Below are positions 1 through 64,000 of a stretch of 64,000 nucleotides of DNA, in pieces; within the stretch, counting starts at the first letter, position 1, and every line of letters begins with the position of its first letter. The notes below the pieces were generated by a model. It saw nothing but the letters and a program-made list of their open reading frames with translations. It ran no database searches and had not been told where the DNA came from. The stretch comes from Deltaproteobacteria bacterium (GTDB lineage Bacteria; Myxococcota_A; UBA9042; DTJE01), in NCBI GenBank assembly GCA_029555025.1, contig JAKPTZ010000038.1, positions 62,001 to 126,000 on the forward strand, read 5' to 3'. The translations under genes and the position numbers were made by a program.

Positions 1-2
1 GG

Positions 3-515
3 TTCCCGGCCGGGCAGTTATGCAGGACGGGATTATCCCGGCGGGCCGCGTCAGCACTCGCGGCCCTGGTCGTCCTGTCGGTCGTCGTCGCGGGTACTTT
101 CCGGACCGCCCCGATTGACGAAGTCATGAAGGCGTCCGGCGTCGAGCACGTCGGCGGGCTGGTCGATGCCTCGGGACGCGGCGAGCGAAGGATCCTGTCA
201 AACGATCAGAATGCGGTGATCCTGATGGAATATCACGAGATTGTCGAAGGCAGGATGGATATCGGCCAGATCCTCGATTCAAGGCGTTCGAACTGGGTAA
301 CGCGCACCGTGTCCGTTTTTGGTGTTGACAGCATTGACTGCAAATCCCTTCCGGCAGATTTTCTTTTCATGTTCAGGCGTTCCGGTGATCGGATGAAGGA
401 ATGCGACCTGTTTCGGGCAGCCGACTGCAGGGAACTGTTCGCGGACGGCGGCGGCGGTGAATGCCGGGAATCCGGAAGAACATTCTGCTATTATGACTGC
501 CGTCGGAAAGATTGA
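3..515 (+). CDS. Membrane-anchored hypothetical protein, 5' end cut by window
   Basis: The open frame runs in from the window edge, so the N-terminus is missing. The readable part starts with arginines followed by a hydrophobic stretch (about 9-118: RRAASALAALVVLSVVVAG), which looks like a signal anchor or a pilin-like N-terminal helix. The soluble part is about 130 residues, and its last third holds six cysteines, some probably in disulfides. It ends 49 bases before the radical SAM gene in the same direction, so the two may be co-transcribed. I do not recognise the family. An internal ATG at 126 exists, but starting there would remove the hydrophobic segment, and the frame is open upstream. 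The membrane segment is seen; the function is unknown. Confidence 0.6.
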   Translation, partial: FPAGQLCRTGLSRRAASALAALVVLSVVVAGTFRTAPIDEVMKASGVEHVGGLVDASGRGERRILSNDQNAVILMEYHEIVEGRMDIGQILDSRRSNWVTRTVSVFGVDSIDCKSLPADFLFMFRRSGDRMKECDLFRAADCRELFADGGGGECRESGRTFCYYDCRRKD

Positions 516-564
516 GGCGAGGCGCGGTTTCGCGCGGGGTTCCGTTTGATTTGAGGCTTGATTG

Positions 565-1662
565 ATGAACAGGGTTGCAAAGAAGCGTTTCAACCTCTGG
601 GCCTGGCGTCATTTCGTCGATTTCGAGTTCGCGCACCCGCGGCTGACCTACCTGTTCTGGGAGGCGACGCTTGACTGCAATATGGCCTGCAGGCACTGCG
701 GATCCGACTGCCGCAGATCCACTGACATCAGCACGGAATTGAAGGCCGATGAAGTCCTGCGGGTGTTTTCCGAAATCGCCAGGACGCATAATCCCCGGAG
801 GGTATTCGTGGCCGTGACGGGTGGGGAACCCCTGGTAAGGCCGGACCTTTTCGACGTTATGGCTCAGGTCAGGCGCATGGGATATCCGTGGGGGATGGTA
901 TCCAACGGCTGGGCCGTTGATGACCGGGTCGTGGATCAGGCCAGGCGAAGCGGCATGCGGACACTTGTTATCAGTCTGGACGGGGTCAACGCCGAATCTC
1001 ACGACTGGCTTCGCGGGCGGGGTTCCTTCGATCGGGCGGTTGACGCGATCGGTCGTTTCCGTCGGGCCGGCTTCCTGCGCAATCTTCAGGTCACCTCGAC
1101 ATTTCATCGCCGAAATATCGATGAACTCGAGCCGATGTATCGCCTGATGATTGATCTTGGCATCGCCGACTGGCGCGTGGTGTCGGTATTTCCAAACGGC
1201 CGCGCGGCAAGGCAGGCCGACTTCCTGCTTGAACCATCCGAGCTCCGGAAGATGATGGACTTCATCGCCGAAAAGAGATCAAGGCCGCGTCCGATCAAGG
1301 TTTCCTATGGCGACGAAGGATATCTGGGTTGCCAGTACGAGCGTGACGTCAGGGATTTCTTTTATGCCTGTTTCTCTGGCGTCAGGATTGCGTCGATACT
1401 TGCCGACGGCGGTGTGACGGGCTGCCCCAACAACCCGAGAACCCTTGTCCAGGGGAACGTCCGCGATCGGTCGTTCATGGATATATGGACGAATGAATTC
1501 GGCAAGTTCCGGGATCGAAGGTGGATGCGCCAGGGTGATTGCGCCAGATGCCGCGACTTCGCCATATGCAAGGGCAACAGCATGCACCTGTGGGACACCG
1601 AAAAGAGCGGTCCGAAGGTGTGCCACGTGCGGATGCTGAAGGATGCCGGGGCGCGGGTATAG
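565..1662 (+). CDS. Radical SAM/SPASM enzyme, likely maturase of the YG-repeat lipoprotein
   Basis: This is a 365-residue radical SAM enzyme. The SAM [4Fe-4S] site is C38-x3-C42-x2-C45, with C49 close by, and the GGEP motif is near residues 86-89. The C-terminal region holds SPASM-type auxiliary-cluster cysteines: C256, C269, C287, C326-x2-C329-x5-C335 and C353. SPASM enzymes usually modify ribosomally made peptides or proteins by radical chemistry. The segment after C335 (CKGNSMHLW) resembles, from memory, enzymes of the Bacteroidetes rSAM/lipoprotein gene pair. The next gene encodes a lipoprotein with six near-identical Q-x-x-Y-G motifs, a plausible substrate. The start is the ATG at 565; a TTG directly before it is also possible. 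The substrate is inferred. Confidence 0.85.
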   Translation: MNRVAKKRFNLWAWRHFVDFEFAHPRLTYLFWEATLDCNMACRHCGSDCRRSTDISTELKADEVLRVFSEIARTHNPRRVFVAVTGGEPLVRPDLFDVMAQVRRMGYPWGMVSNGWAVDDRVVDQARRSGMRTLVISLDGVNAESHDWLRGRGSFDRAVDAIGRFRRAGFLRNLQVTSTFHRRNIDELEPMYRLMIDLGIADWRVVSVFPNGRAARQADFLLEPSELRKMMDFIAEKRSRPRPIKVSYGDEGYLGCQYERDVRDFFYACFSGVRIASILADGGVTGCPNNPRTLVQGNVRDRSFMDIWTNEFGKFRDRRWMRQGDCARCRDFAICKGNSMHLWDTEKSGPKVCHVRMLKDAGARV

Positions 1663-1742
1663 GCCGACCGTCTTGTTGTTGGGAGCGAGTCCATCGGCAC
1701 GCCCGAGTTTGCGCGAAGTCGGTTCATCCGCCCGCCCGGATA

Positions 1743-1772
1743 TTGAAGTGCTTATTGATCCTTTGCTATAAT
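1743..1772 (+). promoter_or_regulatory. Predicted sigma70-type promoter for the YG-repeat lipoprotein
   Basis: TTGAAG (1743-1748) and a perfect TATAAT (1767-1772) are separated by 18 bases. It lies in the gap after the radical SAM gene, so the lipoprotein can be expressed apart from its presumed maturase, with transcription expected from about 1779. Confidence 0.55.
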
Positions 1773-1797
1773 TGCCGCACTGTTTCGGGGGTTTATC

Positions 1798-2310
1798 ATG
1801 CTGATGGTATTCATGGCTTTCATCAACTTCACAAGGATGAAGGTTTATGCGGCCACGCGATGGCTTTGGCTGGCCCTTTCCGGTGGCCTGTTCGTGACCG
1901 CGCCGATCGGTTGCGAGGAAGAAGACCCGCAACCCCTTTACGGCGTTCCCGAAGACATCCAGGTTCTTGATTCGGCTGAAGAGGACATCGGACCCCAGCC
2001 GGAGTACGGCCCCGGTTACGATGTGATCGTTCCCGACGCCGAACCGCAGGATTTCCAGACTCTGTACGGCCCGCCGCCGGATTTCATCCAGGGGGACGAG
2101 GGTTCGGTCGATCAGGGTATCCAGCCGCTCTATGGGGCTGTCGAAATCATTGATGACTATGTGCCGCCCCAGGAACTGCCCACGGATGACCTGGCCCAGC
2201 CGCTTTACGGGGCGCTCGAGGTGTTCGACGACGTCGCGGAAAAGGATGGCGCCGCATCCGATGTCGAGTCCGATCTTCCTCAGACGCTCTACGGTCCCGC
2301 CGCGAAGTAA
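1798..2310 (+). CDS. Small lipoprotein with six Q-[PT]-[LE]-Y-G repeats
   Basis: The protein has 170 residues from the ATG at 1798, or 157 from the ATG at 1837, which gives a more typical lipoprotein signal (MKVYAATRW, hydrophobic core, then ..PIGC at C39 of the long form). The mature part is acidic and carries the pentapeptide QPLYG or close variants six times: Q45-G49, QPEYG 67-71, QTLYG 87-91, 109-113, 134-138 and QTLYG 162-166. The spacing is 20-28 residues and the last copy is nearly C-terminal. Only these motifs are conserved; the linkers between them are divergent and Asp/Glu-rich. This is the pattern expected of a multi-core substrate for the neighbouring radical SAM enzyme. Modification of the Tyr or Gly is inferred, not seen. 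Confidence 0.8.
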   Translation: MLMVFMAFINFTRMKVYAATRWLWLALSGGLFVTAPIGCEEEDPQPLYGVPEDIQVLDSAEEDIGPQPEYGPGYDVIVPDAEPQDFQTLYGPPPDFIQGDEGSVDQGIQPLYGAVEIIDDYVPPQELPTDDLAQPLYGALEVFDDVAEKDGAASDVESDLPQTLYGPAAK

Positions 2311-2338
2311 CTTCCGACAGGTATTACCGCATCAGGTC

Positions 2339-2368
2339 TTGCGGTCGACCGGGCTCATTTTGTAGATT
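2339..2368 (+). promoter_or_regulatory. Weak promoter candidate for the giant Cys-rich lipoprotein
   Basis: TTGCGG (2339-2344) and TAGATT (2363-2368) are 18 bases apart in the 112-base gap before the next gene. Each matches consensus at four of six positions, so this is a candidate only. Confidence 0.3.
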
Positions 2369-2422
2369 ACGCCATATTTTATGACCCCGCATCCGGGGCC
2401 GTTTTACACGGAGTTTAATCCC

Positions 2423-5400
2423 ATGCCTGTATTTGTTCGTGAATTCAATGTCCTGGCACTCCTGCTGCCGGTTCTGGTTTCCGTCGGATGCGCCTCGGGC
2501 TCGTCCCCGATATTCGATGTGATTCCCGATGAAACATCAAACGAAGCTTCAGTAGTTGATTCATCCGAATGTCAGGTCGATTGCGACGTCGATGTTGCCG
2601 AGGACTCAGGTTCCAGGCTTGACGAGGGCGGGTTTGATTCAGCGGGTGACCTGGTCGTCGGTGAGGATATCGCGGCTGATACTCAGTCCGACGTCTGGCA
2701 CGACGTTTCGGATCTGGACGGCCTGGATGCCGCGGCCGATCTTCCGGAGGACACCACAGGCGATTTGAAGGCGGATACTTCAAGCGATGACGCCGACATC
2801 AATTCCGACACCGCATTTGATGACGTCGTCGACGTCACGCCGGATGGTGTCCTGAGTGTCGATATCGATGCAGATGAAGATGTTTTGGTTGATTTCGGAG
2901 CCGAAGTGACCGATCCCGATGACGGATCCGATGTCGTGATTGATGCAGAAGACGTTGTCGAGCCGCCGATTTGTCTGGTTCATTCCGATTGCGACTTCAA
3001 TTTCAGGTGCGTCACCGACGTTCATCCTTCTTATTGTGCATGGGCGAGTACCTGTGACGACAAGGACGACTGTTCAACTTTCCAGACATGCCGGCAGGTC
3101 GATAACTGGAAGGAGTGCAGAACCGGAGTGAATACGTGCACCAGGGACGGCGATTGCCCCGAAGACATGTATTGTGCCGACAAGGTTCTTGGCGTCGGTT
3201 CCTGCAAGACCAGGAACGAGTGCTACGAGGACGAAAACTGTCCGCCGTACCATACATGCGGCACCAACCATGTCTGGCGCATCTGCGTGCCGGATCCCGA
3301 CGAGTGTGCGACCGATTCCGATTGTGCGCTTCATTTTCAGTGCGTGACGAACGGCGTTCACCTTGAATGCCGTCCCAGGCCCGATGAATGCGCCATTGCG
3401 ACCGATTGTCCACAGTACTTTGTCTGCACATCGAACGGTGTGTACAAAGAATGCGTCCCGGATTCCGACAAGTGTGCGTTCGATGATGAATGCCCGCGTT
3501 ATTTCACATGTTCGTCCAACGGAGTGTTCATGGATTGTCTTCCTCTCCCGGACGAGTGTTCTGCCGACGCCGATTGCGGCGACGACTATCTATGTGGAAG
3601 CAACGGAGTGTATCGGATTTGCTTCAGGGCACCGGATCAGTGCTTGACCGCCGATGATTGCGGTTTCGGATTTGCCTGTGTCCAGACGTGGGCTCGCCGC
3701 TGGGTGTGCCGTGACGTGAACCAGTGTGACTCAGATGAAGAATGCCTTGGAACGACCGTGTGCACCAACGTCGGCAACTGGAACGAGTGCCTGCCGCCGG
3801 TTGACGAGTGCGGGAGCCACGCAGACTGTGCCTTCAATTACAGGTGCGACAGCGGTGGCTTGGTCAATGCGTGTGTCTGGGCATCGACATGTCACGTCAA
3901 CGGCGACTGCAATTTCGCATATTCGTGCCAGCAGGTGAATAACTGGAAGGAATGCAGGTTCGGTGCCGACTCGTGTTCCTCGGATTCCGATTGCTCCCCT
4001 GACATGTATTGCAGGAAGGTTGTTGGAAGCCTTGGAACTTGTGACACGCGTGATCAGTGTTCAACCACGGCTGATTGTGCGGAGGGTTCCGAATGCAGGT
4101 TCAACGGCCTCAACAATGTCTGCGTGGAATTGCCTGACGAGTGTGCCGTCGCCTCGGATTGTCCGGAAGACTATTACTGCCGGATAGGCTCCCCCAGAAA
4201 TACATGCGCACTGAAGGCCGACGAGTGCCGGGTGGATTTTGACTGTCGGTACGGGATGTCATGCGAACAGAATCCAAGTGCCAGGCTGGTGTGCAGAAAT
4301 GCAAACGAGTGCCTGCTTAACGCTGATTGTCCCGCCGGTCAACGGTGCGTTCCCGGCATGCAGTGGTACGTCTGCGAGATTCCGACCGACGAGTGCGCGG
4401 TCAACTCGGATTGCAACTTCAATTACCGCTGCAATATCGCCGTGAATCCGACCGTCTGCGCGTGGGCCAGCACGTGTTCCAGCAACGATGATTGTGGTTT
4501 CGGCCAGATATGCAGACAGGTCGAGAACTGGAAGGAATGCAGGGTCGGTGTCAACGTGTGTTCAAGGGATGCCGATTGTCCGCCGGACAGCTATTGTGAC
4601 GGAGTGGTTCTGGGGGTCGGATCGTGCAGGACCAGGAACGAATGCGTCTTGGATTCGGACTGCGTTGCCGGGTGGGTATGCGAATCAAACGGCCTTTACA
4701 TGGTATGCGTGGAAGACAACCCCTGTACATGGCACGAAGACTGCGGATATGGATTCAGGTGCGTGTATGCCCAGCCGCATAACCGGTGCGTTCTGACCAG
4801 CCAGTGCAATATCGACAGCGAATGTGCCGAGAATGAACTCTGCGTTCCGGGGCCGAACTGGAACGTCTGCAAGTCACTTGAAGTGGGTTGTTCCGGCGAT
4901 TCCGATTGTGAGTACGGGTACATGTGCAATGCCGCCGCGGATCCGGACACGTGCGCGTACGCAAGCACATGTCAGTCCGATTCCGACTGCGGAACCAATT
5001 CGACCTGCATTGACCAGGGGAACTGGAAGGAGTGCGAGTTCGATTGGAATCCGACGATATGTAACGACGATCGTGATTGCGGGACAACGGAGTTTTGTGA
5101 CGTCGGACTTATCGGTGTGGGCACGTGCAAGTCACGCAACGAATGCGACAACAACTGGGATTGTCCGGCTGACTTCGTCTGTGAGTCCAACGGCACCTAT
5201 CGACAGTGCGTTGACGGTCGAAATTGCCAGATTCATGCCGATTGCGAACTTGGCTACCGTTGCGTTCCGGACACACCCAGGAACATTTGTGAGTATGCGA
5301 ACGAGTGCGGGGCCGATTCGGATTGCGGCGCTCTTGAACAGTGCGTGTTTGACGGAAACTGGACAAGGTGTTCGTTGTCCGTTTCCGGTGTATGCAGCGC

Positions 5401-5932
5401 TGACTCCAATTGTGATGATGACGAGTACTGCGATACGGAACTTGGGCCGCTCGGGACCTGCCGCAGCCGCAGTCAATGCTTTGTGGATGCCGATTGCGGC
5501 GATTCGGGGCTGGAGTGCAGGTCGAACGGGACATGGAACCAGTGCATGCCGGTCATCGAGAAAAACTGCTGGTTCGATTTCCAGTGTCAGGAAGGCTGGT
5601 CCTGCAACGACGGTCAGTGCATGCCGGTTTATGCGGGCACATGCAGCGAGTCCGAGGGAAACTGGACGGTCCTTGTTTCGACGTGCCTGCTGGTGCCAAT
5701 CGGTACGGGTTATGAGTTCGTACCCCAGAACGGATGCGACGGCAAGATCAAGTTGCGGTCGACTGGAACCACGAACGGAACATTCTCGCAGACCGAACCG
5801 GGCCGTTACGACATTACCCTGTCCCTTGTGTACAACTGCACCGCGAGCATTTCGCTTGGCAGCATCATGACGATGGATTGTCCGTTGGAAGGATGCTCCA
5901 GTATCCAGATGATCCGTGGTTCCGACAAGTAG
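2423..5932 (+). CDS. Giant Cys-rich lipoprotein with DxDC modules
   Basis: The protein has 1169 residues. I chose the ATG at 2423 because GGAG lies 9 bases upstream and it gives a lipoprotein signal (MPVFVREF, hydrophobic core, VSVGC). After the lipidated cysteine come about 150 Asp-rich residues, then about 900 residues of short disulfide-type modules. Typical elements are [DS]xDC, F/Y-x-C, NWKEC, CAWASTC and LGVG[ST]C. A composite unit containing WASTC-like, NWKEC-like and MYC-like elements recurs about five times, beginning near 2981, 3815, 4403, 4897 and 5235. A C-terminal domain of about 75 residues lacks the repeat. The arrangement resembles surface Cys-rich (Dickkopf-like) lipoproteins of Myxococcota. 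A role in adhesion or surface structure is inferred. Confidence 0.85.
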   Translation: MPVFVREFNVLALLLPVLVSVGCASGSSPIFDVIPDETSNEASVVDSSECQVDCDVDVAEDSGSRLDEGGFDSAGDLVVGEDIAADTQSDVWHDVSDLDGLDAAADLPEDTTGDLKADTSSDDADINSDTAFDDVVDVTPDGVLSVDIDADEDVLVDFGAEVTDPDDGSDVVIDAEDVVEPPICLVHSDCDFNFRCVTDVHPSYCAWASTCDDKDDCSTFQTCRQVDNWKECRTGVNTCTRDGDCPEDMYCADKVLGVGSCKTRNECYEDENCPPYHTCGTNHVWRICVPDPDECATDSDCALHFQCVTNGVHLECRPRPDECAIATDCPQYFVCTSNGVYKECVPDSDKCAFDDECPRYFTCSSNGVFMDCLPLPDECSADADCGDDYLCGSNGVYRICFRAPDQCLTADDCGFGFACVQTWARRWVCRDVNQCDSDEECLGTTVCTNVGNWNECLPPVDECGSHADCAFNYRCDSGGLVNACVWASTCHVNGDCNFAYSCQQVNNWKECRFGADSCSSDSDCSPDMYCRKVVGSLGTCDTRDQCSTTADCAEGSECRFNGLNNVCVELPDECAVASDCPEDYYCRIGSPRNTCALKADECRVDFDCRYGMSCEQNPSARLVCRNANECLLNADCPAGQRCVPGMQWYVCEIPTDECAVNSDCNFNYRCNIAVNPTVCAWASTCSSNDDCGFGQICRQVENWKECRVGVNVCSRDADCPPDSYCDGVVLGVGSCRTRNECVLDSDCVAGWVCESNGLYMVCVEDNPCTWHEDCGYGFRCVYAQPHNRCVLTSQCNIDSECAENELCVPGPNWNVCKSLEVGCSGDSDCEYGYMCNAAADPDTCAYASTCQSDSDCGTNSTCIDQGNWKECEFDWNPTICNDDRDCGTTEFCDVGLIGVGTCKSRNECDNNWDCPADFVCESNGTYRQCVDGRNCQIHADCELGYRCVPDTPRNICEYANECGADSDCGALEQCVFDGNWTRCSLSVSGVCSADSNCDDDEYCDTELGPLGTCRSRSQCFVDADCGDSGLECRSNGTWNQCMPVIEKNCWFDFQCQEGWSCNDGQCMPVYAGTCSESEGNWTVLVSTCLLVPIGTGYEFVPQNGCDGKIKLRSTGTTNGTFSQTEPGRYDITLSLVYNCTASISLGSIMTMDCPLEGCSSIQMIRGSDK

Positions 5933-6018
5933 TTTTTGACTGGACATTTCCGCAGTTGCCGCGTTACCTTCCGTTCTGCAAGGATTTCCGATTCATCGCT
6001 TCGGACAAGGAGACCTTT

Positions 6019-8085
6019 ATGGCGAAGGAATACAAGCCTTACGTTGACCCGAAGACCAGCATGAAGGAACTGACCATTCCGCCGCTGGTTCTTGGTGCCC
6101 TGATGGCCATCATCCTGGGCGCGGCCAATACCTACCTGGGCCTGAAGGCCGGCATGACGGTGGCGGCCACGTTCCCCGCTGCCGTCATTTCAATGGCCGT
6201 GCTGCGGCTGTTCAAGGGAAACATCCTTGAAGAGAATATCGCCAGAACCACCGGCGCGGTCGGCGAGGCACTGGCAGCGGGCGCGATCTTCACGATTCCG
6301 GCATTCATCATCGTCGGCGTCTGGGACAACATGAACGTGTTTTCCGCCAACTGGTGGCTTGCAACGGCACTCCTGGCCGTCGGCGGCCTGCTTGGCGTTT
6401 TCCTGATGATCCTGTTGCGCAGGACGTTCATGGAAGACACGAGCCTGCCGTTCCCGGAAAGCCAGGCCTGCACCGAAATCGTGAAGGCGGGGCAGGGCGG
6501 CCAGTCCGGCGCCGCCAGCGTCTTTGCCGCGATGGGTGTCGCGGGGCTGATCGAATTCTTCAAGAACGGCAACGGCATTCCTTTCATCGGCGGTTCGGCC
6601 CGCGGCGCGTTCAAGCTTGGTTCGGAGTCAAAGGGGGCCTTCCCGTATTTCTCCCCCGAGCCTTCGCCCGCCTTCCTTGCGGTCGGATACATCATCGGAC
6701 CGAAGTACGGCGCGATCACGGCCGCCGGCGGTGTCTTCGGCTGGATGTTCCTGATGCCGATAATGCTGTTCATCATGGCCTCCAACGATGCCGGTTTCGG
6801 CAGTCAGTTGAACAGCCTCGTGTCGGCTGGAAACTGGGGCGTCCTTTTTGGCGGCGGGGAAGGCTTTGTCGGCCTTTCCTCGCTGTACGGCAGCAAGATC
6901 AAGATGATCGCGATCGGCGCGATGATCGTCAGCGCCTTCTATACGCTCTTCAAGATGCGTAACAGCCTGGTCAAGGGTATCGGGCGGTCAATCGGCGGGT
7001 TGAAGGGCGCCGGCGCAGGCGGCGAGGAAGTGCTGCGAACCGACAAGGACATCAACATAAAGCTGGTCTTCCTGGCTGTCGCGCTGATGGCCGTTGCGAT
7101 GTTCCTTCTGTACTGGCTGCTGTGCAAGAGCGCGGTGGTTTCCCTGGTCGTGACCGTCGTCATGGCCATCATGGCGTTCCTTTTCGCCGCCGTTGCCGGC
7201 TTCCTGGTCTCGATTATCGGTTCATCCTCGAATCCGATTTCCGGCCTGACCCTTTCCACGCTGCTGATTGCGGCAGGACTCCTGGTCCTGCTCGGCATGG
7301 GTGGCGGATACGAGGCCGATGGCAAGACGATGACGGAAACGATGCGGGTCGGCGTCCTCGCCGTTCTTGGCGTCGCGACCGTCGTATGCTGCGTGGCCGG
7401 TGTCGCCGGCGACATGGCCCAGGACTGGAAGGTCGGGCACATGCTCGGCGGAACTCCGTGGCGCATGGAGATCGGCGGCGTAATCGGCGTGCTCGCTGCT
7501 TCGCTGTTCCTGGTTTCCGTCATTTCCCTGCTGCACAACACGACCCCCGGCGGAATCGGCAGCGATTCACTGCCGGCCCCGCAGGCCGGTCTGATGGCAA
7601 CCACCGCCAAGGGCATCATTTCCGGCAGTCTCCCGTGGGAACTGATCCTGATGGGCGTGTTCATGGCGATCGGCCTTATCTGCGTCGGCGTTCCCAGCCC
7701 GATGCTGGTGGCAGTGGGCATGTACCTTCCGTTCCCGACCATCGTCGCGATCTTCACCGGTGGCGTGATTCAGTGGATTGGCAACCAGATTGTCAACAGG
7801 CGCGCGGCAGGCTTCGAGGAAGTGAAGGCGGCGACCGACAGGGAAGGGGTGCTGGCCACGATCCGCGACTCGGTCAACAATCGCGGGCTGCTGGTCGCTT
7901 CCGGCTTCGTCGCCGGCGAGGCCTTGATCGGCATCATCCTGGCGATCCTGGTCACGTTCGAAGTGAAGCTTGTCCCGAATCCGCCGTCGTGGTTCGGCTG
8001 GCACTGGGTTGGCGGCCTGGTCATCGTTTTCCTGGCCTGGTACCTGATCCAGAGCAGCCTGAAGGCCCTGAAGGGCCGTCGCTGA
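6019..8085 (+). CDS. OPT-family oligopeptide transporter
   Basis: The protein has 688 residues and many hydrophobic segments. It begins MAKEYKPY, with a strong AAGGAG about 7 bases before the ATG at 6019; the frame stays open upstream but runs back into the preceding gene. The early motif NTYLGLKAGM followed by TFPAAVISM is characteristic of prokaryotic OPT transporters, which import oligopeptides or metal chelates with protons across the inner membrane. A second OPT gene lies convergently 0.75 kb downstream, with an HD-domain gene between them. Together with the POT transporter and C69 dipeptidase near 18-21 kb it suggests peptide scavenging. The substrate cannot be read from the sequence. 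Confidence 0.9.
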   Translation: MAKEYKPYVDPKTSMKELTIPPLVLGALMAIILGAANTYLGLKAGMTVAATFPAAVISMAVLRLFKGNILEENIARTTGAVGEALAAGAIFTIPAFIIVGVWDNMNVFSANWWLATALLAVGGLLGVFLMILLRRTFMEDTSLPFPESQACTEIVKAGQGGQSGAASVFAAMGVAGLIEFFKNGNGIPFIGGSARGAFKLGSESKGAFPYFSPEPSPAFLAVGYIIGPKYGAITAAGGVFGWMFLMPIMLFIMASNDAGFGSQLNSLVSAGNWGVLFGGGEGFVGLSSLYGSKIKMIAIGAMIVSAFYTLFKMRNSLVKGIGRSIGGLKGAGAGGEEVLRTDKDINIKLVFLAVALMAVAMFLLYWLLCKSAVVSLVVTVVMAIMAFLFAAVAGFLVSIIGSSSNPISGLTLSTLLIAAGLLVLLGMGGGYEADGKTMTETMRVGVLAVLGVATVVCCVAGVAGDMAQDWKVGHMLGGTPWRMEIGGVIGVLAASLFLVSVISLLHNTTPGGIGSDSLPAPQAGLMATTAKGIISGSLPWELILMGVFMAIGLICVGVPSPMLVAVGMYLPFPTIVAIFTGGVIQWIGNQIVNRRAAGFEEVKAATDREGVLATIRDSVNNRGLLVASGFVAGEALIGIILAILVTFEVKLVPNPPSWFGWHWVGGLVIVFLAWYLIQSSLKALKGRR

Positions 8086-8107
8086 TCAAATCCATCCCGC
8101 TTTCCCC

Positions 8108-8134
8108 GGCGGGCGAATTTTCATTCGCCCTTAC
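8108..8134 (-). repeat. Dispersed hairpin repeat, copy 1
   Basis: On the minus strand this reads GTAAGGGCGAATGAAAATTCGCCCGCC (8-bp stem GGGCGAAT/ATTCGCCC with a GAAA loop). Two further close copies lie at 15988-16013 and 16133-16159. It sits between convergent genes, and its GTAA end supplies the TAA stop codon of the HD-domain gene. There is no T-run, so it is not a standard terminator. Confidence 0.75.
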
Positions 8135-8697
8135 AGGCCCAGGTCGTCTGAAATCGATTGCATTGCTGCAAGGCAGATGTCGCAGAATTCGTCCAGCGGA
8201 ATGCCCGCCAGTTCACATTCGCGGATGATGTCGCGGTTGGCGCCGGCGGCGAACGCCTTTTCGCCGATGCGTTTGCGGACGCTTTTCGGTTTAACGCTGG
8301 CCAGCCTCTTGTCCGGATAGACCAGGGCGGTCGCCGTGATAAGACCGGTAATCGTTTCCCCGGCCGCAAGCAGGTGCTGGAACGTGGTCGTCCTGGTTTC
8401 GCCGGGATGGGCCATCTCGTTGTGCAGGCGGATCGCATCGACGATTTCCGTGTCAATCCCCAGCCCGTTCAGGATTCGCACAGTCTCGGTGGTGTGAACC
8501 GACAGGTCGTTGTGGGATTCCACGTCCAGATCGTGCAGCAGTCCGGCCATGCCCCATTTGACGGGGTCTTCCCCGACTCGGGTCGCAAGCGCTCGCATGA
8601 CCGCCTCGGACGCAAGGCAGTGTTTGATCATGTTCGGACCCTTGACGTGACGGTGCAGCAGTTCGATGGCCGCTTCGCGCGAAAATGTGCAGTTCAT
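8131..8697 (-). CDS. HD-domain (HDIG-like) putative phosphohydrolase
   Basis: The protein has 188 residues, starting at the ATG at 8697, which is preceded by GAGG about 9 bases upstream; a TTG six codons earlier is a weaker option. Metal-ligand motifs of the HD superfamily are visible: H26 in NMIKH, H55-D56 in LLHDLD, then IRLHNE and SVHTTE. The length and architecture match the small HDIG-type hydrolases annotated from deltaproteobacteria to Firmicutes, which are predicted to cleave phosphoester bonds in nucleotides. It sits between two OPT transporter genes, but nothing ties its chemistry to peptide transport. The stop codon lies inside a dispersed hairpin repeat. The substrate is unknown. 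Confidence 0.8.
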   Translation of the reverse strand: MNCTFSREAAIELLHRHVKGPNMIKHCLASEAVMRALATRVGEDPVKWGMAGLLHDLDVESHNDLSVHTTETVRILNGLGIDTEIVDAIRLHNEMAHPGETRTTTFQHLLAAGETITGLITATALVYPDKRLASVKPKSVRKRIGEKAFAAGANRDIIRECELAGIPLDEFCDICLAAMQSISDDLGL

Positions 8698-8833
8698 CTC
8701 AACCTCATTGCGCAAGGTGATTGGGACGGAGCCAATGAGTTGGCGCGGGTCACGGAAAAGGGCTCCTGTTCAAGCGCATCCGCAAAAGCGTCGATTGGTT
8801 TCAATATGCTCGATCGGGCCACTGGAAACGTGG

Positions 8834-10957
8834 CTATTTGCCCTTCATCTCCATCCTGGCACCCCAGCGGGCAAGCAGGAACGTGGCGATCATCAGGCCG
8901 ACGAACATCGCGAATCCAAGAAGCTGGCCTTCGAATCCGGCATACCATGCGGCGGCTTCCCCGTTAAGGACCTCGGCGCCGCTGGCAGCCTTCCCGATCG
9001 TGAATTTTTCGCCGACGGACAGGAACCTGATTGCGTATCCGGTCCAGTCCAGGCGAAGAACCGCCGCCACGATGCCGCAGATTGCGGCGCCGGCCATCAT
9101 GCCGGATGCAATAAGGGTGCCCTGTCCGGCACGGGACTGCTTTTCAGCATCGGTCTTTCCGCTGCGTCCGACGATCCAGGCCATGAAGCCGCCGGCGAGC
9201 GTGGCGAAGTTGATGGAAATCGGCAGATACATGCCAAGGGCGAACGCAAGCGGCGGAATTCCGGCCAGGTATGCCAGGATGGCGACGAGCCCGCCAAGTC
9301 CGTACAGCAGGTATGGCTGCTGCCCGCCCTGCATCAGTCCGTTGACGACCGCAGCGATCATGTTCGCCTGCGGCGCCGGCAGCACGTCCTGGTTCGGAAC
9401 CATAACGCCGTTCTGTTCAATCAGGAAACTATATCCCTGATCCATGACAGGAATGACGAATGCGACAACCAGCGACGCGATTGCCAGTCCCAGGAACTTC
9501 CACTTCTGCTGGTTGCGCGGCGTCGCGCCAATCCAGTAACCGATCTTGAAGTCGGAAATCAGGGCGCCCGATACCGACAACGCCGTGCACACGGCGGCGC
9601 CTATGATCAGGGCGACGAAGATGCCGGCCGATCCCTTCAGTCCGACCATAGCCATCACCAGTGAGCTGATGATAACGGTGACCAGCGTCATTCCCGAAAC
9701 AGGGTTGGTTCCGACGATTGCGATCGCTTCGGCCGCGACAGGCGTGAACAGGAACGTCAGCAGTCCGGCAATGGCCATCCCGATCACCGCGAAAAGCGCC
9801 GACTGACCTACGCTGTAACCGCCGACGGTCATGCATACGATGAAGAACAGGACACCCATGGCAAGCGTGCTGATTCCCTGGATCAGAAGAACTGTCGCAG
9901 GGGCCAGATCCAGGTTGGTCCTTTCGGCGACGATTGCCGGTCCGCCGCGCCTGCCGATGCTCTTGAACCCGAGGCTGACGGACTTCGCGATAATCTTTCC
10001 CATGCGGATCAGGCCGATGATGCCGGCCGTGGCGATTGCGCCGATCGCAATCGGCTTGACGAAAGCGGCGAAGATTTCACCGGCCGACATCGCTGCGACG
10101 TTGTAGCTGACGCCTGCGAACGTGAACGCCCCGGCTCCCCCGCCGACCAGATAAATCAGTGGAACCATCACGACGTAACCAAGAACCGATCCGGCGAAAA
10201 TGATGGCCGCGTACTTCAGTCCGATGATGTAACCAAGCCCGAACAATGCGGCGATGGCCTGCATCTTCAGCTCGATTCGGAAGTTATAAAGCCATTCGCC
10301 CGCGCGACCCATGACGACCTTGGTCGAAAGGGCCGGGTTCCAGGCGTGGACGACCTCGACCATGAAGTCATAGGCGGCCCCAAGGCCGAACGATGCAAGC
10401 AGGATCTTTCCGGCACCACCGCCGGACGACTCGCCCGAAACAAGGATCTCGGTTGCGGCGGTCGCTTCCGGGAACGGAAGCTCGCCATGGCGTTCGGCGA
10501 CGAAGAACTTTCGCAACGGAATGATCAGGACGACGCCCAGGGTTCCACCGATGAAGCAGGCCAGGAATATCTGCCACCATTCGGGCTTGACCTGGTTGAT
10601 GTAAAGCGCCGGGATAACGAACGCGGCGCCGGCCGCCACGACGCCCGAGGCCTGGCCGATCGACTGGACGATGACGTTTTCAAGAATGCTGGATTTGACC
10701 TTCTTGAGCCGCCCGAAGAAGATGGCCGCGACCGCGATCGGGATGGCCGCCTCGATCCCGCTGCCCGCACGCAGCGCGATATACACGCAGGCCGCGGTGA
10801 AGATCACCACCATGATGACTGCCATGGTCAGCGACCACCTTGAGACTTCGGTCATGCCTGCCGCCGGCCCGACGATCGGCTTGTATTCCTCGCCGGCGTT
10901 CAGTTTGCGGTAAGCATTTTCGGGAAGCAGCTTGCTGTTTGAACCCTGGTGTTCCAT
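8834..10957 (-). CDS. OPT-family oligopeptide transporter, second copy
   Basis: The protein has 707 residues. The start is set at the ATG at 10957 (MEHQGSNSK), which has GGAGGG about 6-10 bases upstream; the longer frame starting at 10999 lacks a binding site. It has many transmembrane segments and OPT features such as ELPFPEATAATEIL and NPVSGMTLVTV. It is only distantly similar to the first OPT protein, so this is not a recent tandem duplication. The two copies probably differ in substrate. It is divergently transcribed from the UPF0316 gene across a 114-base gap. Import of oligopeptides follows from the family; specificity is unknown. Confidence 0.88.
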   Translation of the reverse strand: MEHQGSNSKLLPENAYRKLNAGEEYKPIVGPAAGMTEVSRWSLTMAVIMVVIFTAACVYIALRAGSGIEAAIPIAVAAIFFGRLKKVKSSILENVIVQSIGQASGVVAAGAAFVIPALYINQVKPEWWQIFLACFIGGTLGVVLIIPLRKFFVAERHGELPFPEATAATEILVSGESSGGGAGKILLASFGLGAAYDFMVEVVHAWNPALSTKVVMGRAGEWLYNFRIELKMQAIAALFGLGYIIGLKYAAIIFAGSVLGYVVMVPLIYLVGGGAGAFTFAGVSYNVAAMSAGEIFAAFVKPIAIGAIATAGIIGLIRMGKIIAKSVSLGFKSIGRRGGPAIVAERTNLDLAPATVLLIQGISTLAMGVLFFIVCMTVGGYSVGQSALFAVIGMAIAGLLTFLFTPVAAEAIAIVGTNPVSGMTLVTVIISSLVMAMVGLKGSAGIFVALIIGAAVCTALSVSGALISDFKIGYWIGATPRNQQKWKFLGLAIASLVVAFVIPVMDQGYSFLIEQNGVMVPNQDVLPAPQANMIAAVVNGLMQGGQQPYLLYGLGGLVAILAYLAGIPPLAFALGMYLPISINFATLAGGFMAWIVGRSGKTDAEKQSRAGQGTLIASGMMAGAAICGIVAAVLRLDWTGYAIRFLSVGEKFTIGKAASGAEVLNGEAAAWYAGFEGQLLGFAMFVGLMIATFLLARWGARMEMKGK

Positions 10958-11071
10958 CAACGCCCTCCGGGGGTTTTCAAAACGGATTGGAAATAGCATA
11001 TTTATTGTTCCCGTGTCGAGGATTCGGTTCCGTGGCGCTGGAAGTGGTCTTGTCGTGAGTGGAGATTTTCG

Positions 11072-11602
11072 ATGTTTGACGTGATTGGTGGCGCATTGCT
11101 GGTCTTCGCGATGCGGGTTTGTGACGTTTCACTTGGAACCGTGCGTCAGATTTTCGCGGTTCGCGGCCATGGCGTGATTGCGGCTGGGATTGGGTTCGTG
11201 GAGGTTACGATTTTCATCCTGGCAATCAGCCAGGTTCTTACCTCAATCAAGGATAACCCGGTGTATATATTCGCGTACTCCGGGGGGTTCGCGACGGGCA
11301 CGCTGGTCGGTGTATATGTCGAGCACCTGATCGGGCTTGGAAACAGGATGATACGGGTCATCACGGTCAGGCAGAACGACGCGGTGGTCAACAACCTGCG
11401 CAACCGTGGTTTCGGGGTGACCCAGATCGACGGTCAGGGCAAGGACGGCAAGGTCTATCTGCTTTTAAGCAACGTCCGGCGCAAGAGGGTTCCCGAGTTC
11501 CTTCAAGTGCTTAAGGAGCATGCCCCGCAGGCCGTTTATACAATCGAGGAAGTCCGGTACGCCCACGGCGGCGTCCTTGACCTGGTTCGAAAGGGAAAGT
11601 AG
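11072..11602 (+). CDS. UPF0316 (DUF2179-type) membrane protein
   Basis: The protein has 176 residues. Three hydrophobic segments fill the first 100 residues, with the family motif MRVCDVSLGTVR near the N-terminus. A small soluble C-terminal domain follows (ITVRQNDAVVNNLRNRGFGVTQ and KVYLLLSNV), of the DUF2179 type also found in YitT-like proteins. The length agrees with the UPF0316 family, which has no established function. A purine-rich stretch (GTGGAG) precedes the ATG. It stands alone between the second OPT gene, divergent, and the PHP-like lipoprotein, separated by 143 bases. The family call is sound; the role is unknown. Confidence 0.85.
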   Translation: MFDVIGGALLVFAMRVCDVSLGTVRQIFAVRGHGVIAAGIGFVEVTIFILAISQVLTSIKDNPVYIFAYSGGFATGTLVGVYVEHLIGLGNRMIRVITVRQNDAVVNNLRNRGFGVTQIDGQGKDGKVYLLLSNVRRKRVPEFLQVLKEHAPQAVYTIEEVRYAHGGVLDLVRKGK

Positions 11603-11745
11603 CCGGAGTGGTCGATTTTTCTCGACTTCTGCCAGGTATCTTTCGAATGTGTGTCATTTTGGGAGCATAATGCCGGAAAGAAGTCTGGCATCCTTCCCTG
11701 GGAGCCTGGATTTTCCGTCTTGTGTGAAATCTGGAGAGGTGGAAG

Positions 11746-13515
11746 ATGAAGTCATTCGCTGTTCCTGCAATCATGCTGCTTTCGTTGCTCGTGGCGTGCG
11801 GCAACGGGGATAATCCGTCCGTCGATGTCGTCGGCGATCTTCCGGTTGGTGTGGATACGATTTTTGACACTAATCCCGGCGACACCGGTTCCGATTCCGT
11901 GATGGATGAGGGTTCCGGGGATGCCATTGATGATGCCGTTGATGATGCCGCCGATAACGGACCGTCCGATGCCCAGACAGATGTCCCGCCCGAAATCTGG
12001 TATCCGCCGGTGACGCCTCCGCTGCCTTTCGGAGCCGAGAACCGTGGATACGTCCATATGAACGGCATTGTGCACCTGCATTCCCGCTGGTCGCATGACG
12101 GATGTTTCCCGGATCACGAGGAGATCACGTCCCCCGAAATCGAGGCCTGCTCGACAACCTATGTTGAAGAGGCCGACATCAATGCCTGCAGGGATGCGAT
12201 TATCGAAAGCATGCTGGTGGCCTGTGTCGATGAATACCGCCTGGCCGCGTGCGCTGCTGGAATGGAATTCCTTTTCCAGACCGATCATCCAGGCGACGTT
12301 CGTGATCAGACGTTCGAGAATGCGCTTCATTACCGGCCGGATTCCGGCGACCAGATGGTTCTTGATGCCCAGGATCGGCAGGTTGCCAACCGGATGAAAT
12401 GTCCGGCCGAATCGCCTGTCGATCACGTCTTTGTGTATTTTGGCACCGAGGGCAGCAAGCAGATGCCGATCGGCATGGCCGCCCCGATTCCGGATATCGT
12501 GTTCAACACCAGTTTCGAGGATTCGACGCCGCTGGAGCAGGCCCAGGCAGCGCTTGCCGCCGTTCATGCCCAGGGTGGCTGGGGCCTGGTCTGTCATCCG
12601 GAACAGAAGGACCTCTCGGTTCAGCGGATTGTGGAACTGCCGCTGGATCTTATCGAGATCTTCAACTTCCATCCGGCGCTGATGGGGATTCTGGAGGACT
12701 TCGAAATCCTTTTCCAGCTTGACCGTTTCATGGCCAGCGACGAGGACGCGCCAAACCCGGATCTTGCGATGATGCTTGTCCTGAAGCCGGTCGTAAACGA
12801 CCCGTTGAAGTTTGACGAGTCAGTCAAGAGTATCAGGCTGGGCCACATTCTTGCGACCGATATTCACAGGAACGTGGAACTTCCTGCCCTGTGCGAGTCG
12901 GCCGAGACCTGCGGCGACAACTGGATTGAGACTTATCCGAACCTGGCCCGGCTGCTTGCAAAGGGTGGCCCGGCCATTCTTGGCGACGGAGACCGGTTCG
13001 ACAGCTATCGGCGAAGCCTTCGATGGGCTTCGAACCACGCGCTGGTGTCTTCGACCGGAACCGATTACCTGGCCATCCGGGATGCCGTCGGACTGGGGCG
13101 TTCATACTCGGCGTTCGATATCATGGGCATTCCGCAGGGATTTGATTTCTTCGCCGTTGTTGACGGGGCGGCGCTGGAAATGGGCCAGGAGGCGACCGGA
13201 TACACCGATGCGAAGATCTATTTCAGGACCCCGTCCATCACGAAGCCGTTATGGGCGACCGAAAGGTTTTCCGATCCCGCGGATACCGAAATCGTGACGA
13301 AGCTTATCAAGATTGATGCCGACGGCGGTTCCCGCGTTGTCCGGGAAGTCATTGGGCAGGGCTGGACGTTCGAACACGTCGTTGACGGTCCGGCAGTCTA
13401 TCGCATCGAGGTCTGGATGACCCCGAAACACCTGGCGACCGATCTTGGCGACATGGCCTGGGTGGCGGACAAGCAATACCCCTGGATTTATTCAAACGCG
13501 CTGTTCTTCCGCTGA
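11746..13515 (+). CDS. Lipoprotein with PHP-like metal-dependent hydrolase domain
   Basis: The protein has 589 residues. The lipoprotein signal ends LLVAC (C18) and is followed by about 65 Asp-rich linker residues, as in other lipoproteins of this window. The catalytic-looking domain starts at H110-L-H112 with H117, then TDH near 184, a CHPE motif near 285 and NFHPALM further on. This order of His/Asp ligands fits the PHP superfamily of phosphoesterases. It includes an insert with several cysteines. Surface display of such an enzyme is unusual, and the substrate may be an extracellular phosphoester or nothing enzymatic. The binding site GGAGAGGTGGAAG supports the start. It ends three bases from the convergent downstream gene. 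Confidence 0.75.
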   Translation: MKSFAVPAIMLLSLLVACGNGDNPSVDVVGDLPVGVDTIFDTNPGDTGSDSVMDEGSGDAIDDAVDDAADNGPSDAQTDVPPEIWYPPVTPPLPFGAENRGYVHMNGIVHLHSRWSHDGCFPDHEEITSPEIEACSTTYVEEADINACRDAIIESMLVACVDEYRLAACAAGMEFLFQTDHPGDVRDQTFENALHYRPDSGDQMVLDAQDRQVANRMKCPAESPVDHVFVYFGTEGSKQMPIGMAAPIPDIVFNTSFEDSTPLEQAQAALAAVHAQGGWGLVCHPEQKDLSVQRIVELPLDLIEIFNFHPALMGILEDFEILFQLDRFMASDEDAPNPDLAMMLVLKPVVNDPLKFDESVKSIRLGHILATDIHRNVELPALCESAETCGDNWIETYPNLARLLAKGGPAILGDGDRFDSYRRSLRWASNHALVSSTGTDYLAIRDAVGLGRSYSAFDIMGIPQGFDFFAVVDGAALEMGQEATGYTDAKIYFRTPSITKPLWATERFSDPADTEIVTKLIKIDADGGSRVVREVIGQGWTFEHVVDGPAVYRIEVWMTPKHLATDLGDMAWVADKQYPWIYSNALFFR

Positions 13516-13517
13516 TT

Positions 13518-13781
13518 TCAGGTCATACCCAGGGCTTCATTCATGTGCCTGTCGCATAAGGCGGTCGGGTCGCCAGTTTTTTGTCTGGCGTCCAGACAGT
13601 CCCGGCAGAGCCCGGCCTGGGAGTAAAGAGCATCGACCACGGCGTCACGGATTTCGTTGCGGGCGGATTCGACAATTCCGGTCGTTCCGGATTCAAAGCG
13701 TCGCGTGTCCCAGCCGCCGCGCGAGACAAGGTCGCGCACGCCCTTTGTGACGATACGTTTCTTTTCGCGGTTGCTTGTCAT
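13518..13781 (-). CDS. Small hypothetical protein with CxxC and CxxH
   Basis: The protein has 87 residues from the ATG at 13781, with a G-rich stretch (GGTGGGCGAA) just upstream; the longer frame has an unlikely extension. It is basic at the N-terminus and has CRDC near residue 60 followed by LCDRH, a possible small zinc site. It is not a shadow of a gene on the other strand: it is convergent with the PHP-like lipoprotein and only two bases separate the stop codons. I do not recognise the family. Confidence 0.55.
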   Translation of the reverse strand: MTSNREKKRIVTKGVRDLVSRGGWDTRRFESGTTGIVESARNEIRDAVVDALYSQAGLCRDCLDARQKTGDPTALCDRHMNEALGMT

Positions 13782-13912
13782 TTCGCCCACCGTCGGGGAT
13801 GCCCGATCATATCGTAGTCCCGTTTGGTATTTATAGTGTGCGTGCTTCGGGTTAATATCCGATGTCCGCGGTCTGGATCGCGGAATCAAGGCAGTACCTT
13901 TTGGAGGACCTC

Positions 13913-15925
13913 ATGAAAGCGTTACCGGTTCTTGCGGCAGCCGTGCTGCTGATTTTTGTAGTCTCCTGCGAAAAGGGCGGGGAATCCGGTTCCTGCGGGT
14001 CTGAACAGGCGCCGGTCGCCGCCGTTGATTCCAATCCTTCCGACAGGGGCGGAGATCCGGTCGAGAAGCTTCCGCCGCTTTCCCGGGACGATTTCAACAG
14101 GCTGGCCGCGGCCGCCGACAGTTCTGTCTATTGGGTTTCGGACCAGGTCGATCCCGGTGTCCTGAACCCGGATGAACTGGTCGTCACCGGAGTTTCCGGG
14201 GATCTTGGAAAGTGGGTCAGGGACGGCGCCTTTACTGCCGATTTTGACCGGCTGATCCGCGATCTGTCGGAGCGTCGCCGCCAGGAGGCGGTCGCCAGGG
14301 AACTGGCCCAGGGCCGTCCGACGCTCGTCATGTCCGATCTGTCCGGTCTTTCGCCCGACGAGAAGCAACTTGTCACGCACGTCCTGAACGCCGCCGCGAT
14401 GACCGACCGGCTTCACAGGCTTCAGCGCGGGGCGGCGACTTACGAAAAGGATTTGGCTTCATGGCGATCCGATGATCGCGCCCTGTTCATGCGGAACAAC
14501 GGTCCATGGTGCGAGGCCCCGGGGACGGCCGACGATCCCTTCTGCAACGCCGGGTCCGGCTTCCCGGGTCAGGTCTATACGACCTATCCCGCCGACGAAA
14601 AGCATGAGTTGGAACTCTGTACCAGGTTGCAGGCCCTGCCGAACGCCACGGAACTGATGGATCCGTTCACCGTCGTGCGCAAGGCGGAAGACGGATCCTT
14701 CGCCGCCGTCCCAATCAACAAGGTTTATGACGGGCCGATGAACGAGGTCGCGGCCGAACTGGACAAGGCGGCCGAACTCGCGAAGAAGGTCGGCGAGGAT
14801 GCCTTCGCGACGTATCTTGCGGCGGCGGCCGGATCATTCCGCAGCAACGACTGGAACCCGGCCGACGAGGCCTGGGTTGCCATGAACGCCACGAACTCGA
14901 AGTTTTACCTTCGTATTGGCCCGGACGAAGTCTATTGGGACCTGTGCCAGCAGAAGGCCGGTTTCCACACTTCCTTCGCCTTGATCGACAAGGGCTCGCT
15001 TGAACTGCAGGACAAGCTGAATCCGCTGCGTTCAAGGATGGAGGAATCGCTCGGGGAACTGACTGCTGACTACAAGCCGCGCCAGGTTAGTTTCCAGATG
15101 CCCGATTTCATTCAGATAATCATGAATGCCGGCGATGCGCGCAAGGGAATCGGCGCAACAATCGGCCAGTCCCTGCCCAACTGGGGAAGCGTCGTCGAAC
15201 GTGGTGGAAGCAGGACGGTCGTCATGACCAACCTGTACCAGGATCCGGACAGCCGCGAACTGGCGAAGAAGAAGGCCGCGGAATTGCTTGCGCCCGACAC
15301 GATGGCCTTCTACGCGGAAGAGCAGAGGATTGCCCTGATCGACATCATCCTTCATGAAGCCACCCACAACCTTGGACCGTATTCGGACTTCCGCATCGAC
15401 GGCAAGCGTGCGGGCCAGATCTTCGGCGGCGGCCTGGCAACTGTTCTGGAGGAACTGAAGGCGCAGACCGGCTCGTGGTTCTATGTGCCGCTGCTTCAGG
15501 AAGCCGGCGTGATTGACGAGACCCAGGCAAGGCAGCTTTACACCCACGCGCTGGTCTGGTCATTCGGACATCTGTCGCAGGGCCTGTTTGCGCCTGACGG
15601 CAACCCGAAGCCTTACAGCCAGCTTTCCGCCGTAATCGTCGGCAGGCTGATGGACGCCGGCGCCCTGGAATGGGTCGATGTGGCCGGTGCGGACGGTTCG
15701 CGCAAGGGACTGTTCAACATGAAGTTCGATCTTGTTCCGGCGGTCGTGAAGACCCTGATGCGCGATGTCGTTTCGGTCAAGGCCACCGGCAATGTGGAAG
15801 CCGCCAGGGCCATGGTTGACGATTTCGTGACTGGTTCGAAGAAGGCGCTTGTCCACCTTGACGAGATCAAGGCCCGTCTTGCCCCGTATCCCAGGGGATC
15901 GATGATTTACCAGGTCAAGATGTAA
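13913..15925 (+). CDS. Lipoprotein with HEXXH zinc-peptidase motif (M49-like)
   Basis: The protein has 670 residues. The start at 13913 has GGAGG upstream and a lipoprotein signal (MKALPVL, hydrophobic, FVVSC). The zinc-binding motif HEATH is at residues 481-485. A downstream EELKA at 513-517 could provide the third ligand, as Glu-rich segments do in the gluzincin and M49 (dipeptidyl peptidase III) families. The helix between them (NLGPYSDF) resembles M49-like proteins, but the spacing is shorter than in classical dipeptidyl peptidase III. The likely role is an exported metallopeptidase anchored to a membrane. The family assignment is tentative; the HEXXH is seen. It runs convergently toward the Kazal-repeat lipoprotein. 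Confidence 0.65.
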   Translation: MKALPVLAAAVLLIFVVSCEKGGESGSCGSEQAPVAAVDSNPSDRGGDPVEKLPPLSRDDFNRLAAAADSSVYWVSDQVDPGVLNPDELVVTGVSGDLGKWVRDGAFTADFDRLIRDLSERRRQEAVARELAQGRPTLVMSDLSGLSPDEKQLVTHVLNAAAMTDRLHRLQRGAATYEKDLASWRSDDRALFMRNNGPWCEAPGTADDPFCNAGSGFPGQVYTTYPADEKHELELCTRLQALPNATELMDPFTVVRKAEDGSFAAVPINKVYDGPMNEVAAELDKAAELAKKVGEDAFATYLAAAAGSFRSNDWNPADEAWVAMNATNSKFYLRIGPDEVYWDLCQQKAGFHTSFALIDKGSLELQDKLNPLRSRMEESLGELTADYKPRQVSFQMPDFIQIIMNAGDARKGIGATIGQSLPNWGSVVERGGSRTVVMTNLYQDPDSRELAKKKAAELLAPDTMAFYAEEQRIALIDIILHEATHNLGPYSDFRIDGKRAGQIFGGGLATVLEELKAQTGSWFYVPLLQEAGVIDETQARQLYTHALVWSFGHLSQGLFAPDGNPKPYSQLSAVIVGRLMDAGALEWVDVAGADGSRKGLFNMKFDLVPAVVKTLMRDVVSVKATGNVEAARAMVDDFVTGSKKALVHLDEIKARLAPYPRGSMIYQVKM

Positions 15926-15987
15926 TCAATTCCCGTCCCTGTGGCCCGCCTTCGTGATCAGGCGCCCGTCGCGGTCCTGCCCAATCC

Positions 15988-16013
15988 GTAAGGCGAATGA
16001 AAATTCGCCCGCC
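15988..16013 (+). repeat. Dispersed hairpin repeat, copy 2
   Basis: It reads GTAAGGCGAATGAAAATTCGCCCGCC, with a 7-bp stem around a GAAA loop. It is nearly identical to the copies at 8108-8134 and 16133-16159 and lies in the convergent gap after the HEXXH lipoprotein gene. Confidence 0.75.
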
Positions 16014-16057
16014 CGTGGAGCAACCGAACGCTCGAAGAGTGACGCAGTCGTGCCTGT

Positions 16058-16114
16058 GGCCGGCCATGAAGTGTCCGGTTCGAGGGGCCTCACCGGAGCA
16101 CTTATGGGCCGGCC
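16058..16114. repeat. Long imperfect inverted repeat (about 20-bp arms)
   Basis: The left arm is 16058-16078 (GGCCGGCCAT..GTGTCCGG) and the right arm is 16093-16114 (CCGGAGCACTT..GGGCCGGCC). The arms are near-perfect reverse complements apart from small bulges, and 14 bases separate them. The element lies between two dispersed hairpin repeats in a 300-base convergent gap. It could act as a bidirectional terminator, an RNA stem, or the inner part of a small mobile repeat. Confidence 0.6.
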
Positions 16115-16132
16115 CGATCCGTCCCACGATCG

Positions 16133-16159
16133 GTAGGGGCGAATGAAAATTCGCCCGCC
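16133..16159 (+). repeat. Dispersed hairpin repeat, copy 3
   Basis: It reads GTAGGGGCGAATGAAAATTCGCCCGCC, with the same stem and GAAA loop as the other copies. It is in direct orientation with copy 2, 145 bases away, on either side of the long inverted repeat. Confidence 0.75.
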
Positions 16160-16225
16160 TGCAATCACGTTGATGCTTCAGCGAAGGCGTAGTCAACGTT
16201 GATGATGGGTTTCAGGGCGCGATAA

Positions 16226-17650
16226 TCAGAGGATGCCGCAACGGCCTTCGCCCTGGATGCTGACACCGGCCTTGGCCGCTTCGCAGAAGTTCTTGTAGGT
16301 AATGTCGTCGCAGCCGCAAACCTGGTAAGTGGCGGTTTCGCAGGCCTTCGGAACCGGCATGCAGACGCCGCTTCCGCAATTCGCGGACAGGCAGTAGTCA
16401 CCACGCAGGCAGGTATCCTTTACGGAGCATGTGTCCGTGCTGGTGCAGGCGGCGATCTTCTGGGTATTCGTACGGCACTTGGCGGCCTTGCAGGCGTTCG
16501 GATAGACGACGCCGTCACATCCGCAGACCGCATCTTCCACATCGCTGCACGGCTTGATCGACACGGCGGTGCACACGCCCTCGGCGGCGCCGCAGGTTGT
16601 CTTTTTGCAGTACTGTGTTGACGTGCAGTCCGCGTTGGACGCACACGTTTCGGTCGCGTCGCACGCGTCCCCGGTCGGATCAACCGAAACGCCGGCCTTC
16701 TTTGCAAGGCATTCGTTCGTATAGCTGTTGCCGTCGCAACCGCAGACACCGTCGCCAATGACCAGGCAGAACGGCGGCTTGGTCTCGCAGGTGCCTTCGG
16801 CAGCGGCCTCGCAACTGTATTTGAAGCAGAAACCGACCGTGCAGTCCGCGTCGCTGGTGCACGTCGTCACGGTTGCGCACGCGGCCCCGGTTGAGTCGAT
16901 GTTTGCGCCGGATGCGGCTGCGGTGCAGGCATTGTTATACGTGACGCCATCGCATCCGCATACCGGATTGGGAGTGATCGGGCACATCTGAGGCTTAAGC
17001 GAGCACGATCCCTCTGCCGCACCACAGGTTGACTTGAGGCAGTATTCCAGTTCCTGGCACCCCGAATTGTCGCTGCATGTCGTTTCCGAACCGCAGCTTG
17101 CGCCGTTTGCGACATTCGTGCGGGCCATGTTCGCGAAGCAGGTGGACTCGTAATAAAGTCCATCGCACGCGCAGAGGTTTTCGGATATCAGCGGAACCAC
17201 GCACAGGGCCGGCGTCGGTTCGCACAGACCGGGTTCGCCGCAGGCGTTGACCTTGCAGAACTGTTCTTCCGTGCATTCGGCGTTCGTGGTGCAGGCAACC
17301 GGGCCAACCGAGTCGGTGACCGTGTCGCCGCCATTGTCAACCGGGGTGTTTTCATCTGTCGGCACGTCGCCCACGGGCACGTCGCCCACGGGCACGTCGC
17401 CCACCGGCACATCGCCCACCGGCACATCGCCCACGGGTACGTCGCCCACCGGTACGTCCGGCACGTTGGTGTCGTGGTTCTGGACATCACCAACCGGAAC
17501 ATCCTCGGGCACGATGGTATCCGGCGCGGTGTCAGACTGAATCGTGTCCGCCGGCCCAAGATCCCCCGTCGGAACCTTGTCGCCGCCCCCGCAACCGACA
17601 ACGAGTCCGAAAATGGCCGCAAACAGGAACATGAATCGCATCTGGCTCAT
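16226..17650 (-). CDS. Lipoprotein with PVGDV tandem linker and five Kazal-like repeats
   Basis: The protein has 474 residues. The start at 17650 is preceded by GGAGGATAGT, and the signal peptide ends LVVGC. A Thr/Asp-rich linker follows, containing six perfect tandem PVGDV pentapeptides and one more upstream. Five modules of about 65 residues come next. Each pairs a short C..xxC..C segment with a Kazal-like core: CGCDGVTY, CGCDGNSY, CGCDGVVY, CGCDDITY and the variant CACDGLYY. Kazal domains typically inhibit serine proteases by inserting a loop into the active site, so a protective or regulatory surface inhibitor is plausible, but inhibition is not shown by sequence. Some modules may be purely structural. 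Confidence 0.85.
   Translation of the reverse strand: MSQMRFMFLFAAIFGLVVGCGGGDKVPTGDLGPADTIQSDTAPDTIVPEDVPVGDVQNHDTNVPDVPVGDVPVGDVPVGDVPVGDVPVGDVPVGDVPTDENTPVDNGGDTVTDSVGPVACTTNAECTEEQFCKVNACGEPGLCEPTPALCVVPLISENLCACDGLYYESTCFANMARTNVANGASCGSETTCSDNSGCQELEYCLKSTCGAAEGSCSLKPQMCPITPNPVCGCDGVTYNNACTAAASGANIDSTGAACATVTTCTSDADCTVGFCFKYSCEAAAEGTCETKPPFCLVIGDGVCGCDGNSYTNECLAKKAGVSVDPTGDACDATETCASNADCTSTQYCKKTTCGAAEGVCTAVSIKPCSDVEDAVCGCDGVVYPNACKAAKCRTNTQKIAACTSTDTCSVKDTCLRGDYCLSANCGSGVCMPVPKACETATYQVCGCDDITYKNFCEAAKAGVSIQGEGRCGIL
17367..17456 (-). repeat. In-frame minisatellite, six 15-bp units encoding PVGDV
   Basis: Six tandem units vary only at a few synonymous positions. The array is translated in frame inside the Kazal-repeat lipoprotein and spaces the signal from the folded modules. 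Copy number is expected to differ between strains. Confidence 0.9.
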
Positions 17651-17709
17651 ACTATCCTCCATCGGCGGCCATAACCGGACGCCATAACCCTGATTCGACA
17701 GTCGCCAAT

Positions 17710-17737
17710 TTTATATCAGATTGGGTCGTGTATGCAA
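17710..17737 (-). promoter_or_regulatory. Predicted promoter for the Kazal-repeat lipoprotein
   Basis: On the minus strand TTGCAT (17737-17732) and TATAAA (17715-17710) are separated by 16 bases, about 60 bases before the start codon. It lies between the upstream transporter's stop codon and this gene, so the lipoprotein has its own promoter. Confidence 0.5.
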
Positions 17738-17749
17738 GTCGTCGCCTTT

Positions 17750-19135
17750 TCAGGCCTTTTCGGGCGCCGCATTTACCTTGATCAGCCACCGGTTGTAAAG
17801 CCACATGCTCAGCGCGGAAAGGATTCCGATTCCCATCAGGACAAGCCAGCCGATGGCGTTGTTGATCGGATTCAGTTCAAGCAGTCCGTTGTCAAGAACC
17901 CTGGCGTCCCTTGCCATGATTTCGTTGAAGATTGCCGCGCCGGCGGGGCCGCCGATCAGGGCGCCGATTGCCATCGGCAGGTTGGCGTATCCAAGGAACA
18001 GGCCTTCCTGGCCCTTTGGAGCCAGCGCTCCGATGTATTCATAGGTTCTCGCGGACGTAAAAAGTTCGCCAAACGCAATCATGGCGACCGTCAGGACGAT
18101 CATCGCCGATCCGAATGGCAGCAGGTCGAGCACCTGGATGCGTACACCCGACGTAAACACCGGAACCAGGTTGATTGCCATCGACAGGCCGATGATTACC
18201 GTTCCAATGACGATCGACCTGATCGGCTTCATCTTTCCGAACAAACGCGTGATCAGAAGCTGGAACAGAACGATCACGATCGGGTTGGCCATCGTATAGA
18301 TATCGACGGCCGGGTTTGTTTCCACGACCTTCTTCAGGTAAAGCGGAAGCACGTTATAGACCTGGGCGTAAAGGAAGTAAAAACCGGACGACACAAGCAG
18401 GAACAGCGCGAAGCGAACGTTCTTCAGCACAAGGATCATGTTCAGAAGGATTTCCCCGATTGAACGGCGGGGCTTTGCGGCAGACCCCACACCAACCTCG
18501 CTTTCAGGATCCCTGTAAAGGAACGCGACAACCAGCAGCGCCAGGATGGCGCATGCCGCGGCAACCACGAAGATCAGGCTGATGTTGTTGAACTTTGTCC
18601 GGACGATGTAGGAGGCACCGCGTCCGAACAGGCTGCCGATGTTGATGACCATGTAGAATATCGCGAAGCCGAGCGTGGCGCGGCCGACCGAGGTCTTCTG
18701 GACCGTCCCGGAAATGCAGGGCTTTACGAACGAGCCGCCGATTCCGATAAGGACAATGCCGGCAATAATCGCGACTATGGTGTCCATGGATGCCGTGACT
18801 TCAGGCTTCACGATATCGGACAGTTCGTGCCCGGCAATCAGAACCGGGTAACTCATGCACGCGTAACCGGCGGCAACCAGCACGAATGCCAGCAGAAGCG
18901 ACTTCCTGAAGCCGACCTGATCGGCGATTGTCCCGGAAAGAATCGGGAGGAAGTAGATGATGGTCCAGAGGATGCCGTTGAGCGTGCTCGGCCAGTAGTC
19001 GCCCAGGCCGAGCTGGCCCAGGTAGATGACCACGAAGCTCGCCATAGCATAGTACGCGCCGCGCTCGAAAAGCTCGGTCACGTTGGCGGTCCAGAAGGAT
19101 CTTGGAAATCGATTACCCGACGTTGTTTCCTGCAT
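17750..19135 (-). CDS. POT-type (PTR2) proton-coupled peptide transporter
   Basis: The protein has 461 residues and about 12-14 hydrophobic segments. The N-terminal motif ELFERGAYYAM matches the POT signature (F/LFE.x.YY) that includes proton-coupling Glu and Tyr residues in transmembrane helix 1. The POT family imports di- and tripeptides with protons. The gene ends its reading frame with a charged tail (VNAAPEKA). It is 15 bases downstream of the C69 dipeptidase gene on the same strand, so the two form a likely operon for taking up and cleaving short peptides. Fine specificity is unknown. Confidence 0.85.
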   Translation of the reverse strand: MQETTSGNRFPRSFWTANVTELFERGAYYAMASFVVIYLGQLGLGDYWPSTLNGILWTIIYFLPILSGTIADQVGFRKSLLLAFVLVAAGYACMSYPVLIAGHELSDIVKPEVTASMDTIVAIIAGIVLIGIGGSFVKPCISGTVQKTSVGRATLGFAIFYMVINIGSLFGRGASYIVRTKFNNISLIFVVAAACAILALLVVAFLYRDPESEVGVGSAAKPRRSIGEILLNMILVLKNVRFALFLLVSSGFYFLYAQVYNVLPLYLKKVVETNPAVDIYTMANPIVIVLFQLLITRLFGKMKPIRSIVIGTVIIGLSMAINLVPVFTSGVRIQVLDLLPFGSAMIVLTVAMIAFGELFTSARTYEYIGALAPKGQEGLFLGYANLPMAIGALIGGPAGAAIFNEIMARDARVLDNGLLELNPINNAIGWLVLMGIGILSALSMWLYNRWLIKVNAAPEKA

Positions 19136-19150
19136 TGTTCACCCCGGCAT

Positions 19151-20839
19151 TCAGCGGCACGAGGGGCCCTTGGCCGCCTCGACCGGAAGGACCTCGAAGA
19201 AGCCCGGCCTTTCCTGGATGATCCGCCTGTACCATTCGTCCGGCAGCGGCGGATGCTCGATTTCACCCTTGTCGTTCCTGACGTTTCCGTCGTTGTACTT
19301 GACCATGATCCGGCCCCACAGATCCCGCCACCGTTTCATGGTGACGTCCCCCACCGTTGCGGAAAAGGCGGTCAACCATGCGCGGGCCAGTTCGGGCGAA
19401 GCACCGTGAAGCCTTACGGCCGTTTCATCGACCTGGGGCACCATCGAGTGAAACGAAGATTCAAGTTCCGTCTGGACGGTGCGGATGTCCTTGATGATGT
19501 CCGAGTATCGCGAATACGCCTTTTCGGCAACCGCGCTGAACACCCAGAACGCCGAGTCCCACGAGAATTCGTTGAAGTTTCCGGATTCGCGCCCGAAGCC
19601 GCGTGGTGCCGCGGTGATTCCCGCGTACATCGGCACATAGACTGACGATGCCGTATCATCGACGCCGAACCACAGGATGCCACCGACCGGGTCGGGAAGC
19701 CACCCGCGGCACTGGGCGACGAACGAGAAGCCGGTCTGCTGCGTGGCAATAGACCTTTCGTTGAAGTACTCCTTTTCCCCGACCTTGAACTGAAGCGGGC
19801 GCCAGCGGTACGGCAGCCCGAATGGGCCGGCCCCGACACCCCTGCTCAGGTCGAATTCGGTTCCCTCGAAGTGGTCGCGCATTTCCGTCATCACGTCCTT
19901 GACCGAGACGGGCCTGTCGGGCTTGATCCACAGCGGCATCGGACTTGCGCCCGGCACCGCCTTCACGAAGTCGGCCGGAATCTTTTCCGAAGGTCGGATG
20001 TGGTTGAAGACGTTCCAGACGCGGGCCTCGCAGAAGCGAAGGGCGCCGTAATCCGGTGGCGCGTACGCGTCCGCGAACGAGAAGTCCCGGTCATCGCCGC
20101 AGAACCATCCCATTTCCCGTGCAAAGGAAATGACGTCGGGACTGAAAATCGTGTTTTCCGGATCATCCTGCGGGAACTGGCGGATCCTGGCCTGGTTTGC
20201 ATGCGCGGAAACGTATCCGTCCGGGATCTTCCGGGCGACCCATACCGCCCCCTTGCGATCCTTGCCCTTGCCAATCATTTCCATGATCCAGACTTCGTCG
20301 GGATCCGAAATCGAAAATGACTCGCCGGTGCTGTGGTAACCGTATTCCGCCACCAGATCGGTCATCACCTTGATGGCTTCCCTGGCGGTAGTTGAACGCT
20401 GAAGGGCAAGGTACATCAGGCTGCCGTAATCGATCAGCCCGGCCGGGCCCTCAAGTTCCGGGCGACCGCCGAAGGTTGTCTCGCCGATGGCAACCTGGTG
20501 CTGGTTGATGTTGCCGACGACGGTCCAGGTGACCGGAGCCTGCGGAATCTGGCCGAGTTTCTTGCCCGTATCCCAGTCGATGATGTCAATCATCGTTCCA
20601 GGTTCATGCGTTCCAGCCGGCTTGATGTCCAGGAATCCGTACAGGTCGTGGGAGTCGGCCGAATACGAAATCATCGTCGAGCCATCGGCCGACGCACCCT
20701 TCGTGACAAGGATGTTCGTGCACGCGTCGGCCCTTTGCGGCTGGCCGAACGACACCAGCGCGATCGCGGCCAGCGCGGCTGCCGTCATCTGGTTGAAATG
20801 GGCGTGTCTTCCGGGCTTTCTTAAGGCGGTCGTTCTCAT
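19151..20839 (-). CDS. Exported C69-family dipeptidase
   Basis: The protein has 562 residues. The start at 20839 is preceded by GAGGTGACC. A signal peptide (basic, then AAALAAIALVS) ends so that C40 begins the mature chain. In family C69 (PepD-like) N-terminal nucleophile hydrolases, an N-terminal Cys is the catalytic nucleophile after processing. The following CTNILVTKGASADGSTM and the internal QVAIGETTFGG and YGYHSTGESF segments are family signatures. The presence of a signal peptide puts it in the periplasm or outside, upstream of the POT transporter gene. It would release amino acids or dipeptides for import. The family is firm; substrate range is not. Confidence 0.88.
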   Translation of the reverse strand: MRTTALRKPGRHAHFNQMTAAALAAIALVSFGQPQRADACTNILVTKGASADGSTMISYSADSHDLYGFLDIKPAGTHEPGTMIDIIDWDTGKKLGQIPQAPVTWTVVGNINQHQVAIGETTFGGRPELEGPAGLIDYGSLMYLALQRSTTAREAIKVMTDLVAEYGYHSTGESFSISDPDEVWIMEMIGKGKDRKGAVWVARKIPDGYVSAHANQARIRQFPQDDPENTIFSPDVISFAREMGWFCGDDRDFSFADAYAPPDYGALRFCEARVWNVFNHIRPSEKIPADFVKAVPGASPMPLWIKPDRPVSVKDVMTEMRDHFEGTEFDLSRGVGAGPFGLPYRWRPLQFKVGEKEYFNERSIATQQTGFSFVAQCRGWLPDPVGGILWFGVDDTASSVYVPMYAGITAAPRGFGRESGNFNEFSWDSAFWVFSAVAEKAYSRYSDIIKDIRTVQTELESSFHSMVPQVDETAVRLHGASPELARAWLTAFSATVGDVTMKRWRDLWGRIMVKYNDGNVRNDKGEIEHPPLPDEWYRRIIQERPGFFEVLPVEAAKGPSCR

Positions 20840-20873
20840 GGTCACCTCGATTGGGTTCGGGATGCAGCGACGG

Positions 20874-20901
20874 ATAATAACAAAAGCCCCTGCCGTCCCA
20901 A
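20874..20901 (-). promoter_or_regulatory. Predicted promoter of the C69 dipeptidase-POT operon
   Basis: On the minus strand TTGGGA (20901-20896) and TATTAT (20879-20874) are 16 bases apart, upstream of the dipeptidase start codon in the divergent gap. Confidence 0.4.
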
Positions 20902-20998
20902 AGGAAAATCGGTTTCGGATGTTGACCGCCCGTCAGGTCTGCGTTTCAATGCATTTTCGTGTGTGGCACTATCATCGGGGACGCCGCGGAAGGTGAAC

Positions 20999-21916
20999 AT
21001 GGCTGGCGGATGGAAAGTGGATGTGGCCTTGCTTGCGGATCGCGTCAGGCGGGCCGTGCTTGAACATACCCTGGACAACGATGGCGGCTACATGAGCCAG
21101 GCGTGCTCGTCCGCCGAGTTGCTTGCCACTCTTTACGGCCGGTTCATGAATATCGGCATGCCCGACAGGCCGATCGAACCACGTCCGTGGCTCGGCACGC
21201 CCCGACACGGCAATACGGAGTATCGAACCGGCGCCGACTTCAATGGCGGCGTTCACGACGCCCGTGACCGCTTCATCCTTTCCCCGACGCATTACTCGCT
21301 TGTTCTTTATGCGCTTCTGGTCGAGACGGGCCGGATGTCGCCGCAGGGGATGAAGCAGTTCAACCGGGATGGTTCTTCGGTCGAGATGATCGGCGCCGAG
21401 CATTCCCCGGGCATGGAAGTCATGACCGGTTCCCTTGGCCAGGGGCTGGCGCAGGCGGCCGGCATGGCACTTGGACGGAAGTTGAAGGGCGCGTCCGGCC
21501 GCGTGGTTGTCATGATGTCCGATGGCGAGTTCCAGATCGGGATGACCTGGGAGTCGATCCAGTTCATGGCACACCACCACCTGGACAACATGGTCGTGTT
21601 CGTGGATGTCAACGGTCAGCAGTGCGATGGAGCGGTGGATTCAGTTATGCGGATCGATCCGATCGATGTCCGGATACGATCCTTCGGGGCCAGGGCGGCC
21701 GTGGTTGACGGACATGACCCGGCCGCGATCATGAAGGCCGGCTCGCGGGCGCCCGACGGTCGGCCTCTTTTCGTGCTTGCCATGACGGATCCGTGTCGCG
21801 GCCTTGACCTGATGCGTAAGAACGCCCCGAAACTGCATTACCTGCGTTTCAGGACGCCGCAGGAAAAGGCCGGCTACAAGGCTGTGCTGGATGCATGGCC
21901 GAAGAGGGGGTCCTGA
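20999..21916 (+). CDS. Transketolase, N-terminal (TPP-binding) subunit
   Basis: The protein has 305 residues. The ATG at 20999 follows GGAAGGTGAAC. It contains the N-terminal half of transketolase: GSLGQGLAQAAG and the TPP-binding SDGEFQIGMTWES..VDVNGQQ segment (the usual GDG is SDG here), plus HSPGMEVM. Such split enzymes pair with a separate C-terminal subunit, encoded next with the stop and start codons overlapping (TGATG). Transketolases transfer two-carbon ketol units between sugar phosphates. The RuBisCO-like protein that follows suggests a dedicated sugar route rather than the central pentose phosphate enzyme. Substrates are unknown. Confidence 0.88.
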   Translation: MAGGWKVDVALLADRVRRAVLEHTLDNDGGYMSQACSSAELLATLYGRFMNIGMPDRPIEPRPWLGTPRHGNTEYRTGADFNGGVHDARDRFILSPTHYSLVLYALLVETGRMSPQGMKQFNRDGSSVEMIGAEHSPGMEVMTGSLGQGLAQAAGMALGRKLKGASGRVVVMMSDGEFQIGMTWESIQFMAHHHLDNMVVFVDVNGQQCDGAVDSVMRIDPIDVRIRSFGARAAVVDGHDPAAIMKAGSRAPDGRPLFVLAMTDPCRGLDLMRKNAPKLHYLRFRTPQEKAGYKAVLDAWPKRGS

Positions 21917-22923
21917 TGGAAATCGTCAGTCGTCCGCATGGGCGCAACCTTGTCAAATGGGCGGCCGACAAGCCCGATGTCCTGGTGCTTTCCGCGGATC
22001 TTACCGGAAGCTGCGAGGCCGACGGCTTCCGCGACGCATATCCGCGGCGGTTCATCAGTTGCGGCATCGCCGAACAGAACATGCTTTCCGTTGCCGGCGG
22101 GTTGTGCCGCGAGGGGTTCATCCCCCTGGTACACACCTTTGCGGTTTTCATCTGCCGGCGTGCATTCGATCAGGTTGCGATGTCGGTCGCCTATCCGAAC
22201 CTGCCGGTGAAGATGTTCGGGTTCCTTCCCGGAATCACGACCCCGGGGGGCGCGACTCACCAGGCCATCGACGATGTGGCGCTGATGCGTTCCCTTCCGA
22301 ACATGACGGTTCTGGAAACGGGGGACGCGACCGAGGTCGAGTCGGTTCTTGACCTGGCATATTCGATTGACGGCCCGGTGTATGTCAGGATGCTGCGCGG
22401 TGACGTGCCGCGCCTTTTCCCGACCGACGAGCCGATCAGGGCCGACCACCCACGCATCCTGTCGCTTGGCGATGAGGTGACCGTATTTTCGTCCGGCATC
22501 TGCACCGAGGAAGTCCTGCGTGCCTCGGCAGTCCTGAAGGCAAGGGGCGTGTCCATCACCCACGTACACATATCGACTTTGAAGCCGTTTGCTTCTGGCC
22601 TGATCGACCAGGCCATCCGTGCTGGCTCCAGGGGGATTGTCACGGTCGAAAACCATCTGGTTGACGGCGGGCTGGGGACGGCCGTGGCTTCGCGGTGCGC
22701 GTCAACCGGGGTCGGAAGGCCCCTTGTCCGCCTTGGGCTTCAAGATACGTGGTCCCACGGCGCGGGAAGGGCGGCTTTGATGCGTGAACACGGTTTCGAC
22801 GCCATGGCACTGGTCAACGCCGTTCAAGACCTGATTGGCGCGAATCTTTCGATTTCATTGGCTGACCTTGGCGCCGTCAGGGTCGAGCCGGTTCATTCGG
22901 TGGCGAAGGCGGAGGCGTTGTAA
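21916..22923 (+). CDS. Transketolase, C-terminal (pyrimidine-binding) subunit
   Basis: The protein has 335 residues from the ATG at 21916, which overlaps the stop of the N-terminal subunit by one base and has GAGGGGG upstream; an earlier in-frame ATG at 21895 gives MAEEGVL and is less likely. It contains the pyrimidine-binding domain (RFISCGIAEQNMLSVAGG, with the conserved Glu of AEQNM) and the C-terminal transketolase domain (GIVTVENHLVDGGLGTAVA). Together with the preceding gene it would form a heterotetrameric transketolase. The stop is two bases before the next gene, so translation is probably coupled. Confidence 0.88.
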   Translation: MEIVSRPHGRNLVKWAADKPDVLVLSADLTGSCEADGFRDAYPRRFISCGIAEQNMLSVAGGLCREGFIPLVHTFAVFICRRAFDQVAMSVAYPNLPVKMFGFLPGITTPGGATHQAIDDVALMRSLPNMTVLETGDATEVESVLDLAYSIDGPVYVRMLRGDVPRLFPTDEPIRADHPRILSLGDEVTVFSSGICTEEVLRASAVLKARGVSITHVHISTLKPFASGLIDQAIRAGSRGIVTVENHLVDGGLGTAVASRCASTGVGRPLVRLGLQDTWSHGAGRAALMREHGFDAMALVNAVQDLIGANLSISLADLGAVRVEPVHSVAKAEAL

Positions 22924-22925
22924 CA

Positions 22926-24107
22926 ATGGGCAGATTTCTGGTCAGGTACTCCCTGCCTGCCACCGACCGTGGGGATGCCGAGGCCCAGGCCTTCGCCCTG
23001 GCCGTCGAGCAGACGATCGAGTTTCCTTACGATCTTGTCACCGACACTTACGTCAAAGGCGAAATTACGGGTCGCGTCGAGTCGGTCGAACTTTACCAGG
23101 CTGTTACCGGCGACCTGTCGGATATCCCGGGCTACCGTCTGCCAGTGGGGATGCGCAGGTACCTTATCGCCGTTTCATACGATGAAGCGACCGCCGGAAC
23201 CGAGTTTTCCCAGTTCATGAACGTCGTCTTCGGCAATTCGAGCATGAAACCCGGAGTCCGCGTCGAGTCGATCAATCCAACCGCGGTCCAGGCCGCCATA
23301 TTTCGTGGTCCGGGATTCGGCATCGAGGGAATCAGGCAGGCTGTCGGAGTCTTTTCCAGGCCGCTTCTGTGTTCCGCAATCAAGCCGATGGGACTTGACG
23401 TGGATACCCTGGCCGACATGGCCTATCGATTCGCTCTTGGGGGAATCGATTTCATCAAGGACGATCACGGCCTTGCCGACCAGCGCTTTTCGCCTTTCGT
23501 GGAAAGGGTTTCCAGATGCATGGAGGCGGTTGACAGGGCCAACCGCGAAACCGGTCGCCGATGTCTTTATATCCCCAACGTGACGGCTGACGGTCCCGCA
23601 ACCCTTGAGCGGGCCATATTCGCGCGTCGGGCCGGCGCCGGCGCGGTCATCGTTTCCGGCGGCCTGACCGGCCTGTCGATGCTCAGGTCGGTGGCGACCA
23701 GTGCGGAAGTCGGACTTCCGGTCTTTTTCCACCCGGCGTTTTCCGGTTCCTATGTTGTCGGGCCATCCCCCGCCTTCACGGAACGAGCCTTTTTCGGCCA
23801 GGTCCTTCGGCTTGCATGCGCCGACGCCGTCATATTTCCGAGTTTCGGCGGGCGCTTTTCCTTCTCGAGGAAGCAGTGCGTCGGGATCCTGTCTGGATGC
23901 AGGATGCCGATGTCGGGCCTGAAGCCGATGTTTCCGGCCCCGGGCGGCGGGTTGAACTTTTCCAACATCTCGGATTCGATGGGATTTTACGGGAATGACG
24001 TCATATTCCTGATTGGTGGTGGCCTGTTCCGCCACAGTCGGGACATCACCCTTTCGGTGCGGGATCTCATGGCGCTGGTGGAGTCGGGGGCAAGCCCGAA
24101 GCCCTGA
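22926..24107 (+). CDS. RuBisCO-like protein (form IV)
   Basis: The protein has 393 residues with the large-subunit RuBisCO fold. Loop 1 reads IKPMGLD, matching IKPKLGL but apparently lacking the second catalytic lysine. The metal-binding segment is GGIDFIKDDHG: it keeps the carbamylated Lys and an Asp but has His where bona fide RuBisCO has Glu. The loop-6 region is replaced by FPSFGGRFSFSRK, and PGGGLNF and GGGLFRH stand at the phosphate-binding sites. These changes are typical of form IV proteins that act as enolases, isomerases or decarboxylases on sugar-phosphate analogues, not CO2 fixers. It directly follows the split transketolase. Some apiose pathways pair similar enzymes, but the reaction here is not known. 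Confidence 0.88.
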   Translation: MGRFLVRYSLPATDRGDAEAQAFALAVEQTIEFPYDLVTDTYVKGEITGRVESVELYQAVTGDLSDIPGYRLPVGMRRYLIAVSYDEATAGTEFSQFMNVVFGNSSMKPGVRVESINPTAVQAAIFRGPGFGIEGIRQAVGVFSRPLLCSAIKPMGLDVDTLADMAYRFALGGIDFIKDDHGLADQRFSPFVERVSRCMEAVDRANRETGRRCLYIPNVTADGPATLERAIFARRAGAGAVIVSGGLTGLSMLRSVATSAEVGLPVFFHPAFSGSYVVGPSPAFTERAFFGQVLRLACADAVIFPSFGGRFSFSRKQCVGILSGCRMPMSGLKPMFPAPGGGLNFSNISDSMGFYGNDVIFLIGGGLFRHSRDITLSVRDLMALVESGASPKP

Positions 24108-24249
24108 TTCGTCATCCAGGACGGCGGCGCCTTGCCGAACCTTGTCTGGGCTTGAATGTTCATTGATTTCAAAGCCTTTTGCAAAACGCGCTTGGGGCTT
24201 GACGATTCAGGTGCAACGATCGCCGTAATCGGAGTATCCGGAGAACAGG

Positions 24250-24762
24250 ATGGATGCGTTCGTAAACAGGCTGCTTGACCTTGTGCCCGCAAAATCCAGG
24301 ATCGGGCTGTGGATGTGGTGGTTCGGACACTTCAAGATTCCCCTTGTCGGACACGTCGGGCCGCGCATCGTCGAGGCCGGTGACGAAAGGGTGGTCGTGG
24401 TGGTTCCTTTGCGCCGCAGGTCCAGGAACCATCTGGGCTCGCTTTACTTCGGCGCCCTTGCGCTTGCGGCCGACGTGACCGCCGCGCTGCCCGCGCTTGC
24501 ACGCATGCAGGAGCGCGGATACCGCATCAGCCTGGTTTTCAAGGACTTTTCGGCCCAGTTCCTGAAGCGGGCCGACGGCGACACCCACTTCACCACCGAC
24601 CAGGTTGCCGAAATTCGCGAATTCGTGGATCGGGTTGCCGTTTCCGGGCAGCGGGAAAACCTTCCGGTCAGGGTTGTGGCGACAGTCCCGTCCAGGTATG
24701 GCCAGGAACCGGTGGCCAGTTTCGTCCTGACCCTGTCCATGAAGGCGTCATCTTCGAAGTGA
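24250..24762 (+). CDS. DUF4442 hotdog-fold protein
   Basis: The protein has 170 residues. The central part (RRSRNHLGSLYFGALALAADVTAALPAL) is the DUF4442/YiiD-C hotdog signature, in which the Asn-His region corresponds to acyl-CoA thioesterase active sites. The role may be acyl-thioester hydrolysis, but no substrate is known for the family. GGAGAACAGG precedes the ATG. Its last bases overlap the convergent DUF4015 gene by 15 bases. The 142-base gap before it contains no clear promoter or RNA. Confidence 0.8.
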   Translation: MDAFVNRLLDLVPAKSRIGLWMWWFGHFKIPLVGHVGPRIVEAGDERVVVVVPLRRRSRNHLGSLYFGALALAADVTAALPALARMQERGYRISLVFKDFSAQFLKRADGDTHFTTDQVAEIREFVDRVAVSGQRENLPVRVVATVPSRYGQEPVASFVLTLSMKASSSK

Positions 24763-25839
24763 CGGTTCCTGAAACCATTCGAGCTTATAGACGCAGCCCG
24801 CGTTCCAGAAAAGCCATTCACGCGCACCGGCATCAATGGTGGCCCGAACCTGATCGGCAATCTGGGCCTTTCCATACCTGTTTTTGATGCTGAAGGCCTG
24901 CAGCCAGGGACGCATCACGGTTTTCAAACCGGCCGCGTCAAGTCGCGCCATCCCGTCCGAGACCCCCCTGAAAACCGTCCTGTACGGGTTCCTGTCGGGA
25001 TCGGCAATGCCCAGGTTGCCCGCCCCGTAATGGGACGGATATACCATCGGGCAGACGATGTCCGTGTTAAGCGCGATCTTTTCAAGGTTCTGCCCGATTC
25101 CCATGTCGCCGGGAGTGCTGGTGGCCAGGCCGAAGATGTCGGCCGAAACCTTCACCCCGGAAGGTCGCAGGCGTCTTGATGCGTACTCCAGGAACTGCGC
25201 GATCAGATCCTGCTTCGACGTCCTCGTGCGTGCCGGATAGACGCATCTTGATGTGTCGCCGTCGCTGGTGAAGCGGACGTAGTCGAACTGGATCTCCACA
25301 AACCCGTGCCGAACCGCCTCCTCGGCGATTTCAACCAGGTAATCCCAGTACTTCCGGTTGTAAGGGTCGATCCACGCCGCACCCTTCCTGTCCTTCCAGA
25401 CGCCACCGTCGATGTCGCGCACGGCCCATGCCTGGTTCTTTTCGGCCATCCATTGATCCTTGAAGGCCACGATGCGGGCGATCGCAATGATGTTCCTGTC
25501 CTTCAGCGTCCTTATCAACCCGGTGATATCCTTTATCTTTGCCTGGCCGGACCCGTACTTCCTGGCAAGCGGAACCTCGGATTTGTAGCTGAGTCGTCCG
25601 CTGTCGCCCTTCACGTCGATCACCACGGCGTTCAGGTATGTCCGGTCGATGATTTCGACGATATCCGAGAACATCTTTTCGCTTCCGGCGGCGAATCCGC
25701 TGCAGTAAAGGCCGTAAACGCCCTGGCCGTCAGGGGACGGTGCCGGGGCTGCCGGCTGTTTTGTCGGTTGCGGCGCCGGCTGGGCAACGGCGTGGCTTGC
25801 CGCCAGCAGGGCAATCACAAAGGCGACGGAATTTCGCAT
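24748..25839 (-). CDS. Exported DUF4015 glycoside-hydrolase-like protein
   Basis: The protein has 363 residues. The start at 25839 gives a clean signal peptide (MRNSVAFVIALLAASHAVA) followed by a Pro/Gln/Ala-rich linker; the longer frame adds an implausible leader. The (beta/alpha)8-like DUF4015 domain includes VVIDVKGD, IARIVAFKD, AWIDPYN and EIQFDYVRF, with acidic residues at the ends of predicted strands as in glycosidases. The target is likely a polysaccharide or peptidoglycan in the periplasm or outside. No carbohydrate-binding module is visible. Activity has not been shown for most members of this family. Confidence 0.85.
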   Translation of the reverse strand: MRNSVAFVIALLAASHAVAQPAPQPTKQPAAPAPSPDGQGVYGLYCSGFAAGSEKMFSDIVEIIDRTYLNAVVIDVKGDSGRLSYKSEVPLARKYGSGQAKIKDITGLIRTLKDRNIIAIARIVAFKDQWMAEKNQAWAVRDIDGGVWKDRKGAAWIDPYNRKYWDYLVEIAEEAVRHGFVEIQFDYVRFTSDGDTSRCVYPARTRTSKQDLIAQFLEYASRRLRPSGVKVSADIFGLATSTPGDMGIGQNLEKIALNTDIVCPMVYPSHYGAGNLGIADPDRNPYRTVFRGVSDGMARLDAAGLKTVMRPWLQAFSIKNRYGKAQIADQVRATIDAGAREWLFWNAGCVYKLEWFQEPSLRR

Positions 25840-25927
25840 GACTCGCCTGTCGAGGTGAATTGGTGCGGAATCTAGCACGGTTCGTCGCGGTGGTGAACGA
25901 CCTCCGACATCCTGCGAAAAAATTCTT

Positions 25928-27058
25928 TCAGGCTCCGGAAGGGTTGCATCTGGACATCGCCAGCCGTGCCCGCTCGTCCTCGTAGAAGCGCCTGATGAAC
26001 TCACGGTTGCCTTCCGTCCACAATTCACCGGCAACCCTGTCGGCGGCCCGCATTATGGCCCTTTCCATCCGGCACAGCTCCGGAGGCGGTGTCGATGTGA
26101 TGCGCCCGGTCATGTTGAACTTGATGCAGCTTCCCCAGAAAGAGCAGCGGTGCGCATCGGCACACCCGGCACAGCAATCTGGCGTCGAATGGTGACAGGC
26201 AAGGAATTCCCTTTGCAAAAGCGGGTCGATCCCGGAAAAGACGTCACCGATGAACGGTCCCGATCCGTCATCAGGCCCGACCATCCTGTCGCACGGGTAT
26301 ATGCGCCCGGAAGGTCCGACGGTCCATTCAGGCCCGCCGCATCCGCACCGCGGCAGGCTGACCTGTGGATGGATTATGTTTCGCGCGATCTTTGAATCGA
26401 TCAGGGGCACGGAAACCGGATTTCCGGCCCTGTACAGGTCGGCCCATGCGTCCGCCAGGCCCTGAATCCCCCGGGCAAAGCGCCTGAGCGCGTTTTCATC
26501 CCAGCAGGCCCCGTAATCGATGGCCGGATGGTGCCGAAGAACCCCGAGCGATGCGGAAAAACGAAGCGCGGCGCCGGCATGCCGGATATTGTCCGGCCCG
26601 GAAACCGATATCACGGATATGTCCGGCTTCAAGGTCAACGCGTGTTTAAGGTTGGCAACGACAATGGAGTGGGATCCCCGTCCGGACGTAAAGACCCTGT
26701 GGGCGTCGTGCACATGTTCCGGGCCGTCCAGGCTGACTGCCAGCCTGAACCTGTTCTTCAGGATGAAATCCAGCCGGGGGCCGTCCAGGAGGGTACCGTT
26801 CGTCGTCATTATCAGGCGCATCCTCCGTCGTCCGGCCGAGGCCAGCTTCCGTGCATGCGCAACGCCATCTGAAAGAAGATCCGGGCTCAGCAGGGGTTCC
26901 CCGCCGAAGAAGCCGATGTTGACGATATCGACTGGTTGAGCGAAAGCCATTTGAAGCGCGCGATCCATCACCTCTGTGGACATAGGGTTGACCGAATGCG
27001 AATGGTTGTAACAATACGTGCACCGAAGGTTGCATGCGTGGTTAAGAAAAAGTTCCAT
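25928..27058 (-). CDS. Radical SAM protein with C-terminal Cys-rich domain
   Basis: The protein has 376 residues from the ATG at 27058; an ATG at 27094 is also possible and neither has a strong binding site. The radical SAM motif is C9-x3-C13-x2-C16 (CNLRCTYC), with GFFGGEPLL downstream. The C-terminal third has CGCGG, IYPCDR, PDCCAGC and CSFWGSC, a SPASM-like arrangement able to hold auxiliary [4Fe-4S] clusters. The closest known relatives are sulfatase- and peptide-maturating enzymes. There is no sulfatase and no obvious small precursor peptide next to it, so it is an orphan maturase candidate. The upstream gene is murI, 57 bases away. Confidence 0.8.
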   Translation of the reverse strand: MELFLNHACNLRCTYCYNHSHSVNPMSTEVMDRALQMAFAQPVDIVNIGFFGGEPLLSPDLLSDGVAHARKLASAGRRRMRLIMTTNGTLLDGPRLDFILKNRFRLAVSLDGPEHVHDAHRVFTSGRGSHSIVVANLKHALTLKPDISVISVSGPDNIRHAGAALRFSASLGVLRHHPAIDYGACWDENALRRFARGIQGLADAWADLYRAGNPVSVPLIDSKIARNIIHPQVSLPRCGCGGPEWTVGPSGRIYPCDRMVGPDDGSGPFIGDVFSGIDPLLQREFLACHHSTPDCCAGCADAHRCSFWGSCIKFNMTGRITSTPPPELCRMERAIMRAADRVAGELWTEGNREFIRRFYEDERARLAMSRCNPSGA

Positions 27059-27115
27059 CGCGCGGTTCCGCCCGGATCTGGATGACGGGATCATGCAGGA
27101 AACGCGGTGTCCGGT

Positions 27116-27994
27116 TCAAGTGTCCAGTCTTGGAAGATGAACCCGCCGCGACATGATCGGGGTCGAAAGAAACATCGAGGCAAGTTCGTCGAACCTGGTT
27201 GTATCGTCGGTCGTAAGGTATTCGCGTGTCCCGTTTCCGGTCAGCCTGCCGGCGTGTTCCGGATGCCTGTCCAGCCAGTCCATAAGCCTGGCCGAAACGA
27301 TTCCGCCCTGGGTAAGGATTTCGATGTCGGGCGGAACCACTTCCCTGATGCGTGGCAGAAGAAGCGGATAGTGCGTGCAGGCAAGCAGTATCCTGCCGGG
27401 AATCTGCGGGCCGCGCAGGACCGGCTCAAGGTATTTCCTGACGAAGTATTCGCAGCCCGGACCCTCGAGTTCCCCGTTTTCAACCAGGGGCACCCACATC
27501 GGGCATGCCTGCTGGATGACTTTCAGGCCGGGGGCCAGCTTTTCCAGTTCGATGACGAAAGAGCGTGACGAGACGGTTCCGGGAGTGGCAAGAATGGCAA
27601 CCGTTCCCGTCGCGTTTCCGGGCCTTGTGATTCCGGGAATCGCACCAGGGGGAAGGTCGGCCAGCACTTCGGCGGACGGTCTTACCATCCCGAGCACCCG
27701 CCGGTCGGGCCACCTGGACGGCAGATACTGCTGCTGGATGGTTCGCAGTGCCTTGGCCGACGCCGTGTTGCACGCCACCACAACGACAGGGCACCCCTGC
27801 CTGAAGAGGAAGTCGATGGCCTCGGTGGTGAATTCGACAACCGCCTGATAGCTGCGGGTCCCGTATGGATACCGGGCGTTGTCGCCCAGATACAGGAAAT
27901 CGTGATCCGGCAAGGCGTGTACAAGCTCGGAAAGGACGGTCAGGCCGCCGAAACCGGAATCGAACACGCCGAGCCTGCCGGACTGCAAATCCAT
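27116..27994 (-). CDS. murI: Glutamate racemase
   Basis: The protein has 292 residues. It interconverts L- and D-glutamate for peptidoglycan synthesis in the cytoplasm. The two catalytic cysteines are in VACNTASA and LACTHYPLL, and the N-terminal motif GVFDSGFGGLTV with GDNARYPYG is diagnostic. It is slightly longer than the usual 260-280 residues because of a segment around residue 120 (IPGITRPGNATG) and a C-terminal tail. It lies between the radical SAM gene and the OPA transporter gene, all on the minus strand. Confidence 0.93.
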   Translation of the reverse strand: MDLQSGRLGVFDSGFGGLTVLSELVHALPDHDFLYLGDNARYPYGTRSYQAVVEFTTEAIDFLFRQGCPVVVVACNTASAKALRTIQQQYLPSRWPDRRVLGMVRPSAEVLADLPPGAIPGITRPGNATGTVAILATPGTVSSRSFVIELEKLAPGLKVIQQACPMWVPLVENGELEGPGCEYFVRKYLEPVLRGPQIPGRILLACTHYPLLLPRIREVVPPDIEILTQGGIVSARLMDWLDRHPEHAGRLTGNGTREYLTTDDTTRFDELASMFLSTPIMSRRVHLPRLDT

Positions 27995-28009
27995 CTGGCG
28001 CCCCCGTCG

Positions 28010-29494
28010 TCAAGCCCCGCGCGCACGCTTTTCGGCGTTCCACACGAACAGGGCCGCAATCACCGACAGGCCGGACGCGATCGTCCAGAACAGCAGCACG
28101 TCGGTGAAGTCGTAAATGGTTTCGGTCGTTTTCACTTCGAAAAACTTGCCGAACGCCGCCGGATTGAATTGCGAAGCCACGTCGATTCCGACGCTGCCGC
28201 ACGCGTCGGCAAAGGCGTTCGGGCACACTGTCACGGTCTTTTCGCTGACCGTCTTGCCCATGTCGATAAGCCAGCCGCTCGCGGCACCCTGGATGCCGGC
28301 GCCGATGTACGAGAACATGCCCACAACGCCGGCGGCGGCCCCGGCAGCGCGAGGCGGAACGATATCGACCGCCATCAGCCCGCCAAGGAACGAGACCAGG
28401 ACGCCCAGCGCGACGCCGATTCCGCCCATCAAGGCGTAGTCCAGGAAACGGTTGCCTTCCGGAAGCATCAGGAAGGCGGCCAGGCACGCGGTTTCAAGCA
28501 GGCCGAAGATCAGGCACGGGACATTCCTGTTTGCCTTGAAGAAGACGTCGGAGATCAATCCTGAAAGAGCCTCGCCGATCATGCTGGCAGTGAAGAACAC
28601 ACCCATCATCAGGCCGGTCTCGGCCAGGGAATATCCGCGGGTCTTGTGAAGGAAGACGATGGCCCATCCGTACATGCCGTATCGGGTGATGTACATCAGC
28701 GCGGAAGACAGGCCGAGCGTCCAGACCGCCGGGTTTTTCAGAACCTCGATTTGCAGTCTCTTGACCGAATCGGACTTCTTGGCGATCGGTGACGGGTCGT
28801 TCCTGAATTCCGACACCGACGGAAGTCCGTATGTCTGGGGACGATCCTTCATCGTCAGAAGAAGTATGGCGCCGGAGATGCCGCACACGATGCCGGTGCC
28901 CCAGAATCCCCACCGCCAGCCAAGGGCCTCGACCACGACGGCGGTAATGATCACGTTCAGCGCGCCGCCGATGTCGTGGCTGGTGCACCAGATGCCGTAC
29001 CAGGTTCCGCGTTCGCGGGGGGAATACCAGTTTGCCAGCGAAACGATGCTGGATGGCGCCCCGATCGACTGGAACCATCCGTTAAGGCCCCACAGGGCCA
29101 CGAACATGATGAACATGCTGGTCGAACCAAGGATCAGGTTGATGATGGCAACCGCGAGCAGGCCGAAGGACATGAACTTCCTGACGTTGGCCCTGTCGGC
29201 AATGAAGCCGTTCGAGAACTTGCCCACCGCGTAGGCGAAGAGGAGTGCCGAGTCAACGATGCCCATCTGGGTGGCCGACAGTACCTTTTCGTCAAGCATC
29301 GCCGGCTTCACGACCGAAAAGTTCAGCCTGCCGACGTAATAGATTCCGTAACCGATCGTGATCGACAGAAAGACGCTCAGCCTGCGCCATTCGAACATGC
29401 GCTTGATGACCTTGTCGTCCGCCTGGATTCGAGGCAGATCCGGATCGGTGGAAAAATAGCGAAGGATTCGTGACAGCAACCCGTTCTGTTTCAT
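28010..29494 (-). CDS. OPA-family organophosphate:phosphate antiporter
   Basis: The protein has 494 residues and 12 predicted membrane segments. IGYGIYYVGRLNFSVVKPAM near residue 45 and NGWFQSIGAPSSIVSLANWY near 135 are signatures of the OPA branch of the major facilitator superfamily (GlpT, UhpT, UhpC). Members exchange sugar phosphates or glycerol-3-phosphate for phosphate across the inner membrane. A periplasmic loop near the C-terminus contains two cysteines. The start codon overlaps the prmA stop by four bases (ATGA), so they are co-transcribed. Which phosphate ester it carries, or whether it is a UhpC-like sensor, cannot be told. Confidence 0.85.
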   Translation of the reverse strand: MKQNGLLSRILRYFSTDPDLPRIQADDKVIKRMFEWRRLSVFLSITIGYGIYYVGRLNFSVVKPAMLDEKVLSATQMGIVDSALLFAYAVGKFSNGFIADRANVRKFMSFGLLAVAIINLILGSTSMFIMFVALWGLNGWFQSIGAPSSIVSLANWYSPRERGTWYGIWCTSHDIGGALNVIITAVVVEALGWRWGFWGTGIVCGISGAILLLTMKDRPQTYGLPSVSEFRNDPSPIAKKSDSVKRLQIEVLKNPAVWTLGLSSALMYITRYGMYGWAIVFLHKTRGYSLAETGLMMGVFFTASMIGEALSGLISDVFFKANRNVPCLIFGLLETACLAAFLMLPEGNRFLDYALMGGIGVALGVLVSFLGGLMAVDIVPPRAAGAAAGVVGMFSYIGAGIQGAASGWLIDMGKTVSEKTVTVCPNAFADACGSVGIDVASQFNPAAFGKFFEVKTTETIYDFTDVLLFWTIASGLSVIAALFVWNAEKRARGA

Positions 29495-30531
29495 TGTCTG
29501 GCGTTACCTCTGCGCGGGGCGCAATCGGATTCCCGCGGCCCGTCCATGCGAAAAGTCAGGGTTGACCAGGACTCATCATGTCGCTTCGATACGACCGTGA
29601 AGCCGAGATCAAGAAATGTCCCGGTCACCTCGTCCTCGTATTCCCGCAGTATCCCCGAGGCGATCAGACAGCCGCCCGGCATGACGGTTGCCGCAATCCT
29701 CGGGGCCAGGAAAACCAGCGTCTGCGCCAGGATGTTGGCGAAGACGAGCTGGAACATGCCTTCCTGCCCGGTAAGGGGCCGGTCGGTCCCGACATATCTG
29801 TCCGCGACGCAGTTTGCGTCCGCGTTTCGAATCGATTCCCTTGCGGCATCCGGATCCACGTCGATGCCGAAGGCGTCCCTGGCGCCAAGCTTCAGCGCCG
29901 CGATGGCAAGGATTCCTGAACCGGTTCCGACATCGAGAACGGACACGCCTGACCGGTCGGCCACCGTGTCGAACCAGTCCTCGGCCGCCTCGATACAGCT
30001 TGCCGTCGTGAAATGGGTTCCAGTCCCGAAAGCCATCCCGGGATCAAGGAATATCACTTTGCGATCCGTGGCAGGGGGCTTTTCCCAGGATGGACAGACC
30101 AGGAATCCGCGGCCGATTTCAACCGGCTTCCAGTGCGACTTCCATTCCGCGTTCCAGTCGATGGACTCAATTTCGCGAACCTGGCGTTGCGCGTCGCGAA
30201 GCGCTGGCCACTGTCCCTCAAGCTGCTTCAGCATCGATTCCAGAGCGGCCGCCGCCGACTCGGTGGAAACCGGTGGTGGAAGCCAGGCGCGCAGCAGGAC
30301 CGATTCCGTCATGTTGGGTGGGGCCTCGCCGGCCCATTCGCGGGGGTCCCCGCTGGTTACCGGGCCAGTGCCTTCGGCCGGGAACAGTCCCGGGTAGTCT
30401 TCCTGGACGCCGGCCGAACCCCTGTCCATGAACCAGCCTATGACCGCGTCCCGTGCCGGCTTCGGCACGGTAACTGTGACTTCCACCCAGGCAGGGTGTT
30501 TAACCGGTGCGTCGTCGGGGCCATTCATCAT
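29491..30531 (-). CDS. prmA: Ribosomal protein L11 methyltransferase
   Basis: The protein has 346 residues from the ATG at 30531 (MMNGPDD), with AAGGATTCCGG upstream; the next ATG at 30528 is equally possible. The SAM-binding motif VLDVGTGSGILAIAA, the preceding FLDPGMAFGTGTH, and the FANILAQTL segment place it in PrmA, which trimethylates ribosomal protein L11 at several amino groups. The N-terminal L11-recognition domain is present, with a longer linker than in E. coli (about 293 residues). It is the first gene of the prmA-OPA transporter pair. Confidence 0.9.
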   Translation of the reverse strand: MMNGPDDAPVKHPAWVEVTVTVPKPARDAVIGWFMDRGSAGVQEDYPGLFPAEGTGPVTSGDPREWAGEAPPNMTESVLLRAWLPPPVSTESAAAALESMLKQLEGQWPALRDAQRQVREIESIDWNAEWKSHWKPVEIGRGFLVCPSWEKPPATDRKVIFLDPGMAFGTGTHFTTASCIEAAEDWFDTVADRSGVSVLDVGTGSGILAIAALKLGARDAFGIDVDPDAARESIRNADANCVADRYVGTDRPLTGQEGMFQLVFANILAQTLVFLAPRIAATVMPGGCLIASGILREYEDEVTGTFLDLGFTVVSKRHDESWSTLTFRMDGPRESDCAPRRGNARQ

Positions 30532-30577
30532 CCGGAATCCTTGTTGACGGCCTGTTCGTCGCCGTTTAACGGGCCAT

Positions 30578-30605
30578 ACTATACACCGGTCCGCCACTGC
30601 GTGAA
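30578..30605 (-). promoter_or_regulatory. Predicted promoter for prmA
   Basis: On the minus strand TTCACG (30605-30600) and TATAGT (30583-30578) are separated by 16 bases, about 47 bases upstream of the prmA start, in the divergent gap shared with tex. Confidence 0.5.
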
Positions 30606-30627
30606 ATGGCGCCGGCACTTTCCCGGA

Positions 30628-30657
30628 TTTCCACTTCAGTCCCGTCCCGCTTATGAT
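30628..30657 (+). promoter_or_regulatory. Candidate promoter for tex
   Basis: TTTCCA (30628-30633) and TATGAT (30652-30657) are separated by 18 bases, about 37 bases before the tex start. It is divergent from and close to the prmA promoter; the -35 match is weak. Confidence 0.35.
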
Positions 30658-30693
30658 CGGCGCTCCATTTCGGAAGCACGGGAGTTGGCGCCG

Positions 30694-32871
30694 ATGGGTG
30701 TTTCGGAACAGATGAATGACTTCTGCGCCAGGATTTCCTCGGTTACCGGGCTGGCGCGCCCTGGCGTGATGGCGGTGCTGGAACTTGGGGAGTCCGGCGC
30801 CACCGTTCCGTTCATAGCCAGGTACCGCAAGGAAGCAAGCGGCGGCATGGACGAGGTTCAGGTCAGGCTGGTTCTGAAGCTCGGCCAGGAACTGCAGGAA
30901 CTGGAAAAGCGCCGGTCGGCCATTCTGGAATCCCTTCAGGAAAGGGAACTCCTAACCGACGCGCTCCGCCAGGCGGTGATGGCGGCCGATTCCCGCGCCA
31001 GGCTGGAGGATGTCTATCTGCCGTTCAAGCCGAAACGCAGGACCAGGGCATCCATTGCCGTCGAACGCGGCCTTGCCCGCCTTGCTGAAATGATTTCGCG
31101 GCAGGGGCGTGACGGCAATCCGGACGTTGAGGCCCAGGCCTTTGTCAATCTGGAAAAGGGCGTCGAAGACGGACAGGCCGCCCTTGCCGGCGCCCGCGAC
31201 ATCGTTGCCGAGTCCGTTTCCGACAACGCGGCGGTTCGGGCGATGGTCCGCCGCATGATGCTTGATTCCGGAACGGTCGATTCCCAGGCGCCAAAGCGTG
31301 TCAGGGAATCCGGCGAACCGACTCCGTACGAGCAGTATTACAGTTTCAGCCAGTCGGTCAGAGCCATTCCATCGCACCGCTTCCTGGCAATTCGACGCGG
31401 GGCGCGCGAAGAGATTCTTTCGATGTCCATCGGCATCGACGCATCCGGAATACTTGAACAGATACACTCGATTTGCGGCCTGAAATCGTCAAGCCCGTGG
31501 GCCGGGCAGCTAAGGCTCGCGTGCATGGACGCATGGAAGCGGCTGCTGTTTCCGGCCATGGAAAACGAGGTACTGTCAACGCTTGCGGAACATTGTGAAC
31601 GCGAGGCATCCGAGGTATTCGCGGCAAACCTGCGGGACCTTCTGCTTGCCGCGCCTTATGGCCCAAGGGCCGTAATCGGCCTGGACCCCGGAATACGAAC
31701 CGGGTGCAAGCTGGCCGCCGTGAACGCGGACGGTACTTACGTGTCAAGCGCCGTCATATTCCCGGATCGCAATCCCGCCGAGGCCGCATCGGTGATCGTG
31801 GCCATGGCCCGAAAGATCCGCGCGACCGCCGTTGCAGTCGGCAACGGGACGTACGGCCGCGAGGCGCTTGCGTTTGTCCGCCAGGCCCTTTCCGACGCCG
31901 GGTTGCAGGACGTGGTGGCGGTAGCGGTCAGCGAGGCTGGTGCCAGCGTTTATTCGGCGTCCGACATCGCCAGGGCCGAGTTCCCCGATCTGGACCTGAC
32001 CGTGCGCGGCGCGATTTCGATTGCGCGTCGCCTGCAGGATCCGCTGGCGGAACTGGTCAAGGTCGAGCCGCGTTCGCTTGGCGTCGGGCAGTACCAGCAC
32101 GACATTTCGCCGGCCCTTCTGGATCAGAGGCTTGACGAGGTCGTCGAGGATTGCGTCAACAGCGTCGGCGTGGATCTGAACACCGCAAGCGCGCCTCTGC
32201 TGTCCCGGGTAGCGGGCATCGGTCCGTCACTTGCCACGTCGATTGTGGCGTTCAGGCAGGCCCAGGGGCAGTTCACCGATCGCCGACAACTCCTGAAGGT
32301 TCCCCGGCTGGGTCCGAAGGCTTTCGAGCAGTGCGCGGGGTTCCTGAGAATACGTGGCGGGCGAAATCCTCTGGACGCATCGGCCGTTCATCCCGAAAGG
32401 TACGACCTGGTCACGGCGATGGCCGCCGACATCGGCGTTCCGGTTGCCGGGCTGGTCGGCGATCCGGCACTGGTTGGCAGGATTGATCTGTCCAGGTACG
32501 TCCGCGGACAGCCCGGCGGGGTCGATTCCGTCGGGATGCCGACGCTTGTTGACATCGCGGCCGAGTTGAAGCGTCCCGGGCGCGATCCCAGAAGCACGTT
32601 CGAGGCCCCGGCATTTCGCGAGGACGTCCGGGAAATCAAGGATATCGTCCCGGGTATGGTTCTGGAGGGTCAGGTCACCAATGTCGCCGCCTTTGGCGCC
32701 TTCGTCGATATCGGAGTGCACCAGGACGGCCTTGTTCACATTTCGGAACTGTCGGAAAGGTATGTAAAAGATCCTCTGGAAGTGGTAAATGTCGGCAAGA
32801 AGGTCAAGGTCAGGGTTCTTGCGGTCGATCCGGTTCGCCGCAGGATATCGCTTTCGATGAAGGATACCTGA
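30694..32871 (+). CDS. tex: Tex-like RNA-binding transcription accessory protein
   Basis: The protein has 725 residues from the ATG at 30694, preceded by GGGAG; the frame is open far upstream but that part lies across prmA and its promoter. The domain order is Tex N-terminal helices (YRKEASGGMDEVQVR), a YqgF/RNase H-like domain (VIGLDPGIRTGCKLA), helix-hairpin-helix segments (LNTASAPLLSRVAGIGPSLA) and a C-terminal S1 domain (GMVLEGQVTNVAAFGAFVDIG). It binds nucleic acid and supports transcription and virulence gene expression in other bacteria. Length and order are standard for the family. Confidence 0.93.
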   Translation: MGVSEQMNDFCARISSVTGLARPGVMAVLELGESGATVPFIARYRKEASGGMDEVQVRLVLKLGQELQELEKRRSAILESLQERELLTDALRQAVMAADSRARLEDVYLPFKPKRRTRASIAVERGLARLAEMISRQGRDGNPDVEAQAFVNLEKGVEDGQAALAGARDIVAESVSDNAAVRAMVRRMMLDSGTVDSQAPKRVRESGEPTPYEQYYSFSQSVRAIPSHRFLAIRRGAREEILSMSIGIDASGILEQIHSICGLKSSSPWAGQLRLACMDAWKRLLFPAMENEVLSTLAEHCEREASEVFAANLRDLLLAAPYGPRAVIGLDPGIRTGCKLAAVNADGTYVSSAVIFPDRNPAEAASVIVAMARKIRATAVAVGNGTYGREALAFVRQALSDAGLQDVVAVAVSEAGASVYSASDIARAEFPDLDLTVRGAISIARRLQDPLAELVKVEPRSLGVGQYQHDISPALLDQRLDEVVEDCVNSVGVDLNTASAPLLSRVAGIGPSLATSIVAFRQAQGQFTDRRQLLKVPRLGPKAFEQCAGFLRIRGGRNPLDASAVHPERYDLVTAMAADIGVPVAGLVGDPALVGRIDLSRYVRGQPGGVDSVGMPTLVDIAAELKRPGRDPRSTFEAPAFREDVREIKDIVPGMVLEGQVTNVAAFGAFVDIGVHQDGLVHISELSERYVKDPLEVVNVGKKVKVRVLAVDPVRRRISLSMKDT

Positions 32872-32895
32872 CCGTGTGCTCTGCAGGAGTCCAGG

Positions 32896-33528
32896 ATGTC
32901 GGATTGGATTGATGTCTCAGTTCCCCTTTCGACCGGCATTACGGTCTGGCCGGGGGATCCCGCGGTCGAGATAGTCAGGTTTTCCAGGATGTCGGACGGC
33001 GCACCTTGCAATGTGTCCTCGATTTCGACCAGCCTGCACGCCGGGACGCATGTCGATGCCCCGCTTCATTATGTTGACCGCGGCATCGACATCGCACACC
33101 TGCCGATAGACCACCTCTGCGGACCGGCCAGGGTAATCGGCCTTCGGGACGCGGTCGAAATCAATGCCGATGTCCTGCGTCAGCACTGTCCCGAGCGTGG
33201 TGAACGCCTGCTGCTGAAGACCGCCAACAGCGCCGGCGAATGGTGGCGGCAGCCATTCCGGCCCGACTACTGCCACCTGACGCGCGATGGCGCCGATTAC
33301 CTTGCAAAATGCGGCGTCCGCACCGTCGGCATAGACTATCTTTCGATAGGGCCCGGCGGAAGGGAAGGGGATCTTGTTCACCGCGCGCTGTTGCCGGCCG
33401 GTGTCGCAATCATCGAGGGGCTTGTCCTTGGCGATGTACCGTGGGGAAGATACGAGATGCTCGGCCTTCCGTTGAGGATTGACGGTGGCGACGGATCCCC
33501 GGCAAGGATTCTTCTTCGTCCGCTGTGA
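32896..33528 (+). CDS. Cyclase-family (kynurenine formamidase-like) hydrolase
   Basis: The protein has 210 residues. It carries the metal motif HAGTHVDAP (His-x-Gly-Thr-His-x-Asp) and the family segments WPGDP near the N-terminus and GIDYLSIGP in the C-terminal half. This family includes kynurenine formamidase (KynB), which hydrolyses N-formylkynurenine in tryptophan breakdown. No kynureninase or tryptophan dioxygenase gene lies nearby, so KynB activity is not established and another cyclic amide or ester may be the substrate. It starts 24 bases after tex with AGGAGTCCAGG before the ATG, and may be co-transcribed. Confidence 0.85.
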   Translation: MSDWIDVSVPLSTGITVWPGDPAVEIVRFSRMSDGAPCNVSSISTSLHAGTHVDAPLHYVDRGIDIAHLPIDHLCGPARVIGLRDAVEINADVLRQHCPERGERLLLKTANSAGEWWRQPFRPDYCHLTRDGADYLAKCGVRTVGIDYLSIGPGGREGDLVHRALLPAGVAIIEGLVLGDVPWGRYEMLGLPLRIDGGDGSPARILLRPL

Positions 33529-33577
33529 AATCGGCCGCAATCTGCTAACATCGCGTGCGGCATTTCCGGAGAACCCG

Positions 33578-34345
33578 ATGAAGCCTGGAAGATTCCTTCA
33601 GTTCGATATTCGTCCTGTTTTCATCCCGGCGCTTGTGATGGCCTGCGGCCTGGTCGCGTGCAGTTCCAGCCTGGGCGATATTCCGGTCGATCTCCCGGCC
33701 GAGGGCGTTTCCGAACCTGTCGCGTGTTCACCGCAGGGCGATTTCCGGTTCGTGATCGGCTGTCCGCGCACCCCTTATGTAACCGGCGTGACGGCCCTTG
33801 GCGCGCACGAGGCGCTTGAGTCCGTTGCGACCGCGGCCCTTGGGTACGATTGCCTCTGGGTCGGTCGAATCGTCGGGATCGGGATTGGTCGCGATGGAAA
33901 GAGTACCGGGGCACCGCTTTCCGGCTGGACCATTTCCTGGGTCGGCGGCGAACCGGAAGACCCGGACATGCTGGTTCTGGACACGACAGCCGGCCTGTGC
34001 AGGGCTCAGAACCGTTGCTCGTGCGTATCGTCAGGCACGTGTCCGGATTTCAGTCCCCAGAACGTCGCGGCGGCCGTCATGCCTGCCCAGGATTCACCCG
34101 CGGCGATTCTTGCAGCTTTCCCCGATGATCCGGCCGGAAGCATGTACGACCTTGTTTACGATGGGAAAGGCCAGGGCTGGACGGTCACGCCCGCCGCGAC
34201 CATGCCGGAACAGGTCGATGTCGAAGCGCCTGACGCGGCGCCCGATGCCACGCCTGACGCCCCGCTTCCCGACGCCACCCCTGACGCCGCCGTGACGGAC
34301 GTCGACCCGGCCGATTCGGTCGTCCAGGATGGATTCGATATTTAG
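33578..34345 (+). CDS. Lipoprotein with Pro-Asp-rich C-terminal tail
   Basis: The protein has 255 residues from the ATG at 33578 (GGAG upstream), with a signal ending LVACSS. The globular part contains eight or so cysteines, including CSCVSSGTC, and IGCPRTPYVTGV near the start. The tail is a low-complexity string of DATPDA/APDA units ending in an acidic cluster. Unlike most lipoproteins here, the acidic segment is at the C-terminus. I do not recognise the globular domain. The function is unknown. Confidence 0.75.
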   Translation: MKPGRFLQFDIRPVFIPALVMACGLVACSSSLGDIPVDLPAEGVSEPVACSPQGDFRFVIGCPRTPYVTGVTALGAHEALESVATAALGYDCLWVGRIVGIGIGRDGKSTGAPLSGWTISWVGGEPEDPDMLVLDTTAGLCRAQNRCSCVSSGTCPDFSPQNVAAAVMPAQDSPAAILAAFPDDPAGSMYDLVYDGKGQGWTVTPAATMPEQVDVEAPDAAPDATPDAPLPDATPDAAVTDVDPADSVVQDGFDI

Positions 34346-34375
34346 TCCGATTCCGCAAAGGCCGGCGTTTTCCTT

Positions 34376-34401
34376 GTACGGGCGGATTACATCCGCCCGC
34401 C
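34376..34401 (+). repeat. Degenerate relative of the dispersed hairpin repeat
   Basis: It reads GTACGGGCGGATTACATCCGCCCGCC: the ends match the GTA..GGGCG / CGCCCGCC frame of the intact copies, with a 9-bp stem and a TAC loop. A weaker decayed half (TTTCATCCGTCCGC) follows at about 34414-34428. Confidence 0.5.
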
Positions 34402-34524
34402 GCGAACGAGTACATTTCATCCGTCCGCTGCGAATCTGTAACGCCGTAGCCCTGGCGAAGGCAAAACGGCCGGCCTTGACCTTCCGGCCCGCGCAAACGA
34501 CAATCTGGCTGCCGGAATGACCGC

Positions 34525-35121
34525 ATGCTTGCAGGTTCATGCCAGATGTCGCCCGTGACCATACTCCTGATTGCCGTCGGTCTCGCGATGGATGCGTTCG
34601 CCGTGTCCCTGGCGACCGGATGCACGATGGGCGTGCGGGTTCGTCCGGCGCACGTGGCCAGGATGGCCGGCGCTTTCGGCGGCTTCCAGGCCCTGATGCC
34701 GCTGCTCGGATGGCTTGGCGGCAAGGGCCTGGCGGGATTCCTTGCGCCGTTTGATCACTGGGTCGCGCTTGGCCTGCTTGGCTTCATCGGGGTAAGGATG
34801 GTTGTCGGCGGCATCAGGAACAACGCGTGCGAAGCCCCCACGGATCGTGACCCGACCAGGGGCCTTGTCTTGCTGGGTCTTGCCCTGGCGACCAGCCTTG
34901 ACGCCCTTGCCGTCGGTCTGACGCTGGGGGTGACAGGTACCGGGATTCTTGTGCCGTGCATCGTCATCGGCGTGGTGACCTTCGTCATGTCGGCAATCGG
35001 CCTGGTGTCGGGAAAGCGCCTGGGATGCACTTTCGGCAGCCGGATGGAAATCGTCGGCGGCCTGATCCTTGTGGCAATCGGTGTCAAGATTGCCGTGGAA
35101 CATGTCGTCAAGGCATTATAG
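34525..35121 (+). CDS. mntP: MntP-type manganese efflux pump
   Basis: The protein has 198 residues and six hydrophobic segments. It has the two inverted repeats of the family, each with the Asp motif: VGLAMDAFAVSLATG and LALATSLDALAVGL. MntP exports excess Mn2+ from the cytoplasm. Starts at 34525 and 34546 are both possible. The 180-base gap upstream holds a degenerate hairpin repeat. I could not recognise the yybP-ykoY manganese riboswitch often found before this gene. Confidence 0.9.
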   Translation: MLAGSCQMSPVTILLIAVGLAMDAFAVSLATGCTMGVRVRPAHVARMAGAFGGFQALMPLLGWLGGKGLAGFLAPFDHWVALGLLGFIGVRMVVGGIRNNACEAPTDRDPTRGLVLLGLALATSLDALAVGLTLGVTGTGILVPCIVIGVVTFVMSAIGLVSGKRLGCTFGSRMEIVGGLILVAIGVKIAVEHVVKAL

Positions 35122-35153
35122 CAACCGGCCGGGCCGGTTTCGGAGGCAGCGGG

Positions 35154-36068
35154 ATGGGTCAACGTATCGGATCGTTATTTGCAAGGTTCTTTGTGGCCGC
35201 CGCGTGTCTGCTGGCGGTGAACATGGCCGGATGCAGCCACCCGCAGGTCAAGGCCGACGGGACGCCCGAGGCGGTCGGGATTGACGAGTTCCTGTCACAG
35301 GGAAAGCGTACGATGTGGATTGCGGCGCATCCCGACGACGAGTGCTTCGCCGGTTCGATCCTTGCCAGGTCGTCGATTCATTACGGCAATCCGCTGCACA
35401 TGGTCGTGATGACGCGTGGCGACGGCGGTGAATGCGGTCTTCCCGGCGGGTGCCATCCCGACACCGCCACGGTCCGGACCGCCGAGATGCAGAAGGTCGT
35501 CGAGATTTACAAATCCGGACTCAGCCAGGAAAGCTTCTTCAACGCCCCGCTGCCGGTCGAGTCCTTTCCGAAGCGGCACGAGCTTTACGAACGCTGGAAG
35601 GAACATCGCGACCCGGTCGAGTACCTTGTGCAGGAAATCCGCAAGTTCAAGCCTGACGTGGTGTTCACATTCGAGCCGACCAGGGGTGGCACCGGTCATC
35701 CGGAACACCAGCTCGTTTCCCGGCTGGCGACGACCGCCATCAGGCAGGCCGCCGACCCGGCCGTTTCCGGCGGCGAACCGCACAAGGTCGAGCGGACGTA
35801 CTTCATGCTGAACCGCTTCTGGCTTTTCCGAATGCTGGGCGCGGCCGATCCCGGCCCGGTATCCGAGGTCTTCGACGCGACGCTGCCCGCCACGGGCAAG
35901 CTTTCCTGCGTCGATTTCATGGCCCACGCGACCACGTTCCACAAGACGCAGGCAAACGACATGGGCACGGTCCGCAAGGGCCGGATCATGTTCAACAACC
36001 TGCCGCTGCGGCGTGTTGACCCGTTCACCCAGTCGTGGGATCCGGCCGAAAAGGAAGGCGGCAAGTGA
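35154..36068 (+). CDS. PIG-L/LmbE-type deacetylase lipoprotein
   Basis: The protein has 304 residues, with GGAGG before the ATG at 35154. The signal peptide ends VNMAGC, so it is a predicted lipoprotein. The N-acetylglucosaminyl deacetylase motif AHPDDE binds zinc, and TGHPEHQ supplies the further His ligand. PIG-L family enzymes remove N-acetyl groups from GlcNAc-containing glycoconjugates. An export signal is less common in this family, where many members are cytoplasmic. The stop overlaps the next gene by one base (TGATG), so the pair is translationally coupled. Confidence 0.85.
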   Translation: MGQRIGSLFARFFVAAACLLAVNMAGCSHPQVKADGTPEAVGIDEFLSQGKRTMWIAAHPDDECFAGSILARSSIHYGNPLHMVVMTRGDGGECGLPGGCHPDTATVRTAEMQKVVEIYKSGLSQESFFNAPLPVESFPKRHELYERWKEHRDPVEYLVQEIRKFKPDVVFTFEPTRGGTGHPEHQLVSRLATTAIRQAADPAVSGGEPHKVERTYFMLNRFWLFRMLGAADPGPVSEVFDATLPATGKLSCVDFMAHATTFHKTQANDMGTVRKGRIMFNNLPLRRVDPFTQSWDPAEKEGGK

Positions 36069-37348
36069 TGGTCAAGCGCAGGCCGGCTTTTTGTCTCGGG
36101 CCATTCCTGACCCTGGCTGTCCTGACATTTTTTCTTCATGCATGCGGATCCGGCGCTTCGGGGCCCGATTCCGGGAACGTCGTCGATTCCGGCTCCGACG
36201 TTGCCATGGACGCCGGCCACGATCTGCCGCAGGCCGATCTGCCGCCGTCCGATTCGATTGACGCCTCTGCTGCCGATGTCCCTGCCGACGCGCCGGTCGA
36301 TGGCGAAACGCCGGACTCCGGTGACATCATCGCCGGCCCGGACGATTCAAGCGACCCGATCGATTCTTCCGTCGTCGATTTGAACGAAGATGATTCCGAC
36401 GTCGCCGACCCGGCCTGCCCGGTGTTTGACGATCCGGTAGTCCTGTCGAATATGGAAGGCACGGTGCTCACCGAATTATCCGGCCTTGCCGCCAGTCGAA
36501 TTCATGAAGGCGTGCTGTGGGCGCATAACGATTCCGGCGATTCGGCAAGAATTTTCGCCGTAGTGCCCGACCCGTCCCAATCGTCCGGCCCGCCGCTGAT
36601 CACGCCGTTTGCTTTCGATTCGGAAGGGCAGACATGGGGATGCTTCGACTGGGAGGATATCGCGGTCGGCCCGTTCGGCCCGGAAGGTGCAAGCCATATC
36701 TTTGTCGCCGACAGTGGCGGTAACGGCTGCAAGGATCGAACCTCGTACCGCCTTTTTATCGTCGCCGAGCCGCCCGTCCTGGCGGAAGGAACCATTTCAG
36801 AAGTAACCGTCGTGACGTATGTCTATCCGGACGGACCCCATGACTGCGAGGCGGTCTTCGTCGATCCGGTCGATGGTTCGGTGTATTTCGTGGTCAAGGA
36901 AGAGCGGATTAAGACGTCCGGCGTCTATCGCCTGTCCGCGCAGGACCTGGCTGAAGCCGGAACCGATCCTGTAACCGCCACGCTGGTCGCGACCATCCCG
37001 GGACAACTTGTCACCGGCGCCGACATGTCCGAGGACGGCAGGATGCTGGTCATCAGGAACTATGGCGGACAGAAGATCCTGGATACTTTGTGCGGCGGCC
37101 TGCTTTTTGAACGGGGTGACGGCGAATCAGTCGCGGACATGCTGGGTGGCACGTTCTGTCTTCTTCCCGATTTTTCCGGCGAACCCTGGATCGAGATTCA
37201 GGGGGAGGCCATCGCCATTTCGTCGGACGGCGCCGGTCTGCTGACGGCTCCGGAGTATATCCTTGGAGGATTTGTTCCCCAGTTGCTGCGTTTCTGGCCC
37301 TTCTCCCACTCCGATCGCTCCCGGCCGGGGCCATTTTCCAGCCGGTGA
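36068..37348 (+). CDS. Lipoprotein with beta-propeller-like domain
   Basis: The protein has 426 residues. The ATG at 36068 overlaps the previous stop and gives a signal ending FLHACGSG. About 85 Asp/Ser-rich residues follow. The rest has propeller-type blades, with GLAASR..LWAHNDSG, WEDIAVG and FVADSGGN resembling esterase- or SdiA-regulated-like propellers, plus a few cysteine pairs (NGCKD, CGGLLF). It is coupled to the deacetylase gene, so the two surface proteins may act together. No catalytic site can be assigned. Confidence 0.75.
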   Translation: MVKRRPAFCLGPFLTLAVLTFFLHACGSGASGPDSGNVVDSGSDVAMDAGHDLPQADLPPSDSIDASAADVPADAPVDGETPDSGDIIAGPDDSSDPIDSSVVDLNEDDSDVADPACPVFDDPVVLSNMEGTVLTELSGLAASRIHEGVLWAHNDSGDSARIFAVVPDPSQSSGPPLITPFAFDSEGQTWGCFDWEDIAVGPFGPEGASHIFVADSGGNGCKDRTSYRLFIVAEPPVLAEGTISEVTVVTYVYPDGPHDCEAVFVDPVDGSVYFVVKEERIKTSGVYRLSAQDLAEAGTDPVTATLVATIPGQLVTGADMSEDGRMLVIRNYGGQKILDTLCGGLLFERGDGESVADMLGGTFCLLPDFSGEPWIEIQGEAIAISSDGAGLLTAPEYILGGFVPQLLRFWPFSHSDRSRPGPFSSR

Positions 37349-37389
37349 CGCCTTGCGCCATTATTCCTTTTGAACCGGCCGCGATGTGT

Positions 37390-37395
37390 TACAAT
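37390..37395 (+). promoter_or_regulatory. Extended -10 promoter for pssA, possibly leaderless
   Basis: TACAAT is preceded by TGT, giving an extended -10 element (TGnTACAAT). No good -35 is present. Transcription would begin near 37402, only about three bases before the ATG at 37405, where no ribosome-binding site is seen. Confidence 0.45.
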
Positions 37396-37404
37396 ATCGC
37401 CCGT

Positions 37405-38196
37405 ATGGACGCAAAGAACGCCAAGTACATCCTGCCGAACCTCTTTACGCTTGCCAGCGTTCTGTTCGGGCTTGTTTCCGTGACATACACGATGGCCGGC
37501 ACTCCGGGCGATTTCACCCGAGCCGCCATCTGCATCCTTCTTGCGATGGTCGCCGATTCGTTCGACGGCCGCGTTGCCAGGATGACCGGGACATCGACCA
37601 AGTTTGGAATCCAGCTCGATTCCCTTGCGGACGCGCTGTCATTCGGAATGGCTCCCGGCTTGCTCGCATGGTCGTTTTCCCTGAATGCACTTGGTGAAGG
37701 TCGCGCCATTCCGGGACTGATAATCGTGTTCGCGTACGTGTCTTGCGGAATCATGCGCCTTGCCCGCTTCAATGTGTCCGCGTCGGGCAAGGGCAAGAAG
37801 TCCAATTACTTCCAGGGACTGCCGATTCCGGGCGGTGCGGGCATCATCGCGACGATGGTCTGGTCCCTGCAGGATCTGGGAATAACCGGCGCCGACAAGG
37901 TCGGGCTTATCGCTTTCGTGATGCTCTGCCTCAGTTTCCTGATGGTCAGCAACGTCCCGTACCGCAACTTCAAGCACGTCAGGATCAGCCTTGGACTTCG
38001 CGTCCTGATGATCCTGGCCGCCGCACTGGTCATTGTGGCGGCCTTCAAGACCCGCACCAGCTATGTCCTTGCAATCATGGGCATGGTCTATGTCGTGATG
38101 GGTCCGGTTGAAGGCATCGTCCAGCTTTTCAGGAAGGGTTCCCGTCGCCGGAATCGCCAGGAAAGCGATGATGACGCCGACTCCCCCGAAGGCTGA
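37405..38196 (+). CDS. pssA: CDP-diacylglycerol-serine O-phosphatidyltransferase
   Basis: The protein has 263 residues. The CDP-alcohol phosphatidyltransferase signature D-x2-DG-x2-AR-x8-G-x3-D-x3-D is complete in DSFDGRVAR..GIQLDSLAD. Several membrane helices follow. PssA makes phosphatidylserine, the precursor of phosphatidylethanolamine, from CDP-diacylglycerol and serine. An ATG at 37384 is an alternative start but lies upstream of the predicted transcription start. No psd (decarboxylase) gene is adjacent in this window. The C-terminus is a basic, acidic-ending tail. Confidence 0.9.
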   Translation: MDAKNAKYILPNLFTLASVLFGLVSVTYTMAGTPGDFTRAAICILLAMVADSFDGRVARMTGTSTKFGIQLDSLADALSFGMAPGLLAWSFSLNALGEGRAIPGLIIVFAYVSCGIMRLARFNVSASGKGKKSNYFQGLPIPGGAGIIATMVWSLQDLGITGADKVGLIAFVMLCLSFLMVSNVPYRNFKHVRISLGLRVLMILAAALVIVAAFKTRTSYVLAIMGMVYVVMGPVEGIVQLFRKGSRRRNRQESDDDADSPEG

Positions 38197-38259
38197 AATT
38201 CGGCCGTCGCATTCGAATATGGAAGTCTTCCATTGCCGTTTCCCGTTGCAGAAAAGTCT

Positions 38260-39189
38260 TCAGCCGCCAAAGATTGCGCGCAGTTTGCGGGCGGTGGAGT
38301 CGTCAAGCCTGATGTCTGCGGCCCCGGCGTCGGCGACCGCTTGTGCCGCCGTTCTTATACCGCAGATGGCCGTGGTGACCGCCGGGTTGTGAAGAACCCA
38401 GGCAATCGCGGCCTGGGCCGGTGAAATTCCAAGCGACTCCGCGACAACCTTCAACCTCGCGACGCGTTCCAGGTTCCGTTTGAAGGCGGCGCCCTTGAAT
38501 CGCGCGTCGGTGTTGCGAATGTCGCCGTCCTGGAACCTGGTCGTCGCCGTGTAACGTCCGGCCAGCAGGCCCCTGCCAAGCGGTTCGTACGCAAGGAAGC
38601 CGGCGCCGGCCCGGGCGCACTCGGCAAGGCAGTCGCGCTCGATGTCGGTTGAAAGAAGGCCGTACTGGGACTGAAGGCTGATTGCGCCGCCCGATAAAGC
38701 CTGGCGCAGTTCCGCAAGGCTGAAATTCGAAACTCCGAAGGCCCTGATCTTTCCGCTTTCCTTCAGCAGCTTCAGTGTTTCCATCGTGTCCGCGACCGGC
38801 CACGACTGGTCGTTCCAGTGAACCTGAAGCAGGTCGATGCGATCCGTCCGCAGGCGCTTCAGGCTGGCTTCGCACTGGGAAAAGACGCCCTTTCTGGAAA
38901 GATCCAGGCGCAGTCTTCCAAGCTCGTCCTCCCACGGTCCGCACTTGGTGGCAATGACGACCTGGTCGCGCACCTCCCGGAGCGTCGTTCCCAGGATCTC
39001 CTCGGCATGGCCGCCGCCATAGATGGGTGCCGTGTCGAACGTGGTAATTCCAAGGTCGAACGCACGCGCAATCGCTTTTGCCGAATCGCGGTCATCCGTC
39101 CTGCCCCAGTCGGCGCCGCCAATTGTCCATGTGCCGAAACACACTGCCGAAACCTGAATCCCCGTATCCGCCAGACTTCGATAATCCAT
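38260..39189 (-). CDS. Aldo/keto reductase
   Basis: The protein has 309 residues forming the AKR barrel. The tetrad can be placed: Asp and Tyr in TFDTAPIYG, Lys in VIATKCG, His in LLQVHWND. AKRs reduce aldehydes and ketones with NADPH in the cytoplasm. The sequence resembles the broad AKR subfamily that also includes Tas-like and YghZ-like proteins. GGAGATTG precedes the ATG. It is convergent with pssA across 63 bases that contain a perfect palindrome, ATGGAAGTCTTCCAT. The substrate is unknown. Confidence 0.9.
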   Translation of the reverse strand: MDYRSLADTGIQVSAVCFGTWTIGGADWGRTDDRDSAKAIARAFDLGITTFDTAPIYGGGHAEEILGTTLREVRDQVVIATKCGPWEDELGRLRLDLSRKGVFSQCEASLKRLRTDRIDLLQVHWNDQSWPVADTMETLKLLKESGKIRAFGVSNFSLAELRQALSGGAISLQSQYGLLSTDIERDCLAECARAGAGFLAYEPLGRGLLAGRYTATTRFQDGDIRNTDARFKGAAFKRNLERVARLKVVAESLGISPAQAAIAWVLHNPAVTTAICGIRTAAQAVADAGAADIRLDDSTARKLRAIFGG

Positions 39190-39254
39190 CAGGGCAATCT
39201 CCGCAAATCGTCGATTCCGATGTTACCAGCACGTCGGGAACGCGGGCGGGTAAA

Positions 39255-39284
39255 TTGACACCGGGACGCACAGACACCTAGAAT
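39255..39284 (+). promoter_or_regulatory. Strong sigma70-type promoter for the TPR-PEGA gene
   Basis: A perfect TTGACA (39255-39260) and TAGAAT (39279-39284) are separated by 18 bases, about 46 bases before the ATG at 39331. It is likely to drive the TPR-PEGA, FGE-like and dacB genes. Confidence 0.6.
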
Positions 39285-39330
39285 TGCGAAAGTTCGAGAT
39301 TTCTCTCGCGGTGGTTTCCGGGGGTTAACG

Positions 39331-40629
39331 ATGCCAATCCGCATGCAGGCATGCCTTTTCTCTTTCATGGCCCTTCTTGCGATTCAGCCCGACCTTTCCG
39401 CCCAGGAACTGGCGCCCGAGCCTGGCGTGGTTTCCGGGCAGCCGGCAGATCAGGCGGCCCCGCCCGCCGCTTCCTCCGAGCCGGTAGCTCCGGCAGATGA
39501 GGCGGCTCCACCGGAAATGGTCGAACCGTCGGCCGAAGCAATTGACCGGGCCCGGGCGTTCGCCGACCAGGCATCGGCCCTTTACGATTCCGGCCAGTTC
39601 TCCGAGGCCATCGTTCAGTTCAACGCCGCCCTGGCCATCTATGAGCATCCAGTCATCTACTTCAACCTGGCGAAGGCTTACGAAAAGCTTGCCGAGTACT
39701 CCCCGGCCGCCGAGGCATACCGGCAGTACCTGGCCCTGACCCTGAAAACGACCGGCGAGCCGGCTCCCGATCAGGCCGACACGGAACGCACGATCGAATT
39801 GCTGAAGGAAAAGGCATATCTGGCCCTGCCGGAAGTCAGCATCGATTCCGAGCCCCGTGGTGCCGACGTCTTTATCGACGGTTCCGAGGCACTTAACGGA
39901 CAGACCCCGATGAAGACCCACCTTCCGGAAGGAAAGCACAGCGTCACCCTGAAGATGGACGGTTACGAGCCGGTTTCGAGGGAGTTCGAAGTCAGGTCAA
40001 GGGAACCTGTCAGGTTCAGTTTCGGGCTTGTAAAGGAGCGCAACGAGGGCGCCATCCTGGTCAAGGTCAACATCCGCCAGGCACGCATTCACGTGGATGG
40101 GCGTGTAGTCGGCGCGACCCCCATGCTTGAGCCGATCCTGATCCCTCCGGGCCGTCACCAGATCCTGATTGAAAGGGAAGACTATACGTCGGTTTCGACC
40201 GTCGTCGATGTCAAGGCCGACGAGACGGTCGAGGTCGAGGCGGAACTGCACCTGAGCCGGAAGTCGTTTTCATGGCGCGGCGGCGTCGGGGTTTCCGCAA
40301 TCATCCTTGGGGCCGGCATCGTCGGTGCGTCCTTCTGGGGCCGGTATTACATCAATGACGACTACAAGGGCCAGGGCATGTACAACGTCGTGTCCCCGAA
40401 CGCCCAGTCCGCCCCGGATTTCAAGATGTACAAATCCCTGGTCTATGCGGGCTATGGCGTCGGTGCCGGCCTGGCGGCGCTTGGAATCGGGATGCTGATA
40501 TGGGAAGTCGCGCGCAAGCCGGCCGAGGTCAGGGATCAGGACCTGATAGGTTCCAGGAAGCCTTCGATTCGATTCATGCCGGCCTTCGGGCCCGATTCAG
40601 TGGGATTTGGCGCGGTCGCGGCGTTCTAG
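39331..40629 (+). CDS. TPR and PEGA-domain exported protein
   Basis: The protein has 432 residues with a signal peptide (MPIRMQACLFSFMALLAI). A Pro/Ala-rich region is followed by TPR-like helices (YDSGQFSEAIVQFNAAL, YFNLAKAYEKL). Two PEGA-type domains follow, in which PEGKHSVTLKMDGYEP and PPGRHQILIEREDYTS are characteristic, and then two hydrophobic segments near 320 and 385. This TPR-PEGA-transmembrane architecture is common in Myxococcota and is thought to be a surface or envelope scaffold, but the role is not established. It is followed by the FGE-like lipoprotein after 10 bases, so it is probably in an operon. Confidence 0.85.
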   Translation: MPIRMQACLFSFMALLAIQPDLSAQELAPEPGVVSGQPADQAAPPAASSEPVAPADEAAPPEMVEPSAEAIDRARAFADQASALYDSGQFSEAIVQFNAALAIYEHPVIYFNLAKAYEKLAEYSPAAEAYRQYLALTLKTTGEPAPDQADTERTIELLKEKAYLALPEVSIDSEPRGADVFIDGSEALNGQTPMKTHLPEGKHSVTLKMDGYEPVSREFEVRSREPVRFSFGLVKERNEGAILVKVNIRQARIHVDGRVVGATPMLEPILIPPGRHQILIEREDYTSVSTVVDVKADETVEVEAELHLSRKSFSWRGGVGVSAIILGAGIVGASFWGRYYINDDYKGQGMYNVVSPNAQSAPDFKMYKSLVYAGYGVGAGLAALGIGMLIWEVARKPAEVRDQDLIGSRKPSIRFMPAFGPDSVGFGAVAAF

Positions 40630-40639
40630 GGGGTTTTCA

Positions 40640-41716
40640 ATGAAATTTTTCAAGGCTTTCCTGGTTGTCCTGGTGCCATTGGCGACCGCCTGCGTGGTCG
40701 GAATCGATCCGCCCCCGGCCACCGAACGCGTCCTTGTAACCGGCGGGATATTCCCTTTCGGTTCGGAACTTGTGTGCACTCCGGCAAGCGCCGTGAAGGA
40801 GCGTACCTGCGAGGATGGCCTGAGCGGTTATCCAAAGGTTTACCCGACTGTCGATGTCGAATTGAAGCCGTTCATGGCGGATATCCACGAAGTGACGAAC
40901 GCCCAGTACCGTTATTGCGTCGAGATGGGCAGTTGTCCGCTTCCGAAGTTCGGCAACACCCAGAACATCGAGTTTTACTGGGACAACCCGATGTATGCGG
41001 ACTACCCCGTCATAAACATCACGCAGGCCTCGGCCGAGGCCTACTGTAATTTCATGGACGGCCGTCTTCCGACCGAAATCGAGTGGGAGCGCATGGCCGG
41101 TGGGCCGGGCACTCTCGAGAGACCAAAGCGGGTCTATCCGGCCGAGAACCTGACATGGAAGATGCTGTCCCAATGCAGAAGCAAGCTGCAGGATATCAAT
41201 GTTGCATTCTGCGCGAACCGGGGCAACCCCGAAGAGGTGATGAAATCCGACAACGACTATGTGCTGGAAAACGGGAAGAAGATTTTTGACCTTGCCGGCA
41301 ATGTCGCGGAATGGGTTTCCGGCGGATACGTCGAGGGAGTCACCTGTCAGGAAACGCTGGACGAATGCGATTGCTGGGCGTGCACGGACGACAACTGCAG
41401 GGCCAACTGCTACACCACATGCACGGCCTGCAGCGAGGCGGGCGATGCATGCCACGTCGTCTGCGCCGACGCAGGCCTTGGACTCGGCCTGCCGGTCTGC
41501 CTGAAATACACCGACCCTGTCAAGCCCGCCGATTTGTTCGAGAAGGGAAAAAACGGGATGCGGCTTGCAAAGGGCGGCGACTATGAAGTTGATGTCGGAC
41601 AGTCGTGCCGCGTTGCGGTCGCCTCTCGGCTGCGGGTGTTCAAAAGTATCGACGACATCAGTCCGACCACCGGATTCCGCTGCGTCGCCGATGTCGCCAC
41701 CGAAGGATCCGAATGA
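40640..41716 (+). CDS. FGE-sulfatase-domain lipoprotein with Cys-rich insert
   Basis: The protein has 358 residues, with GGGGG before the ATG at 40640 and a signal ending ATACVV. The formylglycine-generating-enzyme (SUMF1/FGE) fold is indicated by VTNAQYRYC, RLPTEIEWERMA, FDLAGNVAEWVSGG and TGFRC. Between the last two sits an unusual insert of about 60 residues with more than ten cysteines, starting CQETLDECDCWAC. Classical FGE oxidises a sulfatase Cys; many exported homologues of this fold are probably not oxidases. Here it sits between a TPR-PEGA gene and a carboxypeptidase gene. The insert is atypical. Confidence 0.8.
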   Translation: MKFFKAFLVVLVPLATACVVGIDPPPATERVLVTGGIFPFGSELVCTPASAVKERTCEDGLSGYPKVYPTVDVELKPFMADIHEVTNAQYRYCVEMGSCPLPKFGNTQNIEFYWDNPMYADYPVINITQASAEAYCNFMDGRLPTEIEWERMAGGPGTLERPKRVYPAENLTWKMLSQCRSKLQDINVAFCANRGNPEEVMKSDNDYVLENGKKIFDLAGNVAEWVSGGYVEGVTCQETLDECDCWACTDDNCRANCYTTCTACSEAGDACHVVCADAGLGLGLPVCLKYTDPVKPADLFEKGKNGMRLAKGGDYEVDVGQSCRVAVASRLRVFKSIDDISPTTGFRCVADVATEGSE

Positions 41717-43146
41717 TCTGGAACCAGCACGCATCATTACGTTTCGCGTCATTCCTTGTCGTAATCCTGTCGGCGGCGACGGTCAGCGCCGAGACCGATT
41801 TGCCCGAACTGCAGGCTCTTGCGCAATCGGGATTGAAGGTCAGCGCACTCTTTTCCATCGATGGAAAGGTCGTTTCGTCGATTGATCCCGATGTCAGGCT
41901 GAATCCGGCGTCCGTGACGAAGCTTTTTTCCGCCGCGGCCGCAATGAAGGTCCTGGGGCCTGATTACCGCATGAAGACGTCGGTCATGCGCGCCGGTGAC
42001 GACCGCCTTTACATTGAAGGAAGCGGGGATCCCGATCTGTGGCAGAAGGATCTTGATGAACTGGCTTCGTGCGTTGCCAGCCGGGGGGGCAAGTCGAAGT
42101 GGTCCGAATTGGTATTTTCCACCGGGCCGTTTGATCGTCAGGATCTTCCGCCGGCCTATGACCAGAAGAACACGACGGCGGCCTACAGGGCGGGCGTGGC
42201 CGGGCTTCAGATTGATCAGAACGCGATAAGGGTCGCGGTCGGCGCTGCGGCCCCCGGGCAGACTCTTCCCGTGAAGGTCAGCCCGATGTCGGATTACATC
42301 CGCGTCGATAACCAGGCACGTGCTTCTGTCGAGGGAAAGGCCGGTTCGCGTGACCGGGCAAAGAATCCATTGACAATCGACGTCGCGCCGGACGCCAGCG
42401 GGCGCCTTGTCGTGACGCTGCGGGGGCTTGCAAGGCCGCGCAGGGGATCCGGATACACCTTCCGCGTCCCGAACCCGGCGTGGAACGCGGCAGCGGCCTT
42501 TGTCGCGGCGCTTCAGAAAAGGAAGATCAAGGTCGCAACGATGGTTCCCCGGCGTGGAACGATTCCCGAAGGCGCCGAGCGGATATGTTTTCGACCTTCC
42601 CGCGCGATGCGCGAGATAATCGTCCCGATGCTGAAGGACAGCATCAACCCTGTTGCCGAGTCGGTTCTGCGCCTTGTCGGATCCGTGGATTCGCCTGCGC
42701 CGGTCGGTTTCCGGGAGGGGGCGGACAGGCTGCGTGACTTCATGGTTCACGAAGTGCTGGCCCCGCCGGAATCTTTTGTCATCACAAACGGTTCCGGTCT
42801 GTATGGCGCAAATTCGGTCAGTGCGCGCGCGGTTGTGGCCCTTGTCGGGTGGATCCTTGCCACACCCGAAGTCAAGCCGCACATCAGGGCCGCGATGCCG
42901 GTCGGTGGAATTGACGGAACCCTGGCCGGCCGTTTCACCGGTTCCGACCTGAAGGGCCGGGTTTTTGCAAAGACCGGAACGCTTGATGAAGCGATTTCAC
43001 TTGCCGGATGGGTCGAAATGCCGGACGGCAGGAACCTTGCATTCGCCGTTCTCGTCCAGGGCGATTCAAAGCTGAACTCGGCTGCGGTCAGATCGGCGAT
43101 AGACGTGTCGGTCGGCAGGGCCTTCAGAGCCGTCAGCGCGCCTTGA
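41713..43146 (+). CDS. dacB: D-alanyl-D-alanine carboxypeptidase, PBP4 type
   Basis: The protein has 477 residues from the ATG that overlaps the previous stop by four bases (ATGA at 41713). The signal peptide (FLVVILSAATVSA) places it in the periplasm. Family S13 active-site motifs are SVTK (SxxK), SIN in a Ser-x-Asn position, and FAKTGTLDEA (KTG). The enzyme removes D-Ala from peptidoglycan stem peptides. Its 3' end overlaps the convergent HEAT-repeat gene by 14 bases. Operon context with the TPR-PEGA and FGE-like genes suggests envelope assembly. Confidence 0.9.
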   Translation: MIWNQHASLRFASFLVVILSAATVSAETDLPELQALAQSGLKVSALFSIDGKVVSSIDPDVRLNPASVTKLFSAAAAMKVLGPDYRMKTSVMRAGDDRLYIEGSGDPDLWQKDLDELASCVASRGGKSKWSELVFSTGPFDRQDLPPAYDQKNTTAAYRAGVAGLQIDQNAIRVAVGAAAPGQTLPVKVSPMSDYIRVDNQARASVEGKAGSRDRAKNPLTIDVAPDASGRLVVTLRGLARPRRGSGYTFRVPNPAWNAAAAFVAALQKRKIKVATMVPRRGTIPEGAERICFRPSRAMREIIVPMLKDSINPVAESVLRLVGSVDSPAPVGFREGADRLRDFMVHEVLAPPESFVITNGSGLYGANSVSARAVVALVGWILATPEVKPHIRAAMPVGGIDGTLAGRFTGSDLKGRVFAKTGTLDEAISLAGWVEMPDGRNLAFAVLVQGDSKLNSAAVRSAIDVSVGRAFRAVSAP

Positions 43147-43897
43147 TGGTGCCGACGTCGTCGATCCAGAACGAATCCGGAATGACCTTGCGGATTTCTT
43201 CCTTTCGGTGCTTGACCTTCCATTTGCGGTCAACCAGCAGGCTCAGGATTGAAACCCTCATCCTCTGAGTCTCTGACGGATCCACCAGGCGGTCGATGAG
43301 CACGTCGCAAAGATCCTCGTTTCCCATCTTAGCCATGGCCTCGACAGCCCTCACGCGGATTTCCTCGTTTTCATCCTTCGCGAACTCGAAAAGTGCCTTG
43401 ATCACTTCAGGGTGATCGAATTCGCAGAGATTGGAAACCAGTTCAACCTTGCGCTGGATGTCCCGGTCGAAAATAGCTTCCATCGAACCGATGATGTCCA
43501 GCAGGTGGGTAACGGTTTCCTCGTCGCCGACGATCTGGCGGAGCGCCTTTGTCGGCCAGTACGGTGAATTCTCGTTGTTCAGGTAATCCAGGATCGGCTG
43601 TACCGACGTCGGTCCGAGCGCCACCAGGTGGTCATAGACGCTGCGCTTTTCCTCCTCGTCCCCAATGGTCTGCTCGATTCGGAAGCTGAATCGCTTCAGC
43701 AGGGCCTGGGCCGCTTCGACACTTCCGACCTCGGCGAGCTGGTCGATCGCCATCTGGCGCTCCTGTGCCTGGCCGTACTTGTTTTCCAACTTCTTCGTAA
43801 GCCGTGCAATCTGCGGCGAGACCTTCTTTATCGGCGTCTGTTCCGCGTCAGTCGCCTGAGTATCGTTACGTCCGAAAAGCCTGGAAAAAAATCCCAT
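43133..43897 (-). CDS. HEAT-repeat-like alpha-helical protein
   Basis: The protein has 254 residues from the ATG at 43897, with GGAGG upstream; the longer frame is unsupported. Paired helices of the HEAT type are visible, such as VEAAQALLKRF, PTSVQPILDYL and EEIRVRAVEAMAKMG. The N-terminus (MGFFSRLFGRN) is hydrophobic and then charged, which may be an amphipathic membrane-binding helix. It is a likely protein-protein interaction scaffold. It faces dacB, overlapping by 14 bases. The partner is unknown. Confidence 0.78.
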   Translation of the reverse strand: MGFFSRLFGRNDTQATDAEQTPIKKVSPQIARLTKKLENKYGQAQERQMAIDQLAEVGSVEAAQALLKRFSFRIEQTIGDEEEKRSVYDHLVALGPTSVQPILDYLNNENSPYWPTKALRQIVGDEETVTHLLDIIGSMEAIFDRDIQRKVELVSNLCEFDHPEVIKALFEFAKDENEEIRVRAVEAMAKMGNEDLCDVLIDRLVDPSETQRMRVSILSLLVDRKWKVKHRKEEIRKVIPDSFWIDDVGTIKAR

Positions 43898-44107
43898 CAG
43901 GATCCTCCTGTTCTGGCCGCACAGACAGGTACCAGAAAACGGCGAGGTTTTCAATCTGTGCAAAGCGTCCCGAATAAACTTGACTTTAACTTCCAAAAGG
44001 TTAACTTGCGGGGCGAGGCCCCGGATGGCGCGCCTGACAGGCTTCGGCCGGGCACTGGCCGCCTTTTTGAAGGGATGGGGTCGCGTGGCTCGAACTGGAG
44101 GTTTGCC

Positions 44108-44431
44108 TTGGTTTCCGACAGCCCCGGGAAGCGGGTTGGCAAGGGGACGGTGTTCGTTAAGGTGGAGGTGTGCAAGGGGTGCGCCTATTGCATCGAGTTC
44201 TGCCCTGCCGACTGTCTTCGCTTTTCCCGTAACTACAACGCAAAAGGTTATCATTACCCGGTACTTGCGAAGCCCGAACTGTGCGTCGGCTGTAATACCT
44301 GCGGCCAGTACTGTCCAGATTTCGCCATCATGGGAATGAGGTACAAGGATATCGATGCCCTCGAGGCGACGAAGTCCGCCGTCAATGACGACGACAGGTC
44401 AGGAGCTGAAGCCCCGGGGAGGAAGTCATGA
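44108..44431 (+). CDS. korD: Ferredoxin-like subunit of 2-oxoacid:ferredoxin oxidoreductase
   Basis: The protein has 107 residues and begins with TTG at 44108, chosen because GGAGG lies exactly 6 bases upstream. Two 4Fe-4S clusters are bound by CKGCAYCIEFCP and CVGCNTCGQYCP. It passes electrons from the Kor complex to an external ferredoxin. The stop codon overlaps the next start by four bases (ATGA). A long open frame upstream in the same phase is not a real extension, because it lies across the start of the HEAT-repeat gene on the other strand. Confidence 0.88.
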   Translation: MVSDSPGKRVGKGTVFVKVEVCKGCAYCIEFCPADCLRFSRNYNAKGYHYPVLAKPELCVGCNTCGQYCPDFAIMGMRYKDIDALEATKSAVNDDDRSGAEAPGRKS

Positions 44432-45624
44432 AAGCCAGTCCCGAAGGAGTCCTGACCGGTGTTCACTTCATGGACGGCGATCACGCCGCCTGCGAAGGGG
44501 CCATCGCCGCCGGCTGCCGCTTTGTCGCCGGCTATCCGATCACGCCATCCACAGAGGTGGTCGAGCGTTTTTCAGTCAGAATCCCGACCGTTGGCGGCAT
44601 GTTCATCCAGATGGAAGATGAAATCGCGTCGTCGATTGCGATCCAGGGTGCCGCCTGGGGCGGGGCCAAGGTCATGACGGTCACTTCCGGCCCCGGGCTT
44701 TCCCTGATGATGGAGCATATCGGTCTTGCCGTAATGGCCGAAGTCCCGTGCGTCATCGTCGATGTCCAGCGTGGCGGTCCTTCAACCGGTCTGCCGACGC
44801 TGCCGGCGCAGGCCGACATGATGCAGGTCAAGTGGGGCTCCCACGGCGATTACCAGATAATCGCGCTGTCCCCGAATTCCCCCCAGGAATGCTTCGACCT
44901 GATGATTCGCGCATTCAACCTTTCCGAGACATGGCGCTGCCCGGTTTTCATGATGATGGACGAGGTTGTCGGCCACATGGTCGAGCGTGTCGAGATACCG
45001 CCGGCGGACCAGATCGAGATTGTTCCGCGTCGCTGGACCACGAAGAAGCCATCGGAGTATCGAGCTTTCGAGCCGGGACCGGATATGGTGCCCGACATGG
45101 CAAAGGCTGGCGATGGATACAAGCTTCACATCACGGGGCTGACGCATGACGAACGCGGTTATCCCGCGATGAACGTGCCGGCCCAGAACAGGCTTGTCCG
45201 CAGGCTGTCGGACAAGATTCTGAAGAATCGCGACAAGATCGTCGATGTCCGGGAAGACGGTTGCGAGGATGCCGACATCATCGTGGTGTCTTACGGAATC
45301 ACGTCCCGCGTGGCCGGCGCCGCCGTCGAAATGGCACGCGGGCTTGGACTGAAGGTCGGTTCCGCAAGGATGGTGGTCTGCTGGCCGTTCCCGGATGTCG
45401 AGATAGCCAGGCTTTCACGCAAGGCAAAGGCGATTGTCGTGCCGGAACTGAACCTTGGCCAGATGGTCGGTGAAGTCGAGCGCGCGGCCTGTGGCGATGC
45501 CCGGGTCTATCTGGTTGATCATGCCGGCGGCTCGGTCCACGAGCCCGAAAGGATCCTCGAGACGATCCTGCAGGCCGCAAGGGACGCCGGGCTTGGCTTC
45601 AAGACGGAGGCGGAAAGATCATGA
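44428..45624 (+). CDS. korA: 2-oxoglutarate:ferredoxin oxidoreductase, alpha subunit
   Basis: The protein has 398 residues. The pyrimidine-binding domain is marked by AAGCRFVAGYPITPSTEVVER, EDEIASSIAIQGAAWGGAK and TSGPGLSLM, typical of 2-oxoacid:ferredoxin oxidoreductases. Together with KorB and KorC it oxidatively decarboxylates 2-oxoglutarate or another 2-oxoacid with CoA and reduces ferredoxin. It overlaps korD and korB by four bases each, a tightly coupled operon. Pyruvate- or branched-chain-specific variants look similar, so the acid is not fixed. Confidence 0.93.
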   Translation: MKASPEGVLTGVHFMDGDHAACEGAIAAGCRFVAGYPITPSTEVVERFSVRIPTVGGMFIQMEDEIASSIAIQGAAWGGAKVMTVTSGPGLSLMMEHIGLAVMAEVPCVIVDVQRGGPSTGLPTLPAQADMMQVKWGSHGDYQIIALSPNSPQECFDLMIRAFNLSETWRCPVFMMMDEVVGHMVERVEIPPADQIEIVPRRWTTKKPSEYRAFEPGPDMVPDMAKAGDGYKLHITGLTHDERGYPAMNVPAQNRLVRRLSDKILKNRDKIVDVREDGCEDADIIVVSYGITSRVAGAAVEMARGLGLKVGSARMVVCWPFPDVEIARLSRKAKAIVVPELNLGQMVGEVERAACGDARVYLVDHAGGSVHEPERILETILQAARDAGLGFKTEAERS

Positions 45625-46544
45625 ATCCGACTGAAATCATGGTCAGCGATGCCGATGAAAAGGACGTTGACACAAGCAGGGTGGCACCGATCGAAAATCC
45701 GGTGCTGTCGATGCTCCGGCAGGATCGCCTGCCGCATATCTGGTGTCCGGGCTGCGGGATCGGAACCGTCGTCAACTGCTTTTCGCGCGCGCTGATGTCT
45801 TCCGGTCATGACATGAACAACGTGGCGGTGGTATCGGGAATCGGTTGTACCGGCCGCGTGGCGGGATACATGAACCTGGACTCGTTCCACACGACCCACG
45901 GTCGTTCAATTCCGTTCGCGACCGGGCTGCGTCTTGCCAATCCCGGACTGAAGGTTGTCGTGTTTTCCGGTGACGGCGATCTTTTCGCGATCGGTGGAAA
46001 TCATTTCCTGCACGCGGCGCGGCGCAACCTGGACATGCTGATTGTCTGCGTGAACAATTTCACATACGGCATGACCGGGGGACAGGTCGCCCCGACGACT
46101 CCACTGAAATCGACCCAGAGCACGATGCCTTTCGGCAACTTCGAACCGCCGATGAACCTTCCTTTCGTTGCCGATGCGGCCGGGGCGAGCTATGTCGCCC
46201 GCTGGACGGTATTCCACATCAGGCAGCTTGTCAGGGCGATGAAGGAAGGCATGGAACACAAAGGATTTTCCTTCATCGAGATCATGAGTCCGTGTCCGAC
46301 CCTTTACCTGCGTCGCAACAAGCTTGGCGACGGCGTTGACCAGGTTCGGTACTTCAAGGAGCACAGCGTCTTGAAGAACGGCGCCAACACGCAGGATGTC
46401 GCCATCACGGCGACCGATCCGATCGTGGTTGGAACCTTCGTTGAACGCGAAAGGCCGACCTGGCTCGACTCAAGGAATGCACAGCTTACGGCAACCCTTG
46501 GTGACAGGTTCGTTCCTTACGGAGGCCAGAATGTCCAGAAGTGA
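45621..46544 (+). CDS. korB: 2-oxoglutarate:ferredoxin oxidoreductase, beta subunit
   Basis: The protein has 307 residues. It carries the TPP-binding motif (VFSGDGDLFAIGGNH..VCVNNFTYGMTGGQ) and a short Cys-containing WCPGCGIG segment with IGCTG for a cluster. GHDMNN-type residues and the order of motifs match KorB/PorB. The catalytic TPP is shared with KorA. The stop lies 14 bases inside korC, and the korC binding site is within korB, so translation is coupled. Confidence 0.93.
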   Translation: MNPTEIMVSDADEKDVDTSRVAPIENPVLSMLRQDRLPHIWCPGCGIGTVVNCFSRALMSSGHDMNNVAVVSGIGCTGRVAGYMNLDSFHTTHGRSIPFATGLRLANPGLKVVVFSGDGDLFAIGGNHFLHAARRNLDMLIVCVNNFTYGMTGGQVAPTTPLKSTQSTMPFGNFEPPMNLPFVADAAGASYVARWTVFHIRQLVRAMKEGMEHKGFSFIEIMSPCPTLYLRRNKLGDGVDQVRYFKEHSVLKNGANTQDVAITATDPIVVGTFVERERPTWLDSRNAQLTATLGDRFVPYGGQNVQK

Positions 46545-47085
46545 AATACGCGTCGGGGGCCTTGGCGGCCAGGGCGTAATCCTTTGCGGCACCATAATCG
46601 GAAAGGCCGCCTCGATATACGATCACAAGCATTCGGGCATGATCCAGTCGTTCGGGCCGGAGGCCCGCGGCAGTTCGTGCAGCGCCCAGGTCATCCTGTC
46701 GGACGAAGTCATCGGATATCCCTACGTCAGGAACCTTGACGTCCTGGTCGCGATGTCGAACGATGCGTGCCACAAGTTTCTTCCGGAACTGAAGAAGGAC
46801 GGAGTCCTGCTATACGAGGAAGAGCTGGTTTCGTTTCCCGAGGGAACCAGGCCGGCGAAGGCTTGGGGAATCCCGGCGACCAGGTTCGCGGAAGAGCTTG
46901 GCCGCAAGCTGGTTCTGAACATCGTGATGGTCGGGTTTTTCGCGGGTGTGACTGGCCTGGTTTCCCGTCAGGCGGCCGAGGCCGCCGTCAGGGATTCGGT
47001 GCCAGCCGGAACCGAAGGCCTTAACCTGAAGGCGTTCGCGCGCGGTTACGAATACGGGCGTGAACTGGTCGGCGGCGCGGCCTGA
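46531..47085 (+). CDS. korC: 2-oxoacid:ferredoxin oxidoreductase, gamma subunit
   Basis: The protein has 184 residues from the ATG at 46531, preceded by GGAGG inside korB. The family motifs VGGLGGQGVILCG and QSFGPEARGSSCSAQV are clear. The gamma subunit binds the CoA moiety and docks onto KorAB. The reading frame extends upstream, but that portion lies entirely over korB and is not used. The operon order korD-A-B-C resembles many anaerobes and thermophiles. Confidence 0.9.
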   Translation: MSRSEIRVGGLGGQGVILCGTIIGKAASIYDHKHSGMIQSFGPEARGSSCSAQVILSDEVIGYPYVRNLDVLVAMSNDACHKFLPELKKDGVLLYEEELVSFPEGTRPAKAWGIPATRFAEELGRKLVLNIVMVGFFAGVTGLVSRQAAEAAVRDSVPAGTEGLNLKAFARGYEYGRELVGGAA

Positions 47086-47119
47086 CGGGCCGGCCTTGTC
47101 TGCCGGCAGGGGAGAAAGC

Positions 47120-47719
47120 ATGGAATCGGTGAAACTTCCTGCAAAATTCGCTCTTAAGAACGGTGTCGAAGTCCTTGTGCGCGACATGGTTCGCGCCGAC
47201 GAGCCCGCGGTATTCGAGTTCTTTCGTCTTCTTCCGCTTGAGGACAGGCACTTCCTGCGGAACGACGTGACCGACCCGATCCGGGTTCACAACTTCATGA
47301 TTGACGATACGCACGACCGGGTCAGGGCCGTTGTGGCGGAACTTGACGGTCGGATCGTCGCCTCGGCCGAAATCGATCGCAACCACTTCGGGTCAATGAC
47401 CCACATCGGCCAGCTTCGCGTGATAATCGCCAGGGAATTGCAGCACCAGGGACTTGGAACGATTCTTTCAAGGCTCCTGATTGCGGATGGCGTCAACGCG
47501 GGCATCGAGAAGGTGCTGGCAGAAACATCGACGGAAAACAAGGCGGCGATGCTGGCCCTTGAAAAGATGAGGTTCCGCAAGGAAGCAACGCTCAAGCTTC
47601 ACGTCAAGGATCTTGCCGGCAGGAAGCACGACCTGGCGGTTTATTCATACGACGTTTCACATATCTGGGACAAGATGGAAGCGCTTGTGGCTGATTACAG
47701 TCCGATGCGCGAATACTAG
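47120..47719 (+). CDS. GNAT-family N-acetyltransferase
   Basis: The protein has 199 residues, with GGGGAG before the ATG. The acetyl-CoA-binding motif is LRVIIARELQHQGLGTILSR (R/Q-x-x-G-x-G/A) and it is followed by the usual STENKAAMLALEKMRF segment. The acetyl acceptor cannot be inferred. It lies 35 bases after korC on the same strand and may be part of a long transcript, but nothing connects its function to the Kor enzyme. The fold is confident and the role unknown. Confidence 0.85.
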   Translation: MESVKLPAKFALKNGVEVLVRDMVRADEPAVFEFFRLLPLEDRHFLRNDVTDPIRVHNFMIDDTHDRVRAVVAELDGRIVASAEIDRNHFGSMTHIGQLRVIIARELQHQGLGTILSRLLIADGVNAGIEKVLAETSTENKAAMLALEKMRFRKEATLKLHVKDLAGRKHDLAVYSYDVSHIWDKMEALVADYSPMREY

Positions 47720-47741
47720 CCGGCCCGGGGGCAGCCTTAGA

Positions 47742-48149
47742 TTGCAGCAGAAGAGATTGGTCCGGGTTGTCGCGGCCCTTGTCCGTGACGGCACGAAAGT
47801 ACTGATTACCCAGAGGCCGGCCAATTCAGAATTTGGCGGGTGGTGGGAGTTTCCCGGTGGAAAGGTCGAGCCGGGCGAGTCCGACGGAGAAGCCCTCCGT
47901 CGCGAAATTTCAGAAGAAATGGGCCTTCAGGTAGATGTAGGCGGCATATTCCATTCAAATTTGTTCGAATATGAACGATTCATTCTGGATTTTCATCTGT
48001 ACAATTGTGTGATCCTGGGCGGGGAAATCGCTTTAATCGGGATTTCCGGCTTCAGTTGGGTGGAACCGGGCGAATTGAAGAGTTTCAGGTTCCCGCCCGC
48101 CGATGTCGAGGCGGTCGGCCTGATCGCCGGCGAATCGTCGGCGCTGTGA
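47742..48149 (+). CDS. Nudix hydrolase, MutT-like
   Basis: The protein has about 135 residues. The start is either TTG at 47742 or TTG at 47757, the second giving MVRVVAALVRDG, which is typical of MutT-like proteins. The Nudix box G-x5-E-x7-REUxEExGU is complete (GGKVEPGESDGEALRREISEEMGLQ spans it). MutT-like enzymes hydrolyse 8-oxo-dGTP or other nucleotide derivatives. There is no ATG near this point in the frame. The next gene begins 10 bases after its stop. Confidence 0.8.
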   Translation: MQQKRLVRVVAALVRDGTKVLITQRPANSEFGGWWEFPGGKVEPGESDGEALRREISEEMGLQVDVGGIFHSNLFEYERFILDFHLYNCVILGGEIALIGISGFSWVEPGELKSFRFPPADVEAVGLIAGESSAL

Positions 48150-48159
48150 AGGCGTTAAG

Positions 48160-49878
48160 ATGGTCAGTAAATCGATCTTTCCGGCAGTAATGCTGCTGGT
48201 TCTTGTCGCGATGCCGGCCCGTTCTTCGGAGCAGCAGGCCGACCCGGTGATGGAGGCCATGCTCCAGGAACTGGATCGCAGCGTGAATCTGCTTCGACTT
48301 GAAGCCGGGGATTACGACCTTCCGTATTTCGTCTATTACGCCGTCAGGGATGTCCGGTCGTCATTCGTCAGCGCCAGGAACGGCGCGCTTCAGTCCTCGA
48401 ACGACGGCCGCACAAGGATGGCCGACGTCGACATCCGGGTCGGCAGTTATGACATGGATTCGTCCGAGGACAAGGACGCAGGTTTCAATTTCAACCAGAA
48501 GTACAATCCTGGATTCATGGGCCCAATCGATGATTCGATACCGGCCCTGCGCCGAACTTTGTGGCTTCTGTCGGATCATGCATACAAGGCGGCGCTGATG
48601 TCCTTCCACAACGTCAAGGCGAAGCTGGTCAACTCCAGCGAACCCAGGAAGTCAGCCAGCCTTTCCAGGGAACAGCCCGTGGAGTTGATTGAGGAGATAT
48701 CGGAAGCCGAATTCGACCGGCCGGCACGTGAAGGTCATGCAAGGGAGCTTTCTGCAATTTTTCTGCAGTATCCCGACATCTTCGATTCCGGTGTCGAGAT
48801 ATCGGCCTTCAGGGTCGTCAGGTACATTGTCAACAGTGAGGGAACCAGGATAAGAACCGTTGATCATTACTACCAACTGCTTGCCCAGGCTACCGTCAGG
48901 GCTCCGGACGGCATGCTGCTTCAGGACGGCGTGACGATATACGGACGCAGGCCGGGGGACATGCCGGATCTTGCGACCGCAGCCGACCGCATACGGACTC
49001 TTGCCCGGAACCTTGTGGCGATGAAGGATGCCCCCGTGCTTGATCCGGCGACCGTTCCCGTCCTGATGTCGCCCGAGGCGACCGGGGTATTCTTTCACGA
49101 GACCATCGGCCACAGGCTGGAGGGACAGCGCCAGGAGGACGAGGAAGAGGGCCGCACGTTCAAGAGTTACCTGAACCAGGCGATTCTTCCCGCATTCCTG
49201 GATATCTTCGATGATCCCTCGGTCGAGATGTTTGGAACGGGCAGCGGTCGCGTTTCGCTGAACGGTTTTTATCGTGTCGATGATGAAGGTGTGCGGGGCC
49301 AGAAGGTCAGCCTGGTGGAAAAGGGCGTTCTGAAGGCCTTTTTGATGTCGCGCAAGCCAATCGAGGGGTTCGAGAAGTCGAACGGCCACGGTCGTACGCA
49401 GGGTTTCCGTCCGGCCCAGGCCAGGATGGCGAATCTGTTCATTCAGGGCGCCAAGCCGATGTCGCAGGCCAGGCTGTTTTCCCGTTTCCTGCAGGAAATG
49501 AAGAAGCAGAACAAGCCTTGGGGACTTTACGTTGAAACGATTGCAGGTGGAAATACGAACACAAGTTCCTATGGCTACCAGGCTTTCAAGGGCAAGCCGC
49601 TGATCGCGTACAAGGTTGATGCGGCAACCGGAAAGAAGACGATGGTTCGTGGCGTCGAGATAGTCGGAACACCGCTGTCCGCGATAAACCGCATTATCGC
49701 AACCTCCGACAGGTACGGTGTTTTCAACGGGTATTGCGGCGCTGAATCCGGTTCGGTTCCGGTATCGACGGTGGCCCCGGAGGTACTCTTTTCCGAAATG
49801 GAACTGCAAAGAACCGAGGACACGAACGAGAGGCCGTTAATTCTTCCGCCTCCCGACGTCCCGGCCGCAGCCAGGTGA
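48160..49878 (+). CDS. Secreted TldD-like metallopeptidase
   Basis: The protein has 572 residues. It begins with a convincing signal peptide (MVSKSIFPAVMLLVLVAMPARSS), then the TldD/PmbA core. The zinc motif is FHETIGHRLEGQ (HExxxH), followed by GSGRVSLNGFYRVDDEG and the long NTSSYG region near the C-terminus. TldD usually works in the cytoplasm with TldE on modified peptides such as microcins. Here it is single, longer than E. coli TldD (481 residues), and exported. That suggests an extracytoplasmic peptidase or a role in the envelope. No TldE partner is in the window. Confidence 0.85.
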   Translation: MVSKSIFPAVMLLVLVAMPARSSEQQADPVMEAMLQELDRSVNLLRLEAGDYDLPYFVYYAVRDVRSSFVSARNGALQSSNDGRTRMADVDIRVGSYDMDSSEDKDAGFNFNQKYNPGFMGPIDDSIPALRRTLWLLSDHAYKAALMSFHNVKAKLVNSSEPRKSASLSREQPVELIEEISEAEFDRPAREGHARELSAIFLQYPDIFDSGVEISAFRVVRYIVNSEGTRIRTVDHYYQLLAQATVRAPDGMLLQDGVTIYGRRPGDMPDLATAADRIRTLARNLVAMKDAPVLDPATVPVLMSPEATGVFFHETIGHRLEGQRQEDEEEGRTFKSYLNQAILPAFLDIFDDPSVEMFGTGSGRVSLNGFYRVDDEGVRGQKVSLVEKGVLKAFLMSRKPIEGFEKSNGHGRTQGFRPAQARMANLFIQGAKPMSQARLFSRFLQEMKKQNKPWGLYVETIAGGNTNTSSYGYQAFKGKPLIAYKVDAATGKKTMVRGVEIVGTPLSAINRIIATSDRYGVFNGYCGAESGSVPVSTVAPEVLFSEMELQRTEDTNERPLILPPPDVPAAAR

Positions 49879-49882
49879 ATTG

Positions 49883-50734
49883 ATGGCGAAGGAGTGCCGC
49901 ATATCCGCGTGGGCCGAGACGACTGTCGGCAAGGTCAGGAAGCGGAACGAGGACGCACACCTGATTCTTCCGGAAAGGTCGTTCTATCTGGTCGCAGACG
50001 GCATGGGCGGGCACAAGCGCGGTGACCTGGCGTCCCAGCTCTGCATCGATTCCGTTCGTGAATTCCTGACCGGCGCCGGCACGGGCAAGACGATAGCCTT
50101 TTTCAAGGGCCTGCTGGACAAGCCTTTTGACGATCGAGCGGTATGGGAACGCAGCATCTGTGCCGCGATCGAGTACGCCAACCGCCGGATTGTCAAGGCG
50201 GCCATGATGAACCGGGAGCTTGCGGGAATGGGGACGACCGTTGTGTCGGCCGGTTTCCGAGGCAGCAGGATGTTCGTGACCTGGTGCGGCGATTCCAGGA
50301 TCTACCGGTTCAGGGCCGGGGTTCTGTCACAGGTTTCGGAAGACCACTCCCTGGTCAATCAGTACCTGAAGTCCGGCGCCCTTACGCCGGAGCAGGCACG
50401 GCGTTTTCCACACAGGAACGTGATTTTGCAGGCGCTTGGACTTGCCGAGGATTTCCGGTACGACTGGCTGCAGGAAACGGTGATGTCCGGTGACGTCTTC
50501 CTTCTCTGTTCCGACGGCCTGAACGACATGCTGACCGACGATCAGATTCGGGACATCCTTTCAACCGCGCTTCCGTCGTGCGGAACCGACACGGGGGAGG
50601 ATGGCGCTGAAAGGGACTCGAACCTGCTTTCAGAGGCGTGCCATGCCCTGGTATCGGCGGCGATGGATCACGGTGGCCTTGACAACATCACGGTGATGCT
50701 TCTGTGCGTGGGTCCCTGTGAAGGCCAGGACTGA
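49883..50734 (+). CDS. PP2C-type Ser/Thr protein phosphatase
   Basis: The protein has 283 residues. The start is the ATG at 49883; a TTG directly before it is possible, with AGGTGAATT upstream. PP2C metal-binding motifs are seen in order: KRNEDAH, LVADGMGGH, EDHSLV, CSDGLNDML and LDNITVM. It removes phosphate from Ser/Thr residues in the cytoplasm and would oppose a Hanks-type kinase, but none is in this window. It follows the TldD gene by four bases. Myxococcota carry many such pairs. Confidence 0.9.
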   Translation: MAKECRISAWAETTVGKVRKRNEDAHLILPERSFYLVADGMGGHKRGDLASQLCIDSVREFLTGAGTGKTIAFFKGLLDKPFDDRAVWERSICAAIEYANRRIVKAAMMNRELAGMGTTVVSAGFRGSRMFVTWCGDSRIYRFRAGVLSQVSEDHSLVNQYLKSGALTPEQARRFPHRNVILQALGLAEDFRYDWLQETVMSGDVFLLCSDGLNDMLTDDQIRDILSTALPSCGTDTGEDGAERDSNLLSEACHALVSAAMDHGGLDNITVMLLCVGPCEGQD

Positions 50735-50809
50735 ACGCGGCCCTGATTACCCGGACACGCCCCGCGGGCCCCAGCCTTTCAATCCTGTCGGCGTTGGAAC
50801 ATAATAGGC

Positions 50810-50829
50810 ACCGGTTTTGTTTAACCGGT
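50810..50829. repeat. Palindrome upstream of the TPR protein gene
   Basis: ACCGGTT (50810-50816) and AACCGGT (50823-50829) are perfect reverse complements around TTGTTT. It lies just after a CATAAT-like -10 and 17 bases before the ATG, before a GGAGGGGG binding site. It may be an operator or a 5' leader hairpin. Confidence 0.5.
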
Positions 50830-50845
50830 TAACGGAGGGGGAATA

Positions 50846-52054
50846 ATGACCTGTAACGGTTTTGATGGAGAAAGATGCGCTGCGATCAGCAGGATGATTG
50901 TTGGAACGGGTGTCCTGGCGATTGCAGTCCTGCTGGCTGCCGTCGTATGCATGCTTCAGCCGGCTTACAGAAACTGGAAGGCGGTCGCGGATCAGCAGCA
51001 GACCCGCACCGAGCTTTCGGCGAAATATGTGGCGGCCGGTGACGCGTCCTTTGCTGCGCGTGATTTCCAGGCCGCCCAGACCAGCTACATCATGGCTGCC
51101 AGCATAAATCCAATGGATTCCCTTCTGAGTTCCATGGTGGCTCGCGCGCGGATTGCGACCTTCGCCTCCAATCCTGCTCTTCTGGACAAGGCCGACCTGC
51201 AGCAGGCAAGGGCGGAATGCGCGATCGTCCTGGATCGCTTCCCGACCGACTTGTCCAATGTGAAGATTGTGCAGGGCATGATCAGTTTTCGCGAAAACCG
51301 CGTGAACGAGGCGCTGGCCCTGCTCGAGGAAGCGGCGGCTGCCGACCCGGCAAGTGCCGCCGTCCATGTCGCGCGGGCGATGTTGTGGACGTTCGAACCA
51401 ACCAAGGTGGAATCCGTGCCGGCCGAATGGGAAGCCGCGGTCGCCGCGGCCCCGGAGGATCCGATGATTCTGGGAATGGCAGGCCAGAGCCTGATCAATT
51501 CTCAGGAGACTTTCGAAAAGGGCCTGGACATGCTTCGAAAGGCGGTCGTTACAGTCCGCAACCTTTCCTGGCTGAAGACCATCGGTTCCGCGCTGGTGCA
51601 GTCCGGAAAGGCCGACGAGGCCGTTGATTACATCAACCAGGCATATACGCTGTCGCCGCGTGACCCTGAGGCGCTGGCTCTGATCGGCCAGATTCACATT
51701 GCCAAGCGTGAATGGGAAAAGGCGATTCCTCCGTTGCGGGACTCCATGTCCATCCGGGAAACCAGGGACGTCATGCTTCCACTCGCAATGGCACTGAATT
51801 CAACCGGCCGTTTCGATCAGGCGCTCCCCATACTTCAGAAGCTGAACCAGCAGGGAAGCGACATGATGAGCGTGTATGAATACGCCAATGCCCTTGCCGG
51901 CGTCGGCAGAAAGGAAGAGGCCGTCAACCTGTACAATGCCATTCTGGGATTGTCCGAACAGGGCCTGGAGGGCATGCAGGCCCAGGCCGTCACGACCCTG
52001 AAGGAAAACGCAAGGATGGCCGTCGGGCGCCTTACAGCCGCAGCACCGAAGTAG
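50846..52054 (+). CDS. Membrane-anchored TPR protein
   Basis: The protein has 402 residues. A transmembrane segment (about residues 17-37, MIVGTGVLAIAVLLAAVVCML) follows a short cytoplasmic start. A long set of TPR-like helix pairs follows, with recurring AARDFQAAQTSYIMAA, ENRVNEALALLEEAA and DEAVDYINQAYTLSP segments. It is predicted to project into the periplasm. It precedes the exbD- and tonB-like genes by 33 bases, so it may belong to that energy-coupling or envelope operon. Function unknown. GGAGGGGG lies before the ATG. Confidence 0.8.
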   Translation: MTCNGFDGERCAAISRMIVGTGVLAIAVLLAAVVCMLQPAYRNWKAVADQQQTRTELSAKYVAAGDASFAARDFQAAQTSYIMAASINPMDSLLSSMVARARIATFASNPALLDKADLQQARAECAIVLDRFPTDLSNVKIVQGMISFRENRVNEALALLEEAAAADPASAAVHVARAMLWTFEPTKVESVPAEWEAAVAAAPEDPMILGMAGQSLINSQETFEKGLDMLRKAVVTVRNLSWLKTIGSALVQSGKADEAVDYINQAYTLSPRDPEALALIGQIHIAKREWEKAIPPLRDSMSIRETRDVMLPLAMALNSTGRFDQALPILQKLNQQGSDMMSVYEYANALAGVGRKEEAVNLYNAILGLSEQGLEGMQAQAVTTLKENARMAVGRLTAAAPK

Positions 52055-52087
52055 GCCGGGTTCGAAGTCCCTTTACGGGAGGTTGTT

Positions 52088-52507
52088 GTGCATTCGGGTG
52101 AACCGGACCGCAGGATGATCACCGAGATCAACGTGACCCCGATGGTCGATATCATGCTGGTTCTGCTGATCATTTTCATGGTTACGGCAAGTTACATCAC
52201 CAGGGGTGCCTTTGACGTCAATCTGCCGTCCGCGGCCAATTCGTCCGATGTGGGCGATTCGCCAATCCAGATAAGCATTTCCGCCGGTGGGGAGCTTTCA
52301 TTCAACGGCCAGCGATCCGACATTGCGGGGATTTCGCAGGCTGTCGCGCCGATAATTCGCGATAATCCCGACGTTCAGGCCGTTGTGGATGGCGATCGTG
52401 GTGTCGAATACGGACGGGTCATGGAGGTAATCGACGCCCTTAAAACGGCCGGCGTCCGTAATTTCGCCGCAGCCGTGGAAAGGGTTCCTGCTCCGGCCTC
52501 TCCTTGA
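52088..52507 (+). CDS. ExbD/TolR-like biopolymer transport protein
   Basis: The protein has 139 residues and begins with GTG at 52088, strongly supported by GGGAGG 5 bases upstream. The ExbD signature ITEINVTPMVDIMLVLLIIFMV is complete, including the Asp (in PMVD) that is part of the proton channel. The rest is the periplasmic domain, including an ENxR-type dimerisation part. ExbD acts with ExbB to power TonB. No ExbB is found in the window, so the partner must be encoded elsewhere. Confidence 0.88.
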   Translation: MHSGEPDRRMITEINVTPMVDIMLVLLIIFMVTASYITRGAFDVNLPSAANSSDVGDSPIQISISAGGELSFNGQRSDIAGISQAVAPIIRDNPDVQAVVDGDRGVEYGRVMEVIDALKTAGVRNFAAAVERVPAPASP

Positions 52508-52521
52508 TAGCGGGGATTCCC

Positions 52522-53631
52522 ATGCGTCCCGTCGGCAACCGCAGAATCATCGGAAGAACGTCGGTCGGAATCCTCCTGTCCATTATTGCTCACCTCGTAC
52601 TTTTCGCCGTGCTGTTTGTCTGGGCCCCCGAGCGAACCGTCAAGACCGGTCGCGACAAGGTGGCTCTGAAGATTGTCGAGAAGGCATCGCGCGCCGAACT
52701 TGAGAAGGCCCCGCTTGTCAATGCCGCGCGTCCCACCCCTGCAAGGGAGACGGTTGACGGGCAGGTGGTGACGCTTCCCGAGCCGCCGGTGCAGCAGGTT
52801 CCGGACAAGGCAAGGTTTTTGAGTCAGTACGACATCAAGGTCGATCGGGAACAGGTTTCCAGGCGGGCTCCCGGAACGCCCGGCAAGCCCGGACGCCAGT
52901 CACCACGGGCAAAGACGACAGCGGCCGGTCGCGACTCGCAGGTTGCCGATGCACGGGGCGATGGTCAGCAGGATGCGCCCCGCGAGGCCGAGGTCTCGCA
53001 GGGGGAAGGGGGCCGTGACCGGGCGGTCGGCCAGACGGAGCACCCGACACTTCCATCAATTAAGGGACTTGGCAACATGCTTCTTCCCGGCGGGGCGGGC
53101 GGTGGTCGCGGAAGCGCGATGAACATGAGGATGCTGGCCGACCAGATGGTTGCCGACGGATCCTTTGCCGGCGGGCCCGGCGGCCCCCAGGGTGGTTCCG
53201 GAGGGCAGGGCGGAAGCGATGACGTCTTCGTCGGCGTCGAGGATGAAGGGGATGTAACCCTTGTTAATTCAAGAAGTTTTAAGTTCTGGGACTTTTTCGA
53301 CAGGATAAAGGGCCAGGTGCGCAGCGAATGGGATCCCGGGCCCGTCTATCGATCCCGGGATCCGGACGGGAAGATATACGGAAGGCGCGACCGATACACG
53401 ATTCTTGGCGTCGTGCTCGACGGCAGCGGCGCGCTTGCCCAGCTTGAGGTTGTTCACCGTTCCGGTCTGGACTTCCTGGACGAGGAGGCCGTCCGTGCTT
53501 TCCAGGCGGCGGCCCCCTTCCCAAATCCTCCAACAGGCCTTATCGATGAAGGGGGAAGGATAGTCTTCAGGTTTGGATTCATGCTTGAGTTCGGCTCTTC
53601 TTCCGGTTCATTCTTCTGGCAGAGACCTTGA
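52522..53631 (+). CDS. TonB-like energy-transducing protein
   Basis: The protein has 369 residues from the ATG at 52522, with GGGGA upstream; a TTG at 52504 overlaps the exbD stop. An N-terminal membrane helix (LLSIIAHLVLFAVLFVW) is followed by an acidic-basic linker with a Gly-rich stretch, and a C-terminal TonB-like fold (YTILGVVLDGSGALAQLEVVHRSGLDFLDEEAV..FQAAAPFPNPP). Unlike E. coli TonB it lacks a Pro-Lys repeat and has a Gly/Ser/Arg-rich linker. It would transmit proton-motive force to outer-membrane receptors. No TonB-dependent receptor is present nearby. Confidence 0.85.
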   Translation: MRPVGNRRIIGRTSVGILLSIIAHLVLFAVLFVWAPERTVKTGRDKVALKIVEKASRAELEKAPLVNAARPTPARETVDGQVVTLPEPPVQQVPDKARFLSQYDIKVDREQVSRRAPGTPGKPGRQSPRAKTTAAGRDSQVADARGDGQQDAPREAEVSQGEGGRDRAVGQTEHPTLPSIKGLGNMLLPGGAGGGRGSAMNMRMLADQMVADGSFAGGPGGPQGGSGGQGGSDDVFVGVEDEGDVTLVNSRSFKFWDFFDRIKGQVRSEWDPGPVYRSRDPDGKIYGRRDRYTILGVVLDGSGALAQLEVVHRSGLDFLDEEAVRAFQAAAPFPNPPTGLIDEGGRIVFRFGFMLEFGSSSGSFFWQRP

Positions 53632-53660
53632 CGCCGCGGGGCGGCATCCCGGGGGCCTTG

Positions 53661-54653
53661 ATGTCCTTTCGCTCGATGACGGTATCGACCGTGCTGGTTG
53701 CAATCCTGCTGGCGGCGATGACCGCCGCGGCACGCGAGACCGTTGAAACTCCGCATTTCCTCTTCGTTCACAATGGGGGCGCTTCCGGACTTGCCGAAAG
53801 ACTGTCGGAAATTGCGGAGGCCAGGCGGAACTACATCAGATATATGGTTGGCCTCGAGCGCGAGGACAATGAGAAGGTCGAGGTCAGAATCGCCGTCGAT
53901 GAAGACGAGATGCAGCAGATGACCGGTGCGTCCGGCCGTGTTGAGAAGTGGATTGCGGGTCTTACGTTCCGTGGCGCCGATCTGATCGTCATGTCCGCCA
54001 GGGGATCGGAGTATTTCAAGGCGTCGGACACTTTCGTGCATGAACTGGCTCATCTTTACCTGGATAAGGTCGTCGGCGATCGCTTCGTCCCCAGGTGGTT
54101 CCATGAAGGCTTCGCGATGCTGGCCGCGTCCGAGGACGCCGGGGAAAGGATGCACAGCATTCTTGCTGCCACCGCAACGGGATCCCTGATCCCGCTTGAC
54201 GAACTGGAACACGGCTTTCCCGAGAGGCAGCCTGCCGTTTCCCTGGCGTATGCCCAGTCGATGTTCTTCATCCGCTTTCTTCAAAGGGCTTCAGGCTCGG
54301 GCGGCGTCCGCGAGCTGATTGACGATCTCGAGGCGGGAATGCCCTTCGAGGCCGCCTTCCGGTCAACCTGGAAGGCCACTCCGGAGGAAATGTTCGAACG
54401 CTTCGAGGATTCCTTCAGCAGGTTCGATTCGGTCATAGCCTTCCTGACCAGCGCCACGTTGCTTTGGGGACTGATGGTCGGCATCTTCGTTTTCGTCTAT
54501 TTTCGCAAGAAGAGCATGGCCAGGAAGAAGATGGAACTGTGGGAACTGGAAGAAGAACTGCAGCGTGAGCGGATAATGCGTGCAATGGGTGATTACCTCG
54601 ACGTTGGGAGCGATGATGGCACCGGGCGCAATCGTCCCGAAGAGATCCACTGA
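53661..54653 (+). CDS. Peptidase MA-family membrane protein
   Basis: The protein has 330 residues from the ATG at 53661. After a signal peptide (VSTVLVAILLAAMTAAA) it has the HExxH motif (FVHELAHLY) and the following WFHEGFAMLAA, which match the gluzincin-like peptidase MA superfamily. A single transmembrane helix lies near 275-295, and the cytoplasmic tail is charged. It is therefore probably a membrane-tethered metallopeptidase with its catalytic domain outside. It directly follows the TonB-like gene and may belong to its operon. The substrate is unknown. Confidence 0.8.
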   Translation: MSFRSMTVSTVLVAILLAAMTAAARETVETPHFLFVHNGGASGLAERLSEIAEARRNYIRYMVGLEREDNEKVEVRIAVDEDEMQQMTGASGRVEKWIAGLTFRGADLIVMSARGSEYFKASDTFVHELAHLYLDKVVGDRFVPRWFHEGFAMLAASEDAGERMHSILAATATGSLIPLDELEHGFPERQPAVSLAYAQSMFFIRFLQRASGSGGVRELIDDLEAGMPFEAAFRSTWKATPEEMFERFEDSFSRFDSVIAFLTSATLLWGLMVGIFVFVYFRKKSMARKKMELWELEEELQRERIMRAMGDYLDVGSDDGTGRNRPEEIH

Positions 54654-54726
54654 AACCGACTCGTAATGTTCATAACAATTGGATGGCGTGAAGTCCGGGG
54701 GCAAAGTTCCTTACGATCGCGCCCGA

Positions 54727-55545
54727 TTACTCGGCGGCCTTTGCCGGGGCCTTCCTGGGGGCTCTGGGCTTGGCCGGGGCCTTCGCCTCTTCCGCGGCTG
54801 CCCTGGGCGCCTTTGGGGCCTTTGGGGCCGCAGGCTTCGGCGCGGCGGGCTTGGGGGCCGCAGGCTTCGGCGCCGGCGCGGCCTTCACTTCGACAGGCGC
54901 GGGCTCCGGCTTGGGGGCCTTCGCGGCCTCCCTGGCACTTGCCGCGGCCTTTTCCGCCTCGGCGGCCCTTGCTGCGGCAGCCTTCAGCGCGGCAGCCTGG
55001 CTTGCCAGCTCGGCCTCGACCTTCCTTGCGGCTTCCTCGGCGGTCTTCTTCGCTTCCTGCAGGCCCTCGCGAATCATTTCGGCCGCAACGGCACGGCTGG
55101 ACTTTGTTGCCTCGTCAACCGCGTCGCGGGCAACCTTGATTGTCTCCGTCTTCAGCGCCATCGTCCTGGCAACCGCGTCCCGCGTCGCCTTCATCGCCTC
55201 CGACTTGACCTGGTTCAGTTCCTGGAAAGCGTCCCTGGCCGCCTTTCCCGCGTCGTCCGCCGCCTTGCGCTGGACTTCAAGTTCGGCCTTCAGCCTGGTG
55301 ACCTCGCTCTCCAGTGTCTTGATAACGCTGCGAACCGAGGAAAGCTCGTCCCTGGTCACCAGTTCAAAGGTGCGGGCGACGAACTTGACCTGGGCGTCGG
55401 CCGAATGCTTCAGGTCGGACTGGAGCTTCAGGGCCTGGGTCAGGAGGTTCTTCACCTTTTCGTTGGAAAGAACCTTCAGGGCAACCGGTGAAAACTTTTC
55501 AACGACGTTCTTCACGACTACATCGCGCCACAGTTGAGCAAGCAT
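54727..55545 (-). CDS. Phasin-like/histone-H1-like Ala-Lys-Pro-rich protein
   Basis: The protein has 272 residues, starting with GGAGGATTGAATA before the ATG at 55545. The N-terminal 150 residues are helical and coiled-coil-like. The C-terminal 80 residues are almost all Ala, Lys and Pro, with PKPAAPKPAAPK repeats. Such tails bind DNA or polyanions in histone-H1-like proteins, while the N-terminal part resembles phasins, which coat polyhydroxyalkanoate granules. Either granule-DNA attachment or a nucleoid role is possible. No phaC or other granule gene is present in the window. Confidence 0.65.
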   Translation of the reverse strand: MLAQLWRDVVVKNVVEKFSPVALKVLSNEKVKNLLTQALKLQSDLKHSADAQVKFVARTFELVTRDELSSVRSVIKTLESEVTRLKAELEVQRKAADDAGKAARDAFQELNQVKSEAMKATRDAVARTMALKTETIKVARDAVDEATKSSRAVAAEMIREGLQEAKKTAEEAARKVEAELASQAAALKAAAARAAEAEKAAASAREAAKAPKPEPAPVEVKAAPAPKPAAPKPAAPKPAAPKAPKAPRAAAEEAKAPAKPRAPRKAPAKAAE

Positions 55546-55894
55546 TTATTCAATCCTCCAGGGAAGACATCCCAGACATCTGACCCGACATCAAAGAGAT
55601 CGCAAGAATGCGAACGACAAGGCTATATTGTTTATGACCTTCGAATATGTCAAGCCGCAACGGTGCATTGAGACACGACGGCCCCCCTGGATTGATGTGA
55701 CCGCCCCGGCCGCCGGGCGCAATCGGCGTTGTCGTGAAATAAATCACAGAAATTGTATCAGACCGCTTCGTTTGATTGACAAACCCGTGACTTTACTTAA
55801 AATCAGGCTGCCTTCGGGGAAGCACACCCCAGGCGCTTCAGGGGCAATCCCGCCCCCCGGATTGGGCACGAACACCCAACGAACAAGGAGCATC
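55546..55894. other. 349-base intergenic region between the phasin-like gene and GAPDH
   Basis: This gap holds no gene I can support. It contains the GAPDH promoter at 55776-55803. On the minus strand it has a perfect TTGACA (55653-55648), but with only an ill-spaced TATAGC, so the phasin-like gene's promoter is uncertain. A repeated GGGGCAATCCC/GGATTGGGCACG sequence precedes the GAPDH start. Confidence 0.6.
55776..55803 (+). promoter_or_regulatory. Strong sigma70-type promoter for GAPDH
   Basis: A perfect TTGACA (55776-55781) and TAAAAT (55798-55803) are separated by 16 bases. It leaves a leader of about 85 bases before the ATG at 55895. Confidence 0.65.
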
Positions 55895-56953
55895 ATGAGC
55901 AGAAAGATTCGTGTCGGGATCAATGGTTTTGGTCGAATTGGTCGCCTGGTCGCGCGTGTGATGATGGAGCGCGGAAACTACGAGATCGTCGCCGTCAACG
56001 ACATCCTCGATCCGAAGGATTTTGCCGGCAGCGTGAAGCAGCTTGCGATGCTGTTCAAGTACGACTCCGCTCATGGCCCGTTCAAGGGCACCGTCGAATA
56101 TAACGACACCCAGATTATCATCAACGGACAGGCCACCGATGTCGTATCCGTGAAGAACCCGGAGGAACTCCCCTGGGCCAAGTACGGCGTCGATTTCGTC
56201 GTCGAGTCGACCGGCGTGTTCCGCAAGCGCGAGCAGATCGAAGGTCACATGAAGAACGGCGGCGTCGGTCGCGTTCTTCTGACCGTGCCGCCGAAGGACG
56301 CGATTGATGCAATCATCGTGATGGGCGTCAACGACGCGGATCTGAAGAAGGAACACAAGATCATCAGCAACGCTTCGTGCACGACCAATTGCCTGGCCCC
56401 CGTGGTCAAGGTTCTTCACGACAGGTTCGGCGTGGTTCGCGGCATGATGACGACGATTCATGCGTACACCAACGACCAGAGGATTCTGGATCAGTTCCAC
56501 AAGAGTGACATGCGCCGCGCCCGCAGTGCCGCCGCCAACCTGATTCCCACTTCGACCGGAGCGGCGAAGACCATCGGCAAGATCATCACCGATCTGAAGG
56601 GCAAGCTCGATGGCATGGCCGTTCGTGCCCCGGTTCAGGATGGATCGCTTGTCGATTTCGTCTGCGAGCTTGAGAGAATCCAGGTTCGGGAGCCCGCCGA
56701 GATGGCCGCCGAGATCAACGCGGCAATCAAGGAAGCCGCCAATGGCGCGATGAAGGGCATACTTGAATACACCGAGGATCCGCTTGTATCCCAGGACATC
56801 GTCCATAACCCGGCGTCATCCATTTATGACGCGACATCGACCATGGTCATGCCGAACAGCCGCATGGTTAAGATTCTTGCCTGGTACGACAACGAGTGGG
56901 GTTACTCGAACCGTTGCGTTGACCTGATCGAAGCCGCCGTCGCCCTGGACTGA
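55895..56953 (+). CDS. gap: Glyceraldehyde-3-phosphate dehydrogenase
   Basis: The protein has 352 residues from the ATG at 55895, with AAGGAG upstream. NAD-binding INGFGRIGRLV and the catalytic Cys in SNASCTTNCLAP are present, as are the substrate-binding TTIHAYTNDQ and WYDNEWGYSNR. It oxidises glyceraldehyde-3-phosphate in glycolysis or the reverse in gluconeogenesis. It is about 20 residues longer than the typical bacterial enzyme, with added length around residue 45 (FAGSVKQLAML). It stands alone, convergent with the MopE-repeat lipoprotein. Confidence 0.95.
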   Translation: MSRKIRVGINGFGRIGRLVARVMMERGNYEIVAVNDILDPKDFAGSVKQLAMLFKYDSAHGPFKGTVEYNDTQIIINGQATDVVSVKNPEELPWAKYGVDFVVESTGVFRKREQIEGHMKNGGVGRVLLTVPPKDAIDAIIVMGVNDADLKKEHKIISNASCTTNCLAPVVKVLHDRFGVVRGMMTTIHAYTNDQRILDQFHKSDMRRARSAAANLIPTSTGAAKTIGKIITDLKGKLDGMAVRAPVQDGSLVDFVCELERIQVREPAEMAAEINAAIKEAANGAMKGILEYTEDPLVSQDIVHNPASSIYDATSTMVMPNSRMVKILAWYDNEWGYSNRCVDLIEAAVALD

Positions 56954-57072
56954 TTTCGCATCTTCCAAGCCCCGTTCTCAAGGCCAGTTTGCCAATCGAC
57001 TGTCGCGAATCTGCGACCTGTTCGGCGCATTCAGACGGTGTCCAGTAAAACAGACAGGCAGTTGTCGATAGT

Positions 57073-60000
57073 TCAGAAGCTGAATGTGCGGCCGTATATG
57101 CCCCGCCCGTCGCCGTCCTGCTGGGACGACATCCAGGCAGCGTACCACAGCGAGTTGCTGCTGACCGCCAGCGCCGGATAGAACTGGTAGTTGGCCGTCA
57201 CTCCGTGGAGTATCGTTTCGCTTCCGTTCGTTCCGCCGCGCACGAATCGCCTTGCGATGCAGGCAGCCGATCCGTCCGTGTCCCCGAATTCCGACCACCA
57301 TGCAATGATGAAGCGGGTATCGTCGATGCCGATGACGGAAGGAGCCGCCTGCAGGCCGGTCGTGAAGGTATTGGCGATTGCCGGCGCCCCGAGGGCGTTG
57401 CCGTTCCAGTCAAAGGCGCGATACCTGATTCCGCGTTCGCTGCCGTCGATGGAGTAGTCTTCGAAGGCGACCACGAAGCCGACGGATCCGGTCACCGCCA
57501 CTGCGCTGTTGTTCTGGCCAACAACAGTGGTACCGGAATTCGTGACCTGGAACTCGTTGGTAACCGGAACAAGATCTTCATCGAAAATCCTGGCAAAGAT
57601 CCTTGTATCGGTGGTCGAGGCATCAATCTGAACCTCACCGGTCCAGGTAACGACGATGCGGTGGCCGGCCTTGTAAATGGCAATGTCCGGGTTCGTCTGG
57701 CTGAGAGCGGTCGTCTGGGGAATCAGGACTTCGGAAGTCGCCGCTGCGCCGGGGGCCACATGGATGCGACCGTAAACGCCCTCCAGGCTGCCGTCCTGAA
57801 GATTGGACTGCCAGACGGTCACAATCCGGTCATCGGAACCGACAGCAACGGCCGGTCGCGCCTGGGCGTTGCCGGATGTGCCGTTTACCTGGAATTCAGG
57901 GTATTTTGCTGTTCCGTCGGCGTTCATTATCCTTCCGACGATCCCGTAACCTGAACCGTCCTGACCGTCCGACTGCCATACAAGGACGATGTCGCTGGCC
58001 ATGGCGGCAATATCCGGATAAGTCTGGGTGTTTGCCGTATATGTGTTTGCAAAGACCTCGGATCCCTGGGTAGTTCCCGTTGACGAAAGAATTCTGACCG
58101 CGATGTCCTCGCCGGTGGTGTTCCTTACAGACGAATATACGACCGCCCAGCCACCGTCCGACTTCAGTGCCGACGAAGGCCAGCTTTGGTCGCCGCTTGT
58201 CTGCTGGTTAATCCTGTATTCCGAATGCCGGCAGTCCGTGCAGCCGTCCCACTTCGTGGAGTTACCGTCGTCGCATTCCTCCAGCGGGTCAAGCAGGGTT
58301 CCGTCACAGCTTCCGTCAACGCCGCAAACGGATTGCCCGGGATAGATCAGGTTGTTGCCGTCGTTGCAGTCACCCGGGGCCGTCGTGTCGTACCATCGCC
58401 CGGGATCCGGCGCGCAGCGGCATTCGCTGTTGTTCAGGACCCCGTATCCATCGCGATCGGTGTCGAGGTAATACGTCGTGCAGTCGCTTGCGCCGTTTTC
58501 GTCCGTTGACGAGTCGCAATCGTTATCCTTGCCGTCGCACAGTTCAGGCAGCCCCCCGGATACGGTGTTGTCGTTGTCGTTGCAGTCGTCGGCAACAAGG
58601 CTCGTGTACCGTAAGCCAACGTTTCCGCCGGTGCAGTAGCACTTCGGGGTCGAGTTTTTCAGGCCGTGTCCATCGCGGTCAAAGTCGTAGTAATAAGACT
58701 TGCAGCCGATGGCATTTTCCTCGTTCATGAACGAATTGCAGTTGTTATCGACGGAAGGCGTGCCGTCAGGCTCGCAGACTTCAGTCTTTCCCGGGTTGAT
58801 CGAACTGTCCCCGTCGTTGCAGTCGGTGTTCATCAGTGCCCTGAAGCCGGTCGATGGACTTGCGGCGCAAAGGCATTTGCCGGAAATAAGCGGATCGCCG
58901 TAGTCGTCGGCGTCACCGTCATAGAAATACGTGACGCAGCCGGTCGCGTCCTGCTCGTTGAAGGTGCCGTCGCAATCCTCGTCGCCGGCGCTGCACGTTT
59001 CCTGGCCGCCCGGGAACGAGTTGATCGCGTTGTCGTCGCAATCGCCCGGTGTCAGGGTTCGGTAGAGCCCGTCGGCGGCGCACAGGCACTTGAAGATCGT
59101 CAGGATGCCAAAACCGTCCCCATCGGAATCGTAGTAGAACAGGTCGCACCCGTGAGCGTTCTCATCGTCGGTCTTGCCGTCGCAGTCGTCGTCCTTTCCG
59201 TTTCCGCATGATTCCGTCCCGGCCGGGCTTATCGATGTCACGGCGTCGTTGCAATCAAGTCCGTTATCCGAGTCGTATTTAGTCGACACGGATGGCCCGC
59301 AGAGGCAACGGGATTTCGTCGGATCCCCGTATCCGTCGCGGTCGCCGTCGAAGAACCATGCGTCGCATCCGCCGGCGTTCTCGTCGTCGGTCTTCGAGTC
59401 GCAGTTGTTGTCAATTCCGTCGCAAGTCTCGGAAATTCCGGGATTGATGAAGAAGTCCGAATCATTGCAATCGCCTGCACGCTCGGCCGTGTATGGGGCC
59501 GCCGCCTGGCAACTGCAGACGGACGTGCCGGTTCCATACCCGTCCCCGTCGTTGTCCATCCATCGGTTGACACAGTTGATGGCCCCGTTTTCGTCGGTCG
59601 TGCCATTGCAGTTGTTGTCAATTCCGTCGCATTTCTCGGTGGCTGCCGGGCTGATCGTCACCACGCTGTCGTTGCAGTCGCCGGCGACCTGAACCTTGAA
59701 CCTTGTAAGGTAGTCCGGGCCGCACTGGCACTTTGGCGCGACTGTGGCCGAACCGTAGCCGTCCGAGTCGAAGTCGTAGTAGAAGCTCTGGCAGCCACCC
59801 GCATCAACAGGATCGGTTGCCCCGTCGCAGTTGTCGTCGATTGTGTTGCACAGTTCGACCATTCCAGGATTAACGTTTGTGTTGGAGTCGTTGCAGTCCC
59901 CGGTTCTGAGGGCCGAGTAGGGGCGCGTGGCAACGCACAGGCACTTCGGGGCCGCGCTGGTTCCATAGGAGTCCGCATCGTTGTCGTAATAATAGCTGCG

Positions 60001-61218
60001 GCAGCCGGTGGCGTTTTCCTCGTCGGTCGAACCGTTGCAGTTGTCATCGATGCCGTTGCAGGATTCCGTCCTGTCGGGGTTGATTTCGACATTCTGGTCG
60101 TTGCAGTCGCCACCCCTGGTGGCCGTGTACTTGCCAGAAGGGCCGCAAAGGCACTTGCCCTTCTGGGAATTCCCGAACGTGTCGGAATCGATGTCTTCGA
60201 AGTAACTCCTGCATCCGCCGGCGTTCTCTTCGTCGGTCGTGCCGTTGCAGTTGTCGTCTATCTCATTGCATTGTTCCTGTTCCGGCCTCTGGCCCTGGCA
60301 CGTCTCGCTTCCGGACTGGCATAGCGTGGTTCCCGGGCAGGAGCCGAAGGAGTTCTGCACCAGGCATGCCCGAACCGCAACATCATCGGTCGTTCCGTTG
60401 CAGTCGTCGTCCTTCAAGTTGCATGTTTCGGTCGCCGGTTCCTGAACCGAACAGGGCTGAAGTCCGTCTTCCGTGCAGACGATCTGTCCAACGCACGTGC
60501 CGATCTCGTTCTTCAGCACGCATTCCGTGGCGGCGGATTCAAGTATTGCCCGGTCGGAACATCCGCATTCGCCGTCAGCCGGGCGGCACACCAGGGCCTT
60601 TGAACCGGAGCCCACGGTAGCCTCAGTGCACGAGTAGCCCGCCGGACACTCCATTTCGGTGGTGCAGCCGCCGGCGCAGAACCTGCCGCCGTCATCGCCG
60701 ACGCACGCGATGCTGTGGCCGGTCTGCAGGCTCTTGCACTCATCGTCGTCCATGCAGGGCATGCAGACGCGGGGCATGTTGTGAACACAGGCCGAGACTG
60801 CATCCGAGCCGGTTGAGAAAGTCGTGCACGTGTATCCCCGCGGACATGACGACGAACCACCGCAGAGAGACGAGCACTTCAGTCCGTCAGGGGTGTCAAG
60901 GCAGAACCCGCTGTTGCAGTCTCCCGGTTGATCGCATGGCCATCCCGGCTCGCCTTCCGCGATATCCACGAATACGTCGTCGATCGAATCGACGCCGGCA
61001 TCCGGGATGTCGTCGGATGACCCGTCAAGTCCGGAGTCGCCGCCATCGGGAGAGTGCTGGTCAAAGTAGTGTGAATCGACAGCAATATCGATAATGGGCA
61101 AATCGGGCGTAACCGACGCATCGAGGTCGCCCTGTTCGACGACGCCGGTGCACCCGCCCAGCATTAAAAGGGCCGCCAGGGCTGCCCGGATCATGAATCC
61201 CAAATGGCGACGCTGCAT
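57073..61218 (-). CDS. Giant MopE-repeat lipoprotein
   Basis: The protein has 1381 residues. The start at 61218 has GGAGG upstream and a signal ending LMLGGCTG. After an Asp-rich linker comes a Cys-rich region, then ten modules with the putative metal-binding (MopE) signature C-x2-x-DDxCNG-x-TDE. Most modules include a YYDxDxDGYG/SYG acidic loop that resembles calcium-binding Asp repeats. Nine are full (with the GCxxxxxDxDxD part) and the first is partial. The C-terminal 350 residues have repeating [16 protein letters not shown]-type units, probably a beta-propeller. Such lipoproteins bind copper or calcium at the cell surface in other bacteria; the metal here is not proven. Confidence 0.85.
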
Positions 61219-61274
61219 CGCGCGACCTCCATGGACGGTTTTCGCCCCAAAATCGGCAGGAAACGGTTCACCGT

Positions 61275-61280
61275 ATTATA
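61275..61280 (-). promoter_or_regulatory. -10 element for the MopE-repeat lipoprotein
   Basis: A perfect TATAAT on the minus strand lies about 57 bases before the start codon. No good -35 is evident, so an activator or another sigma contact may be needed. Confidence 0.45.
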
Positions 61281-61357
61281 CAGACAGAAACGGCTTCAGG
61301 CTACATGGCGGTGAATGTCGGAGGTGCGGATGGTGGACAGTCATGCACGGATACGGT

Positions 61358-61894
61358 TCAGGTTGAAGGGGTTTCTTCCGGTCGAGGTCTTTCGAGCGTG
61401 AATTTCTCGTATTCACGGGCAAGTCTGGTGTCCTTGATTCTGGTGGAAGCAGCCTGTTCGAGCTGTCGGATTCGTTCTCTGGTCAGGTTCATGATCCTCC
61501 CGACATCTTCAAGGGTTACCGGGCCTTTGTCGGCGACATCCAGAACGCAGGAGTCCTGGAGTTCCCATGGTTCCAGATCCGGGAAGTTCAGTTTGATCGA
61601 CCCGGTTCTGGTGCTGACGTCCAGATACAGATGATATTTGCAGGCGACCCAGGGGCATGGCCTGGGGCCCTCGGCGCAATCGGCCCTGGTCCTGGGACGC
61701 AGGGCTTCCAGGCTCTCGTCGATTTCCAGGCCGTCCGAGAAATCGACCTTGCTGAGCCGTCTGGCCGCAATGGTCCGCGATCTGCGCTTGCCCTGACGGC
61801 TGGACGCGGCAGTCGCCTGGCCGGCGTCGCGGTCTTCGGCCGAAGGATTTTCAGTCATCGGCATCTCGCTGTTGTCTGGTTTTTCGGAAGCCAT
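61358..61894 (-). CDS. Sigma-region-4-like DNA-binding protein
   Basis: The protein has 178 residues from the ATG at 61894; a TTG three codons earlier is possible. The C-terminal part ([24 protein letters not shown]) is the sigma-70 region 4 helix-turn-helix that contacts the -35 element. No sigma region 2 is present, so it is not a stand-alone sigma factor. A conserved-looking block [14 protein letters not shown] lies before it. I recall similar proteins from deltaproteobacteria. A promoter-binding or RNA-polymerase-associated regulator is plausible. Confidence 0.75.
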
Positions 61895-61987
61895 TCCACG
61901 CAAACCATATCTGCATCGGCTTGCGACATTAGCACATCGTTTGGTGTGTGAAAAGCACCTATTGAAGTGTTGCCGGAAGGATTCTGT

Positions 61988-63100
61988 TCAGAGTTCGCTG
62001 ACAGGGCCCGCGCCCAGTTCCGGTCGAGGATTCAGCCACAGGTCAACAGGATAGGGAATGCCTTTCGGGCGGAACGGAAGGTTGACCTTGCGTCCGATTC
62101 CGGCGCTGTGGTAGGCAGCCAGGATGATTTCCAGGACCGCCAGTCCGTCTTCGCCGGACTCGACAGGAGTCTTTCCTTCAAGCATGCACTCCACGAAATG
62201 TGCGTCTTCCTGCGGATAGCCGTTGTTCCAGAGCCATTCGTAGTCGTGGAACGTCCAGCCGTTGGAAGGTCCGTCGCTTCCCGGGAAGCCTTCCCTGGAA
62301 AATGCCCGCAGGGCGCTGCCCTTCAGCAGGTCGGCATATACCACGCCGTCGGTTCCGAAGATCTCGAACGTGCTGTCCATTCCGCCTCTGAGGGCCCAGG
62401 AAGCCTCCGCCTGGCCGACGGTGCCGTCCTCGAACTCCATGATGATGATGCAGTGATCCTCTTCCTGCGTCGTGGCTCCGTGCAGGTATGTTCCCATGTG
62501 CGCCATCACGGACTTGACCTTTTTCTTGCCCAGGAAGAACCGGATGCATTCGATTGCATGGCAGCCCATGTCCATGACGATGCCGCCGCCGGCCTCGGCC
62601 GGCTTCCAGAACCATGGGGAATAAGGTCCGTCGTGCTTCTCGCACTGGCGCAGAAGGTACGGCTTGCCGATTCCACCGGATGCCGCCAGCTCCTGTGCCC
62701 TGACGAACTTCGGAATGAAACACAGTTCTTCCGCGTGCGCCAGGACGAGGCCCTTGCGCCTGGCCGTGGCGATCATCCTTTCGGCGTCTTCCAGCGTCAG
62801 CGCCAGCGGCTTTTCACAGATGACGTGTTTCCCGGCCTCCAGTGCATCGATTGACACCGGCGCATGCAGGTAGTTCGGAATCGCGACGACGACGGCATCG
62901 ATTTCCTGATCCGCCAGCAGCTCGGCGTGAGTCCGGAAGACCTTCGTGATGCCTCGGCTGGCAGCGAAATCCCTGGCCCTTTCCTGGTTCAGGTCGGCAA
63001 CCGCGACGACTTTTGCCCCTGGCACCGTCTGCAGCGCGTTGAAATGAACCTGGGAAATCATCCCGGATCCTATGAGGCCGACATTAATGATGTCCTTCAT
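61988..63100 (-). CDS. Gfo/Idh/MocA-family oxidoreductase
   Basis: The protein has 370 residues. The Rossmann motif NVGLIGSGMISQVH binds NAD(P), and the active-site EKP in ICEKPLAL is present. The C-terminal domain contains GGIVMDMGCHAIE, typical of sugar dehydrogenases of this family. It follows the DegT-type aminotransferase gene by 16 bases on the same strand. The pair could oxidise and then aminate a sugar or inositol, as in amino-sugar biosynthesis. The substrate is unknown. GGGGGTGTG precedes the ATG. Confidence 0.9.
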   Translation of the reverse strand: MKDIINVGLIGSGMISQVHFNALQTVPGAKVVAVADLNQERARDFAASRGITKVFRTHAELLADQEIDAVVVAIPNYLHAPVSIDALEAGKHVICEKPLALTLEDAERMIATARRKGLVLAHAEELCFIPKFVRAQELAASGGIGKPYLLRQCEKHDGPYSPWFWKPAEAGGGIVMDMGCHAIECIRFFLGKKKVKSVMAHMGTYLHGATTQEEDHCIIIMEFEDGTVGQAEASWALRGGMDSTFEIFGTDGVVYADLLKGSALRAFSREGFPGSDGPSNGWTFHDYEWLWNNGYPQEDAHFVECMLEGKTPVESGEDGLAVLEIILAAYHSAGIGRKVNLPFRPKGIPYPVDLWLNPRPELGAGPVSEL

Positions 63101-63116
63101 GATGTCACACCCCCGA

Positions 63117-64000
63117 TCACCTGCCGGCCAGTTCGCCGACGTTGCTCTGAACCTTCAGGATCGCTTCGACGACGTCCTGAAGATCCTTCCTGGTTCCGGA
63201 TAGATAGCTGTAATGCATCCAGACGGCCTCGTGGTAGCCCGCCTTGACGGAAACCGGGAAGTTCCCCTTCACGGAGTGGATGCCGTCGCCGTATCGTTCG
63301 CGCAGCATCGGGTACTGATCTGACTTGGCGTCCATCAGTTCGTGCTCGTGAAGCGCCGTGTAGAAGTCCCCGTGGAATCCAACCCCTTCGGCCTCGAGAG
63401 CCTCGAGGAAACGGTCGCGGTGAACCCCGCCGAACTGGGCAGGGTCGTACTTCATTACGGTCTGGTAGGCGTGAAGCCTGGTCTGCCGCGGATCCGGATC
63501 AAGCACGCGCAGGCCATTCACGCTGGAGTGAAGCAGATCGCGGAATTCGGCCGCCATCTTCTGGCGTGACATGGTGACCTCATCAAGCCTGTCCATCTGG
63601 GCCTGCAGGATGGCCACGTGAATGTCGCCAAGGCGGTAGTTCCAACCGAACATCAGGCCGTCGAAGCCGTCGTAGCCCGGTTCCTTGCGGCCGCAGTTGA
63701 TCAGGGACATCGCCTTCTGCAGGTGGGTTTCGTCCTTGATTGTTATCGCCCCGCCTTCGCCCGATGTCATCAGCTTGGAGGACTGGAAGGAGAATGACCC
63801 GAAGTCACCCATCGAACCGACGCCCATGCCACGCCACTGACCGCCATGGGCGTGGGCGCAGTCCTCGATTACGATGAGGTTGTGCCGCTTCGCGATGTCC
63901 AGGATGCGATCCATGTCGGCGCAGGAGCTTCCCAGGTGGACAGGAATAACGGCCTTGGTCTTCGGCGTGATGGCCTGTTCGACAAGGTCAGGATCGATGC
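63117..64000 (-). CDS. DegT/DnrJ/EryC1-family aminotransferase, 5' end cut by window
   Basis: The frame runs off the right edge, so the N-terminus is missing; about 294 codons are present. An internal ATG at 63914 is not the true start, because the frame continues upstream with IDPDLVEQAI and KAVIPVHLGSSCAD, which are family sequences. The PLP-lysine is in FQSSKLMTSGEGG, preceded by EDCAHAHGG. These enzymes transfer an amino group to a keto sugar or related cyclitol. It pairs with the downstream Gfo/Idh gene after 16 bases. The neighbours on the far side are unknown. Confidence 0.88.
   Translation of the reverse strand, partial: IDPDLVEQAITPKTKAVIPVHLGSSCADMDRILDIAKRHNLIVIEDCAHAHGGQWRGMGVGSMGDFGSFSFQSSKLMTSGEGGAITIKDETHLQKAMSLINCGRKEPGYDGFDGLMFGWNYRLGDIHVAILQAQMDRLDEVTMSRQKMAAEFRDLLHSSVNGLRVLDPDPRQTRLHAYQTVMKYDPAQFGGVHRDRFLEALEAEGVGFHGDFYTALHEHELMDAKSDQYPMLRERYGDGIHSVKGNFPVSVKAGYHEAVWMHYSYLSGTRKDLQDVVEAILKVQSNVGELAGR

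Follow-up and report, generated by a model that had tools for sequence, protein, structure and literature searches.

A split transketolase and a RuBisCO-like protein in a probable and apparently undescribed form of methionine salvage

Which pathway is served by a split transketolase (TK) encoded next to a RuBisCO-like protein (RLP) was the question raised by a three-gene unit in a 64,000-nucleotide stretch of a deltaproteobacterial contig (JAKPTZ010000038.1, positions 62,001 to 126,000; hereafter the window). All three genes lie on the + strand. The first (20999..21916) encodes the ThDP-binding N subunit (TK-N; Pfam Transketolase_N, PF00456, 84.9 bits), whose nearest solved chain is 6yak, a split-transketolase N component; its ATG start is preceded by GGAAGGTGA. 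The second (21916..22923) encodes the C subunit with the pyrimidine and C-terminal domains (TK-C; Transket_pyr, PF02779, 99.5 bits; Transketolase_C, PF02780, 59.5 bits). The stop codon of TK-N overlaps the start codon of TK-C in a TGATG at 21914-21918; a longer TK-C frame opens at 21895, and alignment with relatives such as those at loci L034, L036 and L040 agreed on the start within the overlap. After a 2-base gap follows the RLP gene (22926..24107; RuBisCO_large, 100.8 bits), which phmmer, fold and tree analyses place as IV-DeepYkr-like. Both transketolase halves and the RuBisCO fold were confirmed by Pfam and PDB searches, and the overlap and gap described in the initial annotation were found in place. 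The unit is flanked on the left by a C69 peptidase gene in the opposite orientation and on the right by a gene for a DUF4442/hotdog-like protein, which starts about 140 bases beyond the RLP. The RLP is single-copy in its genome.

The module most likely recycles methylthioribose, the sulphur-containing leftover of S-adenosylmethionine use. The preferred reading, to which a probability of roughly 0.7 was given, is an oxygen-independent salvage of the methylthioribose part of 5'-methylthioadenosine (MTA). No description of an RLP-transketolase module or of a methylthioxylulose transketolase was found in the open-licence literature, and within that scope the module seems to be a form of methionine salvage not described before.

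The top phmmer match of the window RLP was the Rhodopseudomonas palustris protein 3qfw (7.5e-66), which was also the best fold match (TM 0.92, by target) of its structure model (pLDDT 92.3). In the RLP tree, 102 rows including 3qfw were separated from an outgroup of MtnW and OiaX-type RLPs (SH-aLRT 92). Because 3qfw sits on a distinct deep branch inside this clade, DeepYkr-like is the safe wording for the window protein. The DeepYkr RLP of R. palustris, one of two RLPs in that organism, converts 5-methylthioribulose-1-P (MTRu-1-P) to 1-methylthioxylulose-5-P (PMC5893883); since 2QYG is rlp2 (Photo type), 3QFW should by elimination be RLP1, the DeepYkr type. The DeepYkr RLP of Rhodospirillum rubrum is a proven MTRu-1-P 1,3-isomerase (PMC6302742), and from these characterised relatives the same activity is predicted for the window RLP. 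The KDDH that replaces KDDE (23457..23468, + strand) had been singled out in the initial annotation; it is real, common to the window RLP and 3QFW, and invariant in a 26-member alignment (A2), so it is no peculiarity of the window gene. The outgroup RLPs (MtnW and OiaX-like) carry KDDE. Identity as an MtnW-type enolase was rejected, with scores far under both MtnW cut-offs (196.8 against 409, and 154.4 against 513.6) and with neither MtnD nor MtnC found in the window's own genome (97.6% complete). It had been considered that the RLP might fall in a well-characterised clade unrelated to transketolase; it did fall by a characterised clade, but one that points to methylthio-sugars and not away from the transketolase link.

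The window transketolase is of a kind designated type A; type B is the kind present in several genomes of the window's family. Types A and B formed one clade, apart from ordinary split transketolases, 6yaj, TktA and Dxs (SH-aLRT 99, with long outgroup branches). The ThDP and catalytic residues of the split enzyme are present (DG..N, Glu411, His473), and the aligned type A and B proteins also retain His66, His261 and Arg520 of Escherichia coli TktA. The substrate residues of ordinary transketolase (EC 2.2.1.1) are all replaced in the same alignment: His26 by Tyr, His100 by Ile or Ala, His461 by Phe, Val or Met, and Asp469 by Gly or Leu. In the window TK-N the Tyr at the position of His26 (yeast His30) lies in the motif GGYMSQACS (21083..21109, + strand), and the scored N subunits of type A show the pattern GGY[LMV]SQ[AT]CS; in TK-C the motif PGGATHQ (22243..22263, + strand) has lost Asp469 and kept His473. 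His100 (yeast His103) contacts the C1 hydroxyl of the donor and Asp469 contacts substrate hydroxyls, so that these losses fit a donor without a C1 hydroxyl. An ordinary split transketolase is also kept in the same genome. A role as a general Dxs replacement was rejected, since the Asp kept by Dxs (GADGQTHQ) is gone; Clostridium ljungdahlii and rhizobia, moreover, presumably possess Dxs.

A scan of named genomes gave at least 80 loci, the counts of which represent a sample. Adjacent TKN-TKC-RLP genes were found in at least ten bacterial phyla, the occurrences being in Bacillota, Chloroflexota, Nitrospirota, Planctomycetota, Spirochaetota, Goldiibacteriota, Calditrichota, Elusimicrobiota, Pseudomonadota, FCPU426 and the window's own class. 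Recurrence in dozens of unrelated genomes places the unit far from chance. On this and on the co-occurrence in genomes and on plasmids, the idea of the transketolase as a chance neighbour of the RLP was rejected; the earlier proposal of a single pathway module was judged right. The order mtnK-mtnA-TKN-TKC-RLP was seen on rhizobial and Devosiaceae plasmids, beside a sugar ABC transporter and a bifunctional aldolase/dehydrogenase, and in operons of Clostridium, Anaerosolibacter and Pseudovibrio. In C. ljungdahlii and C. drakei a SAM riboswitch precedes a transporter-mtnK-mtnA-TKN-TKC-RLP operon. The Ponticoccus cluster runs PNP, MTA/5'-deoxyadenosine-type deaminase, mtnA, BisC-family S/N-oxide reductase, TKN, TKC, RLP, and the sulfoxide reductase in it suggests a thioether substrate. 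The kinase, isomerase and transporter missing beside the window module, for want of which the pathway had been called incomplete, adjoin it in relatives as mtnK, mtnA and sugar ABC transporter genes; MtnP and MtnA are encoded elsewhere in the window's genome. Counting against the preferred reading, mtnA lies within 9 kb at only 28 of 78 TK-RLP loci, and none is near the window copy. A riboswitch search detected none in the window or at seven other loci, and a search for phage copies of the module found none.

Locus sampling was centred on RLP loci. Among the 105 sampled, a transketolase was nearby in 78, a cupin in 5, both in none and neither in 22 (several of these at contig ends); when the loci lacking transketolase were checked for a divergent cupin or other partner, unrelated genes only were seen. 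Four of the five cupins are single Cupin_2 proteins related to the cupin that neighbours the RLP of Terrarubrum, an RLP grouping with 3QFW, and their gene position suggests a methylsulfurylase-like function; the fifth case (L083) is weak, at 39% identity and on the opposite strand. On the RLP tree, parts of which have poor resolution, the cupin rows were scattered among transketolase rows, and placing the four cupin rows that lie outside the 3QFW branch together in one clade was rejected (AU p 8e-10). Judged from this tree, transketolase and cupin have evidently replaced each other more than once, and such repeated swapping suggests that both consume the same RLP product. No cupin methylsulfurylase adjoins the window RLP, the split transketolase being in that place, and the latter probably stands in for the cupin that serves the MTA-isoprenoid shunt. 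Co-occurrence of the three genes elsewhere, proposed earlier as a check, was found in genomes and plasmids alike. The special transketolase is present in 20 of 23 related genomes with the RLP and in 0 of 30 without it (Fisher 9e-12, kinship ignored), and in three of the genomes (G005, G011 and G012) the two are encoded on different contigs. Plasmid records with a type A transketolase carried the RLP in 22 of 24 cases.

The two exceptions are plasmids of Marinovum (L161, 5698-10005) and Paracoccus (L162, 5653-10005), where the type A transketolase has no RLP beside it and is accompanied by a BisC-family S/N-oxide reductase, an FGGY kinase, a Zn dehydrogenase and a class II aldolase. From these plasmids it would seem, against the preferred reading, that the transketolase substrate may be reached by another route. 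Related RLPs with neither transketolase nor cupin adjoining were seen at four Nitrospirota loci (L089, L098, L101 and L104) and in Shinella zoogloeoides (L163). At three further loci (L030, 11935-16554; L100; L105) an FGGY pentulose-type kinase lies by the RLP and replaces mtnK/mtnA; loci with RLP and FGGY kinase occur in Vibrio nigripulchritudo with the transketolase and in Chloroflexota without it.

The window's genome encodes MtnP (TIGR01694, 289 bits, over cut-off) and MtnA (TIGR00512, 414 bits), both away from the module. A phylogenetic profile placed mtnA in 53 of 53 related genomes, so its presence here discriminates nothing. With both enzymes present MTRu-1-P can be made, and the RLP-transketolase pair is then its most plausible outlet. 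Against this, two class II aldolases in the same genome, both under every curated cut-off shown (MtnB included), could run a DHAP shunt instead. A fusion of O-acetylhomoserine sulfhydrylase (MetY) and homoserine O-acetyltransferase (MetX) is encoded in this genome as one 831-aa protein (L137, 1363-3858).

In the proposed salvage, MTA would be converted to MTR-1-P by MtnP here and via MtnK in many relatives, and MtnA would give MTRu-1-P. By a 1,3-proton shift that moves the carbonyl, as shown for its characterised relatives, the RLP would then form 1-methylthio-D-xylulose-5-P (MTXu-5-P). Attack of ThDP at C2 of this compound would break the C2-C3 bond, release glyceraldehyde-3-P and leave a methylthio-C2 unit on ThDP. 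Of the earlier suggestions for an unusual sugar phosphate, that of a ketol transfer preceded by isomerisation agrees with the best evidence. Since many operons hold only the RLP and transketolase after mtnA, the products of the module should be ordinary metabolites. What then becomes of the C2 unit is more speculative and is argued from chemical analogy: the likeliest course would be loss of methanethiol to give acetyl-ThDP, and from it acetate or acetyl-P, with plain release or transfer as possible alternatives; the methanethiol might be reused via O-acetylhomoserine sulfhydrylase, which with its elimination is the least certain step. Phosphoketolase, which loses water, and sulfoacetaldehyde acetyltransferase (Xsc), which loses sulfite, serve as the analogues: in both of these ThDP enzymes a bound C2 unit sheds its beta leaving group and becomes acetyl-ThDP. 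They belong to ThDP subfamilies different from that of the window transketolase, and elimination of methanethiolate is here a proposal. Only tentatively, and with more doubt than belief, the split transketolase may be put forward as a new ThDP lyase, a 1-methylthioxylulose-5-phosphate ketolase that would convert MTXu-5-P to glyceraldehyde-3-P, methanethiol and an acetyl unit, and so complete an oxygen-free methionine salvage with carbon recovery in many anaerobes and aerobes by two enzymes after MtnA.

Much of the same evidence would fit a 5-deoxyribose phosphate. For salvage of 5-deoxyribose (from 5'-deoxyadenosine) the same enzymes would act on 5-deoxyribulose-1-P, the RLP would make 1-deoxyxylulose-5-P (DXP) directly, and the transketolase would cleave surplus DXP or act separately. 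The MtnK-like kinase DrdK takes both sugars, DrdK, DrdI and DrdA process methylthioribose too (PMC6079011), and a PRK08324-type aldolase/SDR adjoins the rhizobial clusters. The window's genome, moreover, encodes a divergent DXP reductoisomerase (Dxr; genome G000, contig C45, locus L171, 1225-2379) and has no Dxs over cut-off at 97.6% completeness, and DXP could there come from an RLP that acts on 5-deoxyribulose-1-P; 181 species have been recorded in which Dxs alone is missing, mostly unexplained (PMC10663253). This reading is nevertheless thought unlikely: the SAM riboswitch and BisC-family reductase neighbours indicate a sulphur compound, and alternation of the transketolase with a cupin that removes the methylthio group makes little sense for a sulphur-free substrate.

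Two further readings would change the role of the transketolase or the substrate altogether. The transketolase might leave the RLP product unsplit and build a larger methylthio- or deoxy-ketose, with an ordinary donor giving up a C2 unit to an aldose, for instance methylthioribose, much as 7-deoxysedoheptulose arises from 5-deoxyribose through a promiscuous transketolase in Synechococcus (PMC8102628). The RLP would then not be needed, loss of His100 and Asp469 speaks against an ordinary ketose donor, and the module has no conserved neighbour gene for an exporter or another enzyme, all of which make this quite improbable. AptAB, the split transketolase for apulose-4-P in apiose routes, and the sulfo-transketolase SqwGH are two-gene transketolases, as is the window enzyme. 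RLPs are used in apionate routes (PMC6302742), and the initial annotation had linked the unit to D-apiose degradation. Catabolism of D-apiose or D-apionate through a branched sugar phosphate is nonetheless hardly credible, as the window RLP, at 89.7 bits, fell far short of the OiaX cut-off (700), OiaX-like RLPs have KDDE and lie beside a four-carbon acid sugar kinase with no transketolase alongside, and TK-RLP genes adjoin mtnK and mtnA instead.

Set beside known systems, the methylthioribose salvage preferred here is closest in its first steps and RLP type to the MTA-isoprenoid shunt of R. rubrum and R. palustris (MtnP, MtnA, DeepYkr RLP and a cupin MTXu-5-P methylsulfurylase); a split transketolase takes the place of the cupin, and glyceraldehyde-3-P and a C2 unit are expected where the shunt gives DXP. 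The DHAP shunt or 5-deoxyribose disposal (MtnP or DrdK, MtnA or DrdI, Ald2 or DrdA) likewise takes a methylthio- or deoxyribulose-1-P from a kinase or phosphorylase and an isomerase, but its class II aldolase acts on the 1-phosphate, whereas here the RLP would first shift the carbonyl and ThDP chemistry would cut the chain. Canonical methionine salvage shares MtnA and an RLP, and differs in its MtnW RuBisCO-like enolase and the dioxygenase MtnD. The Carboxydothermus split transketolase (6yaj/6yak) has two genes with the same domain split as the window enzyme, which differs from that type by its separate clade and its four lost residues.

For DeepYkr-type RLPs a single role in vivo is known (PMC5893883), and the function of RLPs found in Spirochaetes, Planctomycetes and Moorella has been called unknown (PMC7325909). 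Should the preferred reading be true, transketolase-linked RLPs would be assigned to MTA/MTR salvage with a new partner enzyme named, an oxygen-independent branch would be added to methionine salvage, and rhizobia and acetogens, C. ljungdahlii among them, would be predicted to release methanethiol.

Elsewhere in the window, the gene at 25928-27094 (- strand) encodes a homologue of PapB-like radical SAM/SPASM peptide maturases (NF047865, 177.8 bits, under cut-off) and adjoins a gene for a DUF4015 glycosyl-hydrolase-like protein.
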